DNA from: an uncultured Lentisphaeraceae bacterium
GTDB lineage: Bacteria; Verrucomicrobiota; Kiritimatiellia; RFP12; DVOR01
Direction of reading: 5' to 3'
DNA length: 64,000 nucleotides
Assembly: GCA_949282555.1 (NCBI GenBank)
Contig: CASDPK010000002.1
Location: 1 to 64,000 of the forward strand
Part shown: piece by piece, positions 1 to 64,000 of the stretch
Position numbering within the stretch: the stretch's first letter is position 1
Layout: the number at the start of each line of letters is the position of its first letter
Program-made: the position numbers and the translations under genes
Notes under the pieces: model-generated
The model's database searches: none
What the model was told of the DNA's origin: nothing
The model's input: the letters and a program-made list of their open reading frames with translations, nothing else

Positions 1-138
1 AATGCGTTGAGGTAAGGGAGGAGAGGCCGTTAGGAAAGGTTGTATGCAACAGTCCAGCCACAGGTGGGATAATTTACCCACACAGATTGACGAAGAGCCC
101 TAGGCGCGGAAGACGTTTCGCGCATGGGAGGGCGGATG

Positions 139-147
139 TGCTATGCT
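139..147 (+). promoter_or_regulatory. Extended -10 promoter (TGCTATGCT)
   Basis: TGC followed by TATGCT is an extended -10 element of the kind seen before several other genes here (TGCTAnnnT). Transcription would begin near 154. That makes the ATG codons at 124 and 148 unlikely starts for the VWA gene and favours 184. No good -35 is visible. Confidence 0.4.
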
Positions 148-183
148 ATGAAACCGTTTCGAGTCCGACGTTTGAGTTTGGCG

Positions 184-1227
184 ATGATGTCCTTTTCCAC
201 ACCGTGGATGTTTCTTTTGCTGTTGCCCTGGGCGGTGGCGGCGTGGCGCGTGTTGCGTTCGGCAAAGACGCGGGGGACGGTGTTTGCGTCGGCCTCGGCG
301 CGTTTTGCGGGGGAGCGGCCCACGTGGCGGCTCCGGGCGTGCCGGGTGATGCCGTGGGTCTTCCTTGCGGGGGCGGCGGCGCTGATCGTGGGGGCGGCGG
401 GGCCGCGGAAGTTGTTGGCGCGGGAGGTGCGTCCGGCGGATGCGCTGGCGGTGATGATGGCGGTGGACGTTTCGGGGTCCATGCGGGCGCTGGATTTGAG
501 CGAGGGCCGCAACGACGCCACCCGTCTGGACGTGGTGAAGCGTTTGTTCCGCGATTTTGCCGAGCGCCGTCCCGATGACCTTATCGGGTTGGTGACCTTC
601 GGTGGCTATGCCAGCGTGCGTTCGCCGCTCACGGCCGATCACCGCGCGCTGTTGCACACGCTTTCGGGCGTCACGATTCCGGGGGAGCAGGGCGGTTTGG
701 ACGAGAAGGGGCGCCCCGTCTCGGACGATGAGTTGCTCACGGCCATCGGCGACGGACTGTCGATGTGTCTGCTCCGCCTCAAAGACGCCGAACCCAAAAC
801 CAAGATCGTCATCCTCCTTTCCGACGGCGAGAGCAACACGGGCGCCGTCACCCCCACCGAAGCCGCCAAGGCCGCCAAGACCCTCGGCGTGCGGGTCTAC
901 ACCATCGGCGTGGGCACCACCGGCCCCACCAAGGTGCGCGTGCGCGACGCCTTCGGACGTGAGGCGTTGGCCGATGTTTACATGACGCTCGACGAGGCCA
1001 CCCTCCGCGCCATCGCCGAGACCACCGGCGGCGATTACGCCAATGTCCGCTCCCCCGAGCAATTGGAAGCCTTCCTGCGCCACGTCGCGGAATTGGAAAC
1101 CACCCATGTGGAGCGCAGCGTCCGCCTCCGTCACCGCTCCTGCGCGTGGCCGTGGCTGGCGGCCGGGCTCGCGCTCTGCCTGCTCTCTGCCGCCACGCTC
1201 ACCCTCCTGCTTCGGAGGCCCATCTGA
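184..1227 (+). CDS. BatA-like VWA-domain membrane protein
   Basis: The architecture is that of the BatA/BatB aerotolerance family: two hydrophobic segments near the N-terminus (about residues 5-22 and 55-75), a von Willebrand factor A domain, and a C-terminal membrane helix. The MIDAS metal site is intact (DVSGS, then TFGG and LLSDGES). Such proteins are thought to assemble envelope complexes, often beside MoxR ATPases, but no MoxR or BatB partner lies in this window, so the partners may be upstream. In-frame ATG codons exist at 124, 148, 184 and 187. I chose 184 because it puts the first helix at the N-terminus as in BatA and lies downstream of the putative -10 at 139-147. The stop overlaps the next start as TGATG. 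The family is well supported, the cellular role is not. Confidence 0.8.
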   Translation: MMSFSTPWMFLLLLPWAVAAWRVLRSAKTRGTVFASASARFAGERPTWRLRACRVMPWVFLAGAAALIVGAAGPRKLLAREVRPADALAVMMAVDVSGSMRALDLSEGRNDATRLDVVKRLFRDFAERRPDDLIGLVTFGGYASVRSPLTADHRALLHTLSGVTIPGEQGGLDEKGRPVSDDELLTAIGDGLSMCLLRLKDAEPKTKIVILLSDGESNTGAVTPTEAAKAAKTLGVRVYTIGVGTTGPTKVRVRDAFGREALADVYMTLDEATLRAIAETTGGDYANVRSPEQLEAFLRHVAELETTHVERSVRLRHRSCAWPWLAAGLALCLLSAATLTLLLRRPI

Positions 1228-2954
1228 TGATCGAAGGGCCCATTGACGCCGCCGCCCTTGGGCGGTCTTTGGAAGAGGCGCTCGCCGCCGTTCCCGAGGC
1301 CGCGCTGGAGCGTTTCGCCACCCAGCGGCGCCTCATGGGCGGGGGTTATCGGAAGGGGCACCCCGCCGTGCTCCGCGCCCTCATCGCCAACGCCCTCCGG
1401 CCCCGTCTGCTGACCTACGACACCGACACCGCCACCTTCCTGCGCACCCATCTGCCCGAGGCGCGCCTGCTCTCCATGCTCTCGCGCGAGGTGCTGGAAC
1501 AGCGCGCCACCTGGTTCATCGCGTTCTTCGGCAAGGCCCGCTTCCTGCTGGCCCTCCTCGCCGATCCCCGCGAAGACGTCCGTGCCCGCGTGCCGGAGCG
1601 GATGGCCGCCGAGGGCAACGAATTGCCGGAGCCCGAGGCCGCGGGCGATCTCTTGGCGCAAGCCTTCTCCCCCATCGTCCAAATGGGCGGCGGGCCCGCC
1701 GCACGCGAACGTGACCGGGAGCGCATCGCCGAACTCCGGCAACAGCTGGAAACCTCCGAAAAGGCCCGCCGCGACGAACGCCGCAAGGCGGAGGCCGAGG
1801 CCAAGACCCGCGATGGCGGGTGGAAGAGCCGCTTGGCCACCGCGCGTTTCGGCGTCGAAGAACGTCAGCGGGAGATTGACCGCCTCCGTGCCGCCTTGGA
1901 GAAGGAACGCGCCGAGCGGGAACGCCGGGTGCAAGAAGAGCTTGCGGGGCGGCAAATCCGCCTCTTCCAAGGTTGGCTCACCCCCTGCCTGAAGGCCGAG
2001 GCCCTGACGGCCGCCGATCCCCGCGCGCCCTTGCTGGAACGCGCCGAGGAGGCCATCGCCCAACAGCGTCGGCTCGACCGCGCCAGCGCCCAGCGCGCCG
2101 AACTCTCCGACCGCCTGGGCAAGACCGAAGCCGCCCTTGCCCGCGTGGATGAAACGTTGGCCGGCGCAATGGTTCGCCACGGCGGCCTTGTGGCCGTGCG
2201 CGCCGAATTGGCCGCCGAGCGCGACCGTCTCCGCGAAGCCTTGGGCGACGCCGAGCCCGATCCGCTGACCGCGGCCCTCAGCGCCCGCATCGCCGCCGCC
2301 ACCGAAAAGGATTACGAGCCCACCCTCACGCTCCTGCAAGCCGGCGAACGCACGGGCTTGATCGCCAAAGCCGATGCCGACCGTCTGCGCCTGGCCTTCC
2401 GGCGCCGCGTGGCCACGTGGGACCTCGGCGCCCCCGACGCCGCAAAGGACGCCGAGGCCGCCTTGGATGCGTTGGAGGCCGAAGGCGCCGCCGCCGAACG
2501 CCGCAATCCCGCCCTCGTCAAGGCCCTGAGGGGCGTCGCCCCGGCCATGCTCTTCCTCGATGGGCACAACATCCTCAATGGCATTGGCCGCTACCGCCAG
2601 CGTCGCGGGATGGCCCTCACCCACGAAGCGGCCCGTCTGCGCGTGGAGCGCGACGCGGCCAGCCTCCTGCGCAACCTCCCGATGGTCTTCGCCCACCTCG
2701 TTTGGGACGGCACGGAAGCCTCCGAACACGCCGCCTCCGACAATGTGGCCGTCCATTACTCCGGCGGACAGGGCGAGCACCGCGCCGACCGCTACATCCT
2801 CGACCAGCTCCGCTTCTACCGTGAGCGCTTCGAGCATCCCCTCATCGTGGTGACCGACGACAACGGATTCGCCGGCGAAGCGCGGAAACTCGGCGCGGAC
2901 GTCTGCCGCCTCCATGATTTTGAGGCTTTTCTCAATGGCCCGCCCGCTCCCTGA
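1227..2954 (+). CDS. Coiled-coil protein with C-terminal NYN (YacP-like) nuclease domain
   Basis: This 575-residue protein has a charged Arg/Glu/Ala-rich coiled coil (roughly residues 150-350). It ends in a NYN/PIN-like domain of the YacP type from about residue 430: MLFLDGHNILNG at the first strand, HRADRYILDQL in the middle, and VVTDDNGFAGEARKLGADV near the end. These acidic positions match the metal-binding sites of NYN ribonucleases, so RNA cleavage or binding is likely but the substrate is unknown. The start at 1227 overlaps the VWA stop and has GGAGG at 1214-1218. The reading frame is open upstream, but those codons lie inside the VWA gene. A second, unrelated NYN protein lies at 17464. 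Confidence 0.8.
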   Translation: MIEGPIDAAALGRSLEEALAAVPEAALERFATQRRLMGGGYRKGHPAVLRALIANALRPRLLTYDTDTATFLRTHLPEARLLSMLSREVLEQRATWFIAFFGKARFLLALLADPREDVRARVPERMAAEGNELPEPEAAGDLLAQAFSPIVQMGGGPAARERDRERIAELRQQLETSEKARRDERRKAEAEAKTRDGGWKSRLATARFGVEERQREIDRLRAALEKERAERERRVQEELAGRQIRLFQGWLTPCLKAEALTAADPRAPLLERAEEAIAQQRRLDRASAQRAELSDRLGKTEAALARVDETLAGAMVRHGGLVAVRAELAAERDRLREALGDAEPDPLTAALSARIAAATEKDYEPTLTLLQAGERTGLIAKADADRLRLAFRRRVATWDLGAPDAAKDAEAALDALEAEGAAAERRNPALVKALRGVAPAMLFLDGHNILNGIGRYRQRRGMALTHEAARLRVERDAASLLRNLPMVFAHLVWDGTEASEHAASDNVAVHYSGGQGEHRADRYILDQLRFYRERFEHPLIVVTDDNGFAGEARKLGADVCRLHDFEAFLNGPPAP

Positions 2955-3906
2955 TCCCCTTCCGCGCCTTTGCGCCGATCCCCATTGGGGCGACTGGCGC
3001 TGGCAGCTCTCCCACACCCTCTCCGCCGCCGACCTCGGCGTGCATGACGTGGCGGCCTTCCCTCTGCGCGTCACCCCCTACTATGCCTCCCTCGCCCGAT
3101 GGGACGACCCGGAAGATCCCCTCCTGCGCCAATTCCTGCCCGACGCCCGCGAGGGATTGCCCGACGGCTACGGGCCCGACCCTTTCGGCGAGCGCGGCGC
3201 GGCGGCCGTGGCCCCCGGCATCAAACAACGCTTTCCCGACCGTCTCCTTGCGATGGTCAGCGTGGCCTGCTCCACCTACTGCCGCCATTGCACCCGCCGC
3301 GGACTGTTAGAGGGCGCCTGCGCCGCACGGTTGGACGACCTGCTGGAGGCCGTCCGCACCCGCCCTGCGGTGCGTGAGGTGTTGCTCTCCGGCGGCGATC
3401 CGCTGATCCTGCCCGACGCGACGGTGCTGACGTGGGTCGATGCGTTGGCCGCCCTGCCGCAGCTCGACGCCATCCGCCTTTGCACGCGCACGCCCGCCGT
3501 GCTGCCCATGCGCTTCACCCAAGGGCTCGTCGAAGGCCTCGCCCGCAGTGGGCGCGTGTGGCTCCAGACCCAGTTCAACCATCCCCGCGAGCTCACCCCC
3601 GAAGCCTGCGAAGCCTTGGCCCGCTTGGCAAGCCACGGCATCCCCGTCTCCAACCAAAGCGTTCTCCTGCGCGGCATCAATGACGCGCCGGCCACCATGG
3701 CCGAGCTCTGCGCCAAGCTCCAACGCCACCGCGTGCGCCCCTACTACATTTTCCAGTGCGACCCCATCGCCGGCATCAGCCACTTCCGCACGCCCCCCGA
3801 GACCGCCCCCCGCCTCCGTGATTATCTGCTCACCCATCTTGGCGGATTGGCCTGCCCGCGCGTCGTCGCCGACCTTCCCGGCGCGGCGCACAAAACCGAC
3901 ATCTGA
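2935..3906 (+). CDS. KamA-family radical SAM aminomutase (EpmB-like)
   Basis: The protein belongs to the lysine 2,3-aminomutase family, which uses S-adenosylmethionine, a 4Fe-4S cluster and PLP. The cluster motif is CSTYCRHC (C112, C116, C119), followed by SGGDPL and the family-typical YYIFQCDP near the C-terminus. At 323 residues it is closer to EpmB, which makes beta-lysine for elongation factor P, than to fermentative aminomutases, but no epmA or efp is nearby, so the substrate is open. The start at 2935 has GAGG nine bases upstream and lies inside the end of the preceding gene. ATG 2914 is the alternative. Confidence 0.85.
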   Translation: MARPLPDPLPRLCADPHWGDWRWQLSHTLSAADLGVHDVAAFPLRVTPYYASLARWDDPEDPLLRQFLPDAREGLPDGYGPDPFGERGAAAVAPGIKQRFPDRLLAMVSVACSTYCRHCTRRGLLEGACAARLDDLLEAVRTRPAVREVLLSGGDPLILPDATVLTWVDALAALPQLDAIRLCTRTPAVLPMRFTQGLVEGLARSGRVWLQTQFNHPRELTPEACEALARLASHGIPVSNQSVLLRGINDAPATMAELCAKLQRHRVRPYYIFQCDPIAGISHFRTPPETAPRLRDYLLTHLGGLACPRVVADLPGAAHKTDI

Positions 3907-3966
3907 CCCGTCGCCGGGCCAGGCACCGTATTCTCTCCAAGGAAAAACAACCGCCGCGCGGCGTCT

Positions 3967-4953
3967 TCAACCGCGCGGATGGGCCGTGTGATAGGTTTGG
4001 GCCAGACGCTCCGGAGCGAGGTGGGCGTAGACCTGCGTGGTGGCGGGGGAGGCGTGCCCGAGAAGCTCCTGCACGGCACGGAGATCGGCTCCGTGCGACA
4101 GCAGATGGGTGGCGAAGGAGTGGCGCAACTTATGCGGGGAAAGGTCGGGGCTCAGCCCCGCCGCCGCCAGCCAACGCTTCATGAAGCGTTCGATGGAGCG
4201 GGTGGTGAGGGCCTCCCCGCCACGGTTGAGAAAGACGGCGCACGTGGGAGCGTCGGTTCCCGGCCAAAGTTGCCGGGCCTGCGCGCGCATGGCCTCAAGG
4301 GCCGCCACGGCAGGCCGCCCCAACAGGCAAAGCCGTTCCTTGTTGCCCTTTCCGCGCACCACGCATCCGCCGCGCGCCAAATCCAAGCGGTCATTGGTGA
4401 GGGCGGCGATTTCGGCGACACGCGCGCCGGTGGAATAGAGCGTCTCGAAAAGGGCCGCGTCACGCAACAATCCATAGCGCCGGAGCGGCTCGGCGGAGGT
4501 CTCGGCCGCGAGGGCCTCATAGGGCGCACGGAGCAGGCGCGTCACCTCGTCCTCGGAAAGCAACGTAGGCAAAGGCTTGCTTCGGCGCGGCGGGCGGAGC
4601 GCCGCACAGGGGGAATGGGCCAAGAGCCCCTCCGTCACCTGCCAGCGAAAGAACGTGCGCAGTGCGGCCAACTTGCGGGCGGTGGAGGCGGGTTTGGCGC
4701 CGGTGCGGGCGTAGGCGTGGAGAAAGGCCCGGGCGTCGGCGGCGTCGGGCAAGGCCCAGTCGAAGGGGGGCGTGTCGGAGGGTTTCCAGAAAAAGGCGGC
4801 GAACTGCCCCACGTCGCGCACATAATTCTCCGCGGTGCGTGCGCTGGCATGGCGCACCACCCGCAACCAGTCCACAAACCGCGCCACCACGGGATCGGCC
4901 CCAAGGTCGGCCCGGGCGGCGAAGGTTTCCAAGGTGTGCTGGTTGCGATTCAT
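3967..4953 (-). CDS. Tyrosine recombinase of the XerC/XerD family
   Basis: This 328-residue protein has an N-terminal SAM-like DNA-binding domain (about residues 20-110) and a catalytic domain with all six expected residues: R178 (STGARVAEI), K202 (GKGNK), H274 and R277 (HKLRHSFATH), H300 (LGHAS) and Y309. Length and motifs fit chromosomal dimer-resolving XerC/XerD rather than a phage integrase. No integrated element, attachment site or tRNA is visible next to it, which supports a housekeeping role. I cannot decide XerC versus XerD. The gene converges on the KamA-family gene across about 60 bases. A palindromic repeat of the dispersed family lies just upstream of its start. Confidence 0.88.
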   Translation of the reverse strand: MNRNQHTLETFAARADLGADPVVARFVDWLRVVRHASARTAENYVRDVGQFAAFFWKPSDTPPFDWALPDAADARAFLHAYARTGAKPASTARKLAALRTFFRWQVTEGLLAHSPCAALRPPRRSKPLPTLLSEDEVTRLLRAPYEALAAETSAEPLRRYGLLRDAALFETLYSTGARVAEIAALTNDRLDLARGGCVVRGKGNKERLCLLGRPAVAALEAMRAQARQLWPGTDAPTCAVFLNRGGEALTTRSIERFMKRWLAAAGLSPDLSPHKLRHSFATHLLSHGADLRAVQELLGHASPATTQVYAHLAPERLAQTYHTAHPRG

Positions 4954-4984
4954 GGGCGTTCAAGGACGCAGGGCCCCGATGCGG

Positions 4985-5038
4985 AAGGCTCCGTATCCCA
5001 AGGCGAGATACGGAGCATCGGAGGTCTGGATACGGAGC
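4985..5038. repeat. Dispersed palindromic repeat, copy 1
   Basis: CTCCGTATC (4989-4997) and GATACGGAG (5007-5015) form a perfect 9-bp inverted repeat around CCAAGGCGA. A second half unit, GGATACGGAGC, follows at about 5028-5038. It sits between the recombinase start and the GH20 stop and belongs to a family with copies near 13.5, 22.1, 38.8 and 48.1 kb. Confidence 0.8.
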
Positions 5039-5041
5039 GTC

Positions 5042-6646
5042 TCACTTTTTCTCGGGCACGGGGGCCGGACGCAGTCCCATGCGGCACAGGCGCTCCAACC
5101 CGGGGCCGGAAACGCGGGCACGGAAGTGCTCCCAATCACGGGCGGCCTGCGGCGTCCAGCCAATCTCCGCGATGGCACAGGCGCGCGGCCAAAGCTTCCA
5201 ATCCATGTCCTCTCCGGAGCGGATGTATTCGGCCCAGAGATTGCCCTGAAGGCCGAGGATAAAGGGCTTGGCTTCCTCGGGGAGCCCGGCGTCAGGATCC
5301 AGCTCGTAGGTCTTCCAAATGGGGTTGGGCGTGTTGTTGGGGATGTATTCGTAGGGGTCGTTGGGCACCTGCTGACGGTAGTCCACGTAGCAGAAGGGCT
5401 TAGGCGTCATGACCACCTTGTGCCCGGCCTTGGCGGCGATGATGCCGCCCTTGGTGCCGCGCCAGCTCATGATGGCCGCGCCCTTGGGCAAGCCTCCCTC
5501 GAGGATCTCGTCCCAGCCAATCAGGTTGCGGCCCTTGGCGGCGAGATAGCGGGCGAAATGCTCGGTGAAGCGGGTCTGAAGCTGATGCATATCCTTGCAC
5601 CCCAGCTCGGCCATCTTGGCCTTGCACTTGGGGCAGGCGTTCCAGCGCGTCTTGGGGGCTTCGTCGCCGCCGACGTGGATGTAGGACGAGGGGAAGAGCT
5701 CGACCACCTCGTCCAACACGCCTTCCAAGAGTTCGTAGGTCTTGGGGTTGCCGGCGCAGAAGATTTCCTTGTTCACGCCCCAGCGGGGGGTGAGATCGGG
5801 CTGATCGGAGCAGGCCAGCTCGGGATACGCGCGGATGACCGCGAGGGCGTGGCCGGGCATCTCGATCTCCGGCACCACGGTGACATGGCGCGCGGCGGCA
5901 TAGGCCACCACCTCGCGGATCTCGTCCTGCGTGTAGAAGAGGGGCGGCTGAGGCTCCCCATCCATCTGCGTCCGCGCGAAGGGGCGCGGCGTGCAGGGGC
6001 GCGTGGCGCCCACCGCCGTCAGGCGGGGATAGCGCTTGATCTCAATGCGCCAGCCCTGATCGTCCGTGAGGTGCCAATGGAGCACGTTGAGCTTGTGGGC
6101 GGCCATGGCATCGATCTGCCGCTTCAATTCCGGCACGGGAATGAATCCGCGTGCAGGGTCGAACATAATGCCGCGCCAAGCGTAGCGCGGGGCGTCGGCA
6201 ATCGTCACGGCGGGAATTTCCCACGCGGCACGAACCGGCGCGGAGCGGTAGACGTCGGGGGGAAGCAGCTGACGCAAGGTTTGAACGGCGTAGAAGGCTC
6301 CGGCGGGTTCGGAGGCGCGGATTTCCACGCCCTTTTCCGTGACGGTGAGCGCATAGCCCTCCTTGGGCTGGGCCGTATCGCGGACGAAGCGGATGTCCGG
6401 CGTCGCCTCCGTCACCTTCAGCCAAATGCCGGTGGCCGGGAAGAGCGCCTCGCGGAAGGACTTGATCTCCCCCGCAAACGCGGCATCGCCGCCGACGGTG
6501 CAGCCCCACTTGAGGACAAAGGGTTTCGCGGGCTTCCCGGCCTCCATGGTCTCGGTGAGCGTTTTGGGCCACGGGATGATGGAGGGCGCGGCCATCGCCG
6601 CCGAGACGGTGAGCGCCAAAAAGGCGGACACAAGGAAGTTCTTCAT
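5042..6646 (-). CDS. Secreted GH20 beta-N-acetylhexosaminidase
   Basis: A 534-residue exported glycosidase with a clear signal peptide (residues 1-19, ending SAAMA). A GH20 N-terminal alpha/beta domain is followed by a catalytic TIM barrel. The substrate-assisted catalytic Asp-Glu pair is visible in HVGGDEAPKTRW, and the barrel opening ARGFIPVPELKRQIDAMA is typical. It should release terminal GlcNAc or GalNAc from mucin O-glycans, N-glycans or glycosaminoglycan fragments in the periplasm or outside the cell. It follows dsbD by 19 bases and is probably co-transcribed with it. AAGGA upstream of the ATG supports the start. Confidence 0.92.
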   Translation of the reverse strand: MKNFLVSAFLALTVSAAMAAPSIIPWPKTLTETMEAGKPAKPFVLKWGCTVGGDAAFAGEIKSFREALFPATGIWLKVTEATPDIRFVRDTAQPKEGYALTVTEKGVEIRASEPAGAFYAVQTLRQLLPPDVYRSAPVRAAWEIPAVTIADAPRYAWRGIMFDPARGFIPVPELKRQIDAMAAHKLNVLHWHLTDDQGWRIEIKRYPRLTAVGATRPCTPRPFARTQMDGEPQPPLFYTQDEIREVVAYAAARHVTVVPEIEMPGHALAVIRAYPELACSDQPDLTPRWGVNKEIFCAGNPKTYELLEGVLDEVVELFPSSYIHVGGDEAPKTRWNACPKCKAKMAELGCKDMHQLQTRFTEHFARYLAAKGRNLIGWDEILEGGLPKGAAIMSWRGTKGGIIAAKAGHKVVMTPKPFCYVDYRQQVPNDPYEYIPNNTPNPIWKTYELDPDAGLPEEAKPFILGLQGNLWAEYIRSGEDMDWKLWPRACAIAEIGWTPQAARDWEHFRARVSGPGLERLCRMGLRPAPVPEKK

Positions 6647-6665
6647 CTGTACGGATTCCTTTCGG

Positions 6666-8180
6666 TCATTCGATCACAACATAGGTCGGCAGCCCCTTGA
6701 TCCCAAACCGTTCCTGTGTGGGACGGATGGCGCGGTCGGCCAGATCCATGCGAACCTTGATCAAGGTGAAGCGTTCCAACTCACGGCGCACGCCGGCATC
6801 GGGGAACGTGTCGCGCTCCATTTCCTCACAGGCCTTGCAGGCCGTGCCCCAGAAATCGAGCAAGACGGGGCGCCCCTCGGCGCGGGCCTTTTCGATGGCG
6901 GCCTCGATGGCCGGCAAATCCGCGCCGTCAAGCCCCTCCGAAGGCAGAAAGGCCTTTGCAGCCACCCAGCCATAATGCAGGGCAAAGAGCAAGACCACCA
7001 CGCCAAAGGCCTTCTTCACCCACACCATCCACGCCCCCGGACGCGGAAGAAACGAGAGCCCCGCCCCCGCGATCGGCCACGGCGCGGCCATGCCCAATCC
7101 CAGCACGAAAGGCAAACACAGCGCCCACCACGCGCCCTCCGCCACATAAGCGGAGGTCAGCAACAACACTGAAATCAGCACCGGCGCCACGCACGCGCCC
7201 GCCAACACCGCACTCACCGCGCCCGCCACGAAGGCCGCCACGGCACCCTGACGGCCACTGCCGCGTCCGGAGAAGCGCGTGAAATCGATCAGAAAGACAT
7301 CGAACAGCGCCAACGCCAGCGCCACGAAGACCACCGCGATCGCCGCGTTGAACCACCAGGCCGACTGCACCGCGCCGAATGCCGCACCCGTCAGCACCGG
7401 GATGAGCGCCAACACGCCGTAGGCCAGGGCAATGCCGAGCCCGTAGGCCCCGCCGCGCAAAGCGCCGCGCAAGCGGCTCCCACCCGCGGCTCCCGCACCG
7501 ATGATGGCCAAATTGATCGGCATCATCGGCAACACGCAGGGCGTAAGATTCAGCGCCAAGCCGCCCACAAAGACCATGAGCACCAGCAACCACAATCCGT
7601 GCCGCGCCACCCATGCGCGGGGATCGTCGGCGAACGAAGGCTCCCGCGCCGTTCCGGCGGCGGTCTCTCCCCGCAGGAAGGCCACAAACGCCGCCGGCTC
7701 CACAAATCCCGCCATACTCCGGACGGAGGGCGATGCGGGCTGGGACGGCAAGGGCTCGGAAGCCTCGGCCTCGGCCTTGCCCGAAGTCTCGGTTCCTTTG
7801 CCCGCCTCCACAACGTTGCCTTCCGCCGTGATCGTGAGCGTGAGCGACTGGGGCATGTAGCATTGCGTGGCGTCACACCCTTGATAATCCAGCGTAAAGG
7901 ACTGCCCGGCGTCGGCCTTCCACGTGAAATCGGCCAGCCCTTCATAGATTGCGCGGCCGTCGGCATCTTTTCCCGTCGGGGGGCGCGACAGCGGCGCACC
8001 AAGGGAACACGCCAGCATATCGTCGTAGATATGTTGATCGGGCTGGGCCATCGCGAAGGTGACGGTGAGGGTTCCATTTTCCCAAACCACATCCGGACGG
8101 AAGGGATCTTCAGGCGTTGGGGCCGCCCATCCCAGCGCCGCAAGAACGACGGCGCACCCGAACACAAGGCGTCTCATCAT
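6666..8180 (-). CDS. dsbD: Thiol:disulfide interchange protein DsbD
   Basis: All three DsbD modules are present. The periplasmic alpha domain has C102 and C107 (CDATQC). The membrane domain of about eight helices has C215 (NLTPCVLP) and C330 (AGACVAP). The C-terminal thioredoxin domain has CKAC (C448, C451). The protein passes electrons from cytoplasmic thioredoxin across the inner membrane to envelope proteins. A signal peptide is visible at residues 1-20. The start at 8180 has GGAG seven bases upstream; ATG 8198, six bases from a -10 element, is a possible leaderless start adding six residues. The 504-residue length is slightly short for the family, but nothing essential is missing. Confidence 0.93.
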   Translation of the reverse strand: MMRRLVFGCAVVLAALGWAAPTPEDPFRPDVVWENGTLTVTFAMAQPDQHIYDDMLACSLGAPLSRPPTGKDADGRAIYEGLADFTWKADAGQSFTLDYQGCDATQCYMPQSLTLTITAEGNVVEAGKGTETSGKAEAEASEPLPSQPASPSVRSMAGFVEPAAFVAFLRGETAAGTAREPSFADDPRAWVARHGLWLLVLMVFVGGLALNLTPCVLPMMPINLAIIGAGAAGGSRLRGALRGGAYGLGIALAYGVLALIPVLTGAAFGAVQSAWWFNAAIAVVFVALALALFDVFLIDFTRFSGRGSGRQGAVAAFVAGAVSAVLAGACVAPVLISVLLLTSAYVAEGAWWALCLPFVLGLGMAAPWPIAGAGLSFLPRPGAWMVWVKKAFGVVVLLFALHYGWVAAKAFLPSEGLDGADLPAIEAAIEKARAEGRPVLLDFWGTACKACEEMERDTFPDAGVRRELERFTLIKVRMDLADRAIRPTQERFGIKGLPTYVVIE

Positions 8181-8204
8181 GTCGAATCTCCGAATCATGG
8201 CGAC

Positions 8205-8234
8205 AGTATCCCACAATCCCGCCCCCGTGGGCAA
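8205..8234 (-). promoter_or_regulatory. Sigma-70-type promoter of dsbD
   Basis: On the minus strand, TTGCCC (8229-8234) and GATACT (8205-8210) are separated by 18 bases. The predicted start of transcription falls at about 8198, exactly on an in-frame ATG, so the mRNA may be leaderless or have an 18-base leader to the GGAG-preceded ATG at 8180. Confidence 0.55.
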
Positions 8235-8294
8235 GCCTTTCCCCACGGTCTGCGGGAACTGCGCACCATCGTGCGCACAAGGTGAACCATGCGA

Positions 8295-8939
8295 TCAGAA
8301 CTCCGGTTCCGGCCGAAGATAGGGATTGAGCCGAAGCTCACGCTCAAGCGTCGTGGCGGGGCCATGACCGGGCAGAAGCGTCGTCTCAGGCGTCAGCGTC
8401 TCCGCCAAACGGCGCAGGGAGGCGTTCAGCTGAGCGAAGGAGCCGCCGGGCAGATCGGTGCGGCCGATGGACCCTTGGAAGAGCGTGTCACCCGTAAAGC
8501 AGAGGGGCGTAGGAACCCCTTTTTCCACCAGGATGCACTGACCGCCGGGCGTGTGGCCGGGCGTTGGGATGAGGCGAGCCTCAAGCCCTCCGCAGGCGAA
8601 TGTCTCCCCGGCCTCCACGAGCGACGCAGGCACCTGTTGGTGGAAATAGAAGGGTGGATATTGGTTGGCCGGATGCGTGAACGCCCAGTCGCGTTCCTCA
8701 GAACGCATGACCACCGGCAAATCGGGCCAGCGACGCAGAAGCGCATCAAGGGCTCCGAGATGATCAAAGTGCCCATGCGTGAGCACAATGGCCACAGGGT
8801 TCAGCGCCCGCGCCGTCACTTCCGCCTCAATTTCCTCCGAATCGGCCCCGGGGTCGATAATCCACGCGTTCGCCCCCTCCCAAAGCAAATAACAATTCTC
8901 GGCCAAGGGGCCAGTGGCAATGACGGCATATTCGGTCAT
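8295..8939 (-). CDS. Metallo-beta-lactamase-fold hydrolase (glyoxalase II-like)
   Basis: A 214-residue cytoplasmic protein with the full dinuclear metal signature: HxHxDH (H55, H57, D59, H60 in THGHFDHLG), then GHTPGGQ, FTGDTLF and the C-terminal GHGPAT. Length and the lack of a C-terminal extension match the YcbL/GloB-like branch of thioester hydrolases. The substrate cannot be read from sequence: S-lactoylglutathione or another acyl thioester is likely. The gene lies 18 bases after the secreted C10-type protease gene on the same strand. Confidence 0.85.
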   Translation of the reverse strand: MTEYAVIATGPLAENCYLLWEGANAWIIDPGADSEEIEAEVTARALNPVAIVLTHGHFDHLGALDALLRRWPDLPVVMRSEERDWAFTHPANQYPPFYFHQQVPASLVEAGETFACGGLEARLIPTPGHTPGGQCILVEKGVPTPLCFTGDTLFQGSIGRTDLPGGSFAQLNASLRRLAETLTPETTLLPGHGPATTLERELRLNPYLRPEPEF

Positions 8940-8957
8940 GGCATTCTCTCTCGTTGT

Positions 8958-10883
8958 TCATCTCAGACGCAGACGGTAACTGTTCGCGGAAGGCAAGCCG
9001 AAAAGATCCGGCGCCAACGCGCCCACATTCCCGCAAAGGGGACGACCATCCAATCCCGCCGTGGGGCACACATGATCGCCGGCACAGGGCATCGCGACGC
9101 GCGGACGGAGGGCATCCGTCGCGGCGTTGAGCCGGTTGCCCCCAAGGTCGGCGCCGCCCTTATCCTTCGGCAAGTCACCAACAAACGTGCAATGAAACAC
9201 CTCAACATCCTCCAGCTGCATCCCGGCGTTCAGCACGATTGAGGTCTCCAAGCGCACGCCTTCGGCAGCCTTGATGGGTGAACCGGAAAGGATGCACCCC
9301 CTCACGACGGCGTTTGCCCCAGCGCCACGCACCACACTGTTCGCCCACGTCGTTTCCCCGGAAAGGCGGCATCCCTCCAACACCGCCTCCGCGCCAAGCT
9401 CCACATAATTGGTGGGCATGATCTGCGAAGCCTCCCACCGCAACACCGTCGGCGCCGCCAGCGGATCGCACAGCCCGGACGCGGGGTGATATCCCCCGCG
9501 CACCGTCAGGGCTTTCGGTATCTTGAGTTCCGAACTGAAGCGATACTCTCCTTGGGCCACCCTCACCTCGCGGACGCCACGCGCCTCCGTGGCATTAAGC
9601 GTCTCCTGCGTCAACGGAGCCGCCGCCGCCCAAGACGTCCCATCACCCACCCCATCCGGCGCGACAAAGAGCACCTCCGTCGCGGGGGCAATCCCCGAAT
9701 CGCGTTCCAAGGTGACATCCGCCACCGCGCCGCCGTAGGCATGGGGATAGAAAACAGGATTGTCCTTCCCGTGGGCTTCCTCCCAGGCGTTGTGCTTCTC
9801 AATCCGCAAGTCCCGATCGATGAACCCCTCCAGCGCGACCTCTTGCCGGGCGGACAGATACCCCCCCGCCGCGACGGTAACGGCATAAGTCTCTGTGGAA
9901 AGGGCCGAAGGGTCGTCCAGTCGCGACACATCCACACGCGGCAACGATGTGAAGCGGTAACACCCAAAAAGATCCGTCGTCACCTTGCGCAAAAAGGCCC
10001 CGGAACCATCGTAAAGCGACACCTCCGCCCCGGCGATTCCCTCCCCGGCGGCATCTGCCACGCGTCCCGCCACAACGGCGCCCAAATCGTTCGGGTGCAC
10101 GAGCGGATGCACAATCATCGCCATTTCCACGAACTTATCAAGGTTCCACCACTTGCCGCTGGCGCTCCCCCAACCGTAGTCCACATGGAACCACTCCGTG
10201 CCGTCGGCATCCACGCCCCAGCCATCGGTGACGATCATATGCGCCGCAATGCCCGTTCCGAGAGGCGCCCCCACCTGAAGCGACGTCCGCAGAATCCGCC
10301 GCAACATCTCGGGCCAATACGCCTGCATGACCGCGTTCACCCTCGGGGTGTCATAGGCATATCCCACGCCCGCATAGTGGAAATAATCCCGGGCAAAGCG
10401 CGGCCAAATCGTCCCGGCCGTGCCAAGATCCGCGCCATACTGCGTGCCGCCCATCGTGCCAAGATCCCACATCAAGCGCCCGACGGGCGAGACGGTTTTC
10501 CCTGCCTCATCCGTCCACGTGGTCTTGTCGCGGATGGCCACCCAATCATAAGGGCCTTCCATCGTTGTGCGGAAGACGGTTTCCGGCCCCAAGTGCACCT
10601 CGCCCGTATAAGGTTCCGGCTCCCATCCCCGCGCAGGATATCCGTTGTTCAACGCATGATACGTGAGAATCTGCCCCCACGCCAACGGGTCACACCCGCA
10701 GACATAGCCCTTCCCAACGTCAACGTAAGTGTTCAGCGGCCCCGTCTGGTTCCAGTCCGTGATCTGACACACCGGCTCCATGATGGTGTACATGGGCCGC
10801 CAATCATTGCCACGCTCTTCCGCCGCGCCTCGCAAGAGGGCGGACGCACAAAGAGACAGCATCACAACGCAAGCATTTCTCAT
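8958..10883 (-). CDS. Secreted C10 (streptopain)-family-like cysteine protease with C-terminal repeats
   Basis: The 641-residue precursor has a signal peptide (residues 1-20). Its peptidase core resembles streptopain: the catalytic Cys is probably C64 in CGCDPLAWGQIL, the His is H215 in AAHMIVTDGWG, and the WFHVDYGWG strand follows. A carboxypeptidase-regulatory-like (CNA-B type) fold follows at about residues 275-330. A region that looks like a right-handed beta-helix (VLEGCRLSGE, VVRGCILSGS) completes the chain. There is no obvious pro-domain before the core. The last residues, SYRLRLR, resemble the tail of the secreted protein at 22175. Target proteins are unknown. A -10 element ends seven bases before the ATG, so translation may be leaderless. 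Confidence 0.75.
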   Translation of the reverse strand: MRNACVVMLSLCASALLRGAAEERGNDWRPMYTIMEPVCQITDWNQTGPLNTYVDVGKGYVCGCDPLAWGQILTYHALNNGYPARGWEPEPYTGEVHLGPETVFRTTMEGPYDWVAIRDKTTWTDEAGKTVSPVGRLMWDLGTMGGTQYGADLGTAGTIWPRFARDYFHYAGVGYAYDTPRVNAVMQAYWPEMLRRILRTSLQVGAPLGTGIAAHMIVTDGWGVDADGTEWFHVDYGWGSASGKWWNLDKFVEMAMIVHPLVHPNDLGAVVAGRVADAAGEGIAGAEVSLYDGSGAFLRKVTTDLFGCYRFTSLPRVDVSRLDDPSALSTETYAVTVAAGGYLSARQEVALEGFIDRDLRIEKHNAWEEAHGKDNPVFYPHAYGGAVADVTLERDSGIAPATEVLFVAPDGVGDGTSWAAAAPLTQETLNATEARGVREVRVAQGEYRFSSELKIPKALTVRGGYHPASGLCDPLAAPTVLRWEASQIMPTNYVELGAEAVLEGCRLSGETTWANSVVRGAGANAVVRGCILSGSPIKAAEGVRLETSIVLNAGMQLEDVEVFHCTFVGDLPKDKGGADLGGNRLNAATDALRPRVAMPCAGDHVCPTAGLDGRPLCGNVGALAPDLFGLPSANSYRLRLR

Positions 10884-10890
10884 CGCACGT

Positions 10891-10899
10891 AGTGTAGCA
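10891..10899 (-). promoter_or_regulatory. Extended -10 promoter with leaderless spacing (TGCTACACT)
   Basis: On the minus strand TGC-TACACT ends seven bases before the ATG of the C10-type protease gene, so transcription would begin on or next to the A of the start codon. No Shine-Dalgarno sequence precedes the start. Confidence 0.5.
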
Positions 10900-10968
10900 A
10901 AAACCTCCCCGCAATGGACGCGCCCGCCGAGCGCTTCACACCGAAAAGCGCGGTGGCCCGATGCCATG

Positions 10969-10977
10969 TGCTATCCT
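10969..10977 (+). promoter_or_regulatory. Extended -10 promoter with leaderless spacing (TGCTATCCT)
   Basis: TGC-TATCCT is followed by six bases and then the ATG at 10984, so the transcript should begin at or next to the start codon of the SpoU-type methyltransferase gene. No Shine-Dalgarno sequence is present, which fits a leaderless mRNA. Confidence 0.5.
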
Positions 10978-10983
10978 AATGGC

Positions 10984-11754
10984 ATGGATGTTGACAGTGA
11001 GAAACCATGGCGCGACACCTACAAACGGCTGGTGGCCCTCGACAAGGGCTGGGAGAAGCCGCGTTTCCGCGCCGCCGCCATCAAAGACCTGCGCACCTTT
11101 CTGGAAACGCGCTGCGCGGACGTGCCGCACCTTGGCCCATTGGCCCGGCTGGCGCGCCCGGAAATGACGCGACAGGATCTTTTCGCGCTGATGGTTCCCT
11201 GTGAACGGGAGCTCCGGCGGGTCAAGGTGACCGACGCGGAGATCCTTTCGGCGGATTTGGCCCCCGAGGTGGAACCCGCACCGAAAATGCCCCTGACGGT
11301 CATCGCCGACAACTTCCGCTCGGCCATCAACGTGGGCACCCTCTTCCGGGTGTGCGACTGCTTCGGCGTGCAAGAGGCCGTCCTGTGCGGTTACACGCCC
11401 TCGCCCGACGACGGCCGCGCCAAACAAGCCGCCCTCGGCGCGGAGGCGTGGGTGCCGTGGTCACGCGCGGAGCGGACGCTGGAAGCCGTGCGCGCGCAAC
11501 AGGCCAAAGGCATCCCCGTCATCGCCTTGGAAACCGTGGCGGGCGCCCACACACTGGAAACATGGTCTTGGGACTTCCCCTGCGCCGTGGCCCTCGGCAG
11601 CGAACGCTTCGGGCTCGATCCCGACGTCGTGCGCGCCTGCGACGGCGTCATGCGCATTCCCATGTACGGCCGCAAGAACTCCCTGAACGTGGTGATGGCC
11701 TTCACCCTCGTGGCCCATGCCGCACGCCAAGCATGGGAGGCCCACCGGTCATGA
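10984..11754 (+). CDS. SpoU (TrmH)-family RNA 2'-O-methyltransferase
   Basis: The C-terminal 160 residues form a SPOUT methyltransferase with its three trefoil-knot motifs: NFRSAINVGTLFR (motif 1 with the catalytic Arg), ALGSERFGLD (motif 2) and IPMYGRKNSLNVVMA (motif 3). These enzymes methylate ribose 2'-OH groups in tRNA or rRNA using SAM. The roughly 95-residue N-terminal part is helical and may bind RNA; the exact target is unknown. ATG 10984 is chosen because it sits six bases after an extended -10 element; ATG 10966 is the other candidate. The stop overlaps the hydF start as ATGA. Confidence 0.87.
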   Translation: MDVDSEKPWRDTYKRLVALDKGWEKPRFRAAAIKDLRTFLETRCADVPHLGPLARLARPEMTRQDLFALMVPCERELRRVKVTDAEILSADLAPEVEPAPKMPLTVIADNFRSAINVGTLFRVCDCFGVQEAVLCGYTPSPDDGRAKQAALGAEAWVPWSRAERTLEAVRAQQAKGIPVIALETVAGAHTLETWSWDFPCAVALGSERFGLDPDVVRACDGVMRIPMYGRKNSLNVVMAFTLVAHAARQAWEAHRS

Positions 11755-12986
11755 CCCCGCACCTCACGCCTATGAACGCCACCCCCAAAGCCAACCGCCT
11801 CACCATTGCCCTCGCCGGCAAGGCCAACGTCGGGAAATCCACCCTCCTCAACCTCATCGCCGGGCAAGAGGTCGCCATCGTCTCCCCCATCGCCGGCACC
11901 ACCACCGACGTGGTGGAAAAGGCCATGGAGCTCCTCCCCTTCGGCCCCGTGCTCTGGCTCGACACCGGCGGGTGGGACGATGCCACCATCCTCGGCGACG
12001 CCCGCCGCGCCCGCACCGCGCAAGCGTTGGCCCGGGCGGACATCGTCCTGGGCGTCGCGGCGGACACCGCACACGGCGTGCCGGACCCTGACCTCATCGC
12101 CTTTGCCGCAGAGCGCTCCAAGCCTCTCGTCATCGCCGTCACCCAAACCGACCGCTTCCCGCCTTCGGCGCCCTTCCTGGAAGCGCTCCGGCAGACCGGT
12201 GCGCAAGTGGTGGTGGCCGAACCTGACCGCGACGCCTTTTTGGCCCGCCTCAAAGAGGCCCTCGCCGCCGTGCTGCCCAAAGCCTTCATCGCCCCGCCCG
12301 AACCCTTGGGCGGGCTCGTCCCGAAGGGCGGCACCGTGCTCCAAATCATCCCCATCGATTCGCAAGCCCCCAAGGGTCGCATCATCCTGCCGCAAGTGAA
12401 CGTGCTCCGCAACGCGCTCGACCGGGATTACCTCTCCGTCGTCGTCACCGAAAACCGCATCCGCGAGGCCGCGGAGCGTTTCCGCCCCGATCTCACCGTC
12501 TGCGATTCCCAAGTGGTGCGCCGGATGGTTGCCGAGCTCCCGCCCGAGCTCCCCGCCACCACCTACTCCATCCTGATGGCCCGCCTCAAAGGCGACCTCC
12601 CCGCGCTCGCCGCCGGCGCCGCCGCCATCCGCACTTTGCGCGACGGCGACACCGTGCTCATCGCCGAAGCCTGCACCCACCACGCCGCGGAGGACGACAT
12701 CGGGCGCGTGAAGATTCCCCGCTGGATTCGTGAGCGCACAGGCAAACGCCTCACCTTCGAGGTCGCCTCCGGAAAGGATTTTCCCAAGGAGCTCGACCGC
12801 TACGCCCTCATCGTCCACTGCGGCGGCTGCATGATCAACCGCGCCTTCATGCGCTGGCGGATCGACCAAGCCCGCGCCGCCGGCGTCCCCATCACCAATT
12901 ACGGCGTGGCCATCTCCGAGACCCAAGGCGTCCTCGATCGCGTGCTCGCCCCCTTCGGCATCACCCTGCCCCCTGCCCACGCATGA
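11751..12986 (+). CDS. hydF: [FeFe]-hydrogenase maturation GTPase HydF
   Basis: HydF is the scaffold on which HydE and HydG build the diiron subcluster before delivery to HydA. The GTPase domain has a P-loop GKANVGKS (23-30), TT in IAGTTTD as switch I and DTGGWDD as G3. A dimerisation region follows. The C-terminal domain carries the 4Fe-4S ligands in ACTHH (C308) and HCGGC (C357, C360), about 45 residues apart as the family requires. The protein is full length at 411 residues. No hydE, hydG or hydrogenase gene is in this window. The start overlaps the SpoU stop and the stop overlaps the next gene. Confidence 0.93.
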   Translation: MTPHLTPMNATPKANRLTIALAGKANVGKSTLLNLIAGQEVAIVSPIAGTTTDVVEKAMELLPFGPVLWLDTGGWDDATILGDARRARTAQALARADIVLGVAADTAHGVPDPDLIAFAAERSKPLVIAVTQTDRFPPSAPFLEALRQTGAQVVVAEPDRDAFLARLKEALAAVLPKAFIAPPEPLGGLVPKGGTVLQIIPIDSQAPKGRIILPQVNVLRNALDRDYLSVVVTENRIREAAERFRPDLTVCDSQVVRRMVAELPPELPATTYSILMARLKGDLPALAAGAAAIRTLRDGDTVLIAEACTHHAAEDDIGRVKIPRWIRERTGKRLTFEVASGKDFPKELDRYALIVHCGGCMINRAFMRWRIDQARAAGVPITNYGVAISETQGVLDRVLAPFGITLPPAHA

Positions 12987-13576
12987 CGCCTCCCGCCGCG
13001 CTCCCGCACGCCACGCCTCTCCGCCACCCACGCCTTCCGCGCGAGACGGTGTGGGAGACCGTGGGCGACCCCACCTTGCTGGACGCGGCAACCTTCGTTC
13101 CCGTGATTCTGTCGCGGCGGCTGAAAGGGGAGGCCTTGGAAACGGAGCTCGCCTGGATTCTCGCCGCCGCACAAACGGGCGCCGTGGCCATTGGCGGGTT
13201 CGTCTCCCCCGGAGAACGCATCGCCGCCCAACGGCTGGCCGCGTTGCCCGCCCTGCGCCTCATCCGCCTCGTTCCCTATCCGCTCGCGCTCTGCCGCCCC
13301 ACATCGGAGGGGCTGCGCCGCATCCGCGAAGGCAAAACCCTTCTGCTCTCCGGCATCCCCGAAGGCGATGGCCGCCTCCGTCGTGACGACTGCGTGCGCA
13401 ACAACCGTTGGGCCCTCGCCATCGCCGCAGGCCGTGAAGCGCTCGACCCGGCAGAGGGCCCACACGCGAACCCCTCCGTATCCCGAGGTGAGATACGGAG
13501 CCTCTCCACCCGAGATGCGCCGTATCCCGCCGAACCGCCCCCTGAGGGCCCCGATCCCGCCGCCATTTTTCTGTGA
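12983..13576 (+). CDS. Uncharacterised protein, possibly SLOG/DprA-like fold
   Basis: A 197-residue protein I cannot assign firmly. The core (about residues 30-125) alternates strands and helices, with AIGGFVSPGERIAAQRL and a later TLLLSGIPE, which faintly recalls the Rossmann-like SLOG/DprA fold. It overlaps hydF by ATGA, so it is translationally coupled, but no hydrogenase-related function is known to me. Residues about 164-183 are encoded by a copy of the dispersed palindromic repeat, read through in frame, so the tail is probably a repeat-derived insertion and not part of the fold. Confidence 0.6.
   Translation: MTPPAALPHATPLRHPRLPRETVWETVGDPTLLDAATFVPVILSRRLKGEALETELAWILAAAQTGAVAIGGFVSPGERIAAQRLAALPALRLIRLVPYPLALCRPTSEGLRRIREGKTLLLSGIPEGDGRLRRDDCVRNNRWALAIAAGREALDPAEGPHANPSVSRGEIRSLSTRDAPYPAEPPPEGPDPAAIFL
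13472..13530. repeat. Dispersed palindromic repeat, copy 2, inside a coding region
   Basis: CTCCGTATC (13474-13482) and GATACGGAG (13492-13500) are perfect inverted arms. A degenerate second unit, ending CCGTATCCCGCC, continues to about 13530. The whole element is read in frame as the C-terminal part of the upstream gene without creating a stop. Confidence 0.8.
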
Positions 13577-13585
13577 GGTTCCGCC

Positions 13586-13801
13586 ATGCCCACCCCTGAA
13601 GCCCTCGAACGCCGCATCGTTGAACTCGAATCCCTCCTCACCCGGCAAGAACGCCTGACGGATGAGCTGAGCGGCGAAATCCTCCGCCTCAACCGCCTGT
13701 TGGAGCGGCTCACCCTCCGGTTTGAGGAGCACGAAACCCGTCAAACCGAGGCCGCCGACATCCGCTCTCTCTCCGAGGAGCCCCCGCCCCCGCACTATTG
13801 A
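13586..13801 (+). CDS. slyX: SlyX-family protein
   Basis: A 71-residue protein that is one long amphipathic coiled coil with a proline-rich end, EEPPPPHY, the hallmark C-terminus of SlyX. The N-terminal RIVELESLLTRQERLTDEL also matches. The molecular role of SlyX is unknown. GAGG seven bases before the ATG supports the start. The gene closes the SpoU-hydF cluster and is followed by an inverted repeat. Confidence 0.88.
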   Translation: MPTPEALERRIVELESLLTRQERLTDELSGEILRLNRLLERLTLRFEEHETRQTEAADIRSLSEEPPPPHY

Positions 13802-13821
13802 ATGCCCACCCGCTGGGAACA

Positions 13822-13847
13822 TGGCGCATCTTCTTTGGGATGCGCCA
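13822..13847 (+). terminator. Stem-loop after slyX
   Basis: TGGCGCATC (13822-13830) and GATGCGCCA (13839-13847) form a perfect 9-bp stem with an 8-base loop. There is no T-run after it, so intrinsic termination is uncertain. It lies between slyX and the promoter of the MATE leader. Confidence 0.45.
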
Positions 13848-13892
13848 CTTATGTTGTGCGATCTGCGCGACAGGCAACGGGGCGCCCCACCG

Positions 13893-13922
13893 TTGACAGC
13901 ATAAAAGAGCTTCGGTTACAAT
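13893..13922 (+). promoter_or_regulatory. Near-consensus sigma-70 promoter of the MATE leader
   Basis: TTGACA (13893-13898) and TACAAT (13917-13922) are separated by 18 bases. Transcription should start near 13929, giving a leader of about 250 bases before the MATE gene. Confidence 0.8.
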
Positions 13923-13947
13923 GCGGCACAAGAGAAAGGAGTCAGAC

Positions 13948-14055
13948 ATGAATGCGAAAATCCGCTTCTGCCGCCGCTCCTGCCCTTGCCTGTTGGGTCG
14001 GACGGTTGCCATCGGGATGAGCGATTGCCATCCCGCGCCGTCGGATATCCTCTGA
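13948..14055 (+). CDS. 35-residue Cys-rich leader peptide ahead of the MATE exporter
   Basis: A short frame starts at ATG 13948 with an AAGGAG Shine-Dalgarno seven bases upstream, about 20 bases after the predicted transcription start. The peptide has four cysteines (C8, C12, C14, C27) and several arginines, with no signal peptide. Stem-loops overlap its end and continue to the MATE start. The combination suggests a regulatory leader ORF (translation or transcription attenuation), not a structural protein. This is inference from the layout; the sequence matches no family I know. Confidence 0.45.
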   Translation: MNAKIRFCRRSCPCLLGRTVAIGMSDCHPAPSDIL

Positions 14056-14149
14056 ACGCGGGATTCCCGCGCGGAGGGTGTGGTTCCGATGCCTCGCGGC
14101 ATTGGAGCCATGTGCGTGATTCGGTCTGGCCGTTGACGGCCCCGAACCG
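14013..14149 (+). promoter_or_regulatory. Structured 5' leader upstream of the MATE exporter
   Basis: Four stem-loops follow one another: CGGGATG/CATCCCG (14013-14019 with 14029-14035), CGCGGGA/TCCCGCG (14057-14063 with 14065-14071), ATGCC/GGCAT (14089-14093 with 14098-14102) and GGCCG/CGGCC (14128-14132 with 14137-14141), the last with CGGT/ACCG closing outside it. No known riboswitch consensus is recognisable. Together with the leader peptide this looks like a regulatory leader. Confidence 0.5.
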
Positions 14150-14179
14150 TTCGTCCAATCAACAACAGGAGATTTTGCC

Positions 14180-15511
14180 ATGAATCGTTTTCTTTTGGAG
14201 GCGCCCGTGGGGCGTTTGTTCCTTCACTATCTCGTGCCCACCGTCTGCGCCACGCTGGTCACGGCGATCTATCTTTTCGCGGACACCGTGATGGTGGGCC
14301 ATCGTTTGGGCGCGGAGGCGCTGGCGGCGCTGAACCTCGTCATCCCAATGGAGTTCTGCTTCTTTGCGGTGGGGTCGCTTTTGGGCAACGGCGGGGGCAT
14401 CTGTTTCACGCGCCGGCTCAGCGTGGGGGATACCGCAGGCGCCCGCCGCGTCTTCGCCACCTCGGTGCTGGCGGGGCTCTGCTTCGCGGCGGCGGCCACC
14501 GCGCTGACGCTCTGCTTCCTGCGGCCGCTGGCCATCCACGTCTTGGGTGCGGAGGGGCCACTTTTGGAGGCGACGTTGGCCTATGGGGTCTTCATCGCGG
14601 CAGGGTGCCCGGCGTTCGTTGCGGTTACCTTGCTGGCGCCCTTCCTGCGGCATGACCGTGCGCCGCGCCGTGCGATGGTGGGCGTCCTTACGGGCGGGCT
14701 TGCCAACATTCTGCTGGATTGGGTCTTCATGTATCCCATGGATCTGGGGCTTGCGGGGGCAGGATTGGCGACCGCCCTTGGGGCGACGCTGACGGCCGTA
14801 ACCATGCTGGCCCATTTCCGAAACCCCGCCCGTGCGCTCCGTTGGGCCCGGCCCGATCTGCGTTTGTTGCCCGCCGTGGCGCACTTCGGCGGCGGAGACT
14901 TCCTCCAAGAGCTTTCCGGTTGCGCCACGGTTCTGCTGTTCAACCGGTTGGCCTTGGGAATGCTTGGCGAGGCTGGGTTGGTGATCTATGGCGTTTTGGC
15001 CAATGACCTGCTGGTGATGGTGGCCCTTTGCAACGGCGTGGCCCAGGCCGCCCATCCGTTGACGGCCGCCAACGCCGCCACGGGCCACGTGTTGCGGGTT
15101 CGCCGCGTCCTGACGCTTGCGTTGAGGACGGCCGGCGTCTTGGGGCTGGGCGCGGCCTTGGCGGCCGCAGCCTTCCCGGAACGCTTTATGCGGGCCTTCC
15201 TTTCGGAGTCGGCGGTGACGGCATTGCCCGAATCCGCCCCAACCGCGTTGGCCATCGGCCTTCTGTGCCTCCCGTTTATGGGGCTTGGGCAGGTGGCCAC
15301 GCTCCAACTGCCGGCATTGGGGCGGCCGATGGCCGGGACCTTCTTTGCCTTCTTGCGAAGCGGGATTGTGCTCCTTCCCCTCGGGCTTCTGTTGGGATGG
15401 ATCTTTGGCCCTTGGAAGATCTGGTGGGCATTCCCGTTGGCGGAAGCGTTGTTGCTCCCCTTCCTTCTGCCACGCTTGCGTTGCCGACAGCCGAAAGAAG
15501 ACCGTCCATGA
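14180..15511 (+). CDS. MATE-family efflux transporter
   Basis: A 443-residue inner-membrane protein with twelve predicted helices in two homologous halves. The first starts GRLFLHYLVPTVCATLVTAIYLFADTVMVGHRLG, typical of NorM/DinF-type multidrug and toxic-compound exporters driven by sodium or protons. Substrates are unknown. GGAG ten bases upstream supports the ATG. A strong promoter, a leader peptide and several hairpins precede it, so expression is probably conditional. A likely terminator lies at 15609-15646. Confidence 0.88.
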   Translation: MNRFLLEAPVGRLFLHYLVPTVCATLVTAIYLFADTVMVGHRLGAEALAALNLVIPMEFCFFAVGSLLGNGGGICFTRRLSVGDTAGARRVFATSVLAGLCFAAAATALTLCFLRPLAIHVLGAEGPLLEATLAYGVFIAAGCPAFVAVTLLAPFLRHDRAPRRAMVGVLTGGLANILLDWVFMYPMDLGLAGAGLATALGATLTAVTMLAHFRNPARALRWARPDLRLLPAVAHFGGGDFLQELSGCATVLLFNRLALGMLGEAGLVIYGVLANDLLVMVALCNGVAQAAHPLTAANAATGHVLRVRRVLTLALRTAGVLGLGAALAAAAFPERFMRAFLSESAVTALPESAPTALAIGLLCLPFMGLGQVATLQLPALGRPMAGTFFAFLRSGIVLLPLGLLLGWIFGPWKIWWAFPLAEALLLPFLLPRLRCRQPKEDRP

Positions 15512-15608
15512 ACGCTTATGACCGCCTCTGCGACTGAATCCAAAGATCTCACGGTTCATTCGCGAGAAGGGAAGCCGTAGGACTGGATACAACAGAACCC
15601 ACGACACA

Positions 15609-15646
15609 TCCCCTAACCCCGCCCAAGTTGCGGGAAGGGGGATTTT
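15609..15646 (+). terminator. Intrinsic terminator after the MATE gene
   Basis: An interrupted C-rich arm (15609-15622) pairs with GCGGGAAGGGGGA (15630-15642) and is followed by TTTT. It separates the MATE gene from the secreted nuclease-like gene. Confidence 0.6.
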
Positions 15647-15686
15647 CCGTTAGACTTCCCTTCGTTACCTGAAAGAAGGAGTCATC

Positions 15687-17096
15687 ATGCGTCTGTTTCG
15701 CCGAATCGTCATTGCCTTGTTGGCCTTGTTGCCCTGCCTTCTCGTTGCCGAGACACCGGAATCGGTGCGTTACGTTTCCTTCAACATTGGGGGCGGTGCG
15801 GGAAGCAAATACGGATTTCGTCAGCCGTTCGACCTTCCCCGAGCCGGGGCTTATCTGAAAAGCCTTGACGCCGATTTCGTGGCGTTGCAGGAGGTCGACA
15901 AGAACGTCGGGCGCAATGGGAACCCAAAGCGCGACACCGCGGCCGACCTCGCCAAAGCCGCCGGATATCCCCACGTCCTCTTCGGGAAGGCCATTCCGTT
16001 GCGCGGGGGCGAATACGGCGTGGCGTTGCTCTGCAAAAAGGCTCCCGAGCACTGGGAAGTCGTGCGCCTCCCCGTGACCAACGAACCGCGCGTCCTCATC
16101 GATGCCCGATTCCGCATGGCCGACGGCAAGACCCTCGCCATCGCCGCCACCCATCTCGATTTCCCCTCTGAGGCCCGCCAACGCCAAGTTCAAGCCATCC
16201 TTGCCCATTTCCGCGAAAAGCCGGCCGATCGTATTCTGCTGGCCGGCGATCTCAATGCGGAGCTCGGTTCTCCCGAACTCAATCTCCTTTCCACCGTCTT
16301 CGTCCCGCTGACGCCTGAGCCCGACCAGATGACGTGGCTTGGCGGCGGCAAGGCCATCGATCATGTCTTCGCCCGTGCGCTCCCCGGCGAATGCTGGCAG
16401 GCGCTTCCCTCCACCCGCCGCCTCCCCTACACCGACCAAGCCCCTCTCTCTGACCATATGCCCATCCTCGTGGAGGCCAAAGTGACTCCCGATGTGTCCA
16501 AGCCGAAATACACCGCGAAGGAAGTCGGCATTCTCATAATGGAAGCCTACCGCAAAAATCCACCACCCCAGATTGGAGATCTTTTCCTCTCATGGGATGC
16601 CCTCTGCGCCCAGGGCCTCTTCAAACCTTCCAACAGTGCCTCACTCCTTGGTTTTTTCACCGCTTGGGTGGAAACGCATCCCGAAAGCCTAAGTACCCTC
16701 ACGGGAACAGCTCCCCGCCTCAAGACCGAAACCTTCCGCGAACTCCTTATGTCCATCCTTCGAGCTGTGGGGACCGAACCGGCAAAAGCCGCCCTCGCCG
16801 CCCTTGGGGCTTCCGTATCGGAGGAACCGCAACGCCCAGAAACAGTGTTTCGCAAAGCCCCATCACCCGCATTGCTGGACTACTTTTGGGGAAGCTTTTT
16901 CGCCACCGGCGATGCCGCACGCATTGCCCCCATCCTTGATGCGGCCTTTGGCCCATCCGACGCCTCCGCCGTCAAAGCCGATCCCGTCACCCAAGGAGCC
17001 GCCCAATGGTCGCTTGAATCCCTCGCAAAAAGGCATCCAGCCGTCCACGAAGCCCTAACAAAACGTCAAAAGGCTCAACCCAAGGAGAACCCATGA
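15687..17096 (+). CDS. Secreted endonuclease/exonuclease/phosphatase-fold protein
   Basis: A signal peptide (residues 1-20, ending LLVAE) precedes an EEP-fold domain. The catalytic pattern is visible: SFNI, ALQEVD (metal-binding Glu), THLD, GDLNA and the final SDHMPI. Members cleave phosphodiesters in DNA, lipids or sugars, so the substrate cannot be named. A further region of about 190 residues after the domain is helical and unassigned, which is unusual for the family. AAGGAG five bases before the ATG marks the start, and the last codons overlap the next gene as ATGA. Confidence 0.82.
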   Translation: MRLFRRIVIALLALLPCLLVAETPESVRYVSFNIGGGAGSKYGFRQPFDLPRAGAYLKSLDADFVALQEVDKNVGRNGNPKRDTAADLAKAAGYPHVLFGKAIPLRGGEYGVALLCKKAPEHWEVVRLPVTNEPRVLIDARFRMADGKTLAIAATHLDFPSEARQRQVQAILAHFREKPADRILLAGDLNAELGSPELNLLSTVFVPLTPEPDQMTWLGGGKAIDHVFARALPGECWQALPSTRRLPYTDQAPLSDHMPILVEAKVTPDVSKPKYTAKEVGILIMEAYRKNPPPQIGDLFLSWDALCAQGLFKPSNSASLLGFFTAWVETHPESLSTLTGTAPRLKTETFRELLMSILRAVGTEPAKAALAALGASVSEEPQRPETVFRKAPSPALLDYFWGSFFATGDAARIAPILDAAFGPSDASAVKADPVTQGAAQWSLESLAKRHPAVHEALTKRQKAQPKENP

Positions 17097-17443
17097 TCCT
17101 TTTCCTTGAATATCCCCCCTGCTCCACCTGCAAAAAGGCCAAGGCTTGGCTCGACGCCTGCGGCGTCTCTTATGCCTCCCGCCACATCAAAGACGAACGC
17201 CCCTCCCGGGACGAATTGGAAACATGGTGGCGCCGCTCCGGCCTTCCCCTCAAACGTTTCTTCAACACCTCCGGGCTTGTCTACAAAAATCTCGGCCTCG
17301 CCACACGCCTGCCCACGCTTTCCGAAGCCGAACAACTCGATCTTCTCGCTTCCGACGGGATGCTCGTGAAACGCCCCCTCCTTGTCACTGATCGTGGCGT
17401 CTGCCCAGGCTTCCGCCCCGACACATGGGAAACCTTGATCTAA
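17093..17443 (+). CDS. Spx/ArsC-family thioredoxin-fold protein
   Basis: At 116 residues with PPCSTCKKAKAWL (CxxC) near the N-terminus, FNTSGLVYKNL in the middle and RPLLVTD near the end, it has the complete ArsC/Spx fold. The CxxC form is that of the Spx/YffB/MgsR branch rather than of classical arsenate reductase, so a redox or unknown reductase role is more likely than arsenate resistance. No ars genes lie nearby. The start overlaps the preceding stop. Confidence 0.82.
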   Translation: MILFLEYPPCSTCKKAKAWLDACGVSYASRHIKDERPSRDELETWWRRSGLPLKRFFNTSGLVYKNLGLATRLPTLSEAEQLDLLASDGMLVKRPLLVTDRGVCPGFRPDTWETLI

Positions 17444-17463
17444 GCCTGTTGCGGAGATTCTCC

Positions 17464-18387
17464 ATGTCACCCACCGAACGACGTTTCGCCCTATTGATTG
17501 ACGCGGACAACATTTGTGATCAATATGTCCGAACCATCCTTAATGAGCTCGCCTCAAAGGGAACCGTGCTCTGCAAGCGCATCTACGGGGACTGGACCTC
17601 CACCCAACACAGCAAGTGGAAGAACGTATTGCTGAGGCATGCGATCCAACCCATCCAACAATACAGTTACACCACCGGAAAGAACGCGACCGATTCCGCC
17701 ATGATCATCGACGCGATGGACTTGCTCTATTCCGGAAACTTCGATGGATTCTGCCTTGCCTCTTCGGACAGTGACTTCACGCGGTTGGCGGTGCGCCTCC
17801 GGGAAGGTGGAATGTACGTTATCGGCATGGGTGAACAAAAGACGCCAAAGTCCTTTTGTGTCGCCTGCAATGAATTTAAATACCTTGATCTCCTCAAACA
17901 TCAAACACCACCAACTGAGCCCTCCGTACCACCATCTTCCGCAACTAGCCCGGGGTCTTCCGCGTCCAAGCCCAAACAGCCCTCCACACCTAAACTCGAA
18001 CAGCCCAAGAGCCCTACGGCAAAACCAGTTTCACTGGAGGAAGCCCCCCAAAAACAACTTTCCTCCGGCAGCCAACCTCAGCCCTCCAACACGCACCCCA
18101 CGCCGGCCGTCGCCAACGCTGAAGCCTCCACGCCAAATCGCCCACCGCAGAGCCTTAAGGCCATCCGCGGCATCATCCACGCAATTCTCAATGAAAACTC
18201 AGACGAAGAGGGGTGGTTGGCACTTCCCCGCCTTAAAGAACTCTTGATTAAACGCCAGCCCAGTTTTGACACCCGCAACTTCGGCAAAGCAAAATTCTCT
18301 GCATTCCTTGAGACTCTCGGCACCCTTGAGTTGCGCCAATCCTCCGCCGGACATGTCGCCGCCACACGCAGAAAACCCTCCGCATAA
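17464..18387 (+). CDS. NYN (LabA-type) domain protein with C-terminal OST-HTH/LOTUS domain
   Basis: Residues 1-145 form a LabA/DUF88-type NYN domain with FALLIDADN (first metal Asp), YTTGKNATDSAMIIDAMDLL and LASSDSDFTRLA. A low-complexity Pro/Ser/Lys linker (150-220) leads to an OST-HTH (LOTUS) domain at about 228-300 (IRGIIHAILNENSDEEGW to FGKAKFSAFLETL). NYN domains of this group are ribonuclease-like, and LOTUS domains bind RNA, including G-quadruplexes, so an RNA-processing role is likely. GCGGAG seven bases upstream supports ATG 17464. The linker region is less GC-rich than the neighbours. Confidence 0.87.
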   Translation: MSPTERRFALLIDADNICDQYVRTILNELASKGTVLCKRIYGDWTSTQHSKWKNVLLRHAIQPIQQYSYTTGKNATDSAMIIDAMDLLYSGNFDGFCLASSDSDFTRLAVRLREGGMYVIGMGEQKTPKSFCVACNEFKYLDLLKHQTPPTEPSVPPSSATSPGSSASKPKQPSTPKLEQPKSPTAKPVSLEEAPQKQLSSGSQPQPSNTHPTPAVANAEASTPNRPPQSLKAIRGIIHAILNENSDEEGWLALPRLKELLIKRQPSFDTRNFGKAKFSAFLETLGTLELRQSSAGHVAATRRKPSA

Positions 18388-18456
18388 ACTCCGATAACCC
18401 TTTTCTCCTTTCCTTTGCTTGACCAAACTCAGTCTTCAATGTTCAGCCCCTCCAAA

Positions 18457-18501
18457 TGTCAATTTTTAGAAATTGACACGAACTCCGCAAAAAGATATAT
18501 T
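18457..18501 (+). promoter_or_regulatory. Fic gene promoter with overlapping operator palindrome
   Basis: TGTCAATTT (18457-18465) and AAATTGACA (18470-18478) are perfect 9-bp inverted arms around TTAG. The second arm contains the -35 TTGACA (18473-18478), followed by 17 bases and the -10 TATATT (18496-18501). A protein bound to the palindrome would block the -35, so this looks like an autoregulatory or repressor operator. Confidence 0.7.
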
Positions 18502-18545
18502 ACTTCATGATTTCTCAATCACAATCACTGAGTTGAAATATTGCT

Positions 18546-19874
18546 ATGAACTTCTCCCCTGCGCCTGAATTATGGAATCCGACGTTCAAAAAGTGGTTTA
18601 GCGAGAATCCGGCACGCGTTAATGTGGGCCGTACGGAAGCCCAACGTCAAAGAGACTACTTACCATGGCGTAACATTCGTTATGCCCATCCAAAAACTTA
18701 TCCCGCAGACGTGTGGTGGTCGCTTCTTCTATTGGCGAGAAATCCGATGCCCATCTCCGATACGCTCGTTGGGAAAAATGGAATGCCGTTCCTCTACGCC
18801 AACACGTCGGAGGTGCAACGGCTTCTGCATGAGATCGACCAAAACGCAGGGTTCGCGATCTCCTCGGAGAGCCCGATGTCAAAGCAGAACTTCTCTGATA
18901 TGCGGCGAAACTATCTCCAACAATCCCAAGTCATGGAGGCCATTTCGTCCAGCCAAATGGAAGGTGCGGCGACCACGCGAGCCGTTGCCCGACAAATGTT
19001 GGCCGAATGTCGTCCCCCAAGCACCCCCTCCGAGCAAATGATCGTCAACAATTACGCCACCATCTCTGCACTTGAGGACTGGAAAACAGAACCGCTGACA
19101 CAAGAATTGCTCTTCCGCATTCACCGAACGCTGACGAGGGGGACCTTGGCACAAGGACAACAAGGGCGTTATCGCCGCCCACAAGAAGACATCCGCGTGA
19201 TGAGCCCCACAGGGGAAACCGTCTATCTTCCCCCACCGGCGGAACACCTTCCCCATCGTTTGGAAACGCTTATGGCATTCGCCAATCAACCGAACGCCGA
19301 ACGTGTCCCCTTCCTTCACCCCGTCCTTAAGGCAATCCTTTTGCACACCCTTTTCGCATACGAGCACCCATTCTGCGACGGGAATGGAAGAACTGCACGT
19401 GCATTGTTTTATTGGAGCCTTCTGCGAGACGGTTACTGGCTCTCGCCTTACATCTCCATCTCCCACGAGCTCAGCAAAGATCGTAAGGCATACGATCGAG
19501 CCTACCTTGACATGGAGAGTTGCCACCTCGACACCACCTATTGCCTTTTAGTCAACCTTCGCGCCTTTGCGGCAGGGATTCACCATCTTCATGCCCATAT
19601 TCTCCGAGAAAGCGAGCGAACCGCCCAAACGCGTCTCCGTTTCGGCAAACAACTCAACCCCCGTCAACTCGCGCTATTAGAGCACACCCTCCGGCATGAA
19701 AATCACCACTACACCATTTCGGAGCACCTTCGGTGGCACGGTATCACACTCAACACGGCAAGGGCCGATCTCACGGACCTCGTGGCGAAGGGATACCTCC
19801 TCTCCCGAAAAGTGGGACGATCCCTCTACTTCACGGACACTGGGCTTTTCCGAAGACTGATGGAGCCCCGATAA
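18546..19874 (+). CDS. Fic-domain protein adenylyltransferase (class II) with C-terminal winged helix
   Basis: Fic enzymes transfer AMP from ATP to target hydroxyls. The active-site loop HPFCDGNGRTAR (H274 to R285) is intact, and the inhibitory helix motif SSQMEG (S135 to G140) lies N-terminal of it, making this a class II, self-inhibited Fic. The C-terminus (about 370-442) has a winged helix-turn-helix (TISEHLRWHGITLNTARADL and a wing with GRSLYFT), as in Fic proteins that repress their own promoter. That fits the palindrome over the -35. Targets are unknown. There is no separate antitoxin gene. The upstream region is AT-rich for this genome, which may indicate transfer. Confidence 0.9.
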   Translation: MNFSPAPELWNPTFKKWFSENPARVNVGRTEAQRQRDYLPWRNIRYAHPKTYPADVWWSLLLLARNPMPISDTLVGKNGMPFLYANTSEVQRLLHEIDQNAGFAISSESPMSKQNFSDMRRNYLQQSQVMEAISSSQMEGAATTRAVARQMLAECRPPSTPSEQMIVNNYATISALEDWKTEPLTQELLFRIHRTLTRGTLAQGQQGRYRRPQEDIRVMSPTGETVYLPPPAEHLPHRLETLMAFANQPNAERVPFLHPVLKAILLHTLFAYEHPFCDGNGRTARALFYWSLLRDGYWLSPYISISHELSKDRKAYDRAYLDMESCHLDTTYCLLVNLRAFAAGIHHLHAHILRESERTAQTRLRFGKQLNPRQLALLEHTLRHENHHYTISEHLRWHGITLNTARADLTDLVAKGYLLSRKVGRSLYFTDTGLFRRLMEPR

Positions 19875-19987
19875 AACACCCTTCCCCATCACAAACGTGA
19901 CATTTGCCAAGGTGTTCGGCCCATCCACGACGAAGCATGGCTGACGCCGTTGCTGAACGCGCAATAAATCCACGGGAAATCGCCCTC

Positions 19988-20746
19988 TCAGTAGGGCAAG
20001 TCGAAATCGATGAACTCCACGGACAGGTCGGTTTCCTTCGCCAACCACTCGCCAAGGGCGCGGACACCGAAACGCTCAGTGGCATAGTGGCCGGCAAAGA
20101 GCGCATTGGCGCCCCAGTCTCGGGCGAGGTTATAGGCCACAAGGTTGGCCTCCCCGCAAAGATAAACGTCAAGCCCCTCACGGGCGGCTTGGGCAATACC
20201 CTCGGGCGCGCCTCCGGAACAGATGCCGACAGTGCGCAGAAGCGGTGCGCCGAAGTCAAAACGCTCCACACGACGAGGGCGGACAGCCTCACGCACGCGG
20301 TGTTCAAACGCATCGCGCGTGAGCGGCTCGGGCAGAAGCCCGGCACAACCGATGGTCTGCCCATGATAGTCCATGAAGGGGCGCACCCGCGTCAACCCCA
20401 AGGCCAGGGCCAATTGCGCGTTATTGCCAAGGCGGGGGTGCGCGTCGAGCGGGAGATGGGCGGCGTAAACGGCGAGGTTATGCCGAAGCGCCGCAGCCAC
20501 AAGGCGGCGATTGACGCCGGTGATCCGCGCGAGTGAGTTCCCCCACGAAAGCCCATGATGGACCAAAAGCATTTGGGCGCCCCGCGCGGCGGCGGCCTCA
20601 AAGGTTTCCAAGGAAGCGTCCACCGCCGTGGCCACACGGGTCACAGGGCCCTCGTTCTCAATCTGAAGGCCATTGTTGGAAACGTCCGAAAACGCGGAAA
20701 GGCGCAACTCCCGGTCGAGCAGCGCGGCGATCTCATCGCAATTCAT
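19988..20746 (-). CDS. Nif3-like dinuclear metal center protein
   Basis: A 252-residue member of the Nif3/YbgI family: NGLQIEN near residue 25, LLVHHGLSW with two metal-binding His, and the C-terminal FAGHYATERFGVRALGEWL. Members form hexamers with a dimetal site and have been linked to GTP cyclohydrolase-like chemistry, but the general function is unsettled. AGAGG five bases upstream supports the start. It follows the oxidoreductase gene by 25 bases on the same strand and is probably co-transcribed. Confidence 0.9.
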   Translation of the reverse strand: MNCDEIAALLDRELRLSAFSDVSNNGLQIENEGPVTRVATAVDASLETFEAAAARGAQMLLVHHGLSWGNSLARITGVNRRLVAAALRHNLAVYAAHLPLDAHPRLGNNAQLALALGLTRVRPFMDYHGQTIGCAGLLPEPLTRDAFEHRVREAVRPRRVERFDFGAPLLRTVGICSGGAPEGIAQAAREGLDVYLCGEANLVAYNLARDWGANALFAGHYATERFGVRALGEWLAKETDLSVEFIDFDLPY

Positions 20747-20771
20747 GGGAACCTCTTTGGGGATGCCTCGT

Positions 20772-21965
20772 TCAACTCAAAAGCTCAACCTTGGGCACCG
20801 CAAAATCCACCCACTTGGACGCGGAATCGTCGGCCCCGGGCGCGATACTGCGCGCGGCCGTGTCGTTGAAGGTGGCCACACGCAAAGCGGGGTCCACCCC
20901 CACGCACCTGCTCTCGAACGGCTTCCCTTCCCGGGCGGCAAGGATGGTTGCGACGAACTCGCGGTAAGCCTCGGCAAGGGCCGCGATGTAAGCGGCATCA
21001 TCGCCATAAGGCTCGGCAAAGCGGGTCTCCGCCTGCGTGGCCGCGACGGCGCCCTTGGGAGATTCCTCCGTGCGGACGCCATCCGGCGTGACGCGCACCC
21101 AGCGCTCCCCGGCACTCTGCCGCCAATGGACGGCCCCCTTGTCGCCATAAAGGTCAAGCACAAGGCCATCGGCCTCGCCAATGGCAATTTGGCTGGCGCG
21201 GATGGTTCCAAGGGCCCCATTGGCAAACCGGAGAAGCACGATGGCATCGTCGTCCAAGATACGCCCCGCGACGGCAGGACGCCCCACCGCACAAAGCGCG
21301 GCAAGTTCCTGTCCACTGGTCCACTCCGCCAAAAGAAACGCCGGGCCCGCGAGATCGTAAACCGCGCCGGCGGCGCCGCACCGGCGAGGATCGACGCGCC
21401 ACCCCGCAGAGCGGTTGCCCGCGGTCTCAAGCCGCGGTCCCATCCATCCATGATGATACGTCACGTCAATGCGGCGAATGTTGCCGATGCCGCCGGAGGC
21501 CACAAAGTCCCTCAATGCGCAAAGGGCGGGATAGAAGGGATACACATAGGCAGTGGCATAAATCTCCGGGCTCATGAGCGTGCGGCGCTTAAGGTTCTGC
21601 GCCTCGTCCATGTTGCAGCTCATGGGCTTTTCGGAGAAGACGGGGAAGCCGGCGTCAAAGGCGGCCATGGTCACCGGATAGTGCATGTTGTTGGGGGCCA
21701 CCACCGTCACAAGGTCAATCCGCTCCGGGCCCTCAACCTTGGATTCCCGACGGAACATATCGCGATAGACGCCATAGACGCGCTTGGGGTCGAGGCCCAA
21801 CGCTTTGCCCGTCTCAAACGACCGCTGCCGTGTTGAGCCGAACGCGCCACACACCACCTCCAAGCAACCGCTCGCCTCAATGGCCGCCCGATGGATGCGG
21901 CCCATGAAGGACTCCTGTCCTCCGCCGACCATCGCGACTTTCAGTTTTGTCTGTTGCTTTGTCAT
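20772..21965 (-). CDS. Gfo/Idh/MocA-family NAD(P)-dependent oxidoreductase
   Basis: The N-terminal Rossmann domain starts KVAMVGGGQESFMGRIH and contains the EKP motif (FSEKPMSCNM) that holds the catalytic Lys. A C-terminal alpha/beta substrate domain follows (YHHGWMGPRLETAGNRSAGW). These enzymes oxidise or reduce sugars and cyclitols; the substrate is not predictable. ATG 21965 is chosen for GGA at suitable spacing; ATG 21977 is possible. There is no signal peptide. The neighbouring Nif3-like gene gives no pathway clue. Confidence 0.88.
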   Translation of the reverse strand: MTKQQTKLKVAMVGGGQESFMGRIHRAAIEASGCLEVVCGAFGSTRQRSFETGKALGLDPKRVYGVYRDMFRRESKVEGPERIDLVTVVAPNNMHYPVTMAAFDAGFPVFSEKPMSCNMDEAQNLKRRTLMSPEIYATAYVYPFYPALCALRDFVASGGIGNIRRIDVTYHHGWMGPRLETAGNRSAGWRVDPRRCGAAGAVYDLAGPAFLLAEWTSGQELAALCAVGRPAVAGRILDDDAIVLLRFANGALGTIRASQIAIGEADGLVLDLYGDKGAVHWRQSAGERWVRVTPDGVRTEESPKGAVAATQAETRFAEPYGDDAAYIAALAEAYREFVATILAAREGKPFESRCVGVDPALRVATFNDTAARSIAPGADDSASKWVDFAVPKVELLS

Positions 21966-22094
21966 TTTACTTTCCATACAGACCGGATACACCCGGCCAA
22001 ACCGCTCTTATATTAGCGGGTTGAAGCGAAAAAAGCAATCACAGAAACAACTTTCCGGAGCCTGCGTTCTCCAAGTTACACCCTAGAACGCTTC

Positions 22095-22150
22095 CCCTCC
22101 GCATCCCAAAGCGAAAGGCTCCGCATCCCGCTTCGGGATACGGAGCCTCC
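22095..22150. repeat. Dispersed palindromic repeat, copy 3
   Basis: Two CTCCGCATCCC units start at 22097 and 22119, exactly 22 bases apart. The second pairs with CGGGATACGGAG (22134-22145) in an inverted repeat with only three loop bases. It lies between the oxidoreductase start and the stop of the secreted protein at 22175. Confidence 0.8.
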
Positions 22151-22174
22151 GGCCCCACGGCATAGGCGGGCGCG

Positions 22175-24484
22175 TCAACGCAGACGCAAGCGGAAACCGT
22201 GGCCCTTTCGAGGCGGCACCGACTCCGCTCTCCACAGCTCAACCGTCAACGGTTCCGAGCGGAACGGCCCATCGAGAATGACACATTCCGCCCAAATGCG
22301 GCAAATGCCCTCCATGTCCTGCACCAAGGTCTTGGGATCAAGATACATTTGCGTCAGATTCCCGCTCGTCTTGGAAAGCCCCAGCGTGCGGTGATATTCC
22401 ACATCGGAAAAATGCGTCCACGCATCGTAGAAGGGAGACATGTCCAACGCCCCGGCAAAGAGCGGCATGGTGACGACGCGATCCAAGCAATCCTCCTCCA
22501 AGCGACACACGGCATTCGTCGCGCATCCCATGGCATTCACCGGCTCCGCATTGTGCAGCAACGTGAGCGTATACTCGGGGGTGAAGTTGGGGATGGAAGC
22601 GCTGACGGCCCCTTCACGCACCTCCGGAATCGCATAACTGCTGTGCGAGAAAAAGAGCTCCCCCTTTGCCGGGACAACGAAGGGGTGCGTCGTTTCCACC
22701 TCTCCCGTCTCAGGGTCTTTGACAGCGTGCGTGAAATCCCAATGCCGCGTTGAGCCGCCCTCTTTGGCATACCTCAGCGAATAGTTCTTGCCATCCAAAT
22801 GAATGGGTTCCGCCGTTGTGTTCGTGAGCACAAACCCCTTTCCGGCCGAAAATCCGGAAGTTTCCCCCTCCGTATCTTTCGACGCCGTGAAGCACGTGCG
22901 CGTGAGATAGAGCCCCGGCGGGAGCGTATGCGGCACCTCGCGCTCGGCATACACCACAAACTCCCCTGCCACCGCCTGCGGGTCGTCCGGCCACGTAAGC
23001 GTCAACACCCCATCGGCCCACATCGCCGACGTGAATGGGGGAATCGGCTCAAGCTCCACCGTCAAGGGCTCAGAATCCACCAAGAGTTCCTCCCCGGCCC
23101 CCGTCAAGTAGCAAAGGGAAACCACCGTCTGCATCGTGCTTCCCGGCGGCAACCCCTCAAACGTTGCCGTCCGGCGCTGTCCATCGGCCTCCTTGATGAT
23201 CTGCTGGTAAACACGGCGCACCGTCAGCACAGGCGTCAGCGTCGGCGGAGCCATCTCCCCCGTCGCGCGCACCCACATTTCCTGAGATTCCGAAGCCGGC
23301 ACCGAAAGCGACAAATAAAGATCCCCAAAGCGATGCAGCGGCTTCCACGTCACACCGTCAAAGCTCACCTCCAAGCCACCATTCCAATCACCCGCCTGTA
23401 GAAATCCCGAAGCTTCCGCGCCCTGCATCCACGTCGCCAACTTCAGCGGCTCCCGGGGCACGAAGCACCCCTCACCGCGCTCCGTCCACTCCGGACGCCA
23501 ACGCGGCGACACCGTCTCCGAGGCGGGAACCCCCGCCGCAGAGATGCGATATTCCGTCGGGGACACTCCGACGATGTCCCATTCCAGCGTGAACCCGGTG
23601 CGCGTGATCTCCGTCACACGAAGATTGCGCGGCGGGGAATAGGGCAACACATGAATCGTTTCGGTGAAGGTTCCGGAAGCCCCCAAATCGTCCCACACCG
23701 TCACCGACAGCGGATAGTAGCCATCCAATTCCGGCGCAAGGAAGGAAACCGAAAGTCCCGGCGTGACGGGTTCCTGCGTGATCGTTTGATCCGCGAAGGT
23801 AAACGTTGCACGAGAATACGTCCCGGAACCTCCCGAGAGCTCCGCCAACGAGCACCGAACCGGCATTCCCACGCGCACCGTGTCGGGCACCGACAACGTG
23901 GCCTGAATCCCTGGCGGACGCCACTTCCAAACCACCCGGCTCACAATGAAAAGGTTCCCCTCGTCTGCATTCTGCAAGCGCAGATATTCCGCGTTCACGC
24001 CCTCCTCAAAGGTGAAGATAAGCGTCATCGGGACATCCTTGCCGATGCCCTTGAAGGAGAACGCTTGACTCACCGGAGCCAGGTCATCGCGAACGGCCAA
24101 TTCCAACGTCAGACTTTTGTCGTTTGCGGCCGTATCCGTCGTGACCGCCACCGTCACCGCCACATACGTGATGAAATCCGGCTGGTCAAACGTTTTGAGC
24201 AAGGCGCTTGCGCGGTTTTTCCGCAACCCAACGCCATCACGCTTCGCATAGCACCGATCCTTGCCGCCATCCCCCCAACCGTCGCGCGCCTCCGGACGCT
24301 TCACACAAAGCGGACTGGAAAAGCCAAAGGTGGCGCCATTGTCATTCTCCACCTCCGTCGGCGGAACGGTCGAATCGTCATACTTGGTCGGCGTCAGCAA
24401 GAAATCCTGCGAATCACCGTCAGCTCGAAGAATAACGGCAGTCAGCATCCCCACCCAAACCAATGCCCACCGCCAAAACCTCAT
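22175..24484 (-). CDS. Large secreted protein with fibronectin-III-like and lamin-tail-like regions
   Basis: A 769-residue exported protein of unknown function. A signal peptide (residues 1-21) is followed by beta-rich domains. One reads as a fibronectin type III fold (PRNLRVTEITRTGFTLEW, about residues 305-340). A later stretch resembles a lamin-tail domain (GFVLTNTTAEPIHLDGKNY and FVVPAKGELFF). It has no catalytic motif, so adhesion or surface display is a guess. The last residues, GFRLRLR, match the tail of the C10-type protease at 8958. Its ATG overlaps the rdgB stop by ATGA, an odd coupling of a housekeeping gene to a surface protein. Confidence 0.7.
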   Translation of the reverse strand: MRFWRWALVWVGMLTAVILRADGDSQDFLLTPTKYDDSTVPPTEVENDNGATFGFSSPLCVKRPEARDGWGDGGKDRCYAKRDGVGLRKNRASALLKTFDQPDFITYVAVTVAVTTDTAANDKSLTLELAVRDDLAPVSQAFSFKGIGKDVPMTLIFTFEEGVNAEYLRLQNADEGNLFIVSRVVWKWRPPGIQATLSVPDTVRVGMPVRCSLAELSGGSGTYSRATFTFADQTITQEPVTPGLSVSFLAPELDGYYPLSVTVWDDLGASGTFTETIHVLPYSPPRNLRVTEITRTGFTLEWDIVGVSPTEYRISAAGVPASETVSPRWRPEWTERGEGCFVPREPLKLATWMQGAEASGFLQAGDWNGGLEVSFDGVTWKPLHRFGDLYLSLSVPASESQEMWVRATGEMAPPTLTPVLTVRRVYQQIIKEADGQRRTATFEGLPPGSTMQTVVSLCYLTGAGEELLVDSEPLTVELEPIPPFTSAMWADGVLTLTWPDDPQAVAGEFVVYAEREVPHTLPPGLYLTRTCFTASKDTEGETSGFSAGKGFVLTNTTAEPIHLDGKNYSLRYAKEGGSTRHWDFTHAVKDPETGEVETTHPFVVPAKGELFFSHSSYAIPEVREGAVSASIPNFTPEYTLTLLHNAEPVNAMGCATNAVCRLEEDCLDRVVTMPLFAGALDMSPFYDAWTHFSDVEYHRTLGLSKTSGNLTQMYLDPKTLVQDMEGICRIWAECVILDGPFRSEPLTVELWRAESVPPRKGHGFRLRLR

Positions 24485-25074
24485 CTGTCCGCCTCCGCAG
24501 CAAACCATTCTGCCCGCGCACGGGCAAAAGCCTGCGCACGATGCGACAACGTTGCCTTCACCTCCGCCGGAAGGTCCGCGAAGGAGCGCGAATGCCCCTC
24601 GGGAATGAACAACGGATCATACCCAAAGCCACCCGCCCCCGAAGGCGCATCGGCGATACGCCCCACGCAAACCCCTCGGAGCGTGCGCGTGGGTTGCCCG
24701 GGGAGCGCCAACGCCAACGCACAGACGAAGCGCGCCCCACGCCGTCCCTGCGGCACCCCCTCGAGGGCCCGCAACAGTTTGGCATTGTTGGCCGCCGTAT
24801 CGCCATGCACTCCGGCATAACGCGCCGAACGAATCCCCGGCTCGCCCCCGAGCGCCTCCACTTCCAGCCCGGAATCATCCGCCAATGCTGGCAATCCCGT
24901 GGCGGCGCACCAAGCTTCGGCCTTGATGCGCGCATTCGCCTCAAACGTCTCGCCAGTCTCCTCAGGGTCGGGCGCCTCAGGCCACGCCTCGGTTCCCCGC
25001 AGCGTGATTCCTGGAAGCATCTCACGGATTTCCGCAAGCTTGTGAGCGTTGCGCGTGGCGATGAGCAGCGTCAT
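24481..25074 (-). CDS. rdgB: XTP/dITP diphosphatase (HAM1/RdgB)
   Basis: This 197-residue protein removes non-canonical purine nucleoside triphosphates. All family motifs are present: LIATRNAHKLAEI, ETGETFEANA with the metal-binding Glu, LADDSGLEVEALGGEPGIRSAR, GFGYDPLF and the C-terminal LSHRAQAF. The start at 25074 follows gltX by ten bases. An in-frame extension upstream would overlap gltX and lacks homology. The stop overlaps the next gene. Confidence 0.94.
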   Translation of the reverse strand: MTLLIATRNAHKLAEIREMLPGITLRGTEAWPEAPDPEETGETFEANARIKAEAWCAATGLPALADDSGLEVEALGGEPGIRSARYAGVHGDTAANNAKLLRALEGVPQGRRGARFVCALALALPGQPTRTLRGVCVGRIADAPSGAGGFGYDPLFIPEGHSRSFADLPAEVKATLSHRAQAFARARAEWFAAEADR

Positions 25075-25084
25075 CCCGCAACCC

Positions 25085-26413
25085 TCACAAAGACCCGTCA
25101 CGCAGGCGGGCCGCCGCCGTGCGCAACCGCCGCACGGAACGCTCACGCCCGAGAAGCTCGGCCATCTCAAAAAGGCCGATGCCCGTCATCGAGCCAGAGA
25201 GCGCCACGCGCACAGGATGCACCACGGCGCCCATGCCCTTGTCGCCGCGGGCCTGGCAGAACGCCTTGATGTCGGCCTCCAACGCCGCCGCCACGAATTC
25301 GGGCGCACGCTCGAAGTGCTCCGCCACCGTCTCCAACAATTCCGGAACGCCCTCGGCGTGCAGACGCTTCTCCACGTCCTTCGCCTCAAAGGGAAACGCC
25401 TCATCGAAGAAGCAACGGCAATTCCCGGGGAGATCGGCATACGTCTTCGTGCGCGGCTGAATGTGCCCCACGAGCTCATCAAGGTGCCCATTGAGGGGCG
25501 TCTCCGGAAGCCCCGCGGCCGTCAAGCGCGCCGTGAGCTCTCGCTCAAACTCCGCCTTCGGCTGACACGCGATGTATTCACCGTTCATCCACGTGAGCTT
25601 CTTGAGGTCAAACTGCGCCGGAGAGGATTTGCACTTGGCGAAATCGAACGCCTCCACCATCTCCTCACGCGTCATGATCTCACGATCGTCACCGGGGGCC
25701 CACCCCAACAACGCCAAATAGTTGAAGAGCGTCTCCGGCAAATAGCCCTGTTCGCGGAACTCACCCACGAAAGCCGAACCGTCACGTTTGGAATAAGGCT
25801 TGCCGGCATGGTTCACGATCATCGGCAGGTGCGCATACTTCGGCACGGGCGCACCCAACGCCTTGAAAAGCTGGATGTGCTTAAAGGTGTTCTCCACGTG
25901 GTCATCGCCACGGATGATATGCGTCACGCCCTGCGTGATGTCATCCAACACGTTGGCCAAGTGGAAGACCGGCGACCCATCGGAACGGACAATCACGAAG
26001 TCTTGCGTGTCCTTCGCCTGCTTGGTCAAATGCCCCTTCACGAGATCGTCATATTCAATGACGCCCTCCTTCGGCATCCGGAAAATCACGCACTCACCCT
26101 GACCGCCCTTGTTCTCCCGATAGGCGAAGCCCTTGGCGACCAGCTCCTCCGCCACGGCCAAATGATGCTCACGCTGACTCGTCTGATACATCACTTCGCC
26201 ATCGGCATCCAATCCCAACCATGCCATGCAGTCCAAAAGCGTCTGAATGGCCTCCGGCGTCGAACGTTCCAGATCCGTATCTTCCACACGCAACAAAAAC
26301 TCGCCACCCATGTGCCGGGCATAAAGCCAGTTGAAAATGGCGGCGCGAATATTGCCGATATGAACCTTGCCCGTTGGTGACGGGGCGAAACGAACGCGGA
26401 CTTTCTCTGCCAT
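25085..26413 (-). CDS. gltX: Glutamyl-tRNA synthetase
   Basis: A class I aminoacyl-tRNA synthetase. The signature appears as HIGN in APSPTGKVHIGNIRAA, and the second signature as YSKRDGS in place of KMSKS. The catalytic core and the C-terminal anticodon-binding helices are complete at 442 residues, slightly short of the usual 460-480. It charges tRNA-Glu (and tRNA-Gln in organisms using GatCAB). GGAGG nine bases before the ATG fixes the start. A TGGTATAAT promoter lies just upstream. Confidence 0.95.
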   Translation of the reverse strand: MAEKVRVRFAPSPTGKVHIGNIRAAIFNWLYARHMGGEFLLRVEDTDLERSTPEAIQTLLDCMAWLGLDADGEVMYQTSQREHHLAVAEELVAKGFAYRENKGGQGECVIFRMPKEGVIEYDDLVKGHLTKQAKDTQDFVIVRSDGSPVFHLANVLDDITQGVTHIIRGDDHVENTFKHIQLFKALGAPVPKYAHLPMIVNHAGKPYSKRDGSAFVGEFREQGYLPETLFNYLALLGWAPGDDREIMTREEMVEAFDFAKCKSSPAQFDLKKLTWMNGEYIACQPKAEFERELTARLTAAGLPETPLNGHLDELVGHIQPRTKTYADLPGNCRCFFDEAFPFEAKDVEKRLHAEGVPELLETVAEHFERAPEFVAAALEADIKAFCQARGDKGMGAVVHPVRVALSGSMTGIGLFEMAELLGRERSVRRLRTAAARLRDGSL

Positions 26414-26445
26414 GACGTGAATCCTCCAAAGGAATATGGCTCGCA

Positions 26446-26454
26446 ATTATACCA
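26446..26454 (-). promoter_or_regulatory. Extended -10 promoter of gltX (TGGTATAAT)
   Basis: On the minus strand TGG-TATAAT is a full extended -10 element. Transcription would start near 26439, about 26 bases before the gltX ATG. No clear -35 is visible. Confidence 0.6.
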
Positions 26455-26534
26455 AAGCGGTGCTTCCCGTATTCCACAAAAGGTTGTAGAACGACTTCTC
26501 CTGCCTACAACCGTCTTGAAACGGTCGGAAAACA

Positions 26535-26566
26535 AAAACGGCGCCCCGAAGGGACGCCGTTTTGAG
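26535..26566 (-). terminator. UUCG-loop terminator of the pilus-like operon
   Basis: Read on the minus strand, ACGGCGTCCC, TTCG, GGGCGCCGT forms a GC-rich stem (one bulged base) capped by a UUCG tetraloop and followed by TTTTTGTTTT. It lies directly after the secretin gene and before the gltX promoter region. Confidence 0.88.
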
Positions 26567-26581
26567 CAAGAGCGACGCGAC

Positions 26582-29569
26582 TTACTGCGCAGTGGTCGCC
26601 ATCGTTCCCGCCGGCGCGCCACGGTCAATCGCGGCATCGCCCGTGCGGCCGTCGGTCGCGGTCTTCAGCGGACGGCCAGCCGGGTCAACCAAACGCGCCG
26701 TGAGGAAGATCAGGAGGTTGCGCTTCTCGCTGTATTCGCCGCGGGAGCGGAAGAGGAAGCCGATGAAGGGAAGATCTCCGAGGAACGGCACCTTGTCTTC
26801 GAAGGAGTTGCGCTGTTCGGTGATCAAACCGCCCATCACCACGGTGGAACCGTTGTAGACGGAGAGATAGGTGCTGATCTCACGGAAGTGGAACTTCGGC
26901 TGAGGCATGGAGACCTGATAGTACTGCACTTCCGCGCTCGTGACCTGACCGGCCGTCATGCCGTACTGGACGTAGGGCACCTGCATGCCGTATTCGAAGT
27001 CTCCGAGGTATTCCACAACCTTGGGATTGACCAAGAGGTTGATCATCTGACCTTCCTGCGAGACCTCGGGCACCACCTGGAGCGACACACCGACATCCTG
27101 CTTTTCGAAGGACTGGGGTTCAACGGCGAACTTCACCGGCGGCGCGGTAACCTGAACGCCACCACCACCGACAACAGACGTGTTGTTGTTGTCGTAGTTG
27201 TTGTCAGCCTCTTCGAGTTCAGTCACATCGAACTCCGTAGGATAGATCCACTCCGTCACCACACGGATGAGGGCTTCCTGACCGGGACGCGCAAGCACCT
27301 TCGGGCTGGAGAGCATATCCGTGTCGGTGCGCTGTGCCAGCATGTGGAGGATCATGGTCATGTCGACCTTGCCGAAGACAAAGGAGAAGGTGGCGAACTC
27401 GTCATTCGGGGCAATCGCAGATTCGCTGAGATTGATACGGTTGGCATACGTGCTACCGTCGCCCAAGAAACGCATCCCCTGGTTGAGGGAGCCACCATGC
27501 ATCGCGATGTTGGACTTCCCGGTGCCGCCCACATCGCTCGCGCGGAAAACGTGCGTGCCATCGGAACCAACACCACCGGCGACCTCACGACCTCCCATGG
27601 CAGAGGACGCCCAGTCAATGCCGGAACCAATGGTGCCAACGATGTTGTTGTTCAGCTGCCACTCGAAACCGAGAGAGTTCAAGTCCGCCTGGCTCACTTC
27701 CACGAAACGAGCCTCAACCTCAATCTGATACGGCGTGACATTGAGCTCCTCAAGGATGTTCTCGAAGAGAGCGAGGTTCTCAGGCGTATTGGTCACACGA
27801 AGCTTACCGACCGAAGGCAGATAGACAATGGAAGCCTTGCCCTCGAAAGGAACGCCAAGATCCGTGAACAACTGCTTCCAAGTGTCAGCGGAGGCGGAAG
27901 ATCCCGTATCCATGGAAGTGGTATCCATGCCCCAGCCGCCGTCGCCGCCACCCGAGGAAGAGGAACCGGCGCTCAGCTCACCGCCAACCTGATTCACCTT
28001 CTCCACGATGGAGGACATCACGTTGTAGGAGCGGGTCTCCATCTTGCCGTCCACATAGGAAGCCGGAACGATGACGACCGTCTTTCCCTTGATGACGTAC
28101 TTGGAGCCCGTCACCTCGCAAACCATGTCCAACGCTTCCTTAAGCGTCACCCACGGCATGGAGATGTTCTGAATCGGAGGCAACCCACCAGAAGAGGGAG
28201 AGGCTTCCGTGGCGAAGGGATCAGCCTCAGCCGCAGGCTCGGCAGCCTTGGCGGCGGAACCCATGTTCAGCACGAACGCGATGCCCTTCTCCTCCGGAGG
28301 CAACTCAGGCTTATCATATGCCTTGGACATCTCCGCGAACATCTGGACGGCGTCCGCCAGCGTGCTCGGAGGACGGATGGAGAACTCAGGAAGGCGAATG
28401 TAATTCAGCTTGGCCATGACCACCTGGGCCTCCTTCTCGCCCGCCGTGGGGCCAACCGGCACCGGTTGTCCGGAAGAAGTCGCGGTGGGATCGTAGAGCT
28501 CGGTGGAATTCATGCCCAGCGCACCACGAGGCGTCCAGTTCTTATTGACATCATTGATCATCACCGCATGCGTCGCGAGCTTGAGATCATTCTCGCGGGA
28601 AGCTGCCCGGTTGCCGATGCGGTTACGGAGATTGATGGCTGCCTCGTTGTTGGGGTCATCGCGGAGGATCAACTCAATCTGATTGGTCGCCTCTTCGTAG
28701 TTCGCGATCTGGAAGTACACCGTGGCACGGCGGAGGCGCTCGGCGATTTGGACGCGCTTGGTCTTGTAAGCATCCGTGGCATACTCAGGGAGCACAGGAT
28801 TCGGACGAATGTCGGCGGGACGATTCATCTCTTCCTGAATCTGCGCGACAAGCTGCTCACCGAGGGGATGGCCCTCCTTCTGCACCTGCTGAGCCAGTTC
28901 AAGCGCCTTCTTGAAATCACGATCCATGAACAGCGTGCGCGCCTGGAGATAACGGGCCTCACGGATGCCCACGTCGCATGCCGTACGAAGCGGAAGATTG
29001 GCCTCACGCTGGCGAGCATAGCGCTTCGCGTCGGAGAACATCTTGATGGCTTCCTTGTACTGATCGAAGGCACGGCCAGGGGCAGGCGCGGCCTTCAAGA
29101 GCTGCTGTCCCTTCTCCAAACACGCGTAGGCGTGCTTATCGAGACCTTCCTGGCGAACCTTCTCGAGTGTGGCGAGCTCGTTGAGTTTGCGCTCCTCCTC
29201 ACCAAGCACATCCGGAATGGGCTGCTGCGCCACGGACCCGAGCAAAGGATCGACCTCACCCGCCTCGGCATCCGCCTCACCCTCAGACGCCTCCGCATCC
29301 TCTGCGGCAGGTTCCTCGGCCTTGGGCTCCTCCTTCGCGGGCTCCTCAGCCTTGGCGTCCTTCTCGGCGGGTGCTTCGTCCGCGGGTTTGTCAGCCTCTT
29401 CCGCAGGCTTTGCGTCCTTGCCTTCCTCAGGCTTCTGAGGCTGCTCAACGGCAGGCTCATCAATCAAGCCTTCCAGAAGCGCGTCGAAGTCATCATCCTG
29501 CGCAAGAGCGCAGACAGAGGCCCCGGCGACCATCGCGCCAATCATGGCAAAGCGCACAAAGTGTGTCAT
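26582..29569 (-). CDS. Amuc_1098-like type IV pilus/type II secretion secretin
   Basis: A 995-residue outer-membrane secretin. A signal peptide (1-24) is followed by a Glu/Ala/Lys/Pro-rich acidic segment (about 45-120), TPR-like helices (140-330), secretin N domains (KYVIKGKTVVIVPASYV; VTNTPENLALFENILEEL) and the C-terminal secretin barrel (MLSSPKVLARPGQ to VVMGGLITEQ, VPFLGDLPFIGFLFRS). Domain order and size match Akkermansia Amuc_1098, and the four upstream genes match Amuc_1099-1102 in order. It would form the outer-membrane pore of a pilus-like machine. GGAG ten bases upstream supports ATG 29569. A UUCG terminator follows. Confidence 0.92.
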   Translation of the reverse strand: MTHFVRFAMIGAMVAGASVCALAQDDDFDALLEGLIDEPAVEQPQKPEEGKDAKPAEEADKPADEAPAEKDAKAEEPAKEEPKAEEPAAEDAEASEGEADAEAGEVDPLLGSVAQQPIPDVLGEEERKLNELATLEKVRQEGLDKHAYACLEKGQQLLKAAPAPGRAFDQYKEAIKMFSDAKRYARQREANLPLRTACDVGIREARYLQARTLFMDRDFKKALELAQQVQKEGHPLGEQLVAQIQEEMNRPADIRPNPVLPEYATDAYKTKRVQIAERLRRATVYFQIANYEEATNQIELILRDDPNNEAAINLRNRIGNRAASRENDLKLATHAVMINDVNKNWTPRGALGMNSTELYDPTATSSGQPVPVGPTAGEKEAQVVMAKLNYIRLPEFSIRPPSTLADAVQMFAEMSKAYDKPELPPEEKGIAFVLNMGSAAKAAEPAAEADPFATEASPSSGGLPPIQNISMPWVTLKEALDMVCEVTGSKYVIKGKTVVIVPASYVDGKMETRSYNVMSSIVEKVNQVGGELSAGSSSSGGGDGGWGMDTTSMDTGSSASADTWKQLFTDLGVPFEGKASIVYLPSVGKLRVTNTPENLALFENILEELNVTPYQIEVEARFVEVSQADLNSLGFEWQLNNNIVGTIGSGIDWASSAMGGREVAGGVGSDGTHVFRASDVGGTGKSNIAMHGGSLNQGMRFLGDGSTYANRINLSESAIAPNDEFATFSFVFGKVDMTMILHMLAQRTDTDMLSSPKVLARPGQEALIRVVTEWIYPTEFDVTELEEADNNYDNNNTSVVGGGGVQVTAPPVKFAVEPQSFEKQDVGVSLQVVPEVSQEGQMINLLVNPKVVEYLGDFEYGMQVPYVQYGMTAGQVTSAEVQYYQVSMPQPKFHFREISTYLSVYNGSTVVMGGLITEQRNSFEDKVPFLGDLPFIGFLFRSRGEYSEKRNLLIFLTARLVDPAGRPLKTATDGRTGDAAIDRGAPAGTMATTAQ

Positions 29570-29642
29570 AGCACGTTTTCTCCGCATCTCTCGGGCGAGG
29601 CCCGTATCCAAATCGTGGTAGCAGTATAGAACACTGCAACGA

Positions 29643-30767
29643 TTATTTCAACTCAAAAACCTTTCCATCCGTCTTTTTCTCGATAAGGACGGACTTCTTT
29701 TCCGCATTGACCGAACGGACCCGATAACCTTCGCCCTTCACGGAGAAGGCCGTTCCCGGCGAGACCACAATCGGTTCAACCCCGTCGATGTCGATCGCGA
29801 TGGTCGCGGTCTGCTCCAACAGGGGTTCTCCGGGCCAATCCGGATTCTTCGGGTCGTGGAAGACGAGCGTCACCTTCTTGCCATCGGCCTCGCGCACGAG
29901 ATCAATGGTGGAGACTTCCACATAGCGCAACTGCTTGTGCTCACCCACGCGGATTTCTTTCTTGGGAAGCTCGTTGTAGCGCACGAAGCGGAATCCGGAC
30001 TTGCCAATGGGATTGCCGTCGTTCACACGGATGGGCGTGGTGCCGGGATTGCCTTCCGCGTCCACCGAGACGAAGGTCAACTGGAAGTGACGCACCGTCT
30101 TGCCTTCGGCGTCCTTGGTGGAGGGCAGTTCCATCTTGTTCGTGACGCGCAACGGCACGCGAACACCCGCGACGCCCTTGACCGACATCCGAGTTTCATA
30201 CCCGGGATGACTCTTGGGGTCCTTCGGGTCGGTCTTCGCCTCATACTCTTCCGCGTTCGTGAAGCCATCGGCATCCGCATCCAGCGCGGCGTCCGCAGGA
30301 TCCTTCGGATTGAGCTTGTGCTTCACCTCCCAAAGATCGGGCAGACCATCGCCATCGGTATCGACGGTGGAGAGGTCGATCTTCTTCTCCTCCGGCTGGC
30401 GAGCCTTACAGAAGGGGCAAGACGCCGCCTTCCAATCGATGGGCTGGGCACACGCCACACACAGCAGACGGCGGGCCGGAGTGCACAGATTTGACGCATC
30501 CGGATCCATGCGCACCACCAGCAGGTCGTTTTTCCCTGGCTGGGCAACATGGGTGAGAAGCGCCTCATCGGCCGAAAGATCCGTGGCTTTCAGTTGGGCC
30601 TTCACCGGTTCGTAAGACTGCAAGTCCCCATCATATTTGCTCACGCGCTCTTGCTGGTTGAGGCCGGCAACAACGAGATAGATGAGAGACCCAAGCAAGA
30701 CGGCGAGAACCGCGACCGCCGCAAGACGATCGTATTGACGAAGGATAGACGGAAGTTCATTCGCCAT
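29643..30767 (-). CDS. Amuc_1099-like pilus-system protein with zinc ribbon and calcium-type repeats
   Basis: A 374-residue bitopic protein. A single membrane helix (about 15-35) anchors it. A periplasmic zinc-ribbon-like cluster CVAC...CPFC (about 103-119) and two tandem calcium-binding-like repeats (DTDGDGLPD and DADADGFTN, about 134-172) precede beta-rich modules (about 185-374). It lies between the Amuc_1100-like and secretin genes, as Amuc_1099 does in Akkermansia, and probably links inner-membrane parts to the secretin, a PilP-like task. That role is inferred from position. Confidence 0.82.
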   Translation of the reverse strand: MANELPSILRQYDRLAAVAVLAVLLGSLIYLVVAGLNQQERVSKYDGDLQSYEPVKAQLKATDLSADEALLTHVAQPGKNDLLVVRMDPDASNLCTPARRLLCVACAQPIDWKAASCPFCKARQPEEKKIDLSTVDTDGDGLPDLWEVKHKLNPKDPADAALDADADGFTNAEEYEAKTDPKDPKSHPGYETRMSVKGVAGVRVPLRVTNKMELPSTKDAEGKTVRHFQLTFVSVDAEGNPGTTPIRVNDGNPIGKSGFRFVRYNELPKKEIRVGEHKQLRYVEVSTIDLVREADGKKVTLVFHDPKNPDWPGEPLLEQTATIAIDIDGVEPIVVSPGTAFSVKGEGYRVRSVNAEKKSVLIEKKTDGKVFELK

Positions 30768-30770
30768 GGC

Positions 30771-31871
30771 TCAGTTCCCTTCTTCCTTGGCGGTGGCAGG
30801 GGCAACCGTCGCCTCCGCGGGCGGCGGCACCGAATAGACATCGAATTTCAACGTCACATCAAGCGGCATCGAATTTGCCGGGTCGGTAACGAGGCGGCCC
30901 GTGGGGGAAACGCCCTCAAACAGAGGCTTTTCCTTCTCCGCGGCGGCGGCCTTGGCCGATTCCGCATCCTTTCGCGCACTTGCGCTGCGGCGCTGAGCGG
31001 ACGCACGGGCGTTTTGGCGCGTCTTGATCATCTCGTCCACGCGCTCCTTCACGGAAGCCGTTCCCTGCACCGAGAGATCCGTCACCACGACAAAGAGATC
31101 ATCCTGCACCAACGCGTTCAACACCTTGGCGAGGGTGACATAACGGGCACGGAAGCGGATGGAGTAGCTCTCACACGTCACGCCATCCTTTTCCAACGCG
31201 GGATCCACCGGAGTGCCGGAGGCCGCAGTGGCCGGGCGCTCCTCTTCGGTTGCCCGTCCGCGACGACGCGACGTCCGCGATGTCCGCGTTTCCGTCTTCG
31301 GCTCCTGCGCCTGAGCGGAATCGAACGGCTCGCGCGTCACTTGAAGGATCCGCTGGGCGCCATTCTCAAGCAGAAGTCCGCACACGTGCTCGATCGCCGC
31401 GAACTGCGCCGCCAAACGGGGCACATCGGCCTCCTTGGGCATCTCATTCTGGGTGATATAACGCCCAAACGAATAATCCATCGTTCCCTCGGCGCCATCG
31501 ACGGCCTTCACCGTCGTGCCCCCAAGGCCCTGGCGTTCGTTCAGACTGCGGATCGTCTCGCTCAAACGATTGACGAATTGAGACGGCGATTCCCCTTGCG
31601 GAACCGCAAGCCCCTTCGAGAGAAGCGCCCGCGCGGAATCCCCCCACGCCATCAAACGTGCGGTGTCATCTTCACGGATCTTCCGGTTGGCATCGGAAGG
31701 ATACGGCGTCGCCTGGTAATAACTCCGGAGGGAGGCCTCGTCGTCGTCGCGCGACTGCCGGGCCTCATTCATCGCCCCGATCTGAGAGAAGAGAAGCACT
31801 GCCAACGCCACAATGACCACCCCTGAGATGGCCCCGCAGGCAATGACGATAAGTTTCTGCTTGGGATCCAT
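30771..31871 (-). CDS. Amuc_1100-like pilus-associated membrane protein (PilO-like)
   Basis: A 366-residue bitopic protein with an N-terminal membrane helix (about 7-30), a short coiled coil, and a periplasmic part that looks like two ferredoxin-like folds split by a basic low-complexity loop (TSRTSRRRGRATEEE). Position, size and topology match Amuc_1100 of Akkermansia, the protein reported to signal through host TLR2 and preserve barrier function. Sequence identity to it looks low, so host activity must not be assumed. In the complex it should act like PilO. It is spaced 3 bases from the next gene and 5 from the previous one. Confidence 0.82.
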   Translation of the reverse strand: MDPKQKLIVIACGAISGVVIVALAVLLFSQIGAMNEARQSRDDDEASLRSYYQATPYPSDANRKIREDDTARLMAWGDSARALLSKGLAVPQGESPSQFVNRLSETIRSLNERQGLGGTTVKAVDGAEGTMDYSFGRYITQNEMPKEADVPRLAAQFAAIEHVCGLLLENGAQRILQVTREPFDSAQAQEPKTETRTSRTSRRRGRATEEERPATAASGTPVDPALEKDGVTCESYSIRFRARYVTLAKVLNALVQDDLFVVVTDLSVQGTASVKERVDEMIKTRQNARASAQRRSASARKDAESAKAAAAEKEKPLFEGVSPTGRLVTDPANSMPLDVTLKFDVYSVPPPAEATVAPATAKEEGN

Positions 31872-31876
31872 GCGGA

Positions 31877-33559
31877 TTACCTCCTGGTGCGGCGGTTCGT
31901 CGCGGACTTGCTTTCTGGCTCAGCGGCGGCCTTCAAGTCCACGCTGAGGTCAAACGATGTTATCCAAGGCAACTTCTGATCCTTGGTATTGACCTTGGGC
32001 TGATCGCCAAAGACAGGCTGCTCGGCCAACCGCGCCACCACCGTTTCGTCGATTGTCTTCCCCGGACGGCTGAGCTTATCCTCAAGATCCTTCCAAACGG
32101 AGATGGAAAGGTTCAGTCCGGAAACCGTGTCCGTTCCCGCGCTCTTCTTGGAGGAAAGCCGCGTGATCCACAGCCCATCCTCAACGGCCTTGTCCACCGC
32201 CGTGAGCATCTCCATCCACGCCATGCGGCGCTTCAGAAGCGTCCGATAAGCCTCCGCGCGGACTTCGGCCGTCTTGGCCGCCTTCTCGACCTTGTCGTAG
32301 GCAGCCTTGCGGCCCTCATAGGCCTCCAAGAGGGTGCGGTTGCCGTTGCCCTGTTGCTCGTAAAGCCCTCGCATGTTGCCGACGTAGGCCAGCCAAATGC
32401 CCATGATGAAGATCAATCCCGCGACGGCAATGCCGAAGAACGGCAACCGACGACGGAAATCCTTGCGCGCCACGATATCCTGGGAGACAAGGTTGATCTC
32501 CACGGGGCAGGTCAGCCCACGCCGCAACGCCAAGCCCACCAAGACCGGCAAGGAAAAGGCATCGCGCCCGAACTGCTCGGTATCGATGTTTTCGGGATAG
32601 GCCACCGTCTGGAAGGGATTCAGGAAATCCACCTCCACCTGCAACTTCTCCTCGAAGAAGTTCTGCATATAGGGCAACTGCGCGGAAGCGCCCGACAGCA
32701 ACACCCGCACCGGTGCGTTGCCCTCTTGCTGGCTGCGATAGAAGGAAATCGACCGCGTCACCTCGGCGTTGAGGCGGGTCATCACGTTACGGATCACCTT
32801 CGAGAGACGGTCCACATCCGGATCGTCCACCGCGAAGGCCCCGCCTTGCGCCACCAAGCCCCGCTCACGCTTAAAGGTCTCCGCCTCTTCCGTCGACAGA
32901 CCGAAGGCCCGCGCGATCTCGGCGGTGATGGTGTTTCCGGCCACAGGGATGGTGCGATAGAAGATGCGGTCCTGCTCCACAAAGACCAAATTGGTGCACC
33001 GTGCCCCAACATCCACCACCAACGTGCATCCCTCAGCTTCGGGATAGTTGAAGCGGACGGCATTGTAGAGGGACACGGGCGCGACATCGACCAGCTCGGG
33101 CTCGCACCCCGCATTCAGCAATCCGCGCGTGACCGCGCCCACCAAATCCGACCGGGCGGCCACGATCATCACGTGCTGCTCGCCGGCATCCGGCAGACCC
33201 ACCAGCGCATCCGACCAAATGGCCTCGGCCAGCGGGAAGGGGACGTTCTGCTCCACCTCGAAACGGATCTGCTCGCGCATCTTCTCCGGGCTCTCGGCAA
33301 GCACCTTCACGAAGCGCGGGAAGGCCATCTGCCCCGAAAGCGCCACCAAGGTGCGCCCGGGCTTGATGCCCGCCTGCGCCATCATGCCGCGCAACGCCTG
33401 CTCCAGCTCAATGCCGAAGGTCTCCGGCGCATCCGCGGCGCCCTCGGGCAGCTCTCCGAAAGTGTACCGCAACAGCGCCGGGCCACGCCCGGGGCGCACG
33501 TCAAACTCGGCCAACGCCAGCCGCGTCGCGCCGATGTTCAGAGTGAGGATCCGTTCCAT
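31877..33559 (-). CDS. Amuc_1101-like PilM/PilN fusion protein
   Basis: A 560-residue protein whose first 340 residues form an actin-like PilM/FtsA ATPase fold (ILTLNIGATRLALAEFDV; LVVDVGARCTNLVFVEQD; ALVGLPDAGEQ). After a basic linker there is one membrane helix (about 365-385, FFGIAVAGLIFIMGIWLAYV) and a periplasmic coiled coil plus PilN-like domain. PilM and PilN, separate in proteobacteria, are therefore one chain. It would couple the cytoplasmic ATPase ring to the PilO-like partner encoded next. The start at 33559 follows the Amuc_1102-like gene by 36 bases. Confidence 0.87.
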   Translation of the reverse strand: MERILTLNIGATRLALAEFDVRPGRGPALLRYTFGELPEGAADAPETFGIELEQALRGMMAQAGIKPGRTLVALSGQMAFPRFVKVLAESPEKMREQIRFEVEQNVPFPLAEAIWSDALVGLPDAGEQHVMIVAARSDLVGAVTRGLLNAGCEPELVDVAPVSLYNAVRFNYPEAEGCTLVVDVGARCTNLVFVEQDRIFYRTIPVAGNTITAEIARAFGLSTEEAETFKRERGLVAQGGAFAVDDPDVDRLSKVIRNVMTRLNAEVTRSISFYRSQQEGNAPVRVLLSGASAQLPYMQNFFEEKLQVEVDFLNPFQTVAYPENIDTEQFGRDAFSLPVLVGLALRRGLTCPVEINLVSQDIVARKDFRRRLPFFGIAVAGLIFIMGIWLAYVGNMRGLYEQQGNGNRTLLEAYEGRKAAYDKVEKAAKTAEVRAEAYRTLLKRRMAWMEMLTAVDKAVEDGLWITRLSSKKSAGTDTVSGLNLSISVWKDLEDKLSRPGKTIDETVVARLAEQPVFGDQPKVNTKDQKLPWITSFDLSVDLKAAAEPESKSATNRRTRR

Positions 33560-33595
33560 AAGCTCTCTTCCTTCGCCGTGAGGGGCGACCCGGGA

Positions 33596-34408
33596 TTATT
33601 TCGCCTTCACCTGGTCGTAAAACGCATCGCCCGCCAACGCGAAGGGCGTCGCGGAGCGATCCCGCAGGATGCCCTCACGCTTCACCACCGTCTCCGTCAG
33701 GTTCTGGATACGCTCCCACCACGCCGCATTCTGCGCCTTCCCGTCAGGGCCCTTCTCTTTCAGGATGCCGGCGATTTCCTTTCCGCCCACCTTCGCGCCG
33801 CCAACGGCTTCCGTGGCGATTTCGCCCTGCTGTTCGCCGTTGACCTTGATCTGCACGGAGAAAACGATGGGGTCGCCATACACCGCCACGAAGCTCGGGG
33901 GCACGCACACCGCCGCGTAGTGCTCACGTCCGGGGGTGACGGTGGTGTAGGTCACCGTCTCGGTGAGAAGGGTGTAGAGTTCCTTCGGGTTGTCCCAGCC
34001 GATGGCGCCGCCGGCCTTGTTCGCGTTCCGGGCGACCGAACCCGCCAGTTTCGACTTCGTCATGTCATAAAGCAACGCATAGGTGATCTCGACCTCCGGG
34101 AGCGCCAACACCGGCTTCTTCGCGCCCGAGGCATCCGTCCCAATGTTCGCCACCTGATAGGCCACCTCAAAGTAGTGCCAGCCCTTCGCCTGATCTTTGC
34201 GGTAGGTATCCTTGTGGTTCACCTTCAGTTTCCACTTGGCATCCGTCTGCGGGGGCTGCGCCAAATAATCGCTGTCGCCCCCCACCCCGGAAATCTCGGA
34301 AATCCGAATCACCTGGTCGGGCTTCGCCTCGCCTCCGCGCGCCGCACGCTGCGCCATGGCTCCGCCGGCGCACAGCGCCGCCACCGCAAAAATCGTCCAC
34401 GTCTTCAT
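33596..34408 (-). CDS. Amuc_1102-like pilus-system secreted protein
   Basis: The first gene of the operon encodes a 270-residue exported protein with a signal peptide (1-20, ending GGAMAQ) and a beta-rich body (VIRISEISGVGGDSDYLAQP; WHYFEVAYQV; REHYAAVCVPPSFVAVYGD). No enzyme motif is visible. By order it corresponds to Amuc_1102 of Akkermansia, whose molecular role is not established. AAGGAG eight bases before ATG 34408 fixes the start; the frame is open further upstream, across the promoter, but that part is not coding. Confidence 0.85.
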   Translation of the reverse strand: MKTWTIFAVAALCAGGAMAQRAARGGEAKPDQVIRISEISGVGGDSDYLAQPPQTDAKWKLKVNHKDTYRKDQAKGWHYFEVAYQVANIGTDASGAKKPVLALPEVEITYALLYDMTKSKLAGSVARNANKAGGAIGWDNPKELYTLLTETVTYTTVTPGREHYAAVCVPPSFVAVYGDPIVFSVQIKVNGEQQGEIATEAVGGAKVGGKEIAGILKEKGPDGKAQNAAWWERIQNLTETVVKREGILRDRSATPFALAGDAFYDQVKAK

Positions 34409-34463
34409 TCTGTCGGCTCCTTTCATCCCAAAAGTGGGACCCAATGACCATTTCACTGCATCC

Positions 34464-34492
34464 AGTATACAGATCCACCGCCTGAACGTCAA
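34464..34492 (-). promoter_or_regulatory. Promoter of the Amuc_1102-1098-like operon
   Basis: On the minus strand TTGACG (34487-34492), 17 bases, then TATACT (34464-34469). Transcription should start near 34457, about 50 bases before the first ATG. No other strong promoter or terminator is seen before the secretin gene, so all five genes are probably one unit. Confidence 0.85.
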
Positions 34493-34716
34493 GAGAATTG
34501 CCACACCGGCATTCCCGTGAATCGTCCACAATGGTGTTGCGCACTTGTAGGACCGAAACGAAGGAAGAGGAAAGATGGACGGATCTTGGGCAAACCAAAG
34601 CGTAGCCCGTCCTCCTGTCCCCCGGAGGGGGCGCCCCCTAGGGGGCGGCGCGGCCACCCCGAGAAAAGGAAGGACAACTTATTGGAGGAAAACGTCTTCC
34701 GTACACCCGAGCGCCG
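34493..34716. other. Non-coding spacer with a GC palindrome
   Basis: This spacer between the operon promoter and the GH29 stop holds no convincing gene. The notable item is GCCCCCTAGGGGGC (34633-34646), a perfect 14-bp palindrome inside a very GC-rich stretch (about 34615-34660) that can fold several ways. It could be part of a terminator for the fucosidase gene or a repeat; I see no T-run. Confidence 0.4.
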
Positions 34717-36516
34717 TCACTCGGCGACCGCCAAAACCTCCATTTCGGCAGAGACGGCAGGCGTCGCGGAGACGCGCAAGCGGTTGGCCTTCACCCCCTC
34801 AATGAAAGCCCCCGCCTGAAAGACGGTTACCGGGATCTCCACGGCGGTTTGGGCCGAGACCTTCATCGGGGCCTGAGCGTGCCATGTCTCCCCATCGGCG
34901 GAAGTCTCGACGGTGAAGGTGGCCGACGCTTTGGAACGGACGCGGACAGCCGTCACCGTGCGGAGCCCCTCCCATGAAAGCGTTTGCCCGACAGCGCCGG
35001 TGGCGATGGCGACACGTGCCGGGGCCTCCTGTCGCGCCCCTTGGACGTCCTTCAGCGTGAGTTCGCGATTCGCCGTCAGTTTGAGAATGATCGGCTGATC
35101 GGAACGCTTGAGACCGGAAAGGTCGAGCACGTAGCCTTCGGGCGTTTCGCGGAAGATGGCACCCTCGCCGCTGAGCATCTCCTGCCTCACAAACGTGATG
35201 CCCGGGAGCCGCGGCAGCGTCAGCTTTCCCTCCTTCGGCACGCGCACCACGTGCAACCACACGTGGTTGCCGCGGAAGGTCGCCCCTCCCCACGCCCCCG
35301 GGAGGAAGGGGCCGCCACGTGTGCCATAAATGCTCTCGCCGTATTGTTTCAGCCACTCTCCCACCCGGAGCAGCACCGCCGTCTGGTCCTCCGCCCACGA
35401 GCCATCCCACCGAGGGCCCCAGCTGAGGAGCAGGTTGCCATCCCCAATCGCGGTGGACTGCAACTTACGGAAGATATCAACAGGCGTTTTCGGGCGGGAC
35501 TTCGGGCCGGTATATGACCAACCGCTCGCCAACGTCATGCACGATTCCCACGGGCGGCGATTCTGAAACATTCCGATGCGTTGCTCCGGCGTGTCAAAGT
35601 CCCCGGGCAGGCTCGCGCGGTTGTTGATGAGGATGTGCGGCTGGAGTTCACGGACACGCCGGGTCAGACGCTCAGCGTCCCACATCTCCGGGGTGAACAT
35701 CCCCCCATTCCAAACGGAGTCAAACCAGAAGATATCAATCTTCCCATACTTTGTGCAGAGCTCTTCCACCGCCTTGAACTGATAATCCACGTAACGGGCG
35801 TGACGGGCCCCGGGGCGGGGCGTCTTCCCCGGCTTGGCACGCCACCGGGGCGGGCGCGGCATGGGATCGGCGGTTTCCGGATCAATCGGGCAATAATCCG
35901 GGTGATACCAATCGCGTTGGGAGTAGTAGATGCCCACCTTCACCCCCGCCAAACGGCACGCCTCCACCACTTCCCGAATGAAATCCTTCCCATAGGGCGT
36001 GTTTGTCACCTTGAAATCGGAAAGCGCCGTGTCCCAAAGATGAAAGCCGTCATGATGCTTTGCCACCACAACCACATACCGCATTCCCGAAGCCTTCAAA
36101 ATCCGCGCCAGCCCCTCCCGCGAAAAGGCCTCCAAGCGCATCTTCGAGGGCCAGCTGGTCCAAGTCTCACGCGGATAGGCCCCGCGGGAATGATGATCCG
36201 GGAACGCTCCATCCATGACCCCCCAACTCAAGTCACGATTCACAAATGTGCTCAGTCCGTAACAGATAAACATCCCATAACGCGCCTCCCTGAACCACGC
36301 CACATCTTCCGCCGAGGCAAAGTTGGAGCGCTCCCACGCCGCATCGTCCACCACGTGAACCAATGGCGACCCCTCCTTCACCATTTGCTCAAGATTGCTC
36401 CCCTTCACATCGCTCTCGCGGATTGTCCACCCTGCAAAGGCCGCGCCTCCCAATCCCGCAACCAATGCCAAAGCCCCCACCCCTCGCAACATTCCGTCCA
36501 AGCGATTGACCAACAT
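34717..36516 (-). CDS. Secreted GH29 alpha-L-fucosidase
   Basis: A 599-residue exported fucosidase: signal peptide (about 1-28), then the GH29 TIM barrel with WFREARYGMFICYGLSTF, AKHHDGFHLWDT and IDIFWFDSVW, whose Asp is the expected nucleophile. The C-terminal 130 residues form a beta-rich module (VRVRSKASATFTVETSADGETW) that resembles a sugar-binding discoidin fold. It should remove alpha-linked fucose from host glycans. The acid/base residue is not conserved enough to name. AAGGAG precedes ATG 36516 by six bases. A 21-bp motif shared with the neighbouring gene lies 100 bases upstream. Confidence 0.9.
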   Translation of the reverse strand: MLVNRLDGMLRGVGALALVAGLGGAAFAGWTIRESDVKGSNLEQMVKEGSPLVHVVDDAAWERSNFASAEDVAWFREARYGMFICYGLSTFVNRDLSWGVMDGAFPDHHSRGAYPRETWTSWPSKMRLEAFSREGLARILKASGMRYVVVVAKHHDGFHLWDTALSDFKVTNTPYGKDFIREVVEACRLAGVKVGIYYSQRDWYHPDYCPIDPETADPMPRPPRWRAKPGKTPRPGARHARYVDYQFKAVEELCTKYGKIDIFWFDSVWNGGMFTPEMWDAERLTRRVRELQPHILINNRASLPGDFDTPEQRIGMFQNRRPWESCMTLASGWSYTGPKSRPKTPVDIFRKLQSTAIGDGNLLLSWGPRWDGSWAEDQTAVLLRVGEWLKQYGESIYGTRGGPFLPGAWGGATFRGNHVWLHVVRVPKEGKLTLPRLPGITFVRQEMLSGEGAIFRETPEGYVLDLSGLKRSDQPIILKLTANRELTLKDVQGARQEAPARVAIATGAVGQTLSWEGLRTVTAVRVRSKASATFTVETSADGETWHAQAPMKVSAQTAVEIPVTVFQAGAFIEGVKANRLRVSATPAVSAEMEVLAVAE

Positions 36517-36834
36517 ACCGTCTCCTTTCGCATCGCAAAGAAGCCACCAAAACTCCCGTGTTTTTATTATGGGGGGGAGGCCTTCCAAAATGGAAGCGCC
36601 AAAGTCGGCGCCGCGCCACTGTGTACACACGTACGCACCCTTATGGCAACCCCCATGCGCCACAGGAGCTTTCCCACATCTCATGGCCCCGACGATGGGA
36701 TGTCATCCGTTCCCGGTGGCACGGCAAGGTCCTTCCATGGGAACGGCCCATCGCCGCATCAACCCCACCTTACCCCCAAGCCCAAAAGACCGTGCACAAT
36801 CGGGCACACCGCTCACAATACCGCGGACAACCGC
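36517..36834. other. Intergenic region with a shared 21-bp motif
   Basis: Between the GH29 start and the small membrane protein stop I see no gene. At 36616-36636 lies CCACTGTGTACACACGTACGC, repeated with two changes at 37594-37614, each upstream of a minus-strand gene. On the minus strand TTGCCA, 18 bases, then TACACA overlaps the motif here and could be the fucosidase promoter. Confidence 0.45.
36616..36636 (-). promoter_or_regulatory. Shared 21-bp upstream motif, copy A
   Basis: CCACTGTGTACACACGTACG and one further C match the copy at 37594-37614 in 19 of 21 positions. It lies 100 bases upstream of the GH29 ATG and may include the -10 (TACACA on the minus strand). It could be a promoter core or a regulator site. 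Confidence 0.5.
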
Positions 36835-37431
36835 TCACTCAGACATCGATATCACCACATAATTCGTCCCCGAACGGAACACGACGGTCCCATAGCCAAA
36901 TTGCTTCGCGTTCGCCCTAATCTTCTCCAAGGCCTGTTCGAGGCTACCCTTGTCGGAACAAGCCAAGGCATCGACAACGGCTGTCTCGACATAGATATTG
37001 ACATGTGCGCAAGCTTCGCGGGACGCAATGCATGCCCCATGCCCCACTTCACGCACCAACCAATCGTAATGGGAATCCAAGCCCATGTCACTTGGTTCGC
37101 TGAGAGGGAACACATCGGATTCCTTGAAGAACTCAACGTACTCTTTCCCCTTCTCCTTCACAGGAAGAGGCCCCTCAGAAAAGGGCGCGAGAAGTCCGTG
37201 AGCGCATGCTTTCCCCTTCTCTTTTGCGGGGGAACGCTCCTCAGGGGAAAGGGGGACCCGTCCGTCAAGATTCGCCGGATCGATAGAAGAACTTTCCTCG
37301 GGAGGTTGAGGCGGAGATGGAGGGCGATCCTCACGCCCATTTACGGCCATAAAAACCGTGCACCACAAAAGAACGGCGCCCGTCAGCGCCAACTCCGTCC
37401 CTTTTATCGCAAGAATCACTGTTTCAAACAT
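36835..37431 (-). CDS. Uncharacterised membrane-anchored protein
   Basis: A 198-residue protein I do not recognise. It starts with a membrane helix or uncleaved signal (about residues 4-30). A Pro/Ser/Glu/Lys-rich linker with two similar segments follows (VPLSPEERSPAKEKGKACAH and later GPLPVKEKGKEYVE). A C-terminal domain of about 85 residues contains ALEKIRANAKQFGYGTVVF. The repeated PxxEKGK segment in the linker may reflect internal duplication. GGAG eight bases before ATG 37431 supports the start. Its upstream region shares a 21-bp motif with the GH29 gene, suggesting common regulation. Confidence 0.55.
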   Translation of the reverse strand: MFETVILAIKGTELALTGAVLLWCTVFMAVNGREDRPPSPPQPPEESSSIDPANLDGRVPLSPEERSPAKEKGKACAHGLLAPFSEGPLPVKEKGKEYVEFFKESDVFPLSEPSDMGLDSHYDWLVREVGHGACIASREACAHVNIYVETAVVDALACSDKGSLEQALEKIRANAKQFGYGTVVFRSGTNYVVISMSE

Positions 37432-37593
37432 CACATGCTCTCCATCATGCCCGCCGACGGACCCTAGTTTACCAAAACGCCGCGACAGATACACCGAACC
37501 GTCCACAATGGCCAAAACGTACGGCACCCTCCCCCAACAAAGCCCTCTCCTTCGATGCGTTTCCCACTTGGCACATCGGATGCCTCGCCCACA

Positions 37594-37614
37594 CCACTGC
37601 ATACACACGTACGC
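37594..37614 (-). promoter_or_regulatory. Shared 21-bp upstream motif, copy B
   Basis: CCACTGCATACACACGTACG plus C, 163 bases upstream of the small membrane protein ATG and immediately after the metallophosphoesterase stop. It differs from copy A only at two adjacent bases (CA in place of TG). Confidence 0.5.
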
Positions 37615-37617
37615 CTT

Positions 37618-38727
37618 TTACGGATGGGGAACGTCCGTTCCCTCCGCCAACCGATGGAAGGTGAACACCGTCAGCTCCGGCCCGTAGAGGCGGAAGGGAA
37701 AGCCCGACCATGTGCCGCACCCCGGCGCGACGAAGAGGCGCATCCCCTCCGGCAAGGCATACATCCCGCGAACGAACCCGCCGTTGAGCCGCGCCACCAA
37801 CGCCGCCACCCCCGGCAACTGTCCGCCATGCGTATGCCCCGAAAACTGCAAACGCACCCCCAGCGCATCCGCCGCCGGGGCGATCCCCGGCTTGTGCGAA
37901 AGCAACACGGGGAAGGCCCCTTCCGGGAGCTCCCCCAGCAGGCGCTTCAGCAAAGGGACATTTTCCTGCCGCGTGAGCGAGCGTTCATCGGGCAAACCCA
38001 CCAACCACAACGGCCCCGCACGTTCGGCCCGCCCATCCAACACCCGAAGGCCCAGCTCCCGATAATAGGCAAGGTAAGCCTCGGTGTCGAAAAACCACTC
38101 ATGGTTGCCCGTCACCGCGAAGCATCCCAACGGCGCCTCCAGCGCCGCCAACGGGGCCAAAGCCTCCCGACGCAACGCCAACGGGCCATCCTCCAAATCC
38201 CCCACCAGCACAACGAGATCCGGACGGAGCGCATTGGCCCGCCGCACCAGCCGCTCACACCACGCGCGCCCTCGGAAGAGGTCGAGATGCAAATCCGTCA
38301 ACACGGCCACGCGCAACCCCTCCGCCGCCGCAGGCAACCCCGGCAACGCCACCTCGCGCTCCCGCACGGGCGGCTGACGGAATCCCTGCCACAGCATCAC
38401 GCCCGCCAGCACACCGGCCAGCGCCAGCGGCACCCATGCGCTCATCCGCACCCGGCAAAGGCGCAACCCCCACCAAACCGCCGTCAGCGGGGCCGCCGCC
38501 AGCAAAAAGGCCTCCCCCGCCAAAAACAGGAACAGCAACGCCGCCGGCACGTCATCCGGGGAAATGATGTATGTGCGAAACAGCCGAATCAGAAAATACT
38601 TTTGCGCCAAGCCCACCAGGCCCAGCCCCGCCAAAATCTCCAGCCAACGCGGCAATCCCAAGCGATTCACAAGCCCCAAGGCAACCACCGCCGCCAGCAC
38701 CGTGCAAAACATCGTCATCATCCACAT
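37618..38727 (-). CDS. Membrane-bound metallophosphoesterase (YaeI-like)
   Basis: A 369-residue protein with about four N-terminal membrane helices (1-125) and a C-terminal calcineurin-like phosphoesterase domain. The metal-binding motifs are complete: LTDLHLD, VLVGDLEDG, TGNHEW, LLSHKP and SGHTHGGQ. This arrangement matches YaeI/YkuE-type enzymes, some of which act on UDP-diacylglucosamine-like lipids, but the substrate here is unknown. The TGCTATAAT promoter ends six bases before ATG 38727, so the mRNA is probably leaderless. Confidence 0.87.
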   Translation of the reverse strand: MWMMTMFCTVLAAVVALGLVNRLGLPRWLEILAGLGLVGLAQKYFLIRLFRTYIISPDDVPAALLFLFLAGEAFLLAAAPLTAVWWGLRLCRVRMSAWVPLALAGVLAGVMLWQGFRQPPVREREVALPGLPAAAEGLRVAVLTDLHLDLFRGRAWCERLVRRANALRPDLVVLVGDLEDGPLALRREALAPLAALEAPLGCFAVTGNHEWFFDTEAYLAYYRELGLRVLDGRAERAGPLWLVGLPDERSLTRQENVPLLKRLLGELPEGAFPVLLSHKPGIAPAADALGVRLQFSGHTHGGQLPGVAALVARLNGGFVRGMYALPEGMRLFVAPGCGTWSGFPFRLYGPELTVFTFHRLAEGTDVPHP

Positions 38728-38733
38728 GGCGAC

Positions 38734-38742
38734 ATTATAGCA
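38734..38742 (-). promoter_or_regulatory. Extended -10 promoter with leaderless spacing (TGCTATAAT)
   Basis: On the minus strand TGC-TATAAT is a perfect extended -10, separated from the metallophosphoesterase ATG by six bases (GTCGCC). Transcription should start on the A of the start codon. Confidence 0.7.
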
Positions 38743-38774
38743 AGCCCACGGCCTCCAGAGTCCGTTTCCTTGAG

Positions 38775-38830
38775 AGACGGAGCATCCCACCTCGGGATAC
38801 AGTGCATCTCACCGTGAGATACGGAGCCTG
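38775..38830. repeat. Dispersed palindromic repeat, copy 4
   Basis: GAGACGGAGCATCCC, then CTCGGGATAC, then ATCTCACCGTGAGAT (a perfect inverted repeat) ending in GATACGGAGCC. It is more diverged than the other copies and lies between two divergent promoters. Confidence 0.7.
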
Positions 38831-38866
38831 ACCCGAAGCCGCACGTAGACTGCCGAACCCGCGAGG

Positions 38867-38896
38867 TTGACGGCTCCCCGGCGGTTATGCCATAGT
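38867..38896 (+). promoter_or_regulatory. Promoter of the CBM9/TIM-barrel gene
   Basis: TTGACG (38867-38872), 18 bases, then CATAGT (38891-38896). Transcription would start near 38903, about 57 bases before the ATG at 38960. Confidence 0.5.
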
Positions 38897-38959
38897 CGCA
38901 GGGTTCGTGGCGCCCGCGGAAGGGTGCCGTTGTCAGTGTTCAGACATGGAGGTCAATCG

Positions 38960-40726
38960 ATGGGCCGACGTTTGCTTGCGTTGTGGGGCCTTTTGTTCGC
39001 GGTCATGACGGCGGAAGCCGTGCCGACCGCCGTCTGCCAACGTGCGGAAGGGGCGATTGTCGTGGATGGGCGGCTGGAGGAAGCCACCTGGCGCAAGGCC
39101 GCGCCGCTTTCGCCGCTTCGGGATTTGAGCGGGGGTGCGGCCGCGTATTCGGCCGACATCCGCATGGCCTATGACGATGAGTTCCTCTATATCGGGGCCG
39201 TGCTGCCCGCCAAAACGTTGCGGGCCTCGCAGACGAAGCGCGACAGCATCATCTACCATGACGACGATTTCGAGGTCTTCATCGACCCCACCGGCACGGG
39301 ACGGAATTATCTCGAGCTGGAGATCAACGCCTTGGGAACCGTGTGGGACCTCTTCCTCACCGCCCCTTACCGTGCGGGCGCCGCCTGCGTGGCCCTCCAT
39401 GATTGGGACATCAAGGGGCTCCGCTCCGCCGTGACGCTCCAAGGCACGCTCAACGCCGGCGAGGGGGACGACACCTCTTGGACGGTGGAGCTGGCGTGGC
39501 CATGGGCCTCCATCACCGGTCACTCCGAATTGCCGCGCAAAGGCCGCCCCCCGGCCCCCGGAACGGAGATTCGGATGAATTTCTCGCGGGTGGATCATCC
39601 CTCCGGGGCCCCCTTCGGCACCCCGGGTTACGCGGAGGTCAATTCCGTGTGGGCCCCCACGCGGCAGGCCACCATCCACGCTCCGGAGCACTGGGGGCGC
39701 GTGCGCCTCTCCGAGCGCCCCGTGGGCTCCCCGGAGACCTTCCCGCCCACGGTGGGCCTGTGGGTGCATGGGGGCGACAAGGCCCTCTCCGAAAAGGCCG
39801 TCCGCGCATGGGCCGAGGCCGGCGTGACGACGTTGATCATCGATGGCTCGCCGGAGCAGATCGCCCGTGCGGCGCGTTGGGGGAAGGCGTGCGGCCTCCG
39901 CACCGTGGCGTGGTTTTGGTCGCTCAACCGCCCGGGCGACGCGGAGGCCCTGCGGCATCCGGAGTGGTATGCCATGAGCGCGGAGGGGAAGCGTTGCCAT
40001 GCCGAGGCGGAACGCCCCTTCGTGGCCTACTATCAATTCCTTTGCCCCAGCCATCCCGAAGTGGTGGCGCACCTCAAGGCAAAGCTCGCGGAAGTCGCGC
40101 GTCTGCCGGAGGTGGACGCCGTGCAGCTGGATTACATCCGCCTGCCGGATGTGGTGCTTCCCAAGGCCCTTTGGAAGACCTACGGCTTGGACATGAGCCG
40201 CACCCTCCCGCCCTACGACTTCTGTTATTGCCCCCGGTGCAGGGCCGCTTATGGCGCGGCGCCGAAGGCCGAGGACCCGGCGTGGGCGGAGTTCCGTCTG
40301 AAACAGGTGGCCGCCGTGGCCGATGCCCTCGCCGACACCGCGCGGGCGATGGGGAAGCCCTGCGGCGCGGCCGTCTTCCCCACGCCGCGCCTTGCCGCCG
40401 GAATGGTGCGACAGGATTGGGGGCGCTTCCGGCTGGACTTTGCCTTCCCGATGGATTACGCCAGCTTCTATGAGGAAAAGGAGGATTGGATTCTCGGACG
40501 CGTTGCCGAAGCCCGTGAAACGGTTGATGCCCGTTTCCCCATCTATCCCGGGCTCCACCTGCCGGATTTCACGCCGGAGGCCCTGCGCGCCTTCCTCCCG
40601 CGTCTGCTGGAAGCGAGTCCGGAGGGCTTCTGCCTCTTTTCCCATGACACCTTCTCCCCCGCCCACCAAGCGGCGCTGGAGAGCGCGTTAGGCCAAAAAG
40701 CGGGAGGAGAAGCCACCGCGAAGTGA
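38960..40726 (+). CDS. Secreted CBM9-like domain plus GHL10-type TIM-barrel protein
   Basis: A 588-residue exported protein. A signal peptide (1-20) leads to a CBM9-like carbohydrate-binding domain (about 25-235: VDGRLEEATWRKA, VFIDPTG, ELAWPWASI). A TIM barrel like glycosyl hydrolase-like 10 (DUF187) follows (about 250-570: VDAVQLDYIRLPDV, DFAFPMDYASFYE, IYPGLHLP). A CYCPRC element suggests a small metal site. Glycosidase activity is plausible but unproven for this barrel family. GGAGG eight bases before ATG 38960 decides the start. Confidence 0.82.
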   Translation: MGRRLLALWGLLFAVMTAEAVPTAVCQRAEGAIVVDGRLEEATWRKAAPLSPLRDLSGGAAAYSADIRMAYDDEFLYIGAVLPAKTLRASQTKRDSIIYHDDDFEVFIDPTGTGRNYLELEINALGTVWDLFLTAPYRAGAACVALHDWDIKGLRSAVTLQGTLNAGEGDDTSWTVELAWPWASITGHSELPRKGRPPAPGTEIRMNFSRVDHPSGAPFGTPGYAEVNSVWAPTRQATIHAPEHWGRVRLSERPVGSPETFPPTVGLWVHGGDKALSEKAVRAWAEAGVTTLIIDGSPEQIARAARWGKACGLRTVAWFWSLNRPGDAEALRHPEWYAMSAEGKRCHAEAERPFVAYYQFLCPSHPEVVAHLKAKLAEVARLPEVDAVQLDYIRLPDVVLPKALWKTYGLDMSRTLPPYDFCYCPRCRAAYGAAPKAEDPAWAEFRLKQVAAVADALADTARAMGKPCGAAVFPTPRLAAGMVRQDWGRFRLDFAFPMDYASFYEEKEDWILGRVAEARETVDARFPIYPGLHLPDFTPEALRAFLPRLLEASPEGFCLFSHDTFSPAHQAALESALGQKAGGEATAK

Positions 40727-40790
40727 GCCCCCATTCGTTCCCAATTCACCGCCGCGCAACCGCTTATGTGTCGCGGAACGAAGCGGATGC

Positions 40791-40819
40791 TTGCGTAAGG
40801 GGCGATTTTATGGGATACT
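40791..40819 (+). promoter_or_regulatory. Promoter of the fab cluster
   Basis: TTGCGT (40791-40796), 17 bases, GATACT (40814-40819). Transcription should start near 40826, about 30 bases before the GTG start of fabH. Confidence 0.7.
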
Positions 40820-40856
40820 ACGGGAAGATTTGGTTTTATTGAAGGAGCAGGAAGAA

Positions 40857-41828
40857 GTGTACACGCATATCGCAGGGACCGGATCCGCCGTGCCGCAGCG
40901 CATTCTGACGAATGACGATTTGGCAAAAATGGTGGAGACCAGTGACGAATGGATTGTCTCGCACACCGGCATCCGTCAGCGTCATGTGGTCGGCCCGGAA
41001 GAAAACGCCTCGACGCTCGGCTGCGAAGCCGCCCGGCGCGCTTTGGAGGATGCGGGTGTGGCGCCCGAGGAGCTGGGCACCATCATCGTGACCTCGACGA
41101 CGCCGGATTATGCCATCTACCCTTCCACCGCTTGCGTCATCCAGGGAATGCTGGGTGCGAAAAACGCCGCGGCCTTCGACCTGAGCGCGGCGTGCCCCGG
41201 ATTTGTCTATGGCCTCACCGTGGCCAAAGGCTTGATGCGCATCGATGACCGGCCCATTCTGGTGATCTCCACCGAAATCATGAGCCGCACCATCAATTGG
41301 TCCGACCGTAACACCTGTTGCCTCTTCGGCGACGGCGCCGGCGCCGTGGTGCTCAAAACCACCGAGCAGCCGGGCGGGTTGGGCTTCCACCTCATCGGAG
41401 CCGACGGCACAGGCGCCCTGGCGATCCATCGCGAAGGCGGCGTGCGCACCGAAGAGACGGCGCGTCAGGCCCCCGGCGACCTGAAGATGGATGGCCGCGC
41501 GGTCTTCAACTTCGCGGTGCGCAGTTTCTGCGACATCATCGCCAAGAGCTTGGAGCATTACCACTACACCGAGAAAGACATCGCGTGGATTGTGCCTCAC
41601 CAGGCCAACACCCGCATCATCGATGCCGCCGTCAAGCGCATCGATGTGCCGGTGGAGAAGTTTTACGTCAACATCGATCGTTTCGCCAACACCTCCAGCG
41701 CCTCCATCCCGATCGCGCTCGACGAAATGGCGAAGAAGGGGCTGCTCCATAAGGGCGACCGCCTCATCCTCGCGGCCTTCGGCGCAGGACTTGTTTACGG
41801 TGGCATCACCCTCGAATGGACGAAATAA
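40857..41828 (+). CDS. fabH: 3-oxoacyl-ACP synthase III
   Basis: FabH condenses acetyl-CoA with malonyl-ACP to start fatty acid synthesis. The triad is complete: C113 (AACPGF), H248 (VPHQANTR) and N278 (ANTSSAS). I place the start at GTG 40857, because the protein then begins MYTHIAGTGS like other FabH and AAGGAG lies ten bases upstream. In-frame codons further upstream overlap the promoter. It heads the cluster fabH-fabF-fabZ-fabV; no acyl carrier protein or fabD/fabG lies here. Confidence 0.95.
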   Translation: MYTHIAGTGSAVPQRILTNDDLAKMVETSDEWIVSHTGIRQRHVVGPEENASTLGCEAARRALEDAGVAPEELGTIIVTSTTPDYAIYPSTACVIQGMLGAKNAAAFDLSAACPGFVYGLTVAKGLMRIDDRPILVISTEIMSRTINWSDRNTCCLFGDGAGAVVLKTTEQPGGLGFHLIGADGTGALAIHREGGVRTEETARQAPGDLKMDGRAVFNFAVRSFCDIIAKSLEHYHYTEKDIAWIVPHQANTRIIDAAVKRIDVPVEKFYVNIDRFANTSSASIPIALDEMAKKGLLHKGDRLILAAFGAGLVYGGITLEWTK

Positions 41829-41854
41829 GCAGAGCATTTAGAAAGGACACGTAC

Positions 41855-43156
41855 ATGGACAAGAAGAAAGTCGTCGTCACCGGTCTGGGTTGCATCACTC
41901 CGCTTGGCAATGATGTGAAGACCTTCTGGGAAGGCATCCGTGCCGGCCGTTGCGGCATCAACACCATCACCCGTTTCGACGCTTCCCGTCTGAACGTGAA
42001 GGTCGCCGGCGAAGTGAAGGACTTCGATGTCGCCAAGTACATCGACCCCAAGGAAGCCAAGCGTATCGCCCTCTTCGCGCAGTACGCCGTGGCCGCCGCC
42101 AAGCAGGCATGGGTGGATGCCGGCTATGCCACCGTCCCCGAAGCCACGGAAGAATGCCCGAACCCTTGGCAGAGCGTTGGCACCACGCCCGCAAAGGGCG
42201 TCGACCCCGAGCGCGTGGGTTGTATCCTCGGCGTGGGCATCGGCGGCAAGGAAGTCGATGGCCCCAGCTATAAGACCCTCTTCGAGAAGGGCCCCCGCCG
42301 TCTCTCCCCGATGACCATCCCCATGCTCATCGCCAACGAAGGCCCCGGCAACGTCTCCATCGCCCTCAAGGCCAAAGGCCCCGTGCTCACCGTCTCCACC
42401 GCCTGCTCGGCTTCCACCGACGCCATCGGCGTGGCCATGGACATGATCCGTTCCGGCCGTGCGGACGTCATGATCACGGGCGGCGCGGAATCCACCGTCG
42501 AGGAATACTGCATCGGCGGCTTCCAGGCCATGCACGCCCTCTCCACCAATCCTGACCCGCTGAAGGCCTGCCGCCCCTTCGACAAGGAGCGCGACGGCTT
42601 CATCATGTCCGAAGGCGCGGCCATCCTCATCCTCGAGAGTGAGGAGCACGCCAAGGCCCGCGGCGCCAAGATCTACGGCGAAGTGGCCGGTTACGGCGCC
42701 GGCGGCGATGCGCACCACATCGTGGCCCCCGATCCCGAAGCCTCCGGCATCATTCACGCCGAGCGCATGGCCATTGCCGACGCCGGTCTCCGCCCCGAGG
42801 ATGTCCAGTACATCAACGCCCACGGCACCTCCACCGGTCTCAACGACCCGATGGAAACCCGCGCCGCCAAGGCCGTCTTCGGTGAGCACGCCTACAAACT
42901 GAAGATGAGCTCCACCAAGTCCATGACCGGCCACCTCCTCGGCGCCACCGGCGCGCTGGAGGCGATGACCTGCTTGCTGGCCATCGGCGACAACTTCTAT
43001 CCGCCGACCATCAACTATCACACCCCCGACCCCGAATGCGATTTGGACTGCGTCCCCAACAAGGGCATCGAGGCCCCCCTCGATGTCGCCATGTCCAACA
43101 CGCTCGGCTTCGGCGGCCACAACTCCTCCCTCATCCTTCGGCGTTATCGCGCCTGA
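41855..43156 (+). CDS. fabF: 3-oxoacyl-ACP synthase II
   Basis: The elongating condensing enzyme. Catalytic C184 lies in TACSAST, and the two His in NAHGTST and GHLLGATG. At 433 residues it is full length, with an unusual insertion around residues 95-120 (ATEECPNPWQSVGTTPAKGV) compared with E. coli FabF. GGA eight bases before ATG 41855 supports the start. It follows fabH by 26 bases. Confidence 0.95.
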   Translation: MDKKKVVVTGLGCITPLGNDVKTFWEGIRAGRCGINTITRFDASRLNVKVAGEVKDFDVAKYIDPKEAKRIALFAQYAVAAAKQAWVDAGYATVPEATEECPNPWQSVGTTPAKGVDPERVGCILGVGIGGKEVDGPSYKTLFEKGPRRLSPMTIPMLIANEGPGNVSIALKAKGPVLTVSTACSASTDAIGVAMDMIRSGRADVMITGGAESTVEEYCIGGFQAMHALSTNPDPLKACRPFDKERDGFIMSEGAAILILESEEHAKARGAKIYGEVAGYGAGGDAHHIVAPDPEASGIIHAERMAIADAGLRPEDVQYINAHGTSTGLNDPMETRAAKAVFGEHAYKLKMSSTKSMTGHLLGATGALEAMTCLLAIGDNFYPPTINYHTPDPECDLDCVPNKGIEAPLDVAMSNTLGFGGHNSSLILRRYRA

Positions 43157-43303
43157 GGCAGGGAGACAGGCGCGGATGTGCCTTTCCGTGCGCTTGGGAA
43201 GGCACATCCATCTCTCCCCCGCGAATAATGCGGCATCCCTCCCGGGAGCAAGTCCTCACGTGCCGCCATCGGATTCTTCAGCAAACAAATGCCAGGAAGC
43301 ACC

Positions 43304-43771
43304 ATGTTCGATCAGGAAACCATCAAGACTGTCCTTCCGCATCGCGACCCCTTCCTTTTCTGTGACCGTATCCTCGAGGCCTCCCCCGAGCGTGTCGTCG
43401 CGGAAGTGGATTACGGCCCTGACCGTTACTTCTTCAAAGGACATTTCCCGAACTATCCCGTCTGCCCCGGGGTCATCCTCGTCGAATCCATGGCTCAGTG
43501 CGGCGGTGCCGGTTATCGCTTGGGTGCGGCGGACGTGGGCGATAAGCTCTTTCTCTTCGCCAAGCTCATGGAAGTGCGGTTCGTCAACCAGGTGCGCCCC
43601 GGCGACACCGTGCGTTATGAAATCGAAACCGTCAAGGCGACCGGTCGTCGGCTGGAGCAGAAAGGCCGAGGCATCATCGTCGGGAAAACCGACAAGCGCG
43701 GCAATCCCTTGGTCGCGGTTGAGGCGCAGTGGTTCTGCCTTGTCGTTCCCGGTGAGACGCTGACCGCCTAA
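43304..43771 (+). CDS. fabZ: 3-hydroxyacyl-ACP dehydratase FabZ
   Basis: A 155-residue hotdog-fold dehydratase. The catalytic His and Glu are H47 and E61 in GHFPNYPVCPGVILVESMAQ. LPHRDPFLFCDRI near the start is typical. It removes water from 3-hydroxyacyl-ACP. ATG 43304 gives the usual length; ATG 43289 would add five residues. The gap of about 147 bases after fabF is the largest in the cluster but contains no terminator. Confidence 0.93.
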   Translation: MFDQETIKTVLPHRDPFLFCDRILEASPERVVAEVDYGPDRYFFKGHFPNYPVCPGVILVESMAQCGGAGYRLGAADVGDKLFLFAKLMEVRFVNQVRPGDTVRYEIETVKATGRRLEQKGRGIIVGKTDKRGNPLVAVEAQWFCLVVPGETLTA

Positions 43772-43823
43772 GCGGTTCGCCCCCATTTCCCTTTTCTCGT
43801 TCGTTTCCTCAAAGGAGTTTTCC

Positions 43824-44969
43824 ATGTCCGAATCCCCCAAAGTCCGCGGAGGTCTCTGCCTCAACGTCGATGGCGAAGGTTGCAAGCGTTTCGTGGCCCG
43901 CGACATCGCCCGCGAGAAGGCCAAAGCCCCCATTCAGAACGGCCCGAAGAGCGTGCTCGTGCTCGGTTGCTCCGGCGGCTATGGACTGGCCTCCCGCATC
44001 GCCGTGGCCTTCGGCGGCCCCAAGGCCGAGACCCTCGGCGTCTCCTTTGAGCGCGCGCCCACCGAACGCAAGGCAGGCTCTCCCGGATGGTACAACAACG
44101 AGGCCTTCGACGCCGCGGCCAAAGCCGAAGGCCTCAAGGCCGTGACCATCTCGGCCGATGCCTTTGCCGACGCCACCCGGGAGACCGTCGCCCAGCTGGC
44201 GAAGGACAATGGCTTCGCGCCCTTTGACCTCGTGGTTTACTCCCTTGCCTCGCCGATGCGCACCGATCCCAAGACCGGCATCACCTACAAGAGCGCCATC
44301 AAGCCCATTGGGAAGACCCACGTCGCCCGCACGCTCGACATCATGACCTGCGAGATGAAGGAAGTCTCCGTCGAGCCCGCCACCGACGAGGAAATCGCCG
44401 CCACCGTCAAGGTCATGGGCGGTGAGGACTGGCGCCTGTGGATCGACTTCCTCAAGGCCCGCGGCCTCCTGGCCCCCGGTTGCAAGACCGTCGCCTACTC
44501 CTACATCGGCCCCAAGTGCACGCAGGAGATTTACCGCTCCGGCACCCTTGGCCGCGCCAAGGAAGACCTTGAGGCCTCCGCCAAAGCCATCACCGCGGCA
44601 CTCGCCGACCTCGGCGGCCTGGGCGTGGTGAGCGTGAACAAGGCGCTCGTCACCCGGGCCTCCGCCGTCATCCCCGCCATGCCTCCTTACATCTCCTGCC
44701 TCTTCAAGGTGATGAAGGCCCATGGCCTCCACGAAGATTGCCTCGACCAGATCGATCGCCTTCTCCGTGAGTTCCTCTACCGCCCCGACGGTGCCGTGCC
44801 CACCGACGACGCCGGCCGCATCCGCATCGACGATTGGGAAATGCGTCCCGAGATTCAGGCCGAGGTCGACGCCCTCATGGCGGGCCTCACCCCCGAGAAC
44901 GTCGAGGCCACCACCGACATCGCCGGTTACCGCACAGACTTCCTTGCCCTCCACGGCTTCGAAGGTTGA
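43824..44969 (+). CDS. fabV: Enoyl-ACP reductase FabV (trans-2-enoyl-CoA reductase family)
   Basis: FabV is a large single-domain enoyl reductase, about 60% longer than FabI and triclosan-insensitive in known examples. The Rossmann motif VLVLGCSGGYGLASRIA, SLASPMR and the Tyr-x8-Lys active site (Y237 to K246 in IYRSGTLGRAK) are intact at 381 residues. NADH-dependent reduction of enoyl-ACP would finish each elongation cycle. AAAGGAG precedes the ATG. A strong hairpin follows. Confidence 0.94.
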   Translation: MSESPKVRGGLCLNVDGEGCKRFVARDIAREKAKAPIQNGPKSVLVLGCSGGYGLASRIAVAFGGPKAETLGVSFERAPTERKAGSPGWYNNEAFDAAAKAEGLKAVTISADAFADATRETVAQLAKDNGFAPFDLVVYSLASPMRTDPKTGITYKSAIKPIGKTHVARTLDIMTCEMKEVSVEPATDEEIAATVKVMGGEDWRLWIDFLKARGLLAPGCKTVAYSYIGPKCTQEIYRSGTLGRAKEDLEASAKAITAALADLGGLGVVSVNKALVTRASAVIPAMPPYISCLFKVMKAHGLHEDCLDQIDRLLREFLYRPDGAVPTDDAGRIRIDDWEMRPEIQAEVDALMAGLTPENVEATTDIAGYRTDFLALHGFEG

Positions 44970-44991
44970 GTGCCCCCAGAGACTCACAGAA

Positions 44992-45027
44992 AAGACCCCG
45001 TGTGGCTTCTCCGCCGTACGGGGTCTT
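44992..45027 (+). terminator. Hairpin terminator of the fab cluster
   Basis: AAGACCCCGT (44992-45001) and ACGGGGTCTT (45018-45027) form a perfect 10-bp stem with a 16-base loop. The 3' arm ends in TCTT without a longer T-run, so termination may be partial and could let the next gene be read. Confidence 0.65.
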
Positions 45028-45051
45028 CCGTCATAAGGAAGGCGATCCCGC

Positions 45052-45714
45052 ATGGCCGCGACCTACTCCCTCGTTGACTTGGAAACTTGGCCCCGAAAGG
45101 AACACTGGGAGCATTTCTCCACGGCGGCCAAGTGTTTCATCTCCACCACCAAGAAGATGGATGTCACCGCGCTCCATGCGGCCACCCACGCCAGCGGAGA
45201 GCGCTTCTATGTCGCGGTTCTCTATGTCGTCAGCAGCGTCATCAACCGCCATCGCGAGTTCAAGCTTTCATGGCAGACCAAGGAGCGCAGACTGATCGTT
45301 TGGGACGAAGTCTCCCCTTCTCACCTCGTCTTTCACAAGGACGATGAGACCTTCACCTGCGTTTGGTCCCGCTGGACCGCCGACTTTGCCGCATTCAGCC
45401 GCGGGTGCCGTGAGGACATGGCCAAAGGCTTGCGCCATCGGGGATATCGCGTGCCCGGCATCCCGGAAAACGTCTTCTCCGCCTCCTGCCTGCCGTGGCT
45501 TGGCTACGGCGCGCCCCACCTCACCCTCAACGGAGACGAGCCCTACCTTGCCCCCATCGTCACGTGGGGTAAGGCAGAACGCATTGGCAAGCGACTCCAA
45601 ATGCCGCTCTCCTTCGAGATTCGCCACGGAGCCGCGGACGGATTCCACATCGCGCGGTTCTACGAAGAGGTCGCGCAAGAGATGGAAGCCTTGGCCGCCC
45701 ATCTGCGCGCCTAG
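45052..45714 (+). CDS. Chloramphenicol acetyltransferase-like protein
   Basis: A 220-residue homologue of classical (type A) chloramphenicol acetyltransferase: WPRKEHWEHF at the N-terminus, VIWDEV-like core, VFHKDDETFTCVWS and the active-site segment RHGAADGFH near residue 190. The catalytic His (four residues before the Asp) is kept, while the preceding His of the usual HH pair is Arg. Acetyl-CoA-dependent O-acetylation of an unknown acceptor is the safe call. Many chromosomal relatives do not give resistance. No mobile element flanks it. Confidence 0.82.
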   Translation: MAATYSLVDLETWPRKEHWEHFSTAAKCFISTTKKMDVTALHAATHASGERFYVAVLYVVSSVINRHREFKLSWQTKERRLIVWDEVSPSHLVFHKDDETFTCVWSRWTADFAAFSRGCREDMAKGLRHRGYRVPGIPENVFSASCLPWLGYGAPHLTLNGDEPYLAPIVTWGKAERIGKRLQMPLSFEIRHGAADGFHIARFYEEVAQEMEALAAHLRA

Positions 45715-45736
45715 CCCGGCAAAACGTGCGCCCCCC

Positions 45737-48016
45737 TCACGGCCAAGGGCGAAGCGGGGTCTCGGCTCCCTTGGCATCCGTGAAATCCACCGCCCCAAGC
45801 GCGAGCGGCACCCCCTCCTCCACACGCCGGGCAAGCGCCTCATCGGCGGTAAACTCAATCCAGCGCAAATATCCCTTCCCTCCGCCGGCCGAGGCCGGTT
45901 GACGATACCACCAGGCATCCCCGAAGAGGAGCGTATAACGCTTTCCCGGATGGAGGCGGACGCCCTCCAGCGCCAAACGGAGCGGCCCCTGCGTTTGTTG
46001 CGGGGGCACCTGCACCCGTGCGACCGCCAAACGGCGAAGCTGTCCCGCGACGGCAGGTTGCGGAGTGGCGAAGGCCTCCCCACCCTCCGCCGGCAGCCGA
46101 AGCGCCTCGGGAAGCGCTTTCCCACAGGCCGCCACGGAGCCTTCGAGCAGGGCAACGTGAAGGTGCTGATTGGCCGTGGTGTCGTGATAGGTCACACGGG
46201 GGATTTCCACCGCGAAGGTCTCAGGGTTCGCCGGGATGAGATTCCCCCGCACCGTCACCCGCGAGCAGGCGTGTTGCCGAATGGCCGCCGCCTCTGACGC
46301 GACGCCACGGAAGCGATTGCCTTCAATGCGGACGTCCGCCGCGCTTTTCAGCGCCACAGCCACCCCGGAAGCGAGCTGGAAATCGTTGTTCAGGATCTTC
46401 AGCCCCGAATGGACGGGATGGGCGGCATCGGCCTTCGGGTTCTCGGGCCAAACGTTGATGACCGGCTCACCGCACCGCTCAAACCGACAATCCCGAACGG
46501 TGAGATCCTTCACGGGGCCCGACTCGAACCAACTGCGGGCATCGTCGGCCACCAAGATGGCGCTGTTATGGGTGCGGCGGAAGGTGACGCGCTCAACGAC
46601 GACGGGCCGGCGCGTCGTAAGGAGAAAACCGCGCGTGGGGATCCGCTCCACAAGGCAATCCGCCACGTGAACCTCCGGGGTCCATGTGACGTTTTCCAGC
46701 ACGTCCGCCCCAAAGGCAATGCCCTCGGGAAGCGGGTCGGCGAAGTCGAGCGTCATTTCTCGGCCATCTTCCGAAAGCGTGGCGGCCGTGAGCCGTCCGG
46801 AGGCATAAGGCACCAGCGTTTCGCTGGAAACGAAGTCCACCTCATCCCCGGGGCGAAAGGCCCGGAACCCCCACGACTGCCCGTGCATGAACCGAACCAC
46901 CGCACGACGCCCCCCTTCCTCGCGAATCAAGCGCAAATGGGTGCCGTGAACATTGATCGCATCGTCGTTCGCGCCGGAAAAACGCGTTCCGGAAACGCTG
47001 ATGCGCCCCGCGCACCCGGAGAAGTGAAGCATATCCGCCCAAGCGGAACACGTGCGTCCAGAGGTCGGCCTCGGCGCAAGGACACAATCACGGAAGGTCA
47101 AATCGCGGGAAAACTGCGACACCACCCCCATGCCGTGCATAAAGTGGAACCCAACGTTCTCATAGGTGATCGCTCGGGAATCCTCGCAGAAGACCCCCGC
47201 GCAATCCCGCCGGATCAAACGATGCTGATAGGTGATGCCCTCCTCAAACCCCGGGTTCTTGGAATAGACGATGCGGAGCCGCCCCTCCCCCAAATCCTCA
47301 ATGGCCGTGGCGTTGCGGTCAATCGCCGGCCCGCCAACGCGGCACACGTGGCCGGTGGCCGGGTCAAGCCGCTGAATCAACTGCCAAGTGTTGTCCGTCT
47401 CGCCATCGTCATACACCCAAACCAAGCGGTTGCCGTTCAGACGGAAACGGGAATCGGGATGCACCCGAACGATGGCCTCCGTTGGCCCCACCCGCTCCGC
47501 CGTGTATTCCGACACCGTTGGGCGGCGATAATCGAAGCCCACGCCGGAGATGGTCACCCCCTCGCAATCCTTGAGCCAAAGGTGAACCTGCCGTCCCCGC
47601 GCGAAGAGCAACGCCCCCACGCCCTCCACCCGCAAATGACGCACCCCCACAAAGGCCATCGCCACGGCCTTTTCCTCGTAGGGGGCGTCGTTGGTGTTGG
47701 AAATCATCAGCCGATGGCGCGCCAATCCCTCATGCCGCCACTCATATTCACCCGGCGCAAAGACAATGCGCGCCGGAGCCTCCGCGCTTCCGCCGCCCTT
47801 CGGCGCCAACGATCCCAAGAGCGTTCCCGGTTCCACCACGCGCACCACGTCGCCGGGCCCCAACGAACGCGCATTCAAAGGCGCGAACGACCGCCACGGC
47901 GCCTGCGCCGAGCCATCGCCCGCGTCATCACCGCGCACGGGATTCACAAACCATTCCGCCCCGAACAGGGCACACGCCACATTCAGCCCCAGCAGGGCCA
48001 CGCACCATCGCTTCAT
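45737..48016 (-). CDS. Secreted right-handed beta-helix enzyme, GH110 alpha-1,3-galactosidase-like
   Basis: A 759-residue exported protein with a signal peptide (1-19). Multiple beta-helix rungs follow (VGVRHLRVEGVGALLF; VTISGVGFDYRR; FHFMHGMGVVSQFSRDLTFRDC; ADMLHFSGCAG; GANDDAINVHGTHL). The last two segments resemble the catalytic region of GH110, which removes alpha-1,3-linked galactose from blood group B or linear structures; the Asp residues in ANDDAINVHG are the candidate catalysts. GGAG eight bases before ATG 48016 supports this start; ATG 48028 is possible. An extended -10 (TGCTACAAT) lies upstream. Confidence 0.75.
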   Translation of the reverse strand: MKRWCVALLGLNVACALFGAEWFVNPVRGDDAGDGSAQAPWRSFAPLNARSLGPGDVVRVVEPGTLLGSLAPKGGGSAEAPARIVFAPGEYEWRHEGLARHRLMISNTNDAPYEEKAVAMAFVGVRHLRVEGVGALLFARGRQVHLWLKDCEGVTISGVGFDYRRPTVSEYTAERVGPTEAIVRVHPDSRFRLNGNRLVWVYDDGETDNTWQLIQRLDPATGHVCRVGGPAIDRNATAIEDLGEGRLRIVYSKNPGFEEGITYQHRLIRRDCAGVFCEDSRAITYENVGFHFMHGMGVVSQFSRDLTFRDCVLAPRPTSGRTCSAWADMLHFSGCAGRISVSGTRFSGANDDAINVHGTHLRLIREEGGRRAVVRFMHGQSWGFRAFRPGDEVDFVSSETLVPYASGRLTAATLSEDGREMTLDFADPLPEGIAFGADVLENVTWTPEVHVADCLVERIPTRGFLLTTRRPVVVERVTFRRTHNSAILVADDARSWFESGPVKDLTVRDCRFERCGEPVINVWPENPKADAAHPVHSGLKILNNDFQLASGVAVALKSAADVRIEGNRFRGVASEAAAIRQHACSRVTVRGNLIPANPETFAVEIPRVTYHDTTANQHLHVALLEGSVAACGKALPEALRLPAEGGEAFATPQPAVAGQLRRLAVARVQVPPQQTQGPLRLALEGVRLHPGKRYTLLFGDAWWYRQPASAGGGKGYLRWIEFTADEALARRVEEGVPLALGAVDFTDAKGAETPLRPWP

Positions 48017-48042
48017 CGGCATCTCCATGGAGGGTTTCCCGC

Positions 48043-48051
48043 ATTGTAGCA
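48043..48051 (-). promoter_or_regulatory. Extended -10 promoter of the GH110-like gene (TGCTACAAT)
   Basis: On the minus strand TGC-TACAAT; transcription would start near 48036, about 20 bases before ATG 48016. Confidence 0.6.
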
Positions 48052-48084
48052 CAGGTTCCCACCCCCATGCCCCCAAAACGAACG

Positions 48085-48150
48085 CCCTCCGTATCCCAAG
48101 GCCAAAGGCTCCGTATCCCGAGGCGGAAGACTCCGTATCTCAAAAGAGAG
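48085..48150. repeat. Dispersed palindromic repeat, copy 5 (three direct units)
   Basis: CTCCGTATC starts at 48087, 48109 and 48131: three head-to-tail units with an exact 22-bp period (CTCCGTATCCCRAGGC plus a variable end). This copy is direct rather than inverted, showing that the family unit is 22 bp and can sit in either orientation. Confidence 0.85.
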
Positions 48151-48173
48151 TCCCCTAGGGTCTGTATCAGCCC

Positions 48174-49952
48174 TCAAAGGGCGGCAATGGGAATGGAGGC
48201 GCCGCCGGAGAGACGCGAGCGCTCGGCGGCAAAGGCCATGGCATGGGATTGGAGGCTGGCGTGGAAACGCTCGACATAAACGGCGGGCGGCAAGGTGCGC
48301 AAGGTGGTGATCCAGTCCGCCAACAGACCGTCGTTGCCGACGACATACGAGCTTTCATGCGTGGGGTGCCCACCCTCGAGGGCGGCGTCCCACAGCCAAG
48401 ACGCGCGGTCGGAGAAGCGGCGGATGAACAAGGTGCGGGCATCACCGCGGATTTCGCCATCGGTGAGGAAAATCTGCGTTTCGCGGTCACGCGCCCATGA
48501 AAAGCTTTCCATGATGTGGGAGACGGTGACGCCGCCCTCGAAGAGCAGATTCACGACTTGATGATCCACGGCGTCATTGTCGCACGCATAGACGCACCGT
48601 CCCAGCGGCCCACGCAAGGTCGCCTCAATCCCCGCCGGGGAGGCGTCGGGCAAGGCGTAACGCAGGTCGGTGCGTTCGCGCAACAGACGGATGGCCGAAA
48701 AGGGACACGTCCGCTCGATCGCGGCGGGGCACTCGAGGCAACGCGCCGCCGCACCCGCAGGCGCGGCCTCCGGGCGGAAATGCGAGCGTTCCCCGAAGGA
48801 TTGCACAAAGAGGCAACGCCGCCCAATCCACCACGCAAAGAGATCGAAATCGTGGCTGCACTTCTGCAAAATCATCGGGGTGCTGCGAACCGTGTTGCCG
48901 AAGGGTCCGCGGCAAAAGGCCTGGGCGGCCTTGCCATAACCCACGGGCTCCAAGTGGCGGATGCTGACCACTTCGCCCAGCGTTCCCCCGCGGATGAGTT
49001 CGGCGATTTTGGCGTAATAGGGCGTAAAGCGCAGGATGTGCCCCACCTGCACCAAGCGGCCCCGTTCGCGCACGGCGGCGTCGAGCGCCACGCACTCCTC
49101 CCACGTGGCCCCGACGGGTTTTTCCAACAGCACGTGGAGGCCCTGCGCCAAGGCCGTCTGCGCGGCCGGGAAGTGGAGCCGGTCGGGCAAGGCCACGATG
49201 GCGCACTCGGCCTCTCCCGCCGCGAGGGCCTCGGGCCAATCGGCAAACACGCGCGTTGGGGGCAATCCCAACCGCGCCGCCCATTCGGCCCGGACGGCCG
49301 GGTCTGGCTCGGCAAACGCCGTCACGCGCAAATCGCCGGGATGTTCCAGCGCCCAGCGCGCATAGACGCGCCCACGGTAGCCCATGCCAAGGATCACGGC
49401 GTCGAAGGGTTCCCGATGGCGCACCGAGAACTCGCACCCGCAGTAGATCTGCCGATACAGCCCCAACTCCGCCGCCCGACGGTTGGAGGACAGGAACCCA
49501 TCCTTCTTCTTGAAGTCGTAAGGGATGAACCGCTCGCCCCCCACCTCTCGCCCGACGGCATGGATGAGGGCGCTGCGCTTATGCGGCGACACGGTGAGGC
49601 TGGTGGTGAAGGCCGCGCAACGCAACCGCCCGAGCGCCTGCGCGGCCCGCGTCAGCGAAAAGCGGAAACACCGGGCACACCGCGCGCCGCCCTCGGCGCA
49701 CCCTTCGTATCCTTCGGCGACCTCGGCCTTCCAGCGTGCATGGTCGGGGGCATCCTCCACCAGTTCAATGCCCTCCGCCTCGGCCAACCGCCGCGCCGCC
49801 GCCAGACGGCGCAGATATTCCTCGTGCGGCCAAAGATTGAAGTCGGAGAAGAACAGCACCGGCTCCCAGCCATCCGCCTTCAGCACACGCACGCAATGCG
49901 ATGCGCAGACGCCGCAACAGGTGTGCAACAGCAGACGGCCTTTCCCTTCCAT
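48174..49952 (-). CDS. queH: QueH epoxyqueuosine reductase fused to a Gfo/Idh/MocA oxidoreductase
   Basis: One uninterrupted 592-residue frame encodes two enzymes. Residues 6-177 are QueH, which reduces epoxyqueuosine to queuosine in tRNA anticodons: HTCCGVC (C12, C13, C16), CARC (C92, C95), FTTSLTVSPHK and YCGC (C171, C173) are all present. After the short junction VRHREPF, residues 183-592 form a complete Gfo/Idh/MocA oxidoreductase with GMGYRG, EKPVG and a CLECP...CPFSA element. There is no stop, frameshift or strong internal start at the junction (about 49400-49425); an internal GTG at VRH is a weak candidate. The gene follows the phosphohexomutase by 14 bases. The fusion is unusual and its joint function unknown. 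Confidence 0.85.
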   Translation of the reverse strand: MEGKGRLLLHTCCGVCASHCVRVLKADGWEPVLFFSDFNLWPHEEYLRRLAAARRLAEAEGIELVEDAPDHARWKAEVAEGYEGCAEGGARCARCFRFSLTRAAQALGRLRCAAFTTSLTVSPHKRSALIHAVGREVGGERFIPYDFKKKDGFLSSNRRAAELGLYRQIYCGCEFSVRHREPFDAVILGMGYRGRVYARWALEHPGDLRVTAFAEPDPAVRAEWAARLGLPPTRVFADWPEALAAGEAECAIVALPDRLHFPAAQTALAQGLHVLLEKPVGATWEECVALDAAVRERGRLVQVGHILRFTPYYAKIAELIRGGTLGEVVSIRHLEPVGYGKAAQAFCRGPFGNTVRSTPMILQKCSHDFDLFAWWIGRRCLFVQSFGERSHFRPEAAPAGAAARCLECPAAIERTCPFSAIRLLRERTDLRYALPDASPAGIEATLRGPLGRCVYACDNDAVDHQVVNLLFEGGVTVSHIMESFSWARDRETQIFLTDGEIRGDARTLFIRRFSDRASWLWDAALEGGHPTHESSYVVGNDGLLADWITTLRTLPPAVYVERFHASLQSHAMAFAAERSRLSGGASIPIAAL

Positions 49953-49966
49953 CGTGCGCGATCCCC

Positions 49967-51301
49967 TCAAATGGCCGCCTTCGCGGCCGCAAGCATCGCC
50001 TCCAATTGGGCCGGGGTGCGGGCCTCGCCAGCCAAGCGGAGAATGGGCTCCGTGTTGGACGGGCGCACGCCAAACCACGCATCGGCCCAATCAAGGCGCA
50101 CGCCGTCAAAGTCGATGCGTCGCTCAGGGGCGCCCAGCAAGCGCGTGACGGCGGCCTCGACGCGGGCGACGGCGGCGGGGCGATCGTCCACCCCGCGGAT
50201 GTTCACCTCGCCGGAAGCGCAGTAACGCCCGGTGATCGGCGCCAACAACGCGGAAAAAGTCTTCCCCTGCCGTTTGGCCTCGGCCACGATGCCCAACGCC
50301 AAGACGGCGGACAATTCGCCGCTGTCGCACCAATGGAAATCGCGGAAGTAGTAGTGCCCCGCCACTTCGCCGCCGCAGACGCCGCCGCGCTCACGCAGGG
50401 CCGTCTTTGCGAACGCCGCGCCCACCTTGACCATCAGCGGCTCAAACCCATCCTCGCGCAAGGTCTCAATCACGCCGCGGGAGGTGCGGACATCATGCAC
50501 CACCGTCTCGCCCGAACGCCCAAGCAGCCGGGCATAAAGGGGAATCATCGCATCGGGCGGGACGAACGCGCCCGTCTCGTCAACGAACGCCACGCGGTCG
50601 GCATCGCCATCGAACATCAGTCCGAGATCCAACCCCCGTTCCCGCACCGTCCGCACGAGCGCCTCGCGGTTGGCGGCCTCCAGCGGATTGGGGCCATGAT
50701 GGGGGAAGGCCCCGTCGGGCTCAGCGTTGAGGTAGACGGCCTCCGACCCGAACAGGTCTTTGGCGAGGATGCCGGCGGCGCCGTCGGAGCAATCCACGGC
50801 GAAGCGCAGCCCCGAAAGATCGGGCAAACGCGCACGGAGCCACGCCACGTAGTCCCCCAACCGGTCAATGACCCGAACGGCGCCGGGACACGCCGCCTTC
50901 GGGGGCAACGTGCCGGCCTCAATCCACGCCTCCACCGTCTTCAGGCCGAGATCATAGCCGCACGGGAGCGCCCCGGCCTTGGAGACTTTGAGGCCGTTGT
51001 ATTCCGGCGGATTGTGCGAGGCGGTGATCATGACCGACGCTCCGTAACCGCCCTCGGCGGTGAAGAAATAGACCATCGGCGTGGTGGCCAGCCCCAAATC
51101 GTCCACCGCCGCGCCGGCCTCGGAGAGACCGCGCACAAGCGCGTCGCGCAAAGCGGGGGAGGAGGTGCGCGCATCGCGCCCCACCAGCACCTTCCGTGCG
51201 TCCAGCAAAGCCGGGAGGCACCGCCCCACCTGATAGGCAAGCTCGGGGGTGACGTCGGCGCCGAAAACACCGCGGATATCGTAGGCCTTGAACGCTTTCA
51301 C
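49967..51301 (-). CDS. Phosphomannomutase/phosphoglucomutase
   Basis: A 444-residue alpha-D-phosphohexomutase with four domains: AYDIRGVFG at the start, phosphoserine loop TASHNPPEYNG, metal loop DGDADR, sugar-binding GEVAGHYYF (GExSGH type) and C-terminal RPSNTEPILR. It interconverts hexose 1- and 6-phosphates for nucleotide-sugar synthesis. Mannose versus glucose preference cannot be read reliably. Translation starts at GTG 51301 with GGAGG eight bases upstream; in-frame codons further up overlap the preceding gene. Confidence 0.93.
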   Translation of the reverse strand: MKAFKAYDIRGVFGADVTPELAYQVGRCLPALLDARKVLVGRDARTSSPALRDALVRGLSEAGAAVDDLGLATTPMVYFFTAEGGYGASVMITASHNPPEYNGLKVSKAGALPCGYDLGLKTVEAWIEAGTLPPKAACPGAVRVIDRLGDYVAWLRARLPDLSGLRFAVDCSDGAAGILAKDLFGSEAVYLNAEPDGAFPHHGPNPLEAANREALVRTVRERGLDLGLMFDGDADRVAFVDETGAFVPPDAMIPLYARLLGRSGETVVHDVRTSRGVIETLREDGFEPLMVKVGAAFAKTALRERGGVCGGEVAGHYYFRDFHWCDSGELSAVLALGIVAEAKRQGKTFSALLAPITGRYCASGEVNIRGVDDRPAAVARVEAAVTRLLGAPERRIDFDGVRLDWADAWFGVRPSNTEPILRLAGEARTPAQLEAMLAAAKAAI

Positions 51302-51320
51302 GGTTGGTTCCTCCTGTGTG

Positions 51321-52529
51321 TCATTCCACGTGGCAGAGCAATCCCTTGAGGTAAAGCCCCTCGGGGAAGGTGAGCGCCTCGACATGGTCGGGGGCTTGGC
51401 GCAATTCGTGCAAAATCCGCACTCGGCGGCCCGCATCGTGGGCGGCCTCGGTGACCACCTTGCGGAAGGTCGCGGGGTCAATGGCGCCGGAGCAGGAGAA
51501 GGTGGCAAGGATGCCGCCGGGCTCCACCAATTTGAGGCCCAGCAGATTGATGTCCTTGTAGCCGCGGAGGGCCTTCATCGTCTGCCCCTTGGTGTCGGCG
51601 AACTTGGGGGGATCGAGCACCACCAGCCCAAACCGTTGCGCGCGGTCGCGGAAGGTGCGCAAGGCCTGGAAGACGTTTTCCTTGAGGCGGAGGGTTTGCC
51701 CCTCGGGCAGATGGTTCAGGGCCACCTGTCTCTCGAGGAGTTGCAACGCGGGCTCGGAGAGATCCACGTGCGTCACCTTCTCGGCGCCCGCCACGGCGGC
51801 GGCGATGCCGAAGCCACCCGTGTAGCTGAAGGCGTTGAGCACCGTGCGCCCTTTCGCGTACGTCGCCACCAAACGGCGGTTCTCGCGCTGATCGAGATAA
51901 AACCCGGTCTTGTGCCCATTGCGGACGTCCACGAGGAACCGCGTCTTCCCCTCGTGGATTTGGATGGCGGCGGGCGGCTCCGCGCCGTCCAGCAGCCCCA
52001 CCGCGGGCTCCAATCCCTCATGGCCCCGGCCATCCACATCGCTGCGTTCGTAGAAGGAAGCCGCGCCGGTGAGCGCCATCAGTTCGCGGACGATGGTGGC
52101 CTTGTGCGCTTCGGCGCCGGCGGTGGCGAACTGCCCCACCAGCGTCTCGCCATAGCGATCGACCGTCACGCCGGGAAGGCCGTCGGCCTCGGCATTGACC
52201 AAACGGAGCGCGTTGGTGTCGAAGGTTTCGGCCATGCCCTCACGCACGGCCAACGCGCGGCTCAGGCGCCCATGGAAGAACGCATCATCCACCGCGCCCT
52301 CCGCCCCGAAGGTCCACATCCGCACACGGATCTGCGAATCGGGCGACCATGCGCCGAGCCCCAAGGTCTCCCCGGCGGCATCGGTCACAAGCACCGTTTC
52401 GCCGCGGGCAGGCTCCCGGGAGACGGAGTCAATCGCGCCGGAAAAGATCCACGGATGGCCCAAGCGGGTGGGACGATCGCGCTTGATTTTGAGTCGGACA
52501 ATCTTCATGTCGGCATCGCTTTCCGTCAT
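51321..52529 (-). CDS. Class I SAM-dependent rRNA methyltransferase (RlmI-like)
   Basis: A 402-residue enzyme with an N-terminal PUA-type RNA-binding domain ([22 protein letters not shown]), an EEHEAD-like central region and a Rossmann methyltransferase: [18 protein letters not shown] binds SAM and VVLDPPKF is the catalytic motif IV. It resembles RlmI/RlmK-type enzymes that make 5-methylcytosine in 23S rRNA. ATG 52529 overlaps the rph stop (ATGA); ATG 52508 is the alternative. Confidence 0.9.
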
Positions 52530-53212
52530 TCGGCGAGGGCTTTGGCCTGTGCGGCAAAGAGGGCGGCGCACCCTTCCTTGGCGAGGGCGCGGAGGGTGTC
52601 GAGCTGCGCCTCGGTGAAGGGGTCGTGCTCGGCCGTGCCCTGAAGCTCAACGAAGCGGCCATCGGAGGTCATCACCACGTTCATGTCCACATCGGCGGTG
52701 GAATCATGCGCATAGTCCAAATCGAGGGTGGGCTCGCCCGCGCAGATCCCCACGCTGATGGCCGCCACGCGGCGGACGATCGGATTCTCGGTGAGCGCGC
52801 CGGAGGCCATCAGCGAACGCACCGCGTCTTCCAAGGCCACCATGCCCCCGGTGATGGAGGCGCAACGCGTGCCGCCATCGGCCTGCAACACGTCGCAATC
52901 GATCGTTATCGTGCGCTCGCCCAGTTTGGAGGTGTCGACCGCCGCACGGAGGGCACGCCCGACCAGCCGCCCGATTTCCACGCCCCGCCCGTCCTGACGC
53001 AGACGCTTGATGTCGCGTTCCTTGCGCGTGAGCGTGGAAGAGGGCAACATGGCGTATTCGGCGGTGACCCAGCCCTTCCCGGTCCCTTTGAGGAACGGGG
53101 GAACCTTTTCTTCCACGCAGGCCGTGCAGAGCACCCAGGTGTCCCCTTGGCGGATGAGCACAGAGCCTGCGGCGTGTTTCGTGAAGTGACGGAGAATCTC
53201 AACGTTTCGCAT
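52526..53212 (-). CDS. rph: Ribonuclease PH
   Basis: A 228-residue 3'-5' phosphorolytic exoribonuclease that trims tRNA 3' ends. Motifs: [45 protein letters not shown] cut into the usual RDIxRLxxDGR core, [21 protein letters not shown], and [18 protein letters not shown] with phosphate-binding Asp residues. Start at 53212 gives normal length and no extension into the promoter. It leads the minus-strand series rph, RlmI-like, phosphohexomutase and QueH fusion. Confidence 0.95.
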
Positions 53213-53231
53213 GGCGGTATCCTTTTCCTTA

Positions 53232-53240
53232 AGTATAGCA
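53232..53240 (-). promoter_or_regulatory. Extended -10 promoter of rph (TGCTATACT)
   Basis: On the minus strand TGC-TATACT, about 20 bases before the rph ATG, followed by AAGGAAAAGG as ribosome-binding region. It matches the TGCTAnnnT pattern of this window. Confidence 0.65.
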
Positions 53241-53378
53241 AATGGCAACTCACACCTCTGTACGGCAGAACCCTCGCGCAGAATGAAAAATGTACGTAAA
53301 TGGCACTGGCCTGCGCTCAACGGTGGGGAGTGTTTTCGCTCTCTTAGACAGAGCTCCTATCCATTGCGAAGTTTGCGC

Positions 53379-53408
53379 TTGACATAGAGGGGGGGGACGA
53401 CCTATACT
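53379..53408 (+). promoter_or_regulatory. Near-consensus promoter of the PEP-CTERM gene
   Basis: TTGACA (53379-53384), 18 bases, TATACT (53403-53408). The transcript would have a leader of about 60 bases before ATG 53477. Confidence 0.85.
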
Positions 53409-53476
53409 TATCTTATCGTCGTTCGGGTGTCATTCGTGGCGACAGGCGATAAGGCCCCAAAACAAAGGATTGGATC

Positions 53477-54163
53477 ATGTTTCAAAGACTGTGTATTGCG
53501 CTGATTACTGCGTGGATGGCTATCGTCGCTCAGGCAGTGACCATTCCGTGGGAAAGCAGAACCGAGACTGCGACCACTCAGGGTGGCGGTTATGTGGTCG
53601 ACAAAACGGGAGCACAGAACCCCAACACCGTGCTTCGGCTCAGGTTTTCACTTTCAGCTTTGCCGACTTCCGGTTGCTTGCTGGTTTATGGATCATATGA
53701 AGGTGAGAACGGAAAGAAAGGTGGCGTTCATCTTTACTACGATAAGAACGGACATCTGACGGCGGAAATGGAATACAACATCACCGGGGGCACCTCTGTT
53801 TACCAACAGATAAACACGCCAGAATTGAATGTTGGTGCGAACGAGATCGTCATCGCCGTGCAACGGCCTGCGTCTACGAACACATCCTCCATCTTCATCA
53901 ATGGAGTGGAGTGTTTTACGCTGGTCCAAGGGGGCCAATCAGGTTTTGATTGGAGCCGTATCAAGTTTGGGGCCCCATTTACGGAGACAGACGTACTGAA
54001 AGCGTTAGAAGGTGCGGAACTTTCGTCGATTTCTGTTGAGCAAGCAAACGGAACGACGATTCAAGATGTGCGCGAGTATTGTGCCACGTTGCCGGAACCG
54101 ACCGTGCTGGCATTGTTAAGCCTAGGAATGGCAGGGTTGGCGTTGCGCCGCCACGTGGCATAA
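53477..54163 (+). CDS. PEP-CTERM sorted secreted protein with LamG-like domain
   Basis: A 228-residue precursor: signal peptide (1-20), a concanavalin/LamG-like beta sandwich (about 25-190: VLRLRFSLSALPTSG, SSIFINGVEC), then the PEP-CTERM sorting signal LPEPTVLALLSLGMAGLALR with a short basic tail (RRHVA). PEP-CTERM proteins are cleaved and exported by an exosortase, which must lie outside this window. The function of the mature protein is unknown; extracellular matrix or adhesion is typical. It is transcribed alone, with its own promoter and terminator. Base composition is more AT-rich than its neighbours. Confidence 0.88.
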   Translation: MFQRLCIALITAWMAIVAQAVTIPWESRTETATTQGGGYVVDKTGAQNPNTVLRLRFSLSALPTSGCLLVYGSYEGENGKKGGVHLYYDKNGHLTAEMEYNITGGTSVYQQINTPELNVGANEIVIAVQRPASTNTSSIFINGVECFTLVQGGQSGFDWSRIKFGAPFTETDVLKALEGAELSSISVEQANGTTIQDVREYCATLPEPTVLALLSLGMAGLALRRHVA

Positions 54164-54188
54164 GCGGATTCTTGTCCCATACTTGAAG

Positions 54189-54224
54189 CCTCCGCCCATA
54201 TCGATATGGGTGGAGGATGTTTTT
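54189..54224 (+). terminator. Intrinsic terminator of the PEP-CTERM gene
   Basis: CCTCC-G-CCCATATCGATATGGG-T-GGAGG forms a long stem with one internal mismatch, followed by ATGTTTTT. Confidence 0.85.
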
Positions 54225-54329
54225 GTGCACCCGGCATCCTCTCAATCTGTGATGCGTCATCTTTAGCGTCCGCTCGCATACAACAAGAGTTTTGTCCGCA
54301 TACGGTTGTCCCGACCACCTCAAAACCCA

Positions 54330-54359
54330 TTGCCATCCCAAACGGCGGGGGATTATACC
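54330..54359 (+). promoter_or_regulatory. Duplicated sulfatase promoter (upstream of the pseudogene)
   Basis: TTGCCA (54330-54335), 18 bases, TATACC (54354-54359). This region, from about 54277, resembles the promoter region of the intact sulfatase gene from about 54893, showing that the duplication included the promoter. Confidence 0.55.
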
Positions 54360-54438
54360 GGACGCCGTCAGAGGGCGGACGCGGCGCCGGGTCGATTGGC
54401 CCCGATGCGAGACGCGAGACCACACGGGAGGCTTCGGC

Positions 54439-54774
54439 ATGAATCGGCGTCGGTTTCCCCAAGGCATCGGTTGCATGGCCTTCGGGGCCATGGCCGGAGG
54501 TGCAATGGCCGCAGAAGCGGTGAAACATGAACCGCGGCGGCCGAATCTGCCGTATGTGTTCGCCGTCGAACTCCGTGCCCAAGGGCTGATGGAGTCCTAC
54601 CAGGCGGTGGACGTGGAGGCGCTCTGCGCAAAACGCCCCAACGTCCCCCCAAAGGGGACACGCTGGGGCAATTACTACCGCAAACAGATTCTGCACTGCC
54701 ATGCCGCCATCACCGGCATCGACGAACCGTTCGGCCGTCTGCTCGACGGACAGAAACGCTTGGGGCTCGAGCGC
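54439..54774 (+). pseudogene. Decayed sulfatase duplicate with internal deletion
   Basis: The segment encodes a Tat-like start (MNRRRFPQGIGCMA) and 47 residues matching the N-terminus of the intact sulfatase gene at 55080. It then jumps to the region corresponding to its residues from about 240 (ESYQAVDVEALCAKRPNVPP), and homology ends at LGLER near residue 112. Exactly 576 bp (192 codons) are missing relative to the intact copy, including the catalytic Cys; the metal-binding Asp in FADEL is Val here. The frame stays open to 55083 but downstream codons match nothing. An active enzyme is excluded. Confidence 0.88.
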
Positions 54775-55079
54775 ACAAACGATCCTTGGCCAAAAAAATC
54801 TGCCCTCCACGCCCAAGACCGATGGCCAAGCCCAAGGCCCCCGCCAACGGAGGACGCGGAAGAAAATGCGCCGCAAAGCATAAAATCGTCCTGCATACAG
54901 CCGTTTTGTCCATACCCAAAAGCATTGCCATCAAAACGCCCACAAGTTATACTGGACGTTGTTTGCCATTGTCGGCAGCGCCGCACCGCCGCTTCCTTCA
55001 CCAAGGAGGCCGAGGGAAGGAGGATTGCGTGTGGCAAAGGTGCCAAACGCAATTCGCACCATAACGAGAGGGAAAGTCT
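54775..55079 (+). other. Spacer after the pseudogene, with the sulfatase promoter
   Basis: No convincing gene. A Lys/Arg/Pro-rich open frame from 54786 looks incidental. From about 54893 the sequence resembles the stretch upstream of the pseudogene, ending in the sulfatase promoter and a GAGG-type ribosome site before 55080. Confidence 0.5.
54925..54953 (+). promoter_or_regulatory. Promoter of the sulfatase-lyase operon
   Basis: TTGCCA (54925-54930), 17 bases, TATACT (54948-54953). It precedes five closely spaced plus-strand genes by a leader of about 120 bases. Confidence 0.75.
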
Positions 55080-56606
55080 ATGAATCGGCGTCAATTTCTC
55101 CAAGGAATCGGCTGCATGGCCCTCGGGGCCGTGACAGGGAACGTTTCGGCCGCCGAAGCTGGGACATCTGAAACGCGACGCCCCAACCTCCTCTACGTCT
55201 TCGCCGACGAACTCCGTGCCCAAGCGCTGGGCTATATGGGGCTTGAGCCGGTCAAAACCCCGCGACTGGACGCCTTTGCGCAAGAAAGCGTCAATCTGAC
55301 GCAGGCCATCAGCAACTATCCCGTGTGCGTGCCCTACCGCACCATTCTGATGAGCGGACGTTATCCCTTCGGCAACGGCGTTTACGTGAATTGCTTTTGG
55401 GATGGGCGGCAAATGCCCGAATCGCTCGTTTGGTGGCCGGAAGTGCTCAAACGCAATGGCTACGCCACGGCCTACCTCGGCAAATGGCACATCAGCGTTC
55501 CCGATCGCCGATACCAAGGAAAAAAGGTCGCCGGCACGTGGCTGTCCCCGGAGCGGAGGCACGGCTTCGACCTCTTCTACTGCCACGATGGCAACCACCA
55601 CTTGCGCAATCGTTACGTCCATGGCGATTGGCCCTGCGACCGCTCGGAGACCGTGGAGCAGTGGACCCCGGAACACGAGACGGATGTCGCCCTCCGGTGG
55701 CTGGAGAACAAGGACGGCGCCCAGCGCGACCCCTCCAAGCCCTTCGCCCTCGTCGTCAGCTGGAATCCCCCGCACTCCCCCTACCATCTCCATTCCCAAC
55801 GGTTGATGGAGCCCTACAAGGCGGTGGACGTGGAGACGCTCTGCGCAAAGCTCCCCAACGTCCCACCGAAGGGAACGCAGTGGGGCGAGTATTACCGGAA
55901 GCAGATCCTCCACTACTATGCCGCCATCACCGGCATCGACGAACAGTTCGGCCGCTTGCTCGATGGTCTGAAACGGTTGGGACTTGAGCGCGACACGATT
56001 GTGGTCTTCACCTCCGACCACGGGAACTGCCTCGGACGCCACGGCGAAATCTCCAAGAACAACCATTACGAAGAATCCCTCCGAATCCCCCTGCTCTTCC
56101 GCTGGCCGGGAAAGATTCCCGCGCGCAAAGATCCCCTGCTCTTTTCCGTCGCGGACATGTATCCCACGCTGCTGGGCCTTGTCGGCCTCGCGCAGGAGGC
56201 CCCCAAGGGGCTCGACGGGGCCGACCTTTCCGGCATCTTGCGGGGCGAACCTGGCCCACGCCCGGCCTTTCAGCCCTACTACGGCATTGAGTGCAGTGTG
56301 CTTGCGACCGGAAAGCCCGATTACGGTCGCCGCGGCATCCGCACCGAACGCCACACACTCGTGTTGCGCTATGACAACGATGGCACCCTCGCGGAAACGT
56401 GGCTGTATGATCACGTGGCCGATCCCTTTGAGCAACACAACCTTGCCCAAGAACGCCCGGAGGTGGTCCGCGATCTCACCGAGCGGTACTTGCGCCCATG
56501 GCTCAAGCAAACGAAGGATTCTTGGCTGAACAATCTGCCGCCCACGGAGGCGGCACCCATCGCCTACCTCCCGCAAAAAGAACAAAAAGCCCCCGGAGGC
56601 CGCTGA
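55080..56606 (+). CDS. Secreted type I sulfatase
   Basis: A 508-residue sulfatase with an RRQFLQG N-terminal export signal. Metal-binding FADE (D43), the maturation motif CVPYR (C83 to R87, the Cys becoming formylglycine), GKWH and TSDHGNCLGRHGE are all in place. Activity needs an anaerobic sulfatase-maturating enzyme, not in this window. Its neighbours point to sulfated glycosaminoglycan or mucin as substrate, but the sulfate position is not predictable. It opens the lyase operon, and its stop overlaps the PL8 start as TGATG. A broken duplicate lies just upstream. Confidence 0.92.
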   Translation: MNRRQFLQGIGCMALGAVTGNVSAAEAGTSETRRPNLLYVFADELRAQALGYMGLEPVKTPRLDAFAQESVNLTQAISNYPVCVPYRTILMSGRYPFGNGVYVNCFWDGRQMPESLVWWPEVLKRNGYATAYLGKWHISVPDRRYQGKKVAGTWLSPERRHGFDLFYCHDGNHHLRNRYVHGDWPCDRSETVEQWTPEHETDVALRWLENKDGAQRDPSKPFALVVSWNPPHSPYHLHSQRLMEPYKAVDVETLCAKLPNVPPKGTQWGEYYRKQILHYYAAITGIDEQFGRLLDGLKRLGLERDTIVVFTSDHGNCLGRHGEISKNNHYEESLRIPLLFRWPGKIPARKDPLLFSVADMYPTLLGLVGLAQEAPKGLDGADLSGILRGEPGPRPAFQPYYGIECSVLATGKPDYGRRGIRTERHTLVLRYDNDGTLAETWLYDHVADPFEQHNLAQERPEVVRDLTERYLRPWLKQTKDSWLNNLPPTEAAPIAYLPQKEQKAPGGR

Positions 56607-59600
56607 TGTTCCGCAAAATCGCAACCCTTTTGGCAATCGTCGCGGCCCTTCCCGGGCTGGCGGCGCCCATGCTTTGCCTCAATGGCCGTCCGTGGACGCG
56701 TTCGGCGGTCATGCCGCAAGGTGCGTGGGCCGAAGTCACCGTGCGTGGCGTTTCGGCGACCACTCCCGTGACGCTGCGGGATAAGGTCACCGGTTTGGTG
56801 TGGCACGAAGGCACGGCCGCCGAATGCCGGGCTGGCCTGTGGTTGATCCGCCCCGGCATGATGATTTTGGAGGCGACCTTCGGGGGCGAAGGCGGCGCCA
56901 CCCAAAGCGTCGCCTTGGAGACCCGCGCCCCCAAAGGGGCAGAATTGGCCCCCGGGGCGTTGTTGCGGATGATTCGTCGCGCGCCCTCGTCCGAACTGCC
57001 AAAGGCGGAGGACTTCCGTCCGCCCAAAACCGCCACGGCGGCCGACCCCGCCCTGACGCCGGAAGCCAAGGCGTATCCCCCGTTCCGAACGTCGGAGAGT
57101 TCGGCCAAAGATCCCAAAGATGAGCCCTTTCATTTGCCGGGCTATTGGCACCGCCCCATTGAGGACATCCGTTTCGGCGGGGATGCGGGGATCGAAGGCG
57201 TCACGGTGCCGGATCTCGGGCGCGAGGATATCGCCGCGCGCATTGAGGGATTCCTTCTGATTGACCGAACGGGCGAATATGGCTTCCGCGTGGAAACCAA
57301 CATGAAGGCAGAGGCCTACATCGGCCGGAAGCGTCTGCTGGGGACCGAACAGATTCGCCTGACCCCGGGAAGGTTCCCCTTTTCCATCACGTTGCTGGGG
57401 CACGAACAGCCAACGTTGAAATTGATGTGGAAACCGCCGCGCGAGGAAACCTGGGCGCCGATCCCCCCCGAGCGGTTCCTCCACGCAGTGCCGGAGGCCG
57501 CGGAGGCGTGCTATGTCGCCTTCACGCAAGGAACCCCATGGCGAAAGCCCGAACCTTTGCAAAAAGGTGAGGCCCCCGAGTTTGCCCAAGAACCACCCGA
57601 GGCGCCCGACGCGGCCGCCTACCGCCCGGCACGCGATGCGTTGTTGAAACGTTTCCGGGCCACGGGCGACCTCGCCGCCGCCGAACGTCTGTTGCGTTGG
57701 ACGCAAGCTTACTTCATGCACGCCCGAAAGGTGCACGTGCCACGCTTCCTGTGGCTTCAGGATGGCGATCTGTTGGCCGATGGCGAAGCCTTGAGGCCCT
57801 TTTTGGAGACCTGTCTGCGGGTTCCTTCGCTCCAGCGGGCCGCCTTGCAGACGCGGATCACCATTCTGCGCAACACGGATATGGTGTTCGGGCGCACCTT
57901 CTTCGGCGAGCGCCACGCGGGAACCAACGATGCCTACGGCGACCGCAACAACTTTGTCTATCTCGTCTGGCAAACAGCATCCCTTTGGGACAATCCGTTG
58001 GCTTACGATGCCGCCCGTTGCCTCTACGACAACCACTTTTCCTATCTTTGGTCCACCTGCGATGGCATGGAAAGCGATGCCACCTTCAATTTCCACGCCG
58101 CCAACGGCCGCCAGCTCAACATGGGCGCCTACGGGAAGGACTGGGCGAACCGCGCCTTCCGTTTCACCCGCATTGGCACGCCTTGGGGCGAGACCCGCCG
58201 GCAATACGAACGCCTGGCCGATTATGTGCTCGCCTACGAATGGTTTTCCTATCACGGGACGTTGGCCTTCTGCGCCAATGGCCGCCACAACACGCATCAA
58301 GGCACCTGCCCCTGGGGATTCGCCGAACGTTTGCTCGCGCTCCCTGAGCAGTGCCTCTCGCAGACGACCCGGGAAGCCTTGAAGGAATTGCTCGTGCGGA
58401 CGCGCGATGGGAAGGGCGCCCTCGAAGGGAACCGCTTCTTCTTCCGGCAGTTGCAGGCCGTACACCGGCGCAAGGATTACTATCTCGACGTGAAGATGAG
58501 TTCCCCTTTGGTGGGCGGCGTGGAAACCTTTGCGGGGCAGAACCCCGGGAACCTCTCCTTCGGGGACGGCGTCACCACGCTCCTGCGCAAGGGGGATGAA
58601 TATCTCCAGATTCACCGTTACACGATCCCCGATTCATTGTGGCGCTTCCGCTCCCTTCCCGGCACCACCCAGCTCAACGAGGAGTGGGGATGCAATCATC
58701 CGTGGAAGGGGCTCGACCGTTATCGGGCCGGCGGAGGCTCCCGGGCCGGCGGCGTGAGCGATGGGACGCTGGGCCATTGTGGGTTCGAATTCGTCAGCCA
58801 CGGGCGCAATGCCACCCGCGCCAGGAAACTCTTTGTCTTCTTGGAGGATGGGTTGTTTGTGCTTGGCGGCGGCATCACCGGCGGCAAACCCGCCGAGGAG
58901 CCCTTCTCCTACCGCTCCACGCTCAACCAAACAACCTTTGTTGAGACCGTGACCCTCCGCGCCGAGGACGGCACAACCACCGAAATCCCCAAAGGGACGG
59001 AAGAGCGTCACCTCACGTTCCCCCTCACGCAACGCTTTTGGGTGGAGCACAACGGCATCGGTTACCTTGTCCTGCCTTCCGAGGCTCCCGCCGACAAGGG
59101 CGCCACGCTCAACGTCCGTGTCTCCGTGCGCACCCCGCTCAATCGTCTGATCCCGCGCATCCTCGACAATTCCGATCCGGACATGGTGGCGTACAAAGCC
59201 AGTTGCGCCGAACTCACCGCACAAGGACGGAAAGCATCCATCCTCGAGATTTGGGTGGATCACGGTACGCAACCCCAAGACGCAAGCGTCGCCTACTACG
59301 TCTGCATGCGCCCGGAGGCCTTCCCCGCCGAAGCGCTCTTGAAGGCTCCGCCCGTCGTGATCCTGTCGAACGACGCCACCTGCCAAGCCGTCAAAGACAT
59401 CACCTCCGGCGCCATTCACGCCTTCTTCTATGACGCCGGGACGCTCCCCTGCAAGCCTCGCCTCGGCGTGGATCGTTCCGCTTCGGTGATGCTTCGCCCC
59501 AAAGGACGGGGCTGGGTTGCGACGGTGCAAGATCCTGTGGTAGCCTGTACCAATGACACGGCACAGCATGCACAAAGTGTCACGCTGTCCCTCGGAGGCA

Positions 59601-59692
59601 TACGCCAAAAGGTCCCCCTTCCCGGCGCGGGAGACCCGGATGATCGTCGCCGGGGAAGACCGGTCTCCGTGACCTTGAGAAGTCTTTTTTAA
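56606..59692 (+). CDS. Polysaccharide lyase family 8-like enzyme with PA14-like N-terminal domain
   Basis: A 1028-residue exported protein. A signal peptide (1-19) is followed by a PA14-like beta barrel (about 200-300: GFLLIDRTGEYGFRVETNM). The alpha/alpha toroid and beta-sandwich layout of PL8 follows, with the active-site segment ATFNFHAANGRQLNMGAYG, where His and Tyr correspond to the lyase catalysts, and an upstream GDRNNF. PL8 enzymes cleave hyaluronate, chondroitin or xanthan by beta-elimination; the operon favours a glycosaminoglycan. GGAGG six bases before ATG 56606 sets the start. The PA14-PL8 combination is uncommon. Confidence 0.82.
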   Translation: MFRKIATLLAIVAALPGLAAPMLCLNGRPWTRSAVMPQGAWAEVTVRGVSATTPVTLRDKVTGLVWHEGTAAECRAGLWLIRPGMMILEATFGGEGGATQSVALETRAPKGAELAPGALLRMIRRAPSSELPKAEDFRPPKTATAADPALTPEAKAYPPFRTSESSAKDPKDEPFHLPGYWHRPIEDIRFGGDAGIEGVTVPDLGREDIAARIEGFLLIDRTGEYGFRVETNMKAEAYIGRKRLLGTEQIRLTPGRFPFSITLLGHEQPTLKLMWKPPREETWAPIPPERFLHAVPEAAEACYVAFTQGTPWRKPEPLQKGEAPEFAQEPPEAPDAAAYRPARDALLKRFRATGDLAAAERLLRWTQAYFMHARKVHVPRFLWLQDGDLLADGEALRPFLETCLRVPSLQRAALQTRITILRNTDMVFGRTFFGERHAGTNDAYGDRNNFVYLVWQTASLWDNPLAYDAARCLYDNHFSYLWSTCDGMESDATFNFHAANGRQLNMGAYGKDWANRAFRFTRIGTPWGETRRQYERLADYVLAYEWFSYHGTLAFCANGRHNTHQGTCPWGFAERLLALPEQCLSQTTREALKELLVRTRDGKGALEGNRFFFRQLQAVHRRKDYYLDVKMSSPLVGGVETFAGQNPGNLSFGDGVTTLLRKGDEYLQIHRYTIPDSLWRFRSLPGTTQLNEEWGCNHPWKGLDRYRAGGGSRAGGVSDGTLGHCGFEFVSHGRNATRARKLFVFLEDGLFVLGGGITGGKPAEEPFSYRSTLNQTTFVETVTLRAEDGTTTEIPKGTEERHLTFPLTQRFWVEHNGIGYLVLPSEAPADKGATLNVRVSVRTPLNRLIPRILDNSDPDMVAYKASCAELTAQGRKASILEIWVDHGTQPQDASVAYYVCMRPEAFPAEALLKAPPVVILSNDATCQAVKDITSGAIHAFFYDAGTLPCKPRLGVDRSASVMLRPKGRGWVATVQDPVVACTNDTAQHAQSVTLSLGGIRQKVPLPGAGDPDDRRRGRPVSVTLRSLF

Positions 59693-59708
59693 TCCGTAAG
59701 AGGCCCCA

Positions 59709-61163
59709 ATGAAAACACTCACGTTACTTGCAGCGCTTTTGCTCACCAGCGGCGTTTCCGCCAAATCCATCGAAACCCTCACCCCCGCCGAGCGGGAAAA
59801 GCTTGCGAAAATCGCCGACGTTCGGCCAGCCCCGCGCCAATTGGCTTGGCAGCAGCTTGAGATCGAAGGCTTTGTCCACTTCACCGTCAACACGTACACC
59901 GGCAAGGAATGGGGATCGGGCAAGGAAGACCCGAAGATTTTCAATCCCACCCATTTGGATTGCCGCCAGTGGGTGCGGGCCCTGAAATCCGCCGGCGCCA
60001 AACTGATCCTCCTCACCGCCAAACACCACGACGGATTCTGCCTGTGGCCCACCAAGACCACCCGCCATTCCGTGGCCTCCAGCCCGTGGAAAAACGGTAA
60101 GGGCGACGTGGTGCGCGAATTCGTGGATGCCTGCCGCGCCGAGGGCGTCAAGGTGGGGCTCTACCTTTCCCCATGGGATCGCAACGCCGAATGCTACGGT
60201 TCGCCGGCCTACAACGATTTCTTCGTGGCCCAGCTCAACGAACTCTTTGAGAACTATGGCCCTATTGAGGCCATGTGGTTCGATGGGGCCTGTGGCGAGG
60301 GTCCGAACGGAAAGAAGCAGGTTTATGACTGGCCGCGCTTCTACGCCACCATCCGCAAGCACAATCCCAACTGCGTGATCTCTGTCTCCGGGCCGGATGT
60401 GCGCTGGGTCGGCAACGAGGCCGGTTATGCCCGCGAGAGCGAATGGAGCGTGGTGCCGGCCGTCAAAATGGACAACGACGCCGTCCGCAAGCAATTTGAA
60501 TCCTTCCACTATGAGGGTGATGATCTAAAGGAACTGGCAAAGCGTTTGGCCACGTTGCCCATCCATGACCGCAGAGATCAGGATCTTGGAAGCCTGGAAA
60601 GCGTCCTCGCCGCCGACGCATGGGCGTGGTATCCCGCGGAGACCAACTTCTCCATCCGTCCCGGTTGGTTCTACCATGCCTCACAGGATGGGCAGGTGAA
60701 GGATTTGGACGCCCTGTTGGATCGTTACTACAGCTCCGTGGGGCGCAACACCGTGATGCTCATCAATGTGCCCCCGGCGCCCGATGGGCGCTTCCATGAA
60801 CGCGATGTCGCCAGTCTTGAGGCTTTCGGCAAGGCCATCCGGGCCACCTTCGCAAAGAACCTTCTCGGCGAAGTCCGCCCGGGGCAGACCGAGGCAAAGC
60901 TCGCCAAGCCGATCACCTTCGATGTGCTCATGGCGCAGGAAGACATCGCGCAGGGCCAGCGCGTCGAGCGCTTCCGCTTCGAGGCACAAAGCCCCGACTG
61001 GGAAGGCTGGAAGACCATCGCCTCCGCCACGACCATCGGCTACAAGCGCCTGTTGCGCTTGAAGGAGCCCGTCACCGCCACAGCCGTGCGCCTCGTCATT
61101 GAGGAAACGCGCGCCACGCCGCATATCCTCTCCATCGGGGCCTATAAGAGCAAAACCGAATGA
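59709..61163 (+). CDS. Secreted GH29 alpha-L-fucosidase, second copy
   Basis: A 484-residue exported fucosidase: signal peptide (1-18), TIM barrel with FVHFTVNTYTGKEWG, TAKHHDGFCLW, VGLYLSPWDRN and IEAMWFDGAC (nucleophile Asp), and a short C-terminal beta module. It belongs to a different GH29 branch than the enzyme at 34717 (shorter; FVHFTVNTYTGKEWG form). It would remove fucose that blocks the lyases encoded beside it. The stop overlaps the next start by ATGA. Confidence 0.92.
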   Translation: MKTLTLLAALLLTSGVSAKSIETLTPAEREKLAKIADVRPAPRQLAWQQLEIEGFVHFTVNTYTGKEWGSGKEDPKIFNPTHLDCRQWVRALKSAGAKLILLTAKHHDGFCLWPTKTTRHSVASSPWKNGKGDVVREFVDACRAEGVKVGLYLSPWDRNAECYGSPAYNDFFVAQLNELFENYGPIEAMWFDGACGEGPNGKKQVYDWPRFYATIRKHNPNCVISVSGPDVRWVGNEAGYARESEWSVVPAVKMDNDAVRKQFESFHYEGDDLKELAKRLATLPIHDRRDQDLGSLESVLAADAWAWYPAETNFSIRPGWFYHASQDGQVKDLDALLDRYYSSVGRNTVMLINVPPAPDGRFHERDVASLEAFGKAIRATFAKNLLGEVRPGQTEAKLAKPITFDVLMAQEDIAQGQRVERFRFEAQSPDWEGWKTIASATTIGYKRLLRLKEPVTATAVRLVIEETRATPHILSIGAYKSKTE

Positions 61164-62956
61164 GGCGACGCTTCCCATTGCTGATGGGTGTGGGCCTCGT
61201 AGCCATCTGGCTCCAGGCACAGACACCCATCGCATGGGAGATGCTGAACCCTTCGTGTCCCGGTCTCGGCTCTGTGGCCGAGGCTGTGGCACAGGGTGAC
61301 GGCGACGCGGCCGAAGCCGCGTTGCTGGCCCATTTTCGCACCCGCCCCGACATTGTGGACGCATGGACAAAAGCCAAGAAGCGGATGCCTTCGGCATTTG
61401 AGCGAAAGGTGGCGGACGCCGCCTTGGGACACAGGTTCTATGTGCACGACAGCCAGCCCGAATGGCTGTTCTACGGCAACGACATCGACTGGGCGTTCTG
61501 GCCCGTGAAAGCCAACGAGCTTCGTTGGCAACTGCACCGCCACAAATGGTTTATGCCATTGCTCCGCGTGTGGGCCGCCACGGGTGACACGCGCTATTTC
61601 TCCGCTTGGAAGGAGCAGTGGGCGGACTGGCGGCGCAAAAATCCGTGGCCGATCACCTCCAAATCGGAGCGAGAGAATGCACGCTTTGCGTGGCGTCCGC
61701 TGGAGGTCAGTCACCGTTTGGACGACCTTCCGCGACAACTCGCGCTGGCCGTGCATGCGCCCGAGTTCACGGCCGCCGATCTCCGCGTGTTCCTCGCCGA
61801 CGTGATCCGCCACGGGAATGAGGTCTGGGAGAGACGCTCCGCAAAAGGCAACCATCTGCTCTTTGAAATGCAACGGTTGCTGGCGGCGGCCCAAGCCTTT
61901 CCGGAGTTGAACGTCTCCGCCCAATGGCAGACCAACGCCGTGCGCGTGTTGCGTGAGGAGTTGCGGAAGCAGGTTTATCCCGATGGCGTGCAATACGAGC
62001 TCGACCTTGGTTATCACCTCAGCGCCTACGCCCTCTTCCGCTCCGCCGCGGAAATGGCCCCCGCAGCCTTCACCGAGGAAGACCGTGCGAAGATCGGCCG
62101 TATGGCGGCCTTCGCCGACGATCTCTTTTTCCCGGATGGCGGACATCCCTACTTTGCCGACACCCACACCCTAGGCCCCAAACGCCGCCGACTCACGGAA
62201 GAGGCCAAAGCCCTTTTCCCAAAAGCGTTCGATCGCCCGGCGTTCGCCTCGCGCGCTTATCCCCATGGCGGATTTTACGTGTTGCGCGAAGGGACGCCCG
62301 AGACGGGCTCCATGGTCGTGCTCAAAGCCGGGCCGCCCGCGTTTTGGCACAATCAGCCCGACAACGGGACCTTCTCCTACTGGCATCGCGGGCGAGACTT
62401 CTTCCCCGACGCCGGGTCTTACGTCTACGGAGGCCCCGACACCGATGCGGCGCGAGCGACCTTCCGAGCCTCCAAGGTCCATTCGACCCTCACGTTGGAC
62501 GACAAGGACATTGCCCCCGGTTCTCAGTGTACCCATTGGGAGGTCCGCGAGGGAGGAGAGACAACGGTCTCGGTGAGCACCCCCGTCTATCCCGGGGTCA
62601 TCCATCAACGCTCCATGCGCTTGCGCCCAGGAGGTGTTTTGGAAGTTGAGGATCAGCTTTCCGGCGCACCGGAGGGATGCGTGAGGATTCGGTTCTGTCT
62701 CGCCCCCGGCGCCAATCCGATCCGCCTCCCCGACGGTTCTTGGCGCACACGTTTCCCGGATGGGAACAATATCCGCCTGCGGCCGTCGGATGCCGACTGG
62801 ACGGCCGAGTTGGAGCATGGCTGGCATTCGCGCACCTCCGGACAAAAGGAAGCCCGCCCCATCCTTCGATTCGAAAAGCGAACGTCCGGCGCACACCCTC
62901 TCAAACTGACCACCATCATTGAGCCCATCTCCGACAAAACGGAAGAAAACCCATGA
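61160..62956 (+). CDS. Heparinase II/III-family polysaccharide lyase
   Basis: A 598-residue exported protein with signal peptide (1-20). The N-terminal alpha/alpha toroid (ANELRWQLHRHKWFMPLLR, SKGNH-like AKGNHLLFEMQ, YPDGVQYELDLGYH with the expected catalytic Tyr/His) is followed by a C-terminal beta-sandwich (heparinase II/III domain, about 350-590: LKAGPPAFWHNQPDNGTFSY). This matches PL12-type heparan-sulfate lyases. Cleavage of a uronic-acid polysaccharide is likely; heparan specificity is not proven. It overlaps both neighbours by ATGA. Confidence 0.87.
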   Translation: MRRRFPLLMGVGLVAIWLQAQTPIAWEMLNPSCPGLGSVAEAVAQGDGDAAEAALLAHFRTRPDIVDAWTKAKKRMPSAFERKVADAALGHRFYVHDSQPEWLFYGNDIDWAFWPVKANELRWQLHRHKWFMPLLRVWAATGDTRYFSAWKEQWADWRRKNPWPITSKSERENARFAWRPLEVSHRLDDLPRQLALAVHAPEFTAADLRVFLADVIRHGNEVWERRSAKGNHLLFEMQRLLAAAQAFPELNVSAQWQTNAVRVLREELRKQVYPDGVQYELDLGYHLSAYALFRSAAEMAPAAFTEEDRAKIGRMAAFADDLFFPDGGHPYFADTHTLGPKRRRLTEEAKALFPKAFDRPAFASRAYPHGGFYVLREGTPETGSMVVLKAGPPAFWHNQPDNGTFSYWHRGRDFFPDAGSYVYGGPDTDAARATFRASKVHSTLTLDDKDIAPGSQCTHWEVREGGETTVSVSTPVYPGVIHQRSMRLRPGGVLEVEDQLSGAPEGCVRIRFCLAPGANPIRLPDGSWRTRFPDGNNIRLRPSDADWTAELEHGWHSRTSGQKEARPILRFEKRTSGAHPLKLTTIIEPISDKTEENP

Positions 62957-64000
62957 GACGACGTGAGTTCCTGAAACTTTCGGGCCTTTCGGCCATCGCC
63001 GCCGCCGTTCCCGGAATCTCGGCGGCCGCAACCGACGGGCCGCCCTTGATCCTCCTTGAGACCGAACGCTTCCCCGACAAGGGCGGATGGTCCGTGGATC
63101 AGCAGTTCATGGACATGATGGGTTCACCATTCCTGCTGGCCCATGGCATGGGGCATCCCGTCGCCGACGCAACCGCGCAAGCGCTCTTGCCGGAGGCCGG
63201 CGAATGGCACGTTTGGGTCCGCACGCGCAACTGGGCCGCGGAATGGACGCCCAAGGCCCCGGGCCGTTTCCAAGTCGCGCTGAATGGGAAGCCGTTGCCC
63301 ACCATCCTTGGCACAAACGGCAAGGGCTGGGGATGGCAAAAGGCCGGCAGCCTCGCGCTCCCCAAGGGGAAAGTCACGGTGACCCTGCACGACCTCACGG
63401 GTTTTGACGCCCGGTGCGACGCCATCATCCTCTCCCGCGCGGCTCATCCCGAACTCCCCAACACGGTGGAAACCCTTGACGCCTTCCGACGCAAACACGG
63501 CAGCATCCAAGCCCCCACGCAGACCGAGACTTACGACCTCGTCGTCATCGGCGCCGGCATTGCGGGCCTTTGCGCGGCCATCGCTTCGGCCCGTCTCGGG
63601 CTTCGCGTCGCGTTGGTCAACGACCGCGCACGCCTTGGCGGGTGCAACAGCTCCGAAATCCGCGTGCACCTCGGCGGACGCATCCTTGTCGGCCCCTATC
63701 CCAAGCTGGGCAGTGTCGTGGCCGAGATCGGCCCCGCCCGCGGAGGCAATGCGGCCCCGCCCGAACGCTACGAGGATGGCCGTAAGCTCGCGGTCGTTCA
63801 GGCAGAGCCGAAGCTCACGCTCCTCTCCCCTTATCGTCTGACCGCCGCCGCGGCCACGGATGGGCACATCGAAACCGTGACGGTCCGCCACACGGAAACA
63901 GGGGTGGAACGCCGCCTCAAGGCCCCGCGCTTCGTGGATGCCACGGGTGACGGCACGTTGGGCGCCTTGGCCGGCGCGGACTTCCGTTATGGACGGGAAA
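62953..64000 (+). CDS. FAD-dependent oxidoreductase with Tat-type signal (partial, cut by window end)
   Basis: The first 349 codons of a longer gene. A Tat-like signal (MRRREFLKLSGLSAIAAAVP) is followed by a roughly 160-residue beta-rich extension (AGEWHVWVRTRNW), then an FAD-binding Rossmann fold (DLVVIGAGIAGLCAAIASA, about 195-213) and GGCNSSEIRVHLGG. Exported FAD-dependent oxidoreductases of this type often accompany sulfatases and lyases in PVC bacteria; the substrate is unknown. It continues beyond 64000, so the C-terminus cannot be judged. The start overlaps the lyase stop by ATGA. Confidence 0.85.
   Translation, partial: MRRREFLKLSGLSAIAAAVPGISAAATDGPPLILLETERFPDKGGWSVDQQFMDMMGSPFLLAHGMGHPVADATAQALLPEAGEWHVWVRTRNWAAEWTPKAPGRFQVALNGKPLPTILGTNGKGWGWQKAGSLALPKGKVTVTLHDLTGFDARCDAIILSRAAHPELPNTVETLDAFRRKHGSIQAPTQTETYDLVVIGAGIAGLCAAIASARLGLRVALVNDRARLGGCNSSEIRVHLGGRILVGPYPKLGSVVAEIGPARGGNAAPPERYEDGRKLAVVQAEPKLTLLSPYRLTAAAATDGHIETVTVRHTETGVERRLKAPRFVDATGDGTLGALAGADFRYGRE

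Follow-up and report, generated by a model that had tools for sequence, protein, structure and literature searches.

A single frame joining epoxyqueuosine reductase QueH to a Gfo/Idh/MocA oxidoreductase in a genus of Kiritimatiellia

The 64,000-nucleotide stretch of DNA analysed here (the window), from an uncultured Lentisphaeraceae bacterium, carries a gene in which the tRNA-modifying enzyme QueH appears to run into an oxidoreductase of the Gfo/Idh/MocA family, which raises the questions of whether the fusion is real and what the second enzyme might do there. The gene occupies 48174-49952 on the minus strand and is open from the ATG at 49952 to its stop codon (592 codons plus stop). Residues 7-178 (49419-49934, minus strand) form the QueH domain (Pfam PF02677, E 8.6e-47, 159.9 bits against a curated cut-off of 23.5, profile positions 1-174 of 175), which also matches Thermotoga maritima QueH (7lc5/9dco, E about 2e-20) and contains the cysteine motifs TCCGVC (11-16), RCARC (91-95), and YCGC (170-173). 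A joint of six residues, HREPFD (179-184; 49401-49418, minus strand), leads into an NAD(P)-binding Rossmann domain at residues 185-305 (49038-49400, minus strand), which is recognised by the Pfam model GFO_IDH_MocA (E 1.5e-20, 74.5 bits against a cut-off of 24) and carries a GxGxRG loop and an EKP motif (277-279) with Lys278 at 49121-49119. The remaining residues, 306-592 (48177-49037, minus strand), correspond to the C-terminal substrate domain of the family, with a weak match slightly under the cut-off of its Pfam model (PF22725) and a structural match. Among PDB chains, T. maritima QueH matches residues 5-183, while sugar and inositol dehydrogenases match from residue 185 onward. Thus, as the original prediction had proposed in placing the junction at 49400-49425, a complete QueH with all its cysteine motifs and a complete oxidoreductase (185-592) share one frame.

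An assembly error at the junction, or a frame open by chance, was ruled out by comparison within the genus and with independent metagenome-assembled genomes (MAGs). The MAG that contains the window measures 2.4 Mb, and its nearest named relatives are MAGs of Kiritimatiellae and Candidatus Spyradenecus, which were recovered from sheep, yak, water buffalo, and further sources; the genus belongs to the gut flora of animals. A QueH match is found in 15 of 17 genomes of the genus, the window's own counted; the two that lack one have completeness values of 77% and 84%. The whole fused protein aligns without a stop codon in 12 of these genomes, its own included, from residues 1-4 to 591-592 and with 67-100% identity, while in the remaining three QueH lies inside frames of 596, 597, and 559 amino acids; every QueH found in the genus therefore sits in one long frame. 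The named loci L062-L074, which overlap with the 12 aligned genomes and come partly from identical genomes, show the fusion too (12 complete and one cut by a contig end).

The same alignments bear on whether the two halves could be made as separate proteins. The GTG codon of residue 176 in the window could in principle start translation of the oxidoreductase alone, but an internal start near the joint is not conserved in any position across the aligned fusion sequences, because the codon of residue 176 varies (GTG, ATG, ATT, ATA, or GCG) and residue 190 is either Met or Leu, and this candidate was rejected. The joint itself follows the consensus CGCE(F/Y)SxRHxxx(F/Y)xxxxLGxGYRG with neither insertion nor deletion in any aligned species. 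Moreover, each half has a dN/dS of about 0.02-0.3 (Nei-Gojobori method, own script, with saturation for some pairs), which shows purifying selection on each of them. Given these data, and the agreement among MAGs from different animals and studies, separate products or an assembly artefact are scarcely credible, and the gene is presumably translated as one polypeptide.

Outside the genus, the two enzymes are encoded by separate genes. QueH is present in 164 of 388 sampled genomes of the phylum, and none of those outside the genus matches the fused protein along its whole length. The QueH proteins of sister families in the order stop a few residues past YCGC, and none of the 15 long-frame QueH cases elsewhere in the phylum carries this oxidoreductase. 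No oxidoreductase gene of this kind lies within 1.5 kb of queH at the stand-alone loci examined, or in the 14 kb around it in the two genomes closest in QueH (G053 and G042), where queH and the oxidoreductase gene lie on different contigs. Matches on plasmids concern the oxidoreductase half only and never cover 80% of the query; the stand-alone oxidoreductase family occurs on plasmids of Deinococcus and Thermus. The separate and unlinked genes that the original prediction had named as evidence against a meaningful fusion are thus seen outside the genus but not inside it.

A different QueH fusion was observed in the sister-family genome G030 (L119:3881-5014), where QueH likewise has a second enzyme C-terminally, in this case a TadA-like tRNA adenosine deaminase. 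In another genome of the same family (G021, locus L140), queH adjoins a tadA gene. The wobble base is the target of TadA as well as of QueH.

A tree built from 51 oxidoreductase domains groups the 14 fused ones in a single clade (support 100/99), which is nested in a group from the same order and lies beside a stand-alone paralogue from the same genomes. The tree is most simply read as one fusion event on the stem lineage of the genus, to which a duplicated stand-alone gene of the order would have supplied the oxidoreductase. Within that stem, the order of the fusion and of the sequence changes described below is indistinguishable. The closest paralogue is encoded at G000 C14:38092-39327 and L115:6961-8187, and in genome G007 it sits, as judged by eye, between apparent arginine-synthesis genes and metG.

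The fused copy is the only QueH of its genome, and of 33 residues that do not vary among 40 stand-alone QueH proteins it retains 32. The cysteines for the metal centres (CC, CxxC, and CGC) are kept across the fused copies, so that the whole domain and all cysteine motifs are common to this half and the known QueH proteins (PF02677; T. maritima 7lc5 and 9dco). The known proteins compared here are stand-alone and about 175-200 amino acids long, whereas the C-terminus of the fused QueH continues into a second enzyme; CCGPC of known QueH reads CCGVC in the fusion, as it also does in some stand-alone QueH. The QueH half is probably the only epoxyqueuosine reductase of the genome, because TGT, QueA, and QueC are present while a genome search gave no match to QueG; the QPTR transporter family was not found either. 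To judge from its family and these pathway genes, the N-terminal half would act as an ordinary QueH, converting epoxyqueuosine to queuosine at tRNA position 34.

The oxidoreductase half has retained the residues expected of an active enzyme. The GxGxRG loop, Lys278 of EKP, His367-Asp368-x-Asp370, and four cysteines are all present, and none of the 14 fused copies has lost its catalytic or cofactor residues. The catalytic-His motif HDFD (367-370; 48843-48854, minus strand) occurs in every one of these copies and is near-invariant across fused and stand-alone relatives, as are the GxGxRG loop and EKP. The cysteines C405, C408, C416, and C453 (48594-48740, minus strand), arranged as C-x2-C-x7-C plus a fourth in GRC, are at least 90% conserved in both groups. 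A large stand-alone Gfo/Idh/MocA subfamily from PVC bacteria, Deinococcota, Bacillota, and others, 38-56% identical to the fused half, shares the GxGxRG loop, EKP, HDxD, and the C-x2-C-x7-C and GRC cysteines, and differs from it in having H-x-G-G-D in place of Y-x-x-G-N, Tyr instead of Leu at position 424, and no QueH attached. We found no named function for this subfamily. The IolG inositol dehydrogenase model (TIGR04380) scores 72.7 bits on the fused half and does not reach its cut-off of 355. In addition, the Asp of the K-D-H triad, four residues before the catalytic His, is replaced by Gln363 in the window, assuming that His367 is the catalytic one, and it is lacking throughout the subfamily.

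It had been suggested that the partner might reduce the iron-sulfur centre of QueH, that is, serve as a built-in reductase passing electrons from NAD(P)H. QueH needs two electrons, we know of no natural electron donor for it, and the four cysteines could hold a metal. Such a transfer is nevertheless highly improbable, because enzymes of the Gfo/Idh/MocA superfamily move hydride without a flavin, and the four-cysteine set is common to stand-alone relatives that lack QueH, those of Deinococcota included. A flavin domain is absent from the fusion, the residues for the family's own chemistry are kept, and QueH of all other genera works without this domain. The four cysteines probably constitute a structural metal site of the whole subfamily.

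The changes in the fused oxidoreductase are concentrated in one place. The motif at residues 536-540 (48333-48347, minus strand), YVVGN in the window, reads Y-x-x-G-N in all 14 fused copies and H-x-G-G-D in 31 of 31 stand-alone relatives compared, while one more distant stand-alone relative (L083) has HGGAD. When each clade in turn was left out of the count, 59 positions were invariant in the clades other than the fused one, and 45 of them are kept by all 14 fused copies. Four were never kept, namely Y424 (to L), H536 (to Y), G538 (to V, L, M, or I), and D540 (to N); three of these are fixed to one residue, and three of the four fall within the single motif H-x-G-G-D. By the same count, the paralogue clade keeps 48 of 49 positions and has no never-kept site, and in the clades of L050-52 and Trueperaceae, too, a few residues that are invariant elsewhere have changed and become fixed. 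The amount of change in the fused clade is thus not unique, but its place is.

Structural comparison suggests what lies at this place. The AlphaFold2 model of the fusion has a pLDDT of 90.6 and a pTM of 0.80, and it sets the 536-540 motif between residues 528-534, which form a poorly ordered loop, and the helix of residues 535-553. Residues 180-590 of the model match the structures of the oxidoreductive sulfoquinovosidase ArSqgA (8qc3) and of scyllo-inositol dehydrogenase with Z scores of about 35-36. These enzymes, including the scyllo-inositol/L-glucose dehydrogenase of Paracoccus laeviglucosivorans (5yab, 6ktj), have the fold, the EKP Lys, and the catalytic His in common with the fusion and are about 17-20% identical to it; Asp191 of the K-D-H triad in the comparison dehydrogenase is not conserved in the subfamily of the fused half. 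Residues 181-589 of the model align to residues 6-372 of the Paracoccus enzyme, which would put residue 536, counted from the alignment end points rather than residue by residue, near His318, a position held by Tyr in the fusion. His318 of that enzyme is supplied by a loop of the neighbouring subunit and touches the substrate; with Ala in its place (H318A), kcat/Km for scyllo-inositol falls from 190 to 0.56 per min per mM (PMC5969746). The substrate pocket has probably been re-specialised, because position 536 would by its place match this substrate-contacting His, and the fixed change of His to Tyr suggests a changed substrate.

Taken together, we favour, with a probability of roughly 0.55, a bifunctional protein with a separate active site in each half, of which the second serves its own substrate and shares no electrons with QueH. 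According to this scheme, a single joining of the oxidoreductase to queH would have taken place on the stem lineage of the genus, where the pocket would also have been altered from H-x-G-G-D to Y-x-x-G-N together with Y424L. The C-terminal half would remain an NAD(P)-dependent hydride-transfer enzyme that oxidises or reduces a polyol, sugar, or cyclitol-like compound. Both activities and the altered specificity are inferred.

Alternatively, the oxidoreductase may act on queuosine itself, as the original prediction had considered for queuosine-related sugars or cyclitols, and carry out a redox step on the cyclopentenediol (or on an added sugar), on tRNA or on the free base, to yield an undescribed derivative. 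The retention of the fusion throughout the genus and the alteration of the pocket at otherwise invariant sites would agree with this, the latter lending the idea a slight gain, and by our own reasoning the cyclitols and cis-diols used by relatives of the same fold resemble the cyclopentenediol of queuosine. Against it, the stand-alone family lies away from queH in sister genera and is carried on Deinococcus and Thermus plasmids, the two genes are not linked outside the genus, and comparison with its paralogues shows no basic charge shift in the fused domain of the kind that tRNA binding might bring. We also know of no Gfo/Idh/MocA enzyme that acts on whole RNA. A role in queuosine modification is hence a possible but doubtful explanation.

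A fortuitous fusion, which the original prediction had also considered and in which the halves would have only a promoter and a frame in common and the oxidoreductase would have drifted or become a mere scaffold, seems unlikely. Gal80 of yeast is a non-catalytic relative of Gfo/Idh/MocA enzymes and offers a parallel for such a scaffold. Chance joining would explain the origin of the gene, as the two partners are unlinked everywhere else, sister genera included, and another QueH of the same order has joined the unrelated partner TadA; alone, it fails to explain the fixed changes in the pocket. The conserved catalytic and cofactor residues and the low dN/dS speak against loss of function, and the fixation of the new residues is incompatible with drift.

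In the open literature, with most subscription journals outside the search, nothing relevant was found on a QueH fusion or on a Gfo/Idh/MocA enzyme linked to epoxyqueuosine; both halves belong to known families, while their combination was not found there. The fusion is fixed genus-wide, and its dehydrogenase appears to be changed where a relative touches its substrate, so a single protein could be used to probe a possible extra queuosine step or a link between the carbohydrate redox state and tRNA modification. If the queuosine reading is true, the genus would produce a queuosine derivative with an NAD(P)-dependent dehydrogenase of the cyclitol type that is part of the same protein as the last enzyme of queuosine synthesis. 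If the second half is unrelated to queuosine, it would present a clean case of a domain that switched specificity in the lineage where an unrelated enzyme joined it.

The genes around the fusion vary by species, and no conserved neighbour hinting at a pathway was found at the fusion loci examined; apart from the fusion itself, no constant linkage was found. A phosphoglucomutase/phosphomannomutase gene (49967-51280, minus strand), which ends 14 bases upstream of the fusion, is seen in this position only in the window among these loci and is probably co-transcribed with the fusion here. At eight other loci (L062-L065, L068, L069, L073, and L074), the 60 bases upstream of the fusion contain a -10-like hexamer (TAnAnT) whose end is 6-12 bases from the ATG, and they show no obvious ribosome-binding site, a layout that resembles that of leaderless transcripts; the window's own fusion, with another gene so close upstream, is without this hexamer. 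Finally, a second and distant Gfo/Idh/MocA gene is present in the window at 20772-21968 (minus strand), and the genome has 11 matches to this family in total.

Follow-up and report, generated by a model that had tools for sequence, protein, structure and literature searches.

Ordinary bacterial pseudogenes arise through slips in homopolymer runs and through deletions that join short direct repeats. The sulfatase remnant described here resembles them in the repeats at its deletion junctions, in a frame shift within a run of seven A, and in a missense change at a metal ligand; it differs in that both of its internal losses keep the reading frame, and nothing else about it is unusual. A literature search found nothing on bacterial pseudogenes formed by in-frame deletion between short direct repeats, and likewise nothing on sulfatase pseudogenes of Kiritimatiellota or on tandem sulfatase duplicates decaying in polysaccharide-utilization loci. 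The enzymes concerned, the S1 sulfatases, are recognised by the formylglycine motif Cys/Ser-x-Pro-x-Arg. Their genes are expanded in the Kiritimatiellales and elsewhere among PVC bacteria, with many S1 genes per genome (PMC6388578), and the present genome is similar in this respect, with 25 matches to PF00884, some of them pieces of one gene. The main text of that study does not contain the word 'pseudogene', and decayed tandem copies are not described there under that word. A further point of comparison is the pair of 4-O-sulfatases exoPB4SF and endoVB4SF, which by the account in PMC6581707 are 83% identical and act in exo and endo fashion, respectively. As enzymes about 80% alike with different jobs they set a precedent, but they come from two different bacteria.

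The sulfatase locus and its working gene

The window analysed is the whole stretch of 64,000 nucleotides, bases 1-64000 of a contig of 128,618 bases, in a draft genome of 2.43 Mb (94.3% complete, 65 contigs). A dead tandem sulfatase copy lies in it at 54439-54883, directly in front of the working gene at 55080-56606. Profile searches placed both within a run of genes, given here in the order in which they occur:

53477-54163, PEP-CTERM-type gene, upstream of the remnant (20.4 bits, slightly below the Pfam cut-off of 20.7)
54189..54216, + strand, terminator-like stem 3' of the PEP-CTERM-type gene, from a consensus scan (12 pairs, then a T-rich tail)
54439-54883, sulfatase remnant
54925..54953, + strand, promoter-like site of the intact sulfatase gene (TTGCCA, 17, TATACT), listed by the promoter scan
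55080..56606, + strand, intact sulfatase gene (508 aa, PF00884)
56606..59692, + strand, PL8-type polysaccharide lyase gene (PF02278, PF02884), its start overlapping the sulfatase stop
59709-61163, alpha-L-fucosidase-type gene
61160-62956, heparinase II/III-type gene

The intact gene matches PF00884 with 163.6 bits against a curated cut-off of 25, and its CVPYR motif, residues 83-87, falls on positions 96-100 of endoVB4SF in the alignment. Its nearest solved relative is this last enzyme, a chondroitin/dermatan sulfate 4-O-endosulfatase (PDB 6j66, E 7.5e-114, residues 29-490), with which it shares both the Cys-x-Pro-x-Arg motif and the calcium-ligand Asp; the 'putative sulfatase yidJ' (PDB 2qzu) is nearly as good a match (E 1.9e-113). 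From the best solved match and the adjoining PL8 lyase gene, which is in keeping with such a substrate, the intact gene is likely to encode a chondroitin/dermatan sulfate 4-O-sulfatase. The stop codon of the sulfatase gene shares TGATG (56604-56608) with the start codon of the lyase gene, and stop and start codons of the fucosidase-type and heparinase-type genes also overlap, at 61160-61163; these overlaps suggest a single operon for glycosaminoglycan breakdown.

It should be noted that in the interval 53300-56700 the scan listed 2 promoter-like sites, against 1.1 in shuffled sequences, and 7 terminator-like sites, against 4.0, the latter count being no evidence of function. The strong stem at 54189-54216 directly follows the PEP-CTERM-type gene.

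Structure of the remnant

A repeat search aligned 54439-54497 with 55080-55138 at 85% identity, 54507-54588 with 55148-55229 at 78%, and 54571-54774 with 55788-55991 at 84%. When the region 54260-55079 was searched against the whole genome at the DNA level, only itself and the intact gene were found at E <= 0.001 (1.2e-57 and 1.9e-25), values that exclude a chance likeness. A separate scan for tandem repeats gave 0 rows. The remnant keeps 445 of about 1,530 nt, in three blocks colinear with the intact gene and preceded by a promoter-like block:

54330..54359, + strand, promoter-like block in front of the dead copy, TTGCCA and TATACC with a spacer of 18; similar to 54925-54953, its -10 being the weaker one
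54439..54582, + strand, block 1, codons 1-48, with a Tat-like signal and the N-terminal strand in which Asp43 has become Val
54583..54774, + strand, block 2, 64 codons equivalent to codons 241-304 of the intact gene, 84% DNA identity
54775..54883, + strand, block 3, C-terminal tail to the native-frame stop TAA at 54881-54883

The preliminary description, made from the sequence by itself, had proposed a duplicated gene that retained its promoter and its start, and the homology of the blocks and the shared promoter-like pattern bear this out. An exact pattern built from the promoter blocks of both copies occurs, with 0 mismatches, at only two places in the genome, although the remnant's block is absent from the list of the consensus promoter scan. 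Outside this block the upstream regions of the two copies differ greatly. A genome-wide regulatory motif of many sulfatase genes, considered as another origin of the block, was ruled out by the two occurrences. The upstream TTTTGTCC element, scanned for with a wrong spacing, gave 0 matches.

The sequences at the junctions, together with the frame shift, are as follows:

54578..54582, + strand, CCCAA at the first deletion junction
55219..55223, + strand, left CCCAA counterpart of deletion 1 in the intact gene
55795..55799, + strand, right CCCAA counterpart of deletion 1 in the intact gene
54769..54774, + strand, GAGCGC at the second deletion junction (intact counterpart 55986-55991)
55992..56510, + strand, part of the intact gene whose equivalent deletion 2 removed from the remnant (519 nt, 173 codons in intact coordinates, derived from the alignments)
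54792..54798, + strand, A7 run with one extra base that shifts the frame

The two CCCAA sequences of the intact gene are 576 nt, or 192 codons, apart, and the flanks in the remnant are compatible with a join at CCCAA. The stretch lost between them, a multiple of three, contains Cys83 of CVPYR. This confirms the in-frame loss of 576 bp, including the catalytic Cys, that had been proposed for this junction; slippage between the short repeats would account for it.

The same account had recognised two separate sulfatase parts; these stand, but the C-terminal tail had been missed, and the count becomes three parts and two losses. After GAGCGC the remnant continues with ACAAACGATCCTTGGCC, which resembles the far end of the intact gene rather than its next part; the counterparts are ACGAAGGATTCTTGG in the intact gene (from 56511) and ACGAAGGATCCCTGG in the homologue from the related genome G012. 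The encoded peptide reads LERTNDPWP and, after one extra base, NLPS, where G012 has LERTKDPWLGNLPS and the intact gene LKQTKDSWLNNLPP, and at this position endoVB4SF (PDB 6j66) has LELTGDPW, so that L-x-x-T-x-D-x-W is common to block 3 and the solved structure. In a fixed-register peptide test allowing one optional shift, the remnant tail had 8 of 11 identities with G012, a result equalled by 0 of 30000 mononucleotide shuffles, and 6 of 11 with the intact tail, equalled by 3 of 30000; an unrelated filler after 54774 was ruled out on this basis. Free DNA alignment is weaker: of 5000 dinucleotide shuffles, 86 and 107 did equally well (about the 2% level), and in an earlier free alignment the intact tail scored 35, the best of 500 shuffles reaching 36, and the G012 slice, which aligned elsewhere, scored 23 against 36. 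With a third homologous block present, a single loss no longer suffices, and the remnant has undergone two, of 576 and about 519 nt, both in frame. The G012 homologue carries GGAGCGCAC on the right-hand side of the second loss, and to judge from that genome GAGCGC was probably repeated in the remnant's ancestor; the intact copy has AAGCAA there instead. The stretch 54775-54811 aligns with the intact tail once one base of the A7 run is treated as inserted, and the native-frame stop lies downstream of this shift.

Of the 14 pocket residues of endoVB4SF named in PMC6581707, mapped by hand on the alignment, 12 are deleted in the remnant; Val replaces the equivalent of Asp56, the calcium-ligand position occupied by Asp43 in the intact gene, and Glu57 is retained. 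From the 21 residues in Table 4 of that paper the remnant has lost 18; Asp56 is the one replaced, and Phe54 and Tyr301 are retained. The equivalents of Cys96, Asp343 and His344 are deleted, leaving the remnant without its catalytic Cys and calcium ligands; the missense changes also include a proline in the signal. A Pfam search of 54439-55083 gave no family at E <= 0.001, the sulfatase domain included. Compared with its intact homologue the upstream copy has thus suffered two internal losses, a frame shift and missense changes, and its description as a dead gene is supported.

Age and origin of the pair

Across 112 codons the remnant and the intact gene differ with dS 0.65 (95% CI 0.42-0.97), dN 0.126 and dN/dS 0.19 (CI 0.105-0.353), and 35 of the 65 differences are at third codon positions. 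For the intact gene and its G012 homologue the same codons give dS 1.35 (CI 0.86 to the ceiling of 3) and dN/dS 0.10, and the full gene 1.28 and 0.09; one extra Ala codon of G012 is left out of the 112-codon counts. The ratio of the two dS values, copies to intact-G012, is 0.48 (CI 0.21-0.83). If rates were even, the pair would, on these distances, be younger than the split from G012 and about half as old. In trees of the 112 overlapping codons the order of the two splits is not settled (support 52 for DNA and 50 for protein). At codon positions 1, 2 and 3 the remnant branch has 6, 10 and 15 changes and the intact branch 8, 2 and 14; the higher number at second positions (10 vs 2, counts only) is as expected of a late loss of constraint, and first positions show no such excess. 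The unconstrained share of the remnant's life is estimated at 0.15 (CI -0.06 to 1.99, too wide to bound it), and dN/dS on its branch at 0.23 (CI 0.06-1.94, also too wide). The value of dS, the low dN/dS and the share of third positions indicate that by the time of the collapse the copies had been diverging for long, for the most part under selection. Conversion of one copy by the other was set aside on the repeat search, in which the blocks stand at 78-85% with no near-identical tract.

Close relatives of the gene are few. The genus is represented by 17 genomes, own included, which make up the whole family sample, and 16 of them have some sulfatase match; besides the present genome only G012 has a close homologue (82% identity in protein, 77% in DNA), other near-full-length matches in the genus being at 43-48% among those listed. 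Order-wide, 5 of 161 genomes have matches at E <= 1e-100, all of them in this genus, with up to 9 candidates scored per genome. The G012 homologue (L042, 8804-10276) is full length, its only stop following NLPS at the C-terminus, and is single within the 19.9 kb read around it; the stretch upstream of it resembles purD. None of four proteins of the gene run (PEP-CTERM type, PL8, fucosidase, heparinase) has a match in these 19.9 kb, and with the homologue in such a different neighbourhood, the sulfatase must have moved in one of the two lineages. Homologues of the PL8 lyase are present in G012 and G016 at 61-63%, and the 10-11 kb around them contain no match to this sulfatase at E <= 1e-5. An intact tandem pair, for which a comparison of relatives had been suggested, occurs in none of the 17 genomes, and a conserved short form in none of the 16 others.

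We regard the remnant as a dead tandem paralogue that diverged for long under selection and was then broken by two short-repeat deletions and a one-base slip, a reading to which we give a probability of about 0.83. An ancestral unit of promoter and sulfatase would have become a tandem pair in the organism's own lineage, long ago, and for most of the period that followed both copies would have kept working. Death of the upstream copy would then have come through deletions of about 576 and 519 nt between short direct repeats, both multiples of three, and through one extra base gained in an A run, which together would leave a remnant whose active site no longer works. The downstream gene would have gone on as the functional sulfatase, with a promoter-like site of its own and a stop that overlaps the PL8 start. 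The event that made the pair has left no readable trace, and we infer a duplication from this genome alone.

It is on the origin, and not on the decay, that the best surviving alternative differs. One of the copies might be a xenologue, acquired from another species and placed beside a resident gene, after which one of the two decayed. For a copy made within a genome, the dS value is large, the G012 homologue demonstrates that the gene moves, and the upstream regions are dissimilar beyond the promoter block. This block is nevertheless common to both copies, its exact pattern being found nowhere else in the genome, the GC3 values over the 112 codons are alike (0.73 and 0.75), and all of the highest-scoring homologues in the order belong to this genus, so we consider a foreign origin unlikely.

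A recent duplication, as originally proposed, after which one copy escaped constraint and diverged fast, would suit two adjacent copies with a promoter block in common. However, silent change between recent duplicates should be slight, and a copy free of constraint should have a ratio nearer 1; the silent divergence found here, with 35 of 65 differences at third positions and a dN/dS whose upper limit is 0.353, makes this origin very improbable, and the word 'recent' has to be given up.

The remaining open frame and the meaning of the remnant

The frame that is open after the shift requires separate mention:

54439..55083, + strand, 214-codon open frame ending in ATGA over the start codon of the intact gene

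Such a frame might have been kept as a translated leader, the ATGA overlap coupling its translation to that of the working sulfatase; if true, a dead paralogue would have been turned into a regulatory upstream frame that delivers ribosomes to the working gene. Both losses are in frame (a chance of 1 in 9), the ATGA overlap is present at 55080-55083, and the frame is open across 54805-55079, as it is in 3.4% of 5000 mononucleotide shuffles; with a frame chosen after the event, none of this is strong. A better promoter-like site, that of the intact gene itself, lies inside the 214-codon frame, the missense changes affect a calcium ligand and the signal proline, and the short form is confined to this genome within the genus, so that a retained leader is hardly to be expected. 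Equally hard to credit is an artefact of the 65-contig draft, whether a mis-joined contig or a homopolymer error at the A7 run, since blocks that differ by 15-22% from the intact gene cannot be its mis-assembled duplicate and the remnant lies well inside its contig; the A7 shift could by itself be an error, which would leave the verdict unchanged.

Taken as a dead paralogue, the remnant is a case of ordinary birth and death, a readable instance of gene turnover in a genome rich in sulfatase genes, and it opens no general question. A second sulfatase, divergent enough for a substrate or mode of action of its own, would have been kept for long beside a lyase gene and then lost. With an exo and an endo enzyme on record at 83% identity, the lost copy could have differed from the intact one in its action, although this is speculation. 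For annotation, the stretch should be entered as three pieces of one dead gene and not as a small gene, and the adjacency of tandem copies is no ground for calling them recent.

Another sulfatase gene of the same genome (L080, G000:C3:78500-82500, minus strand) is split into two open frames of 278 and 301 codons that lie in different frames; it is either frame-shifted or misread, and is a second candidate for a dead sulfatase.
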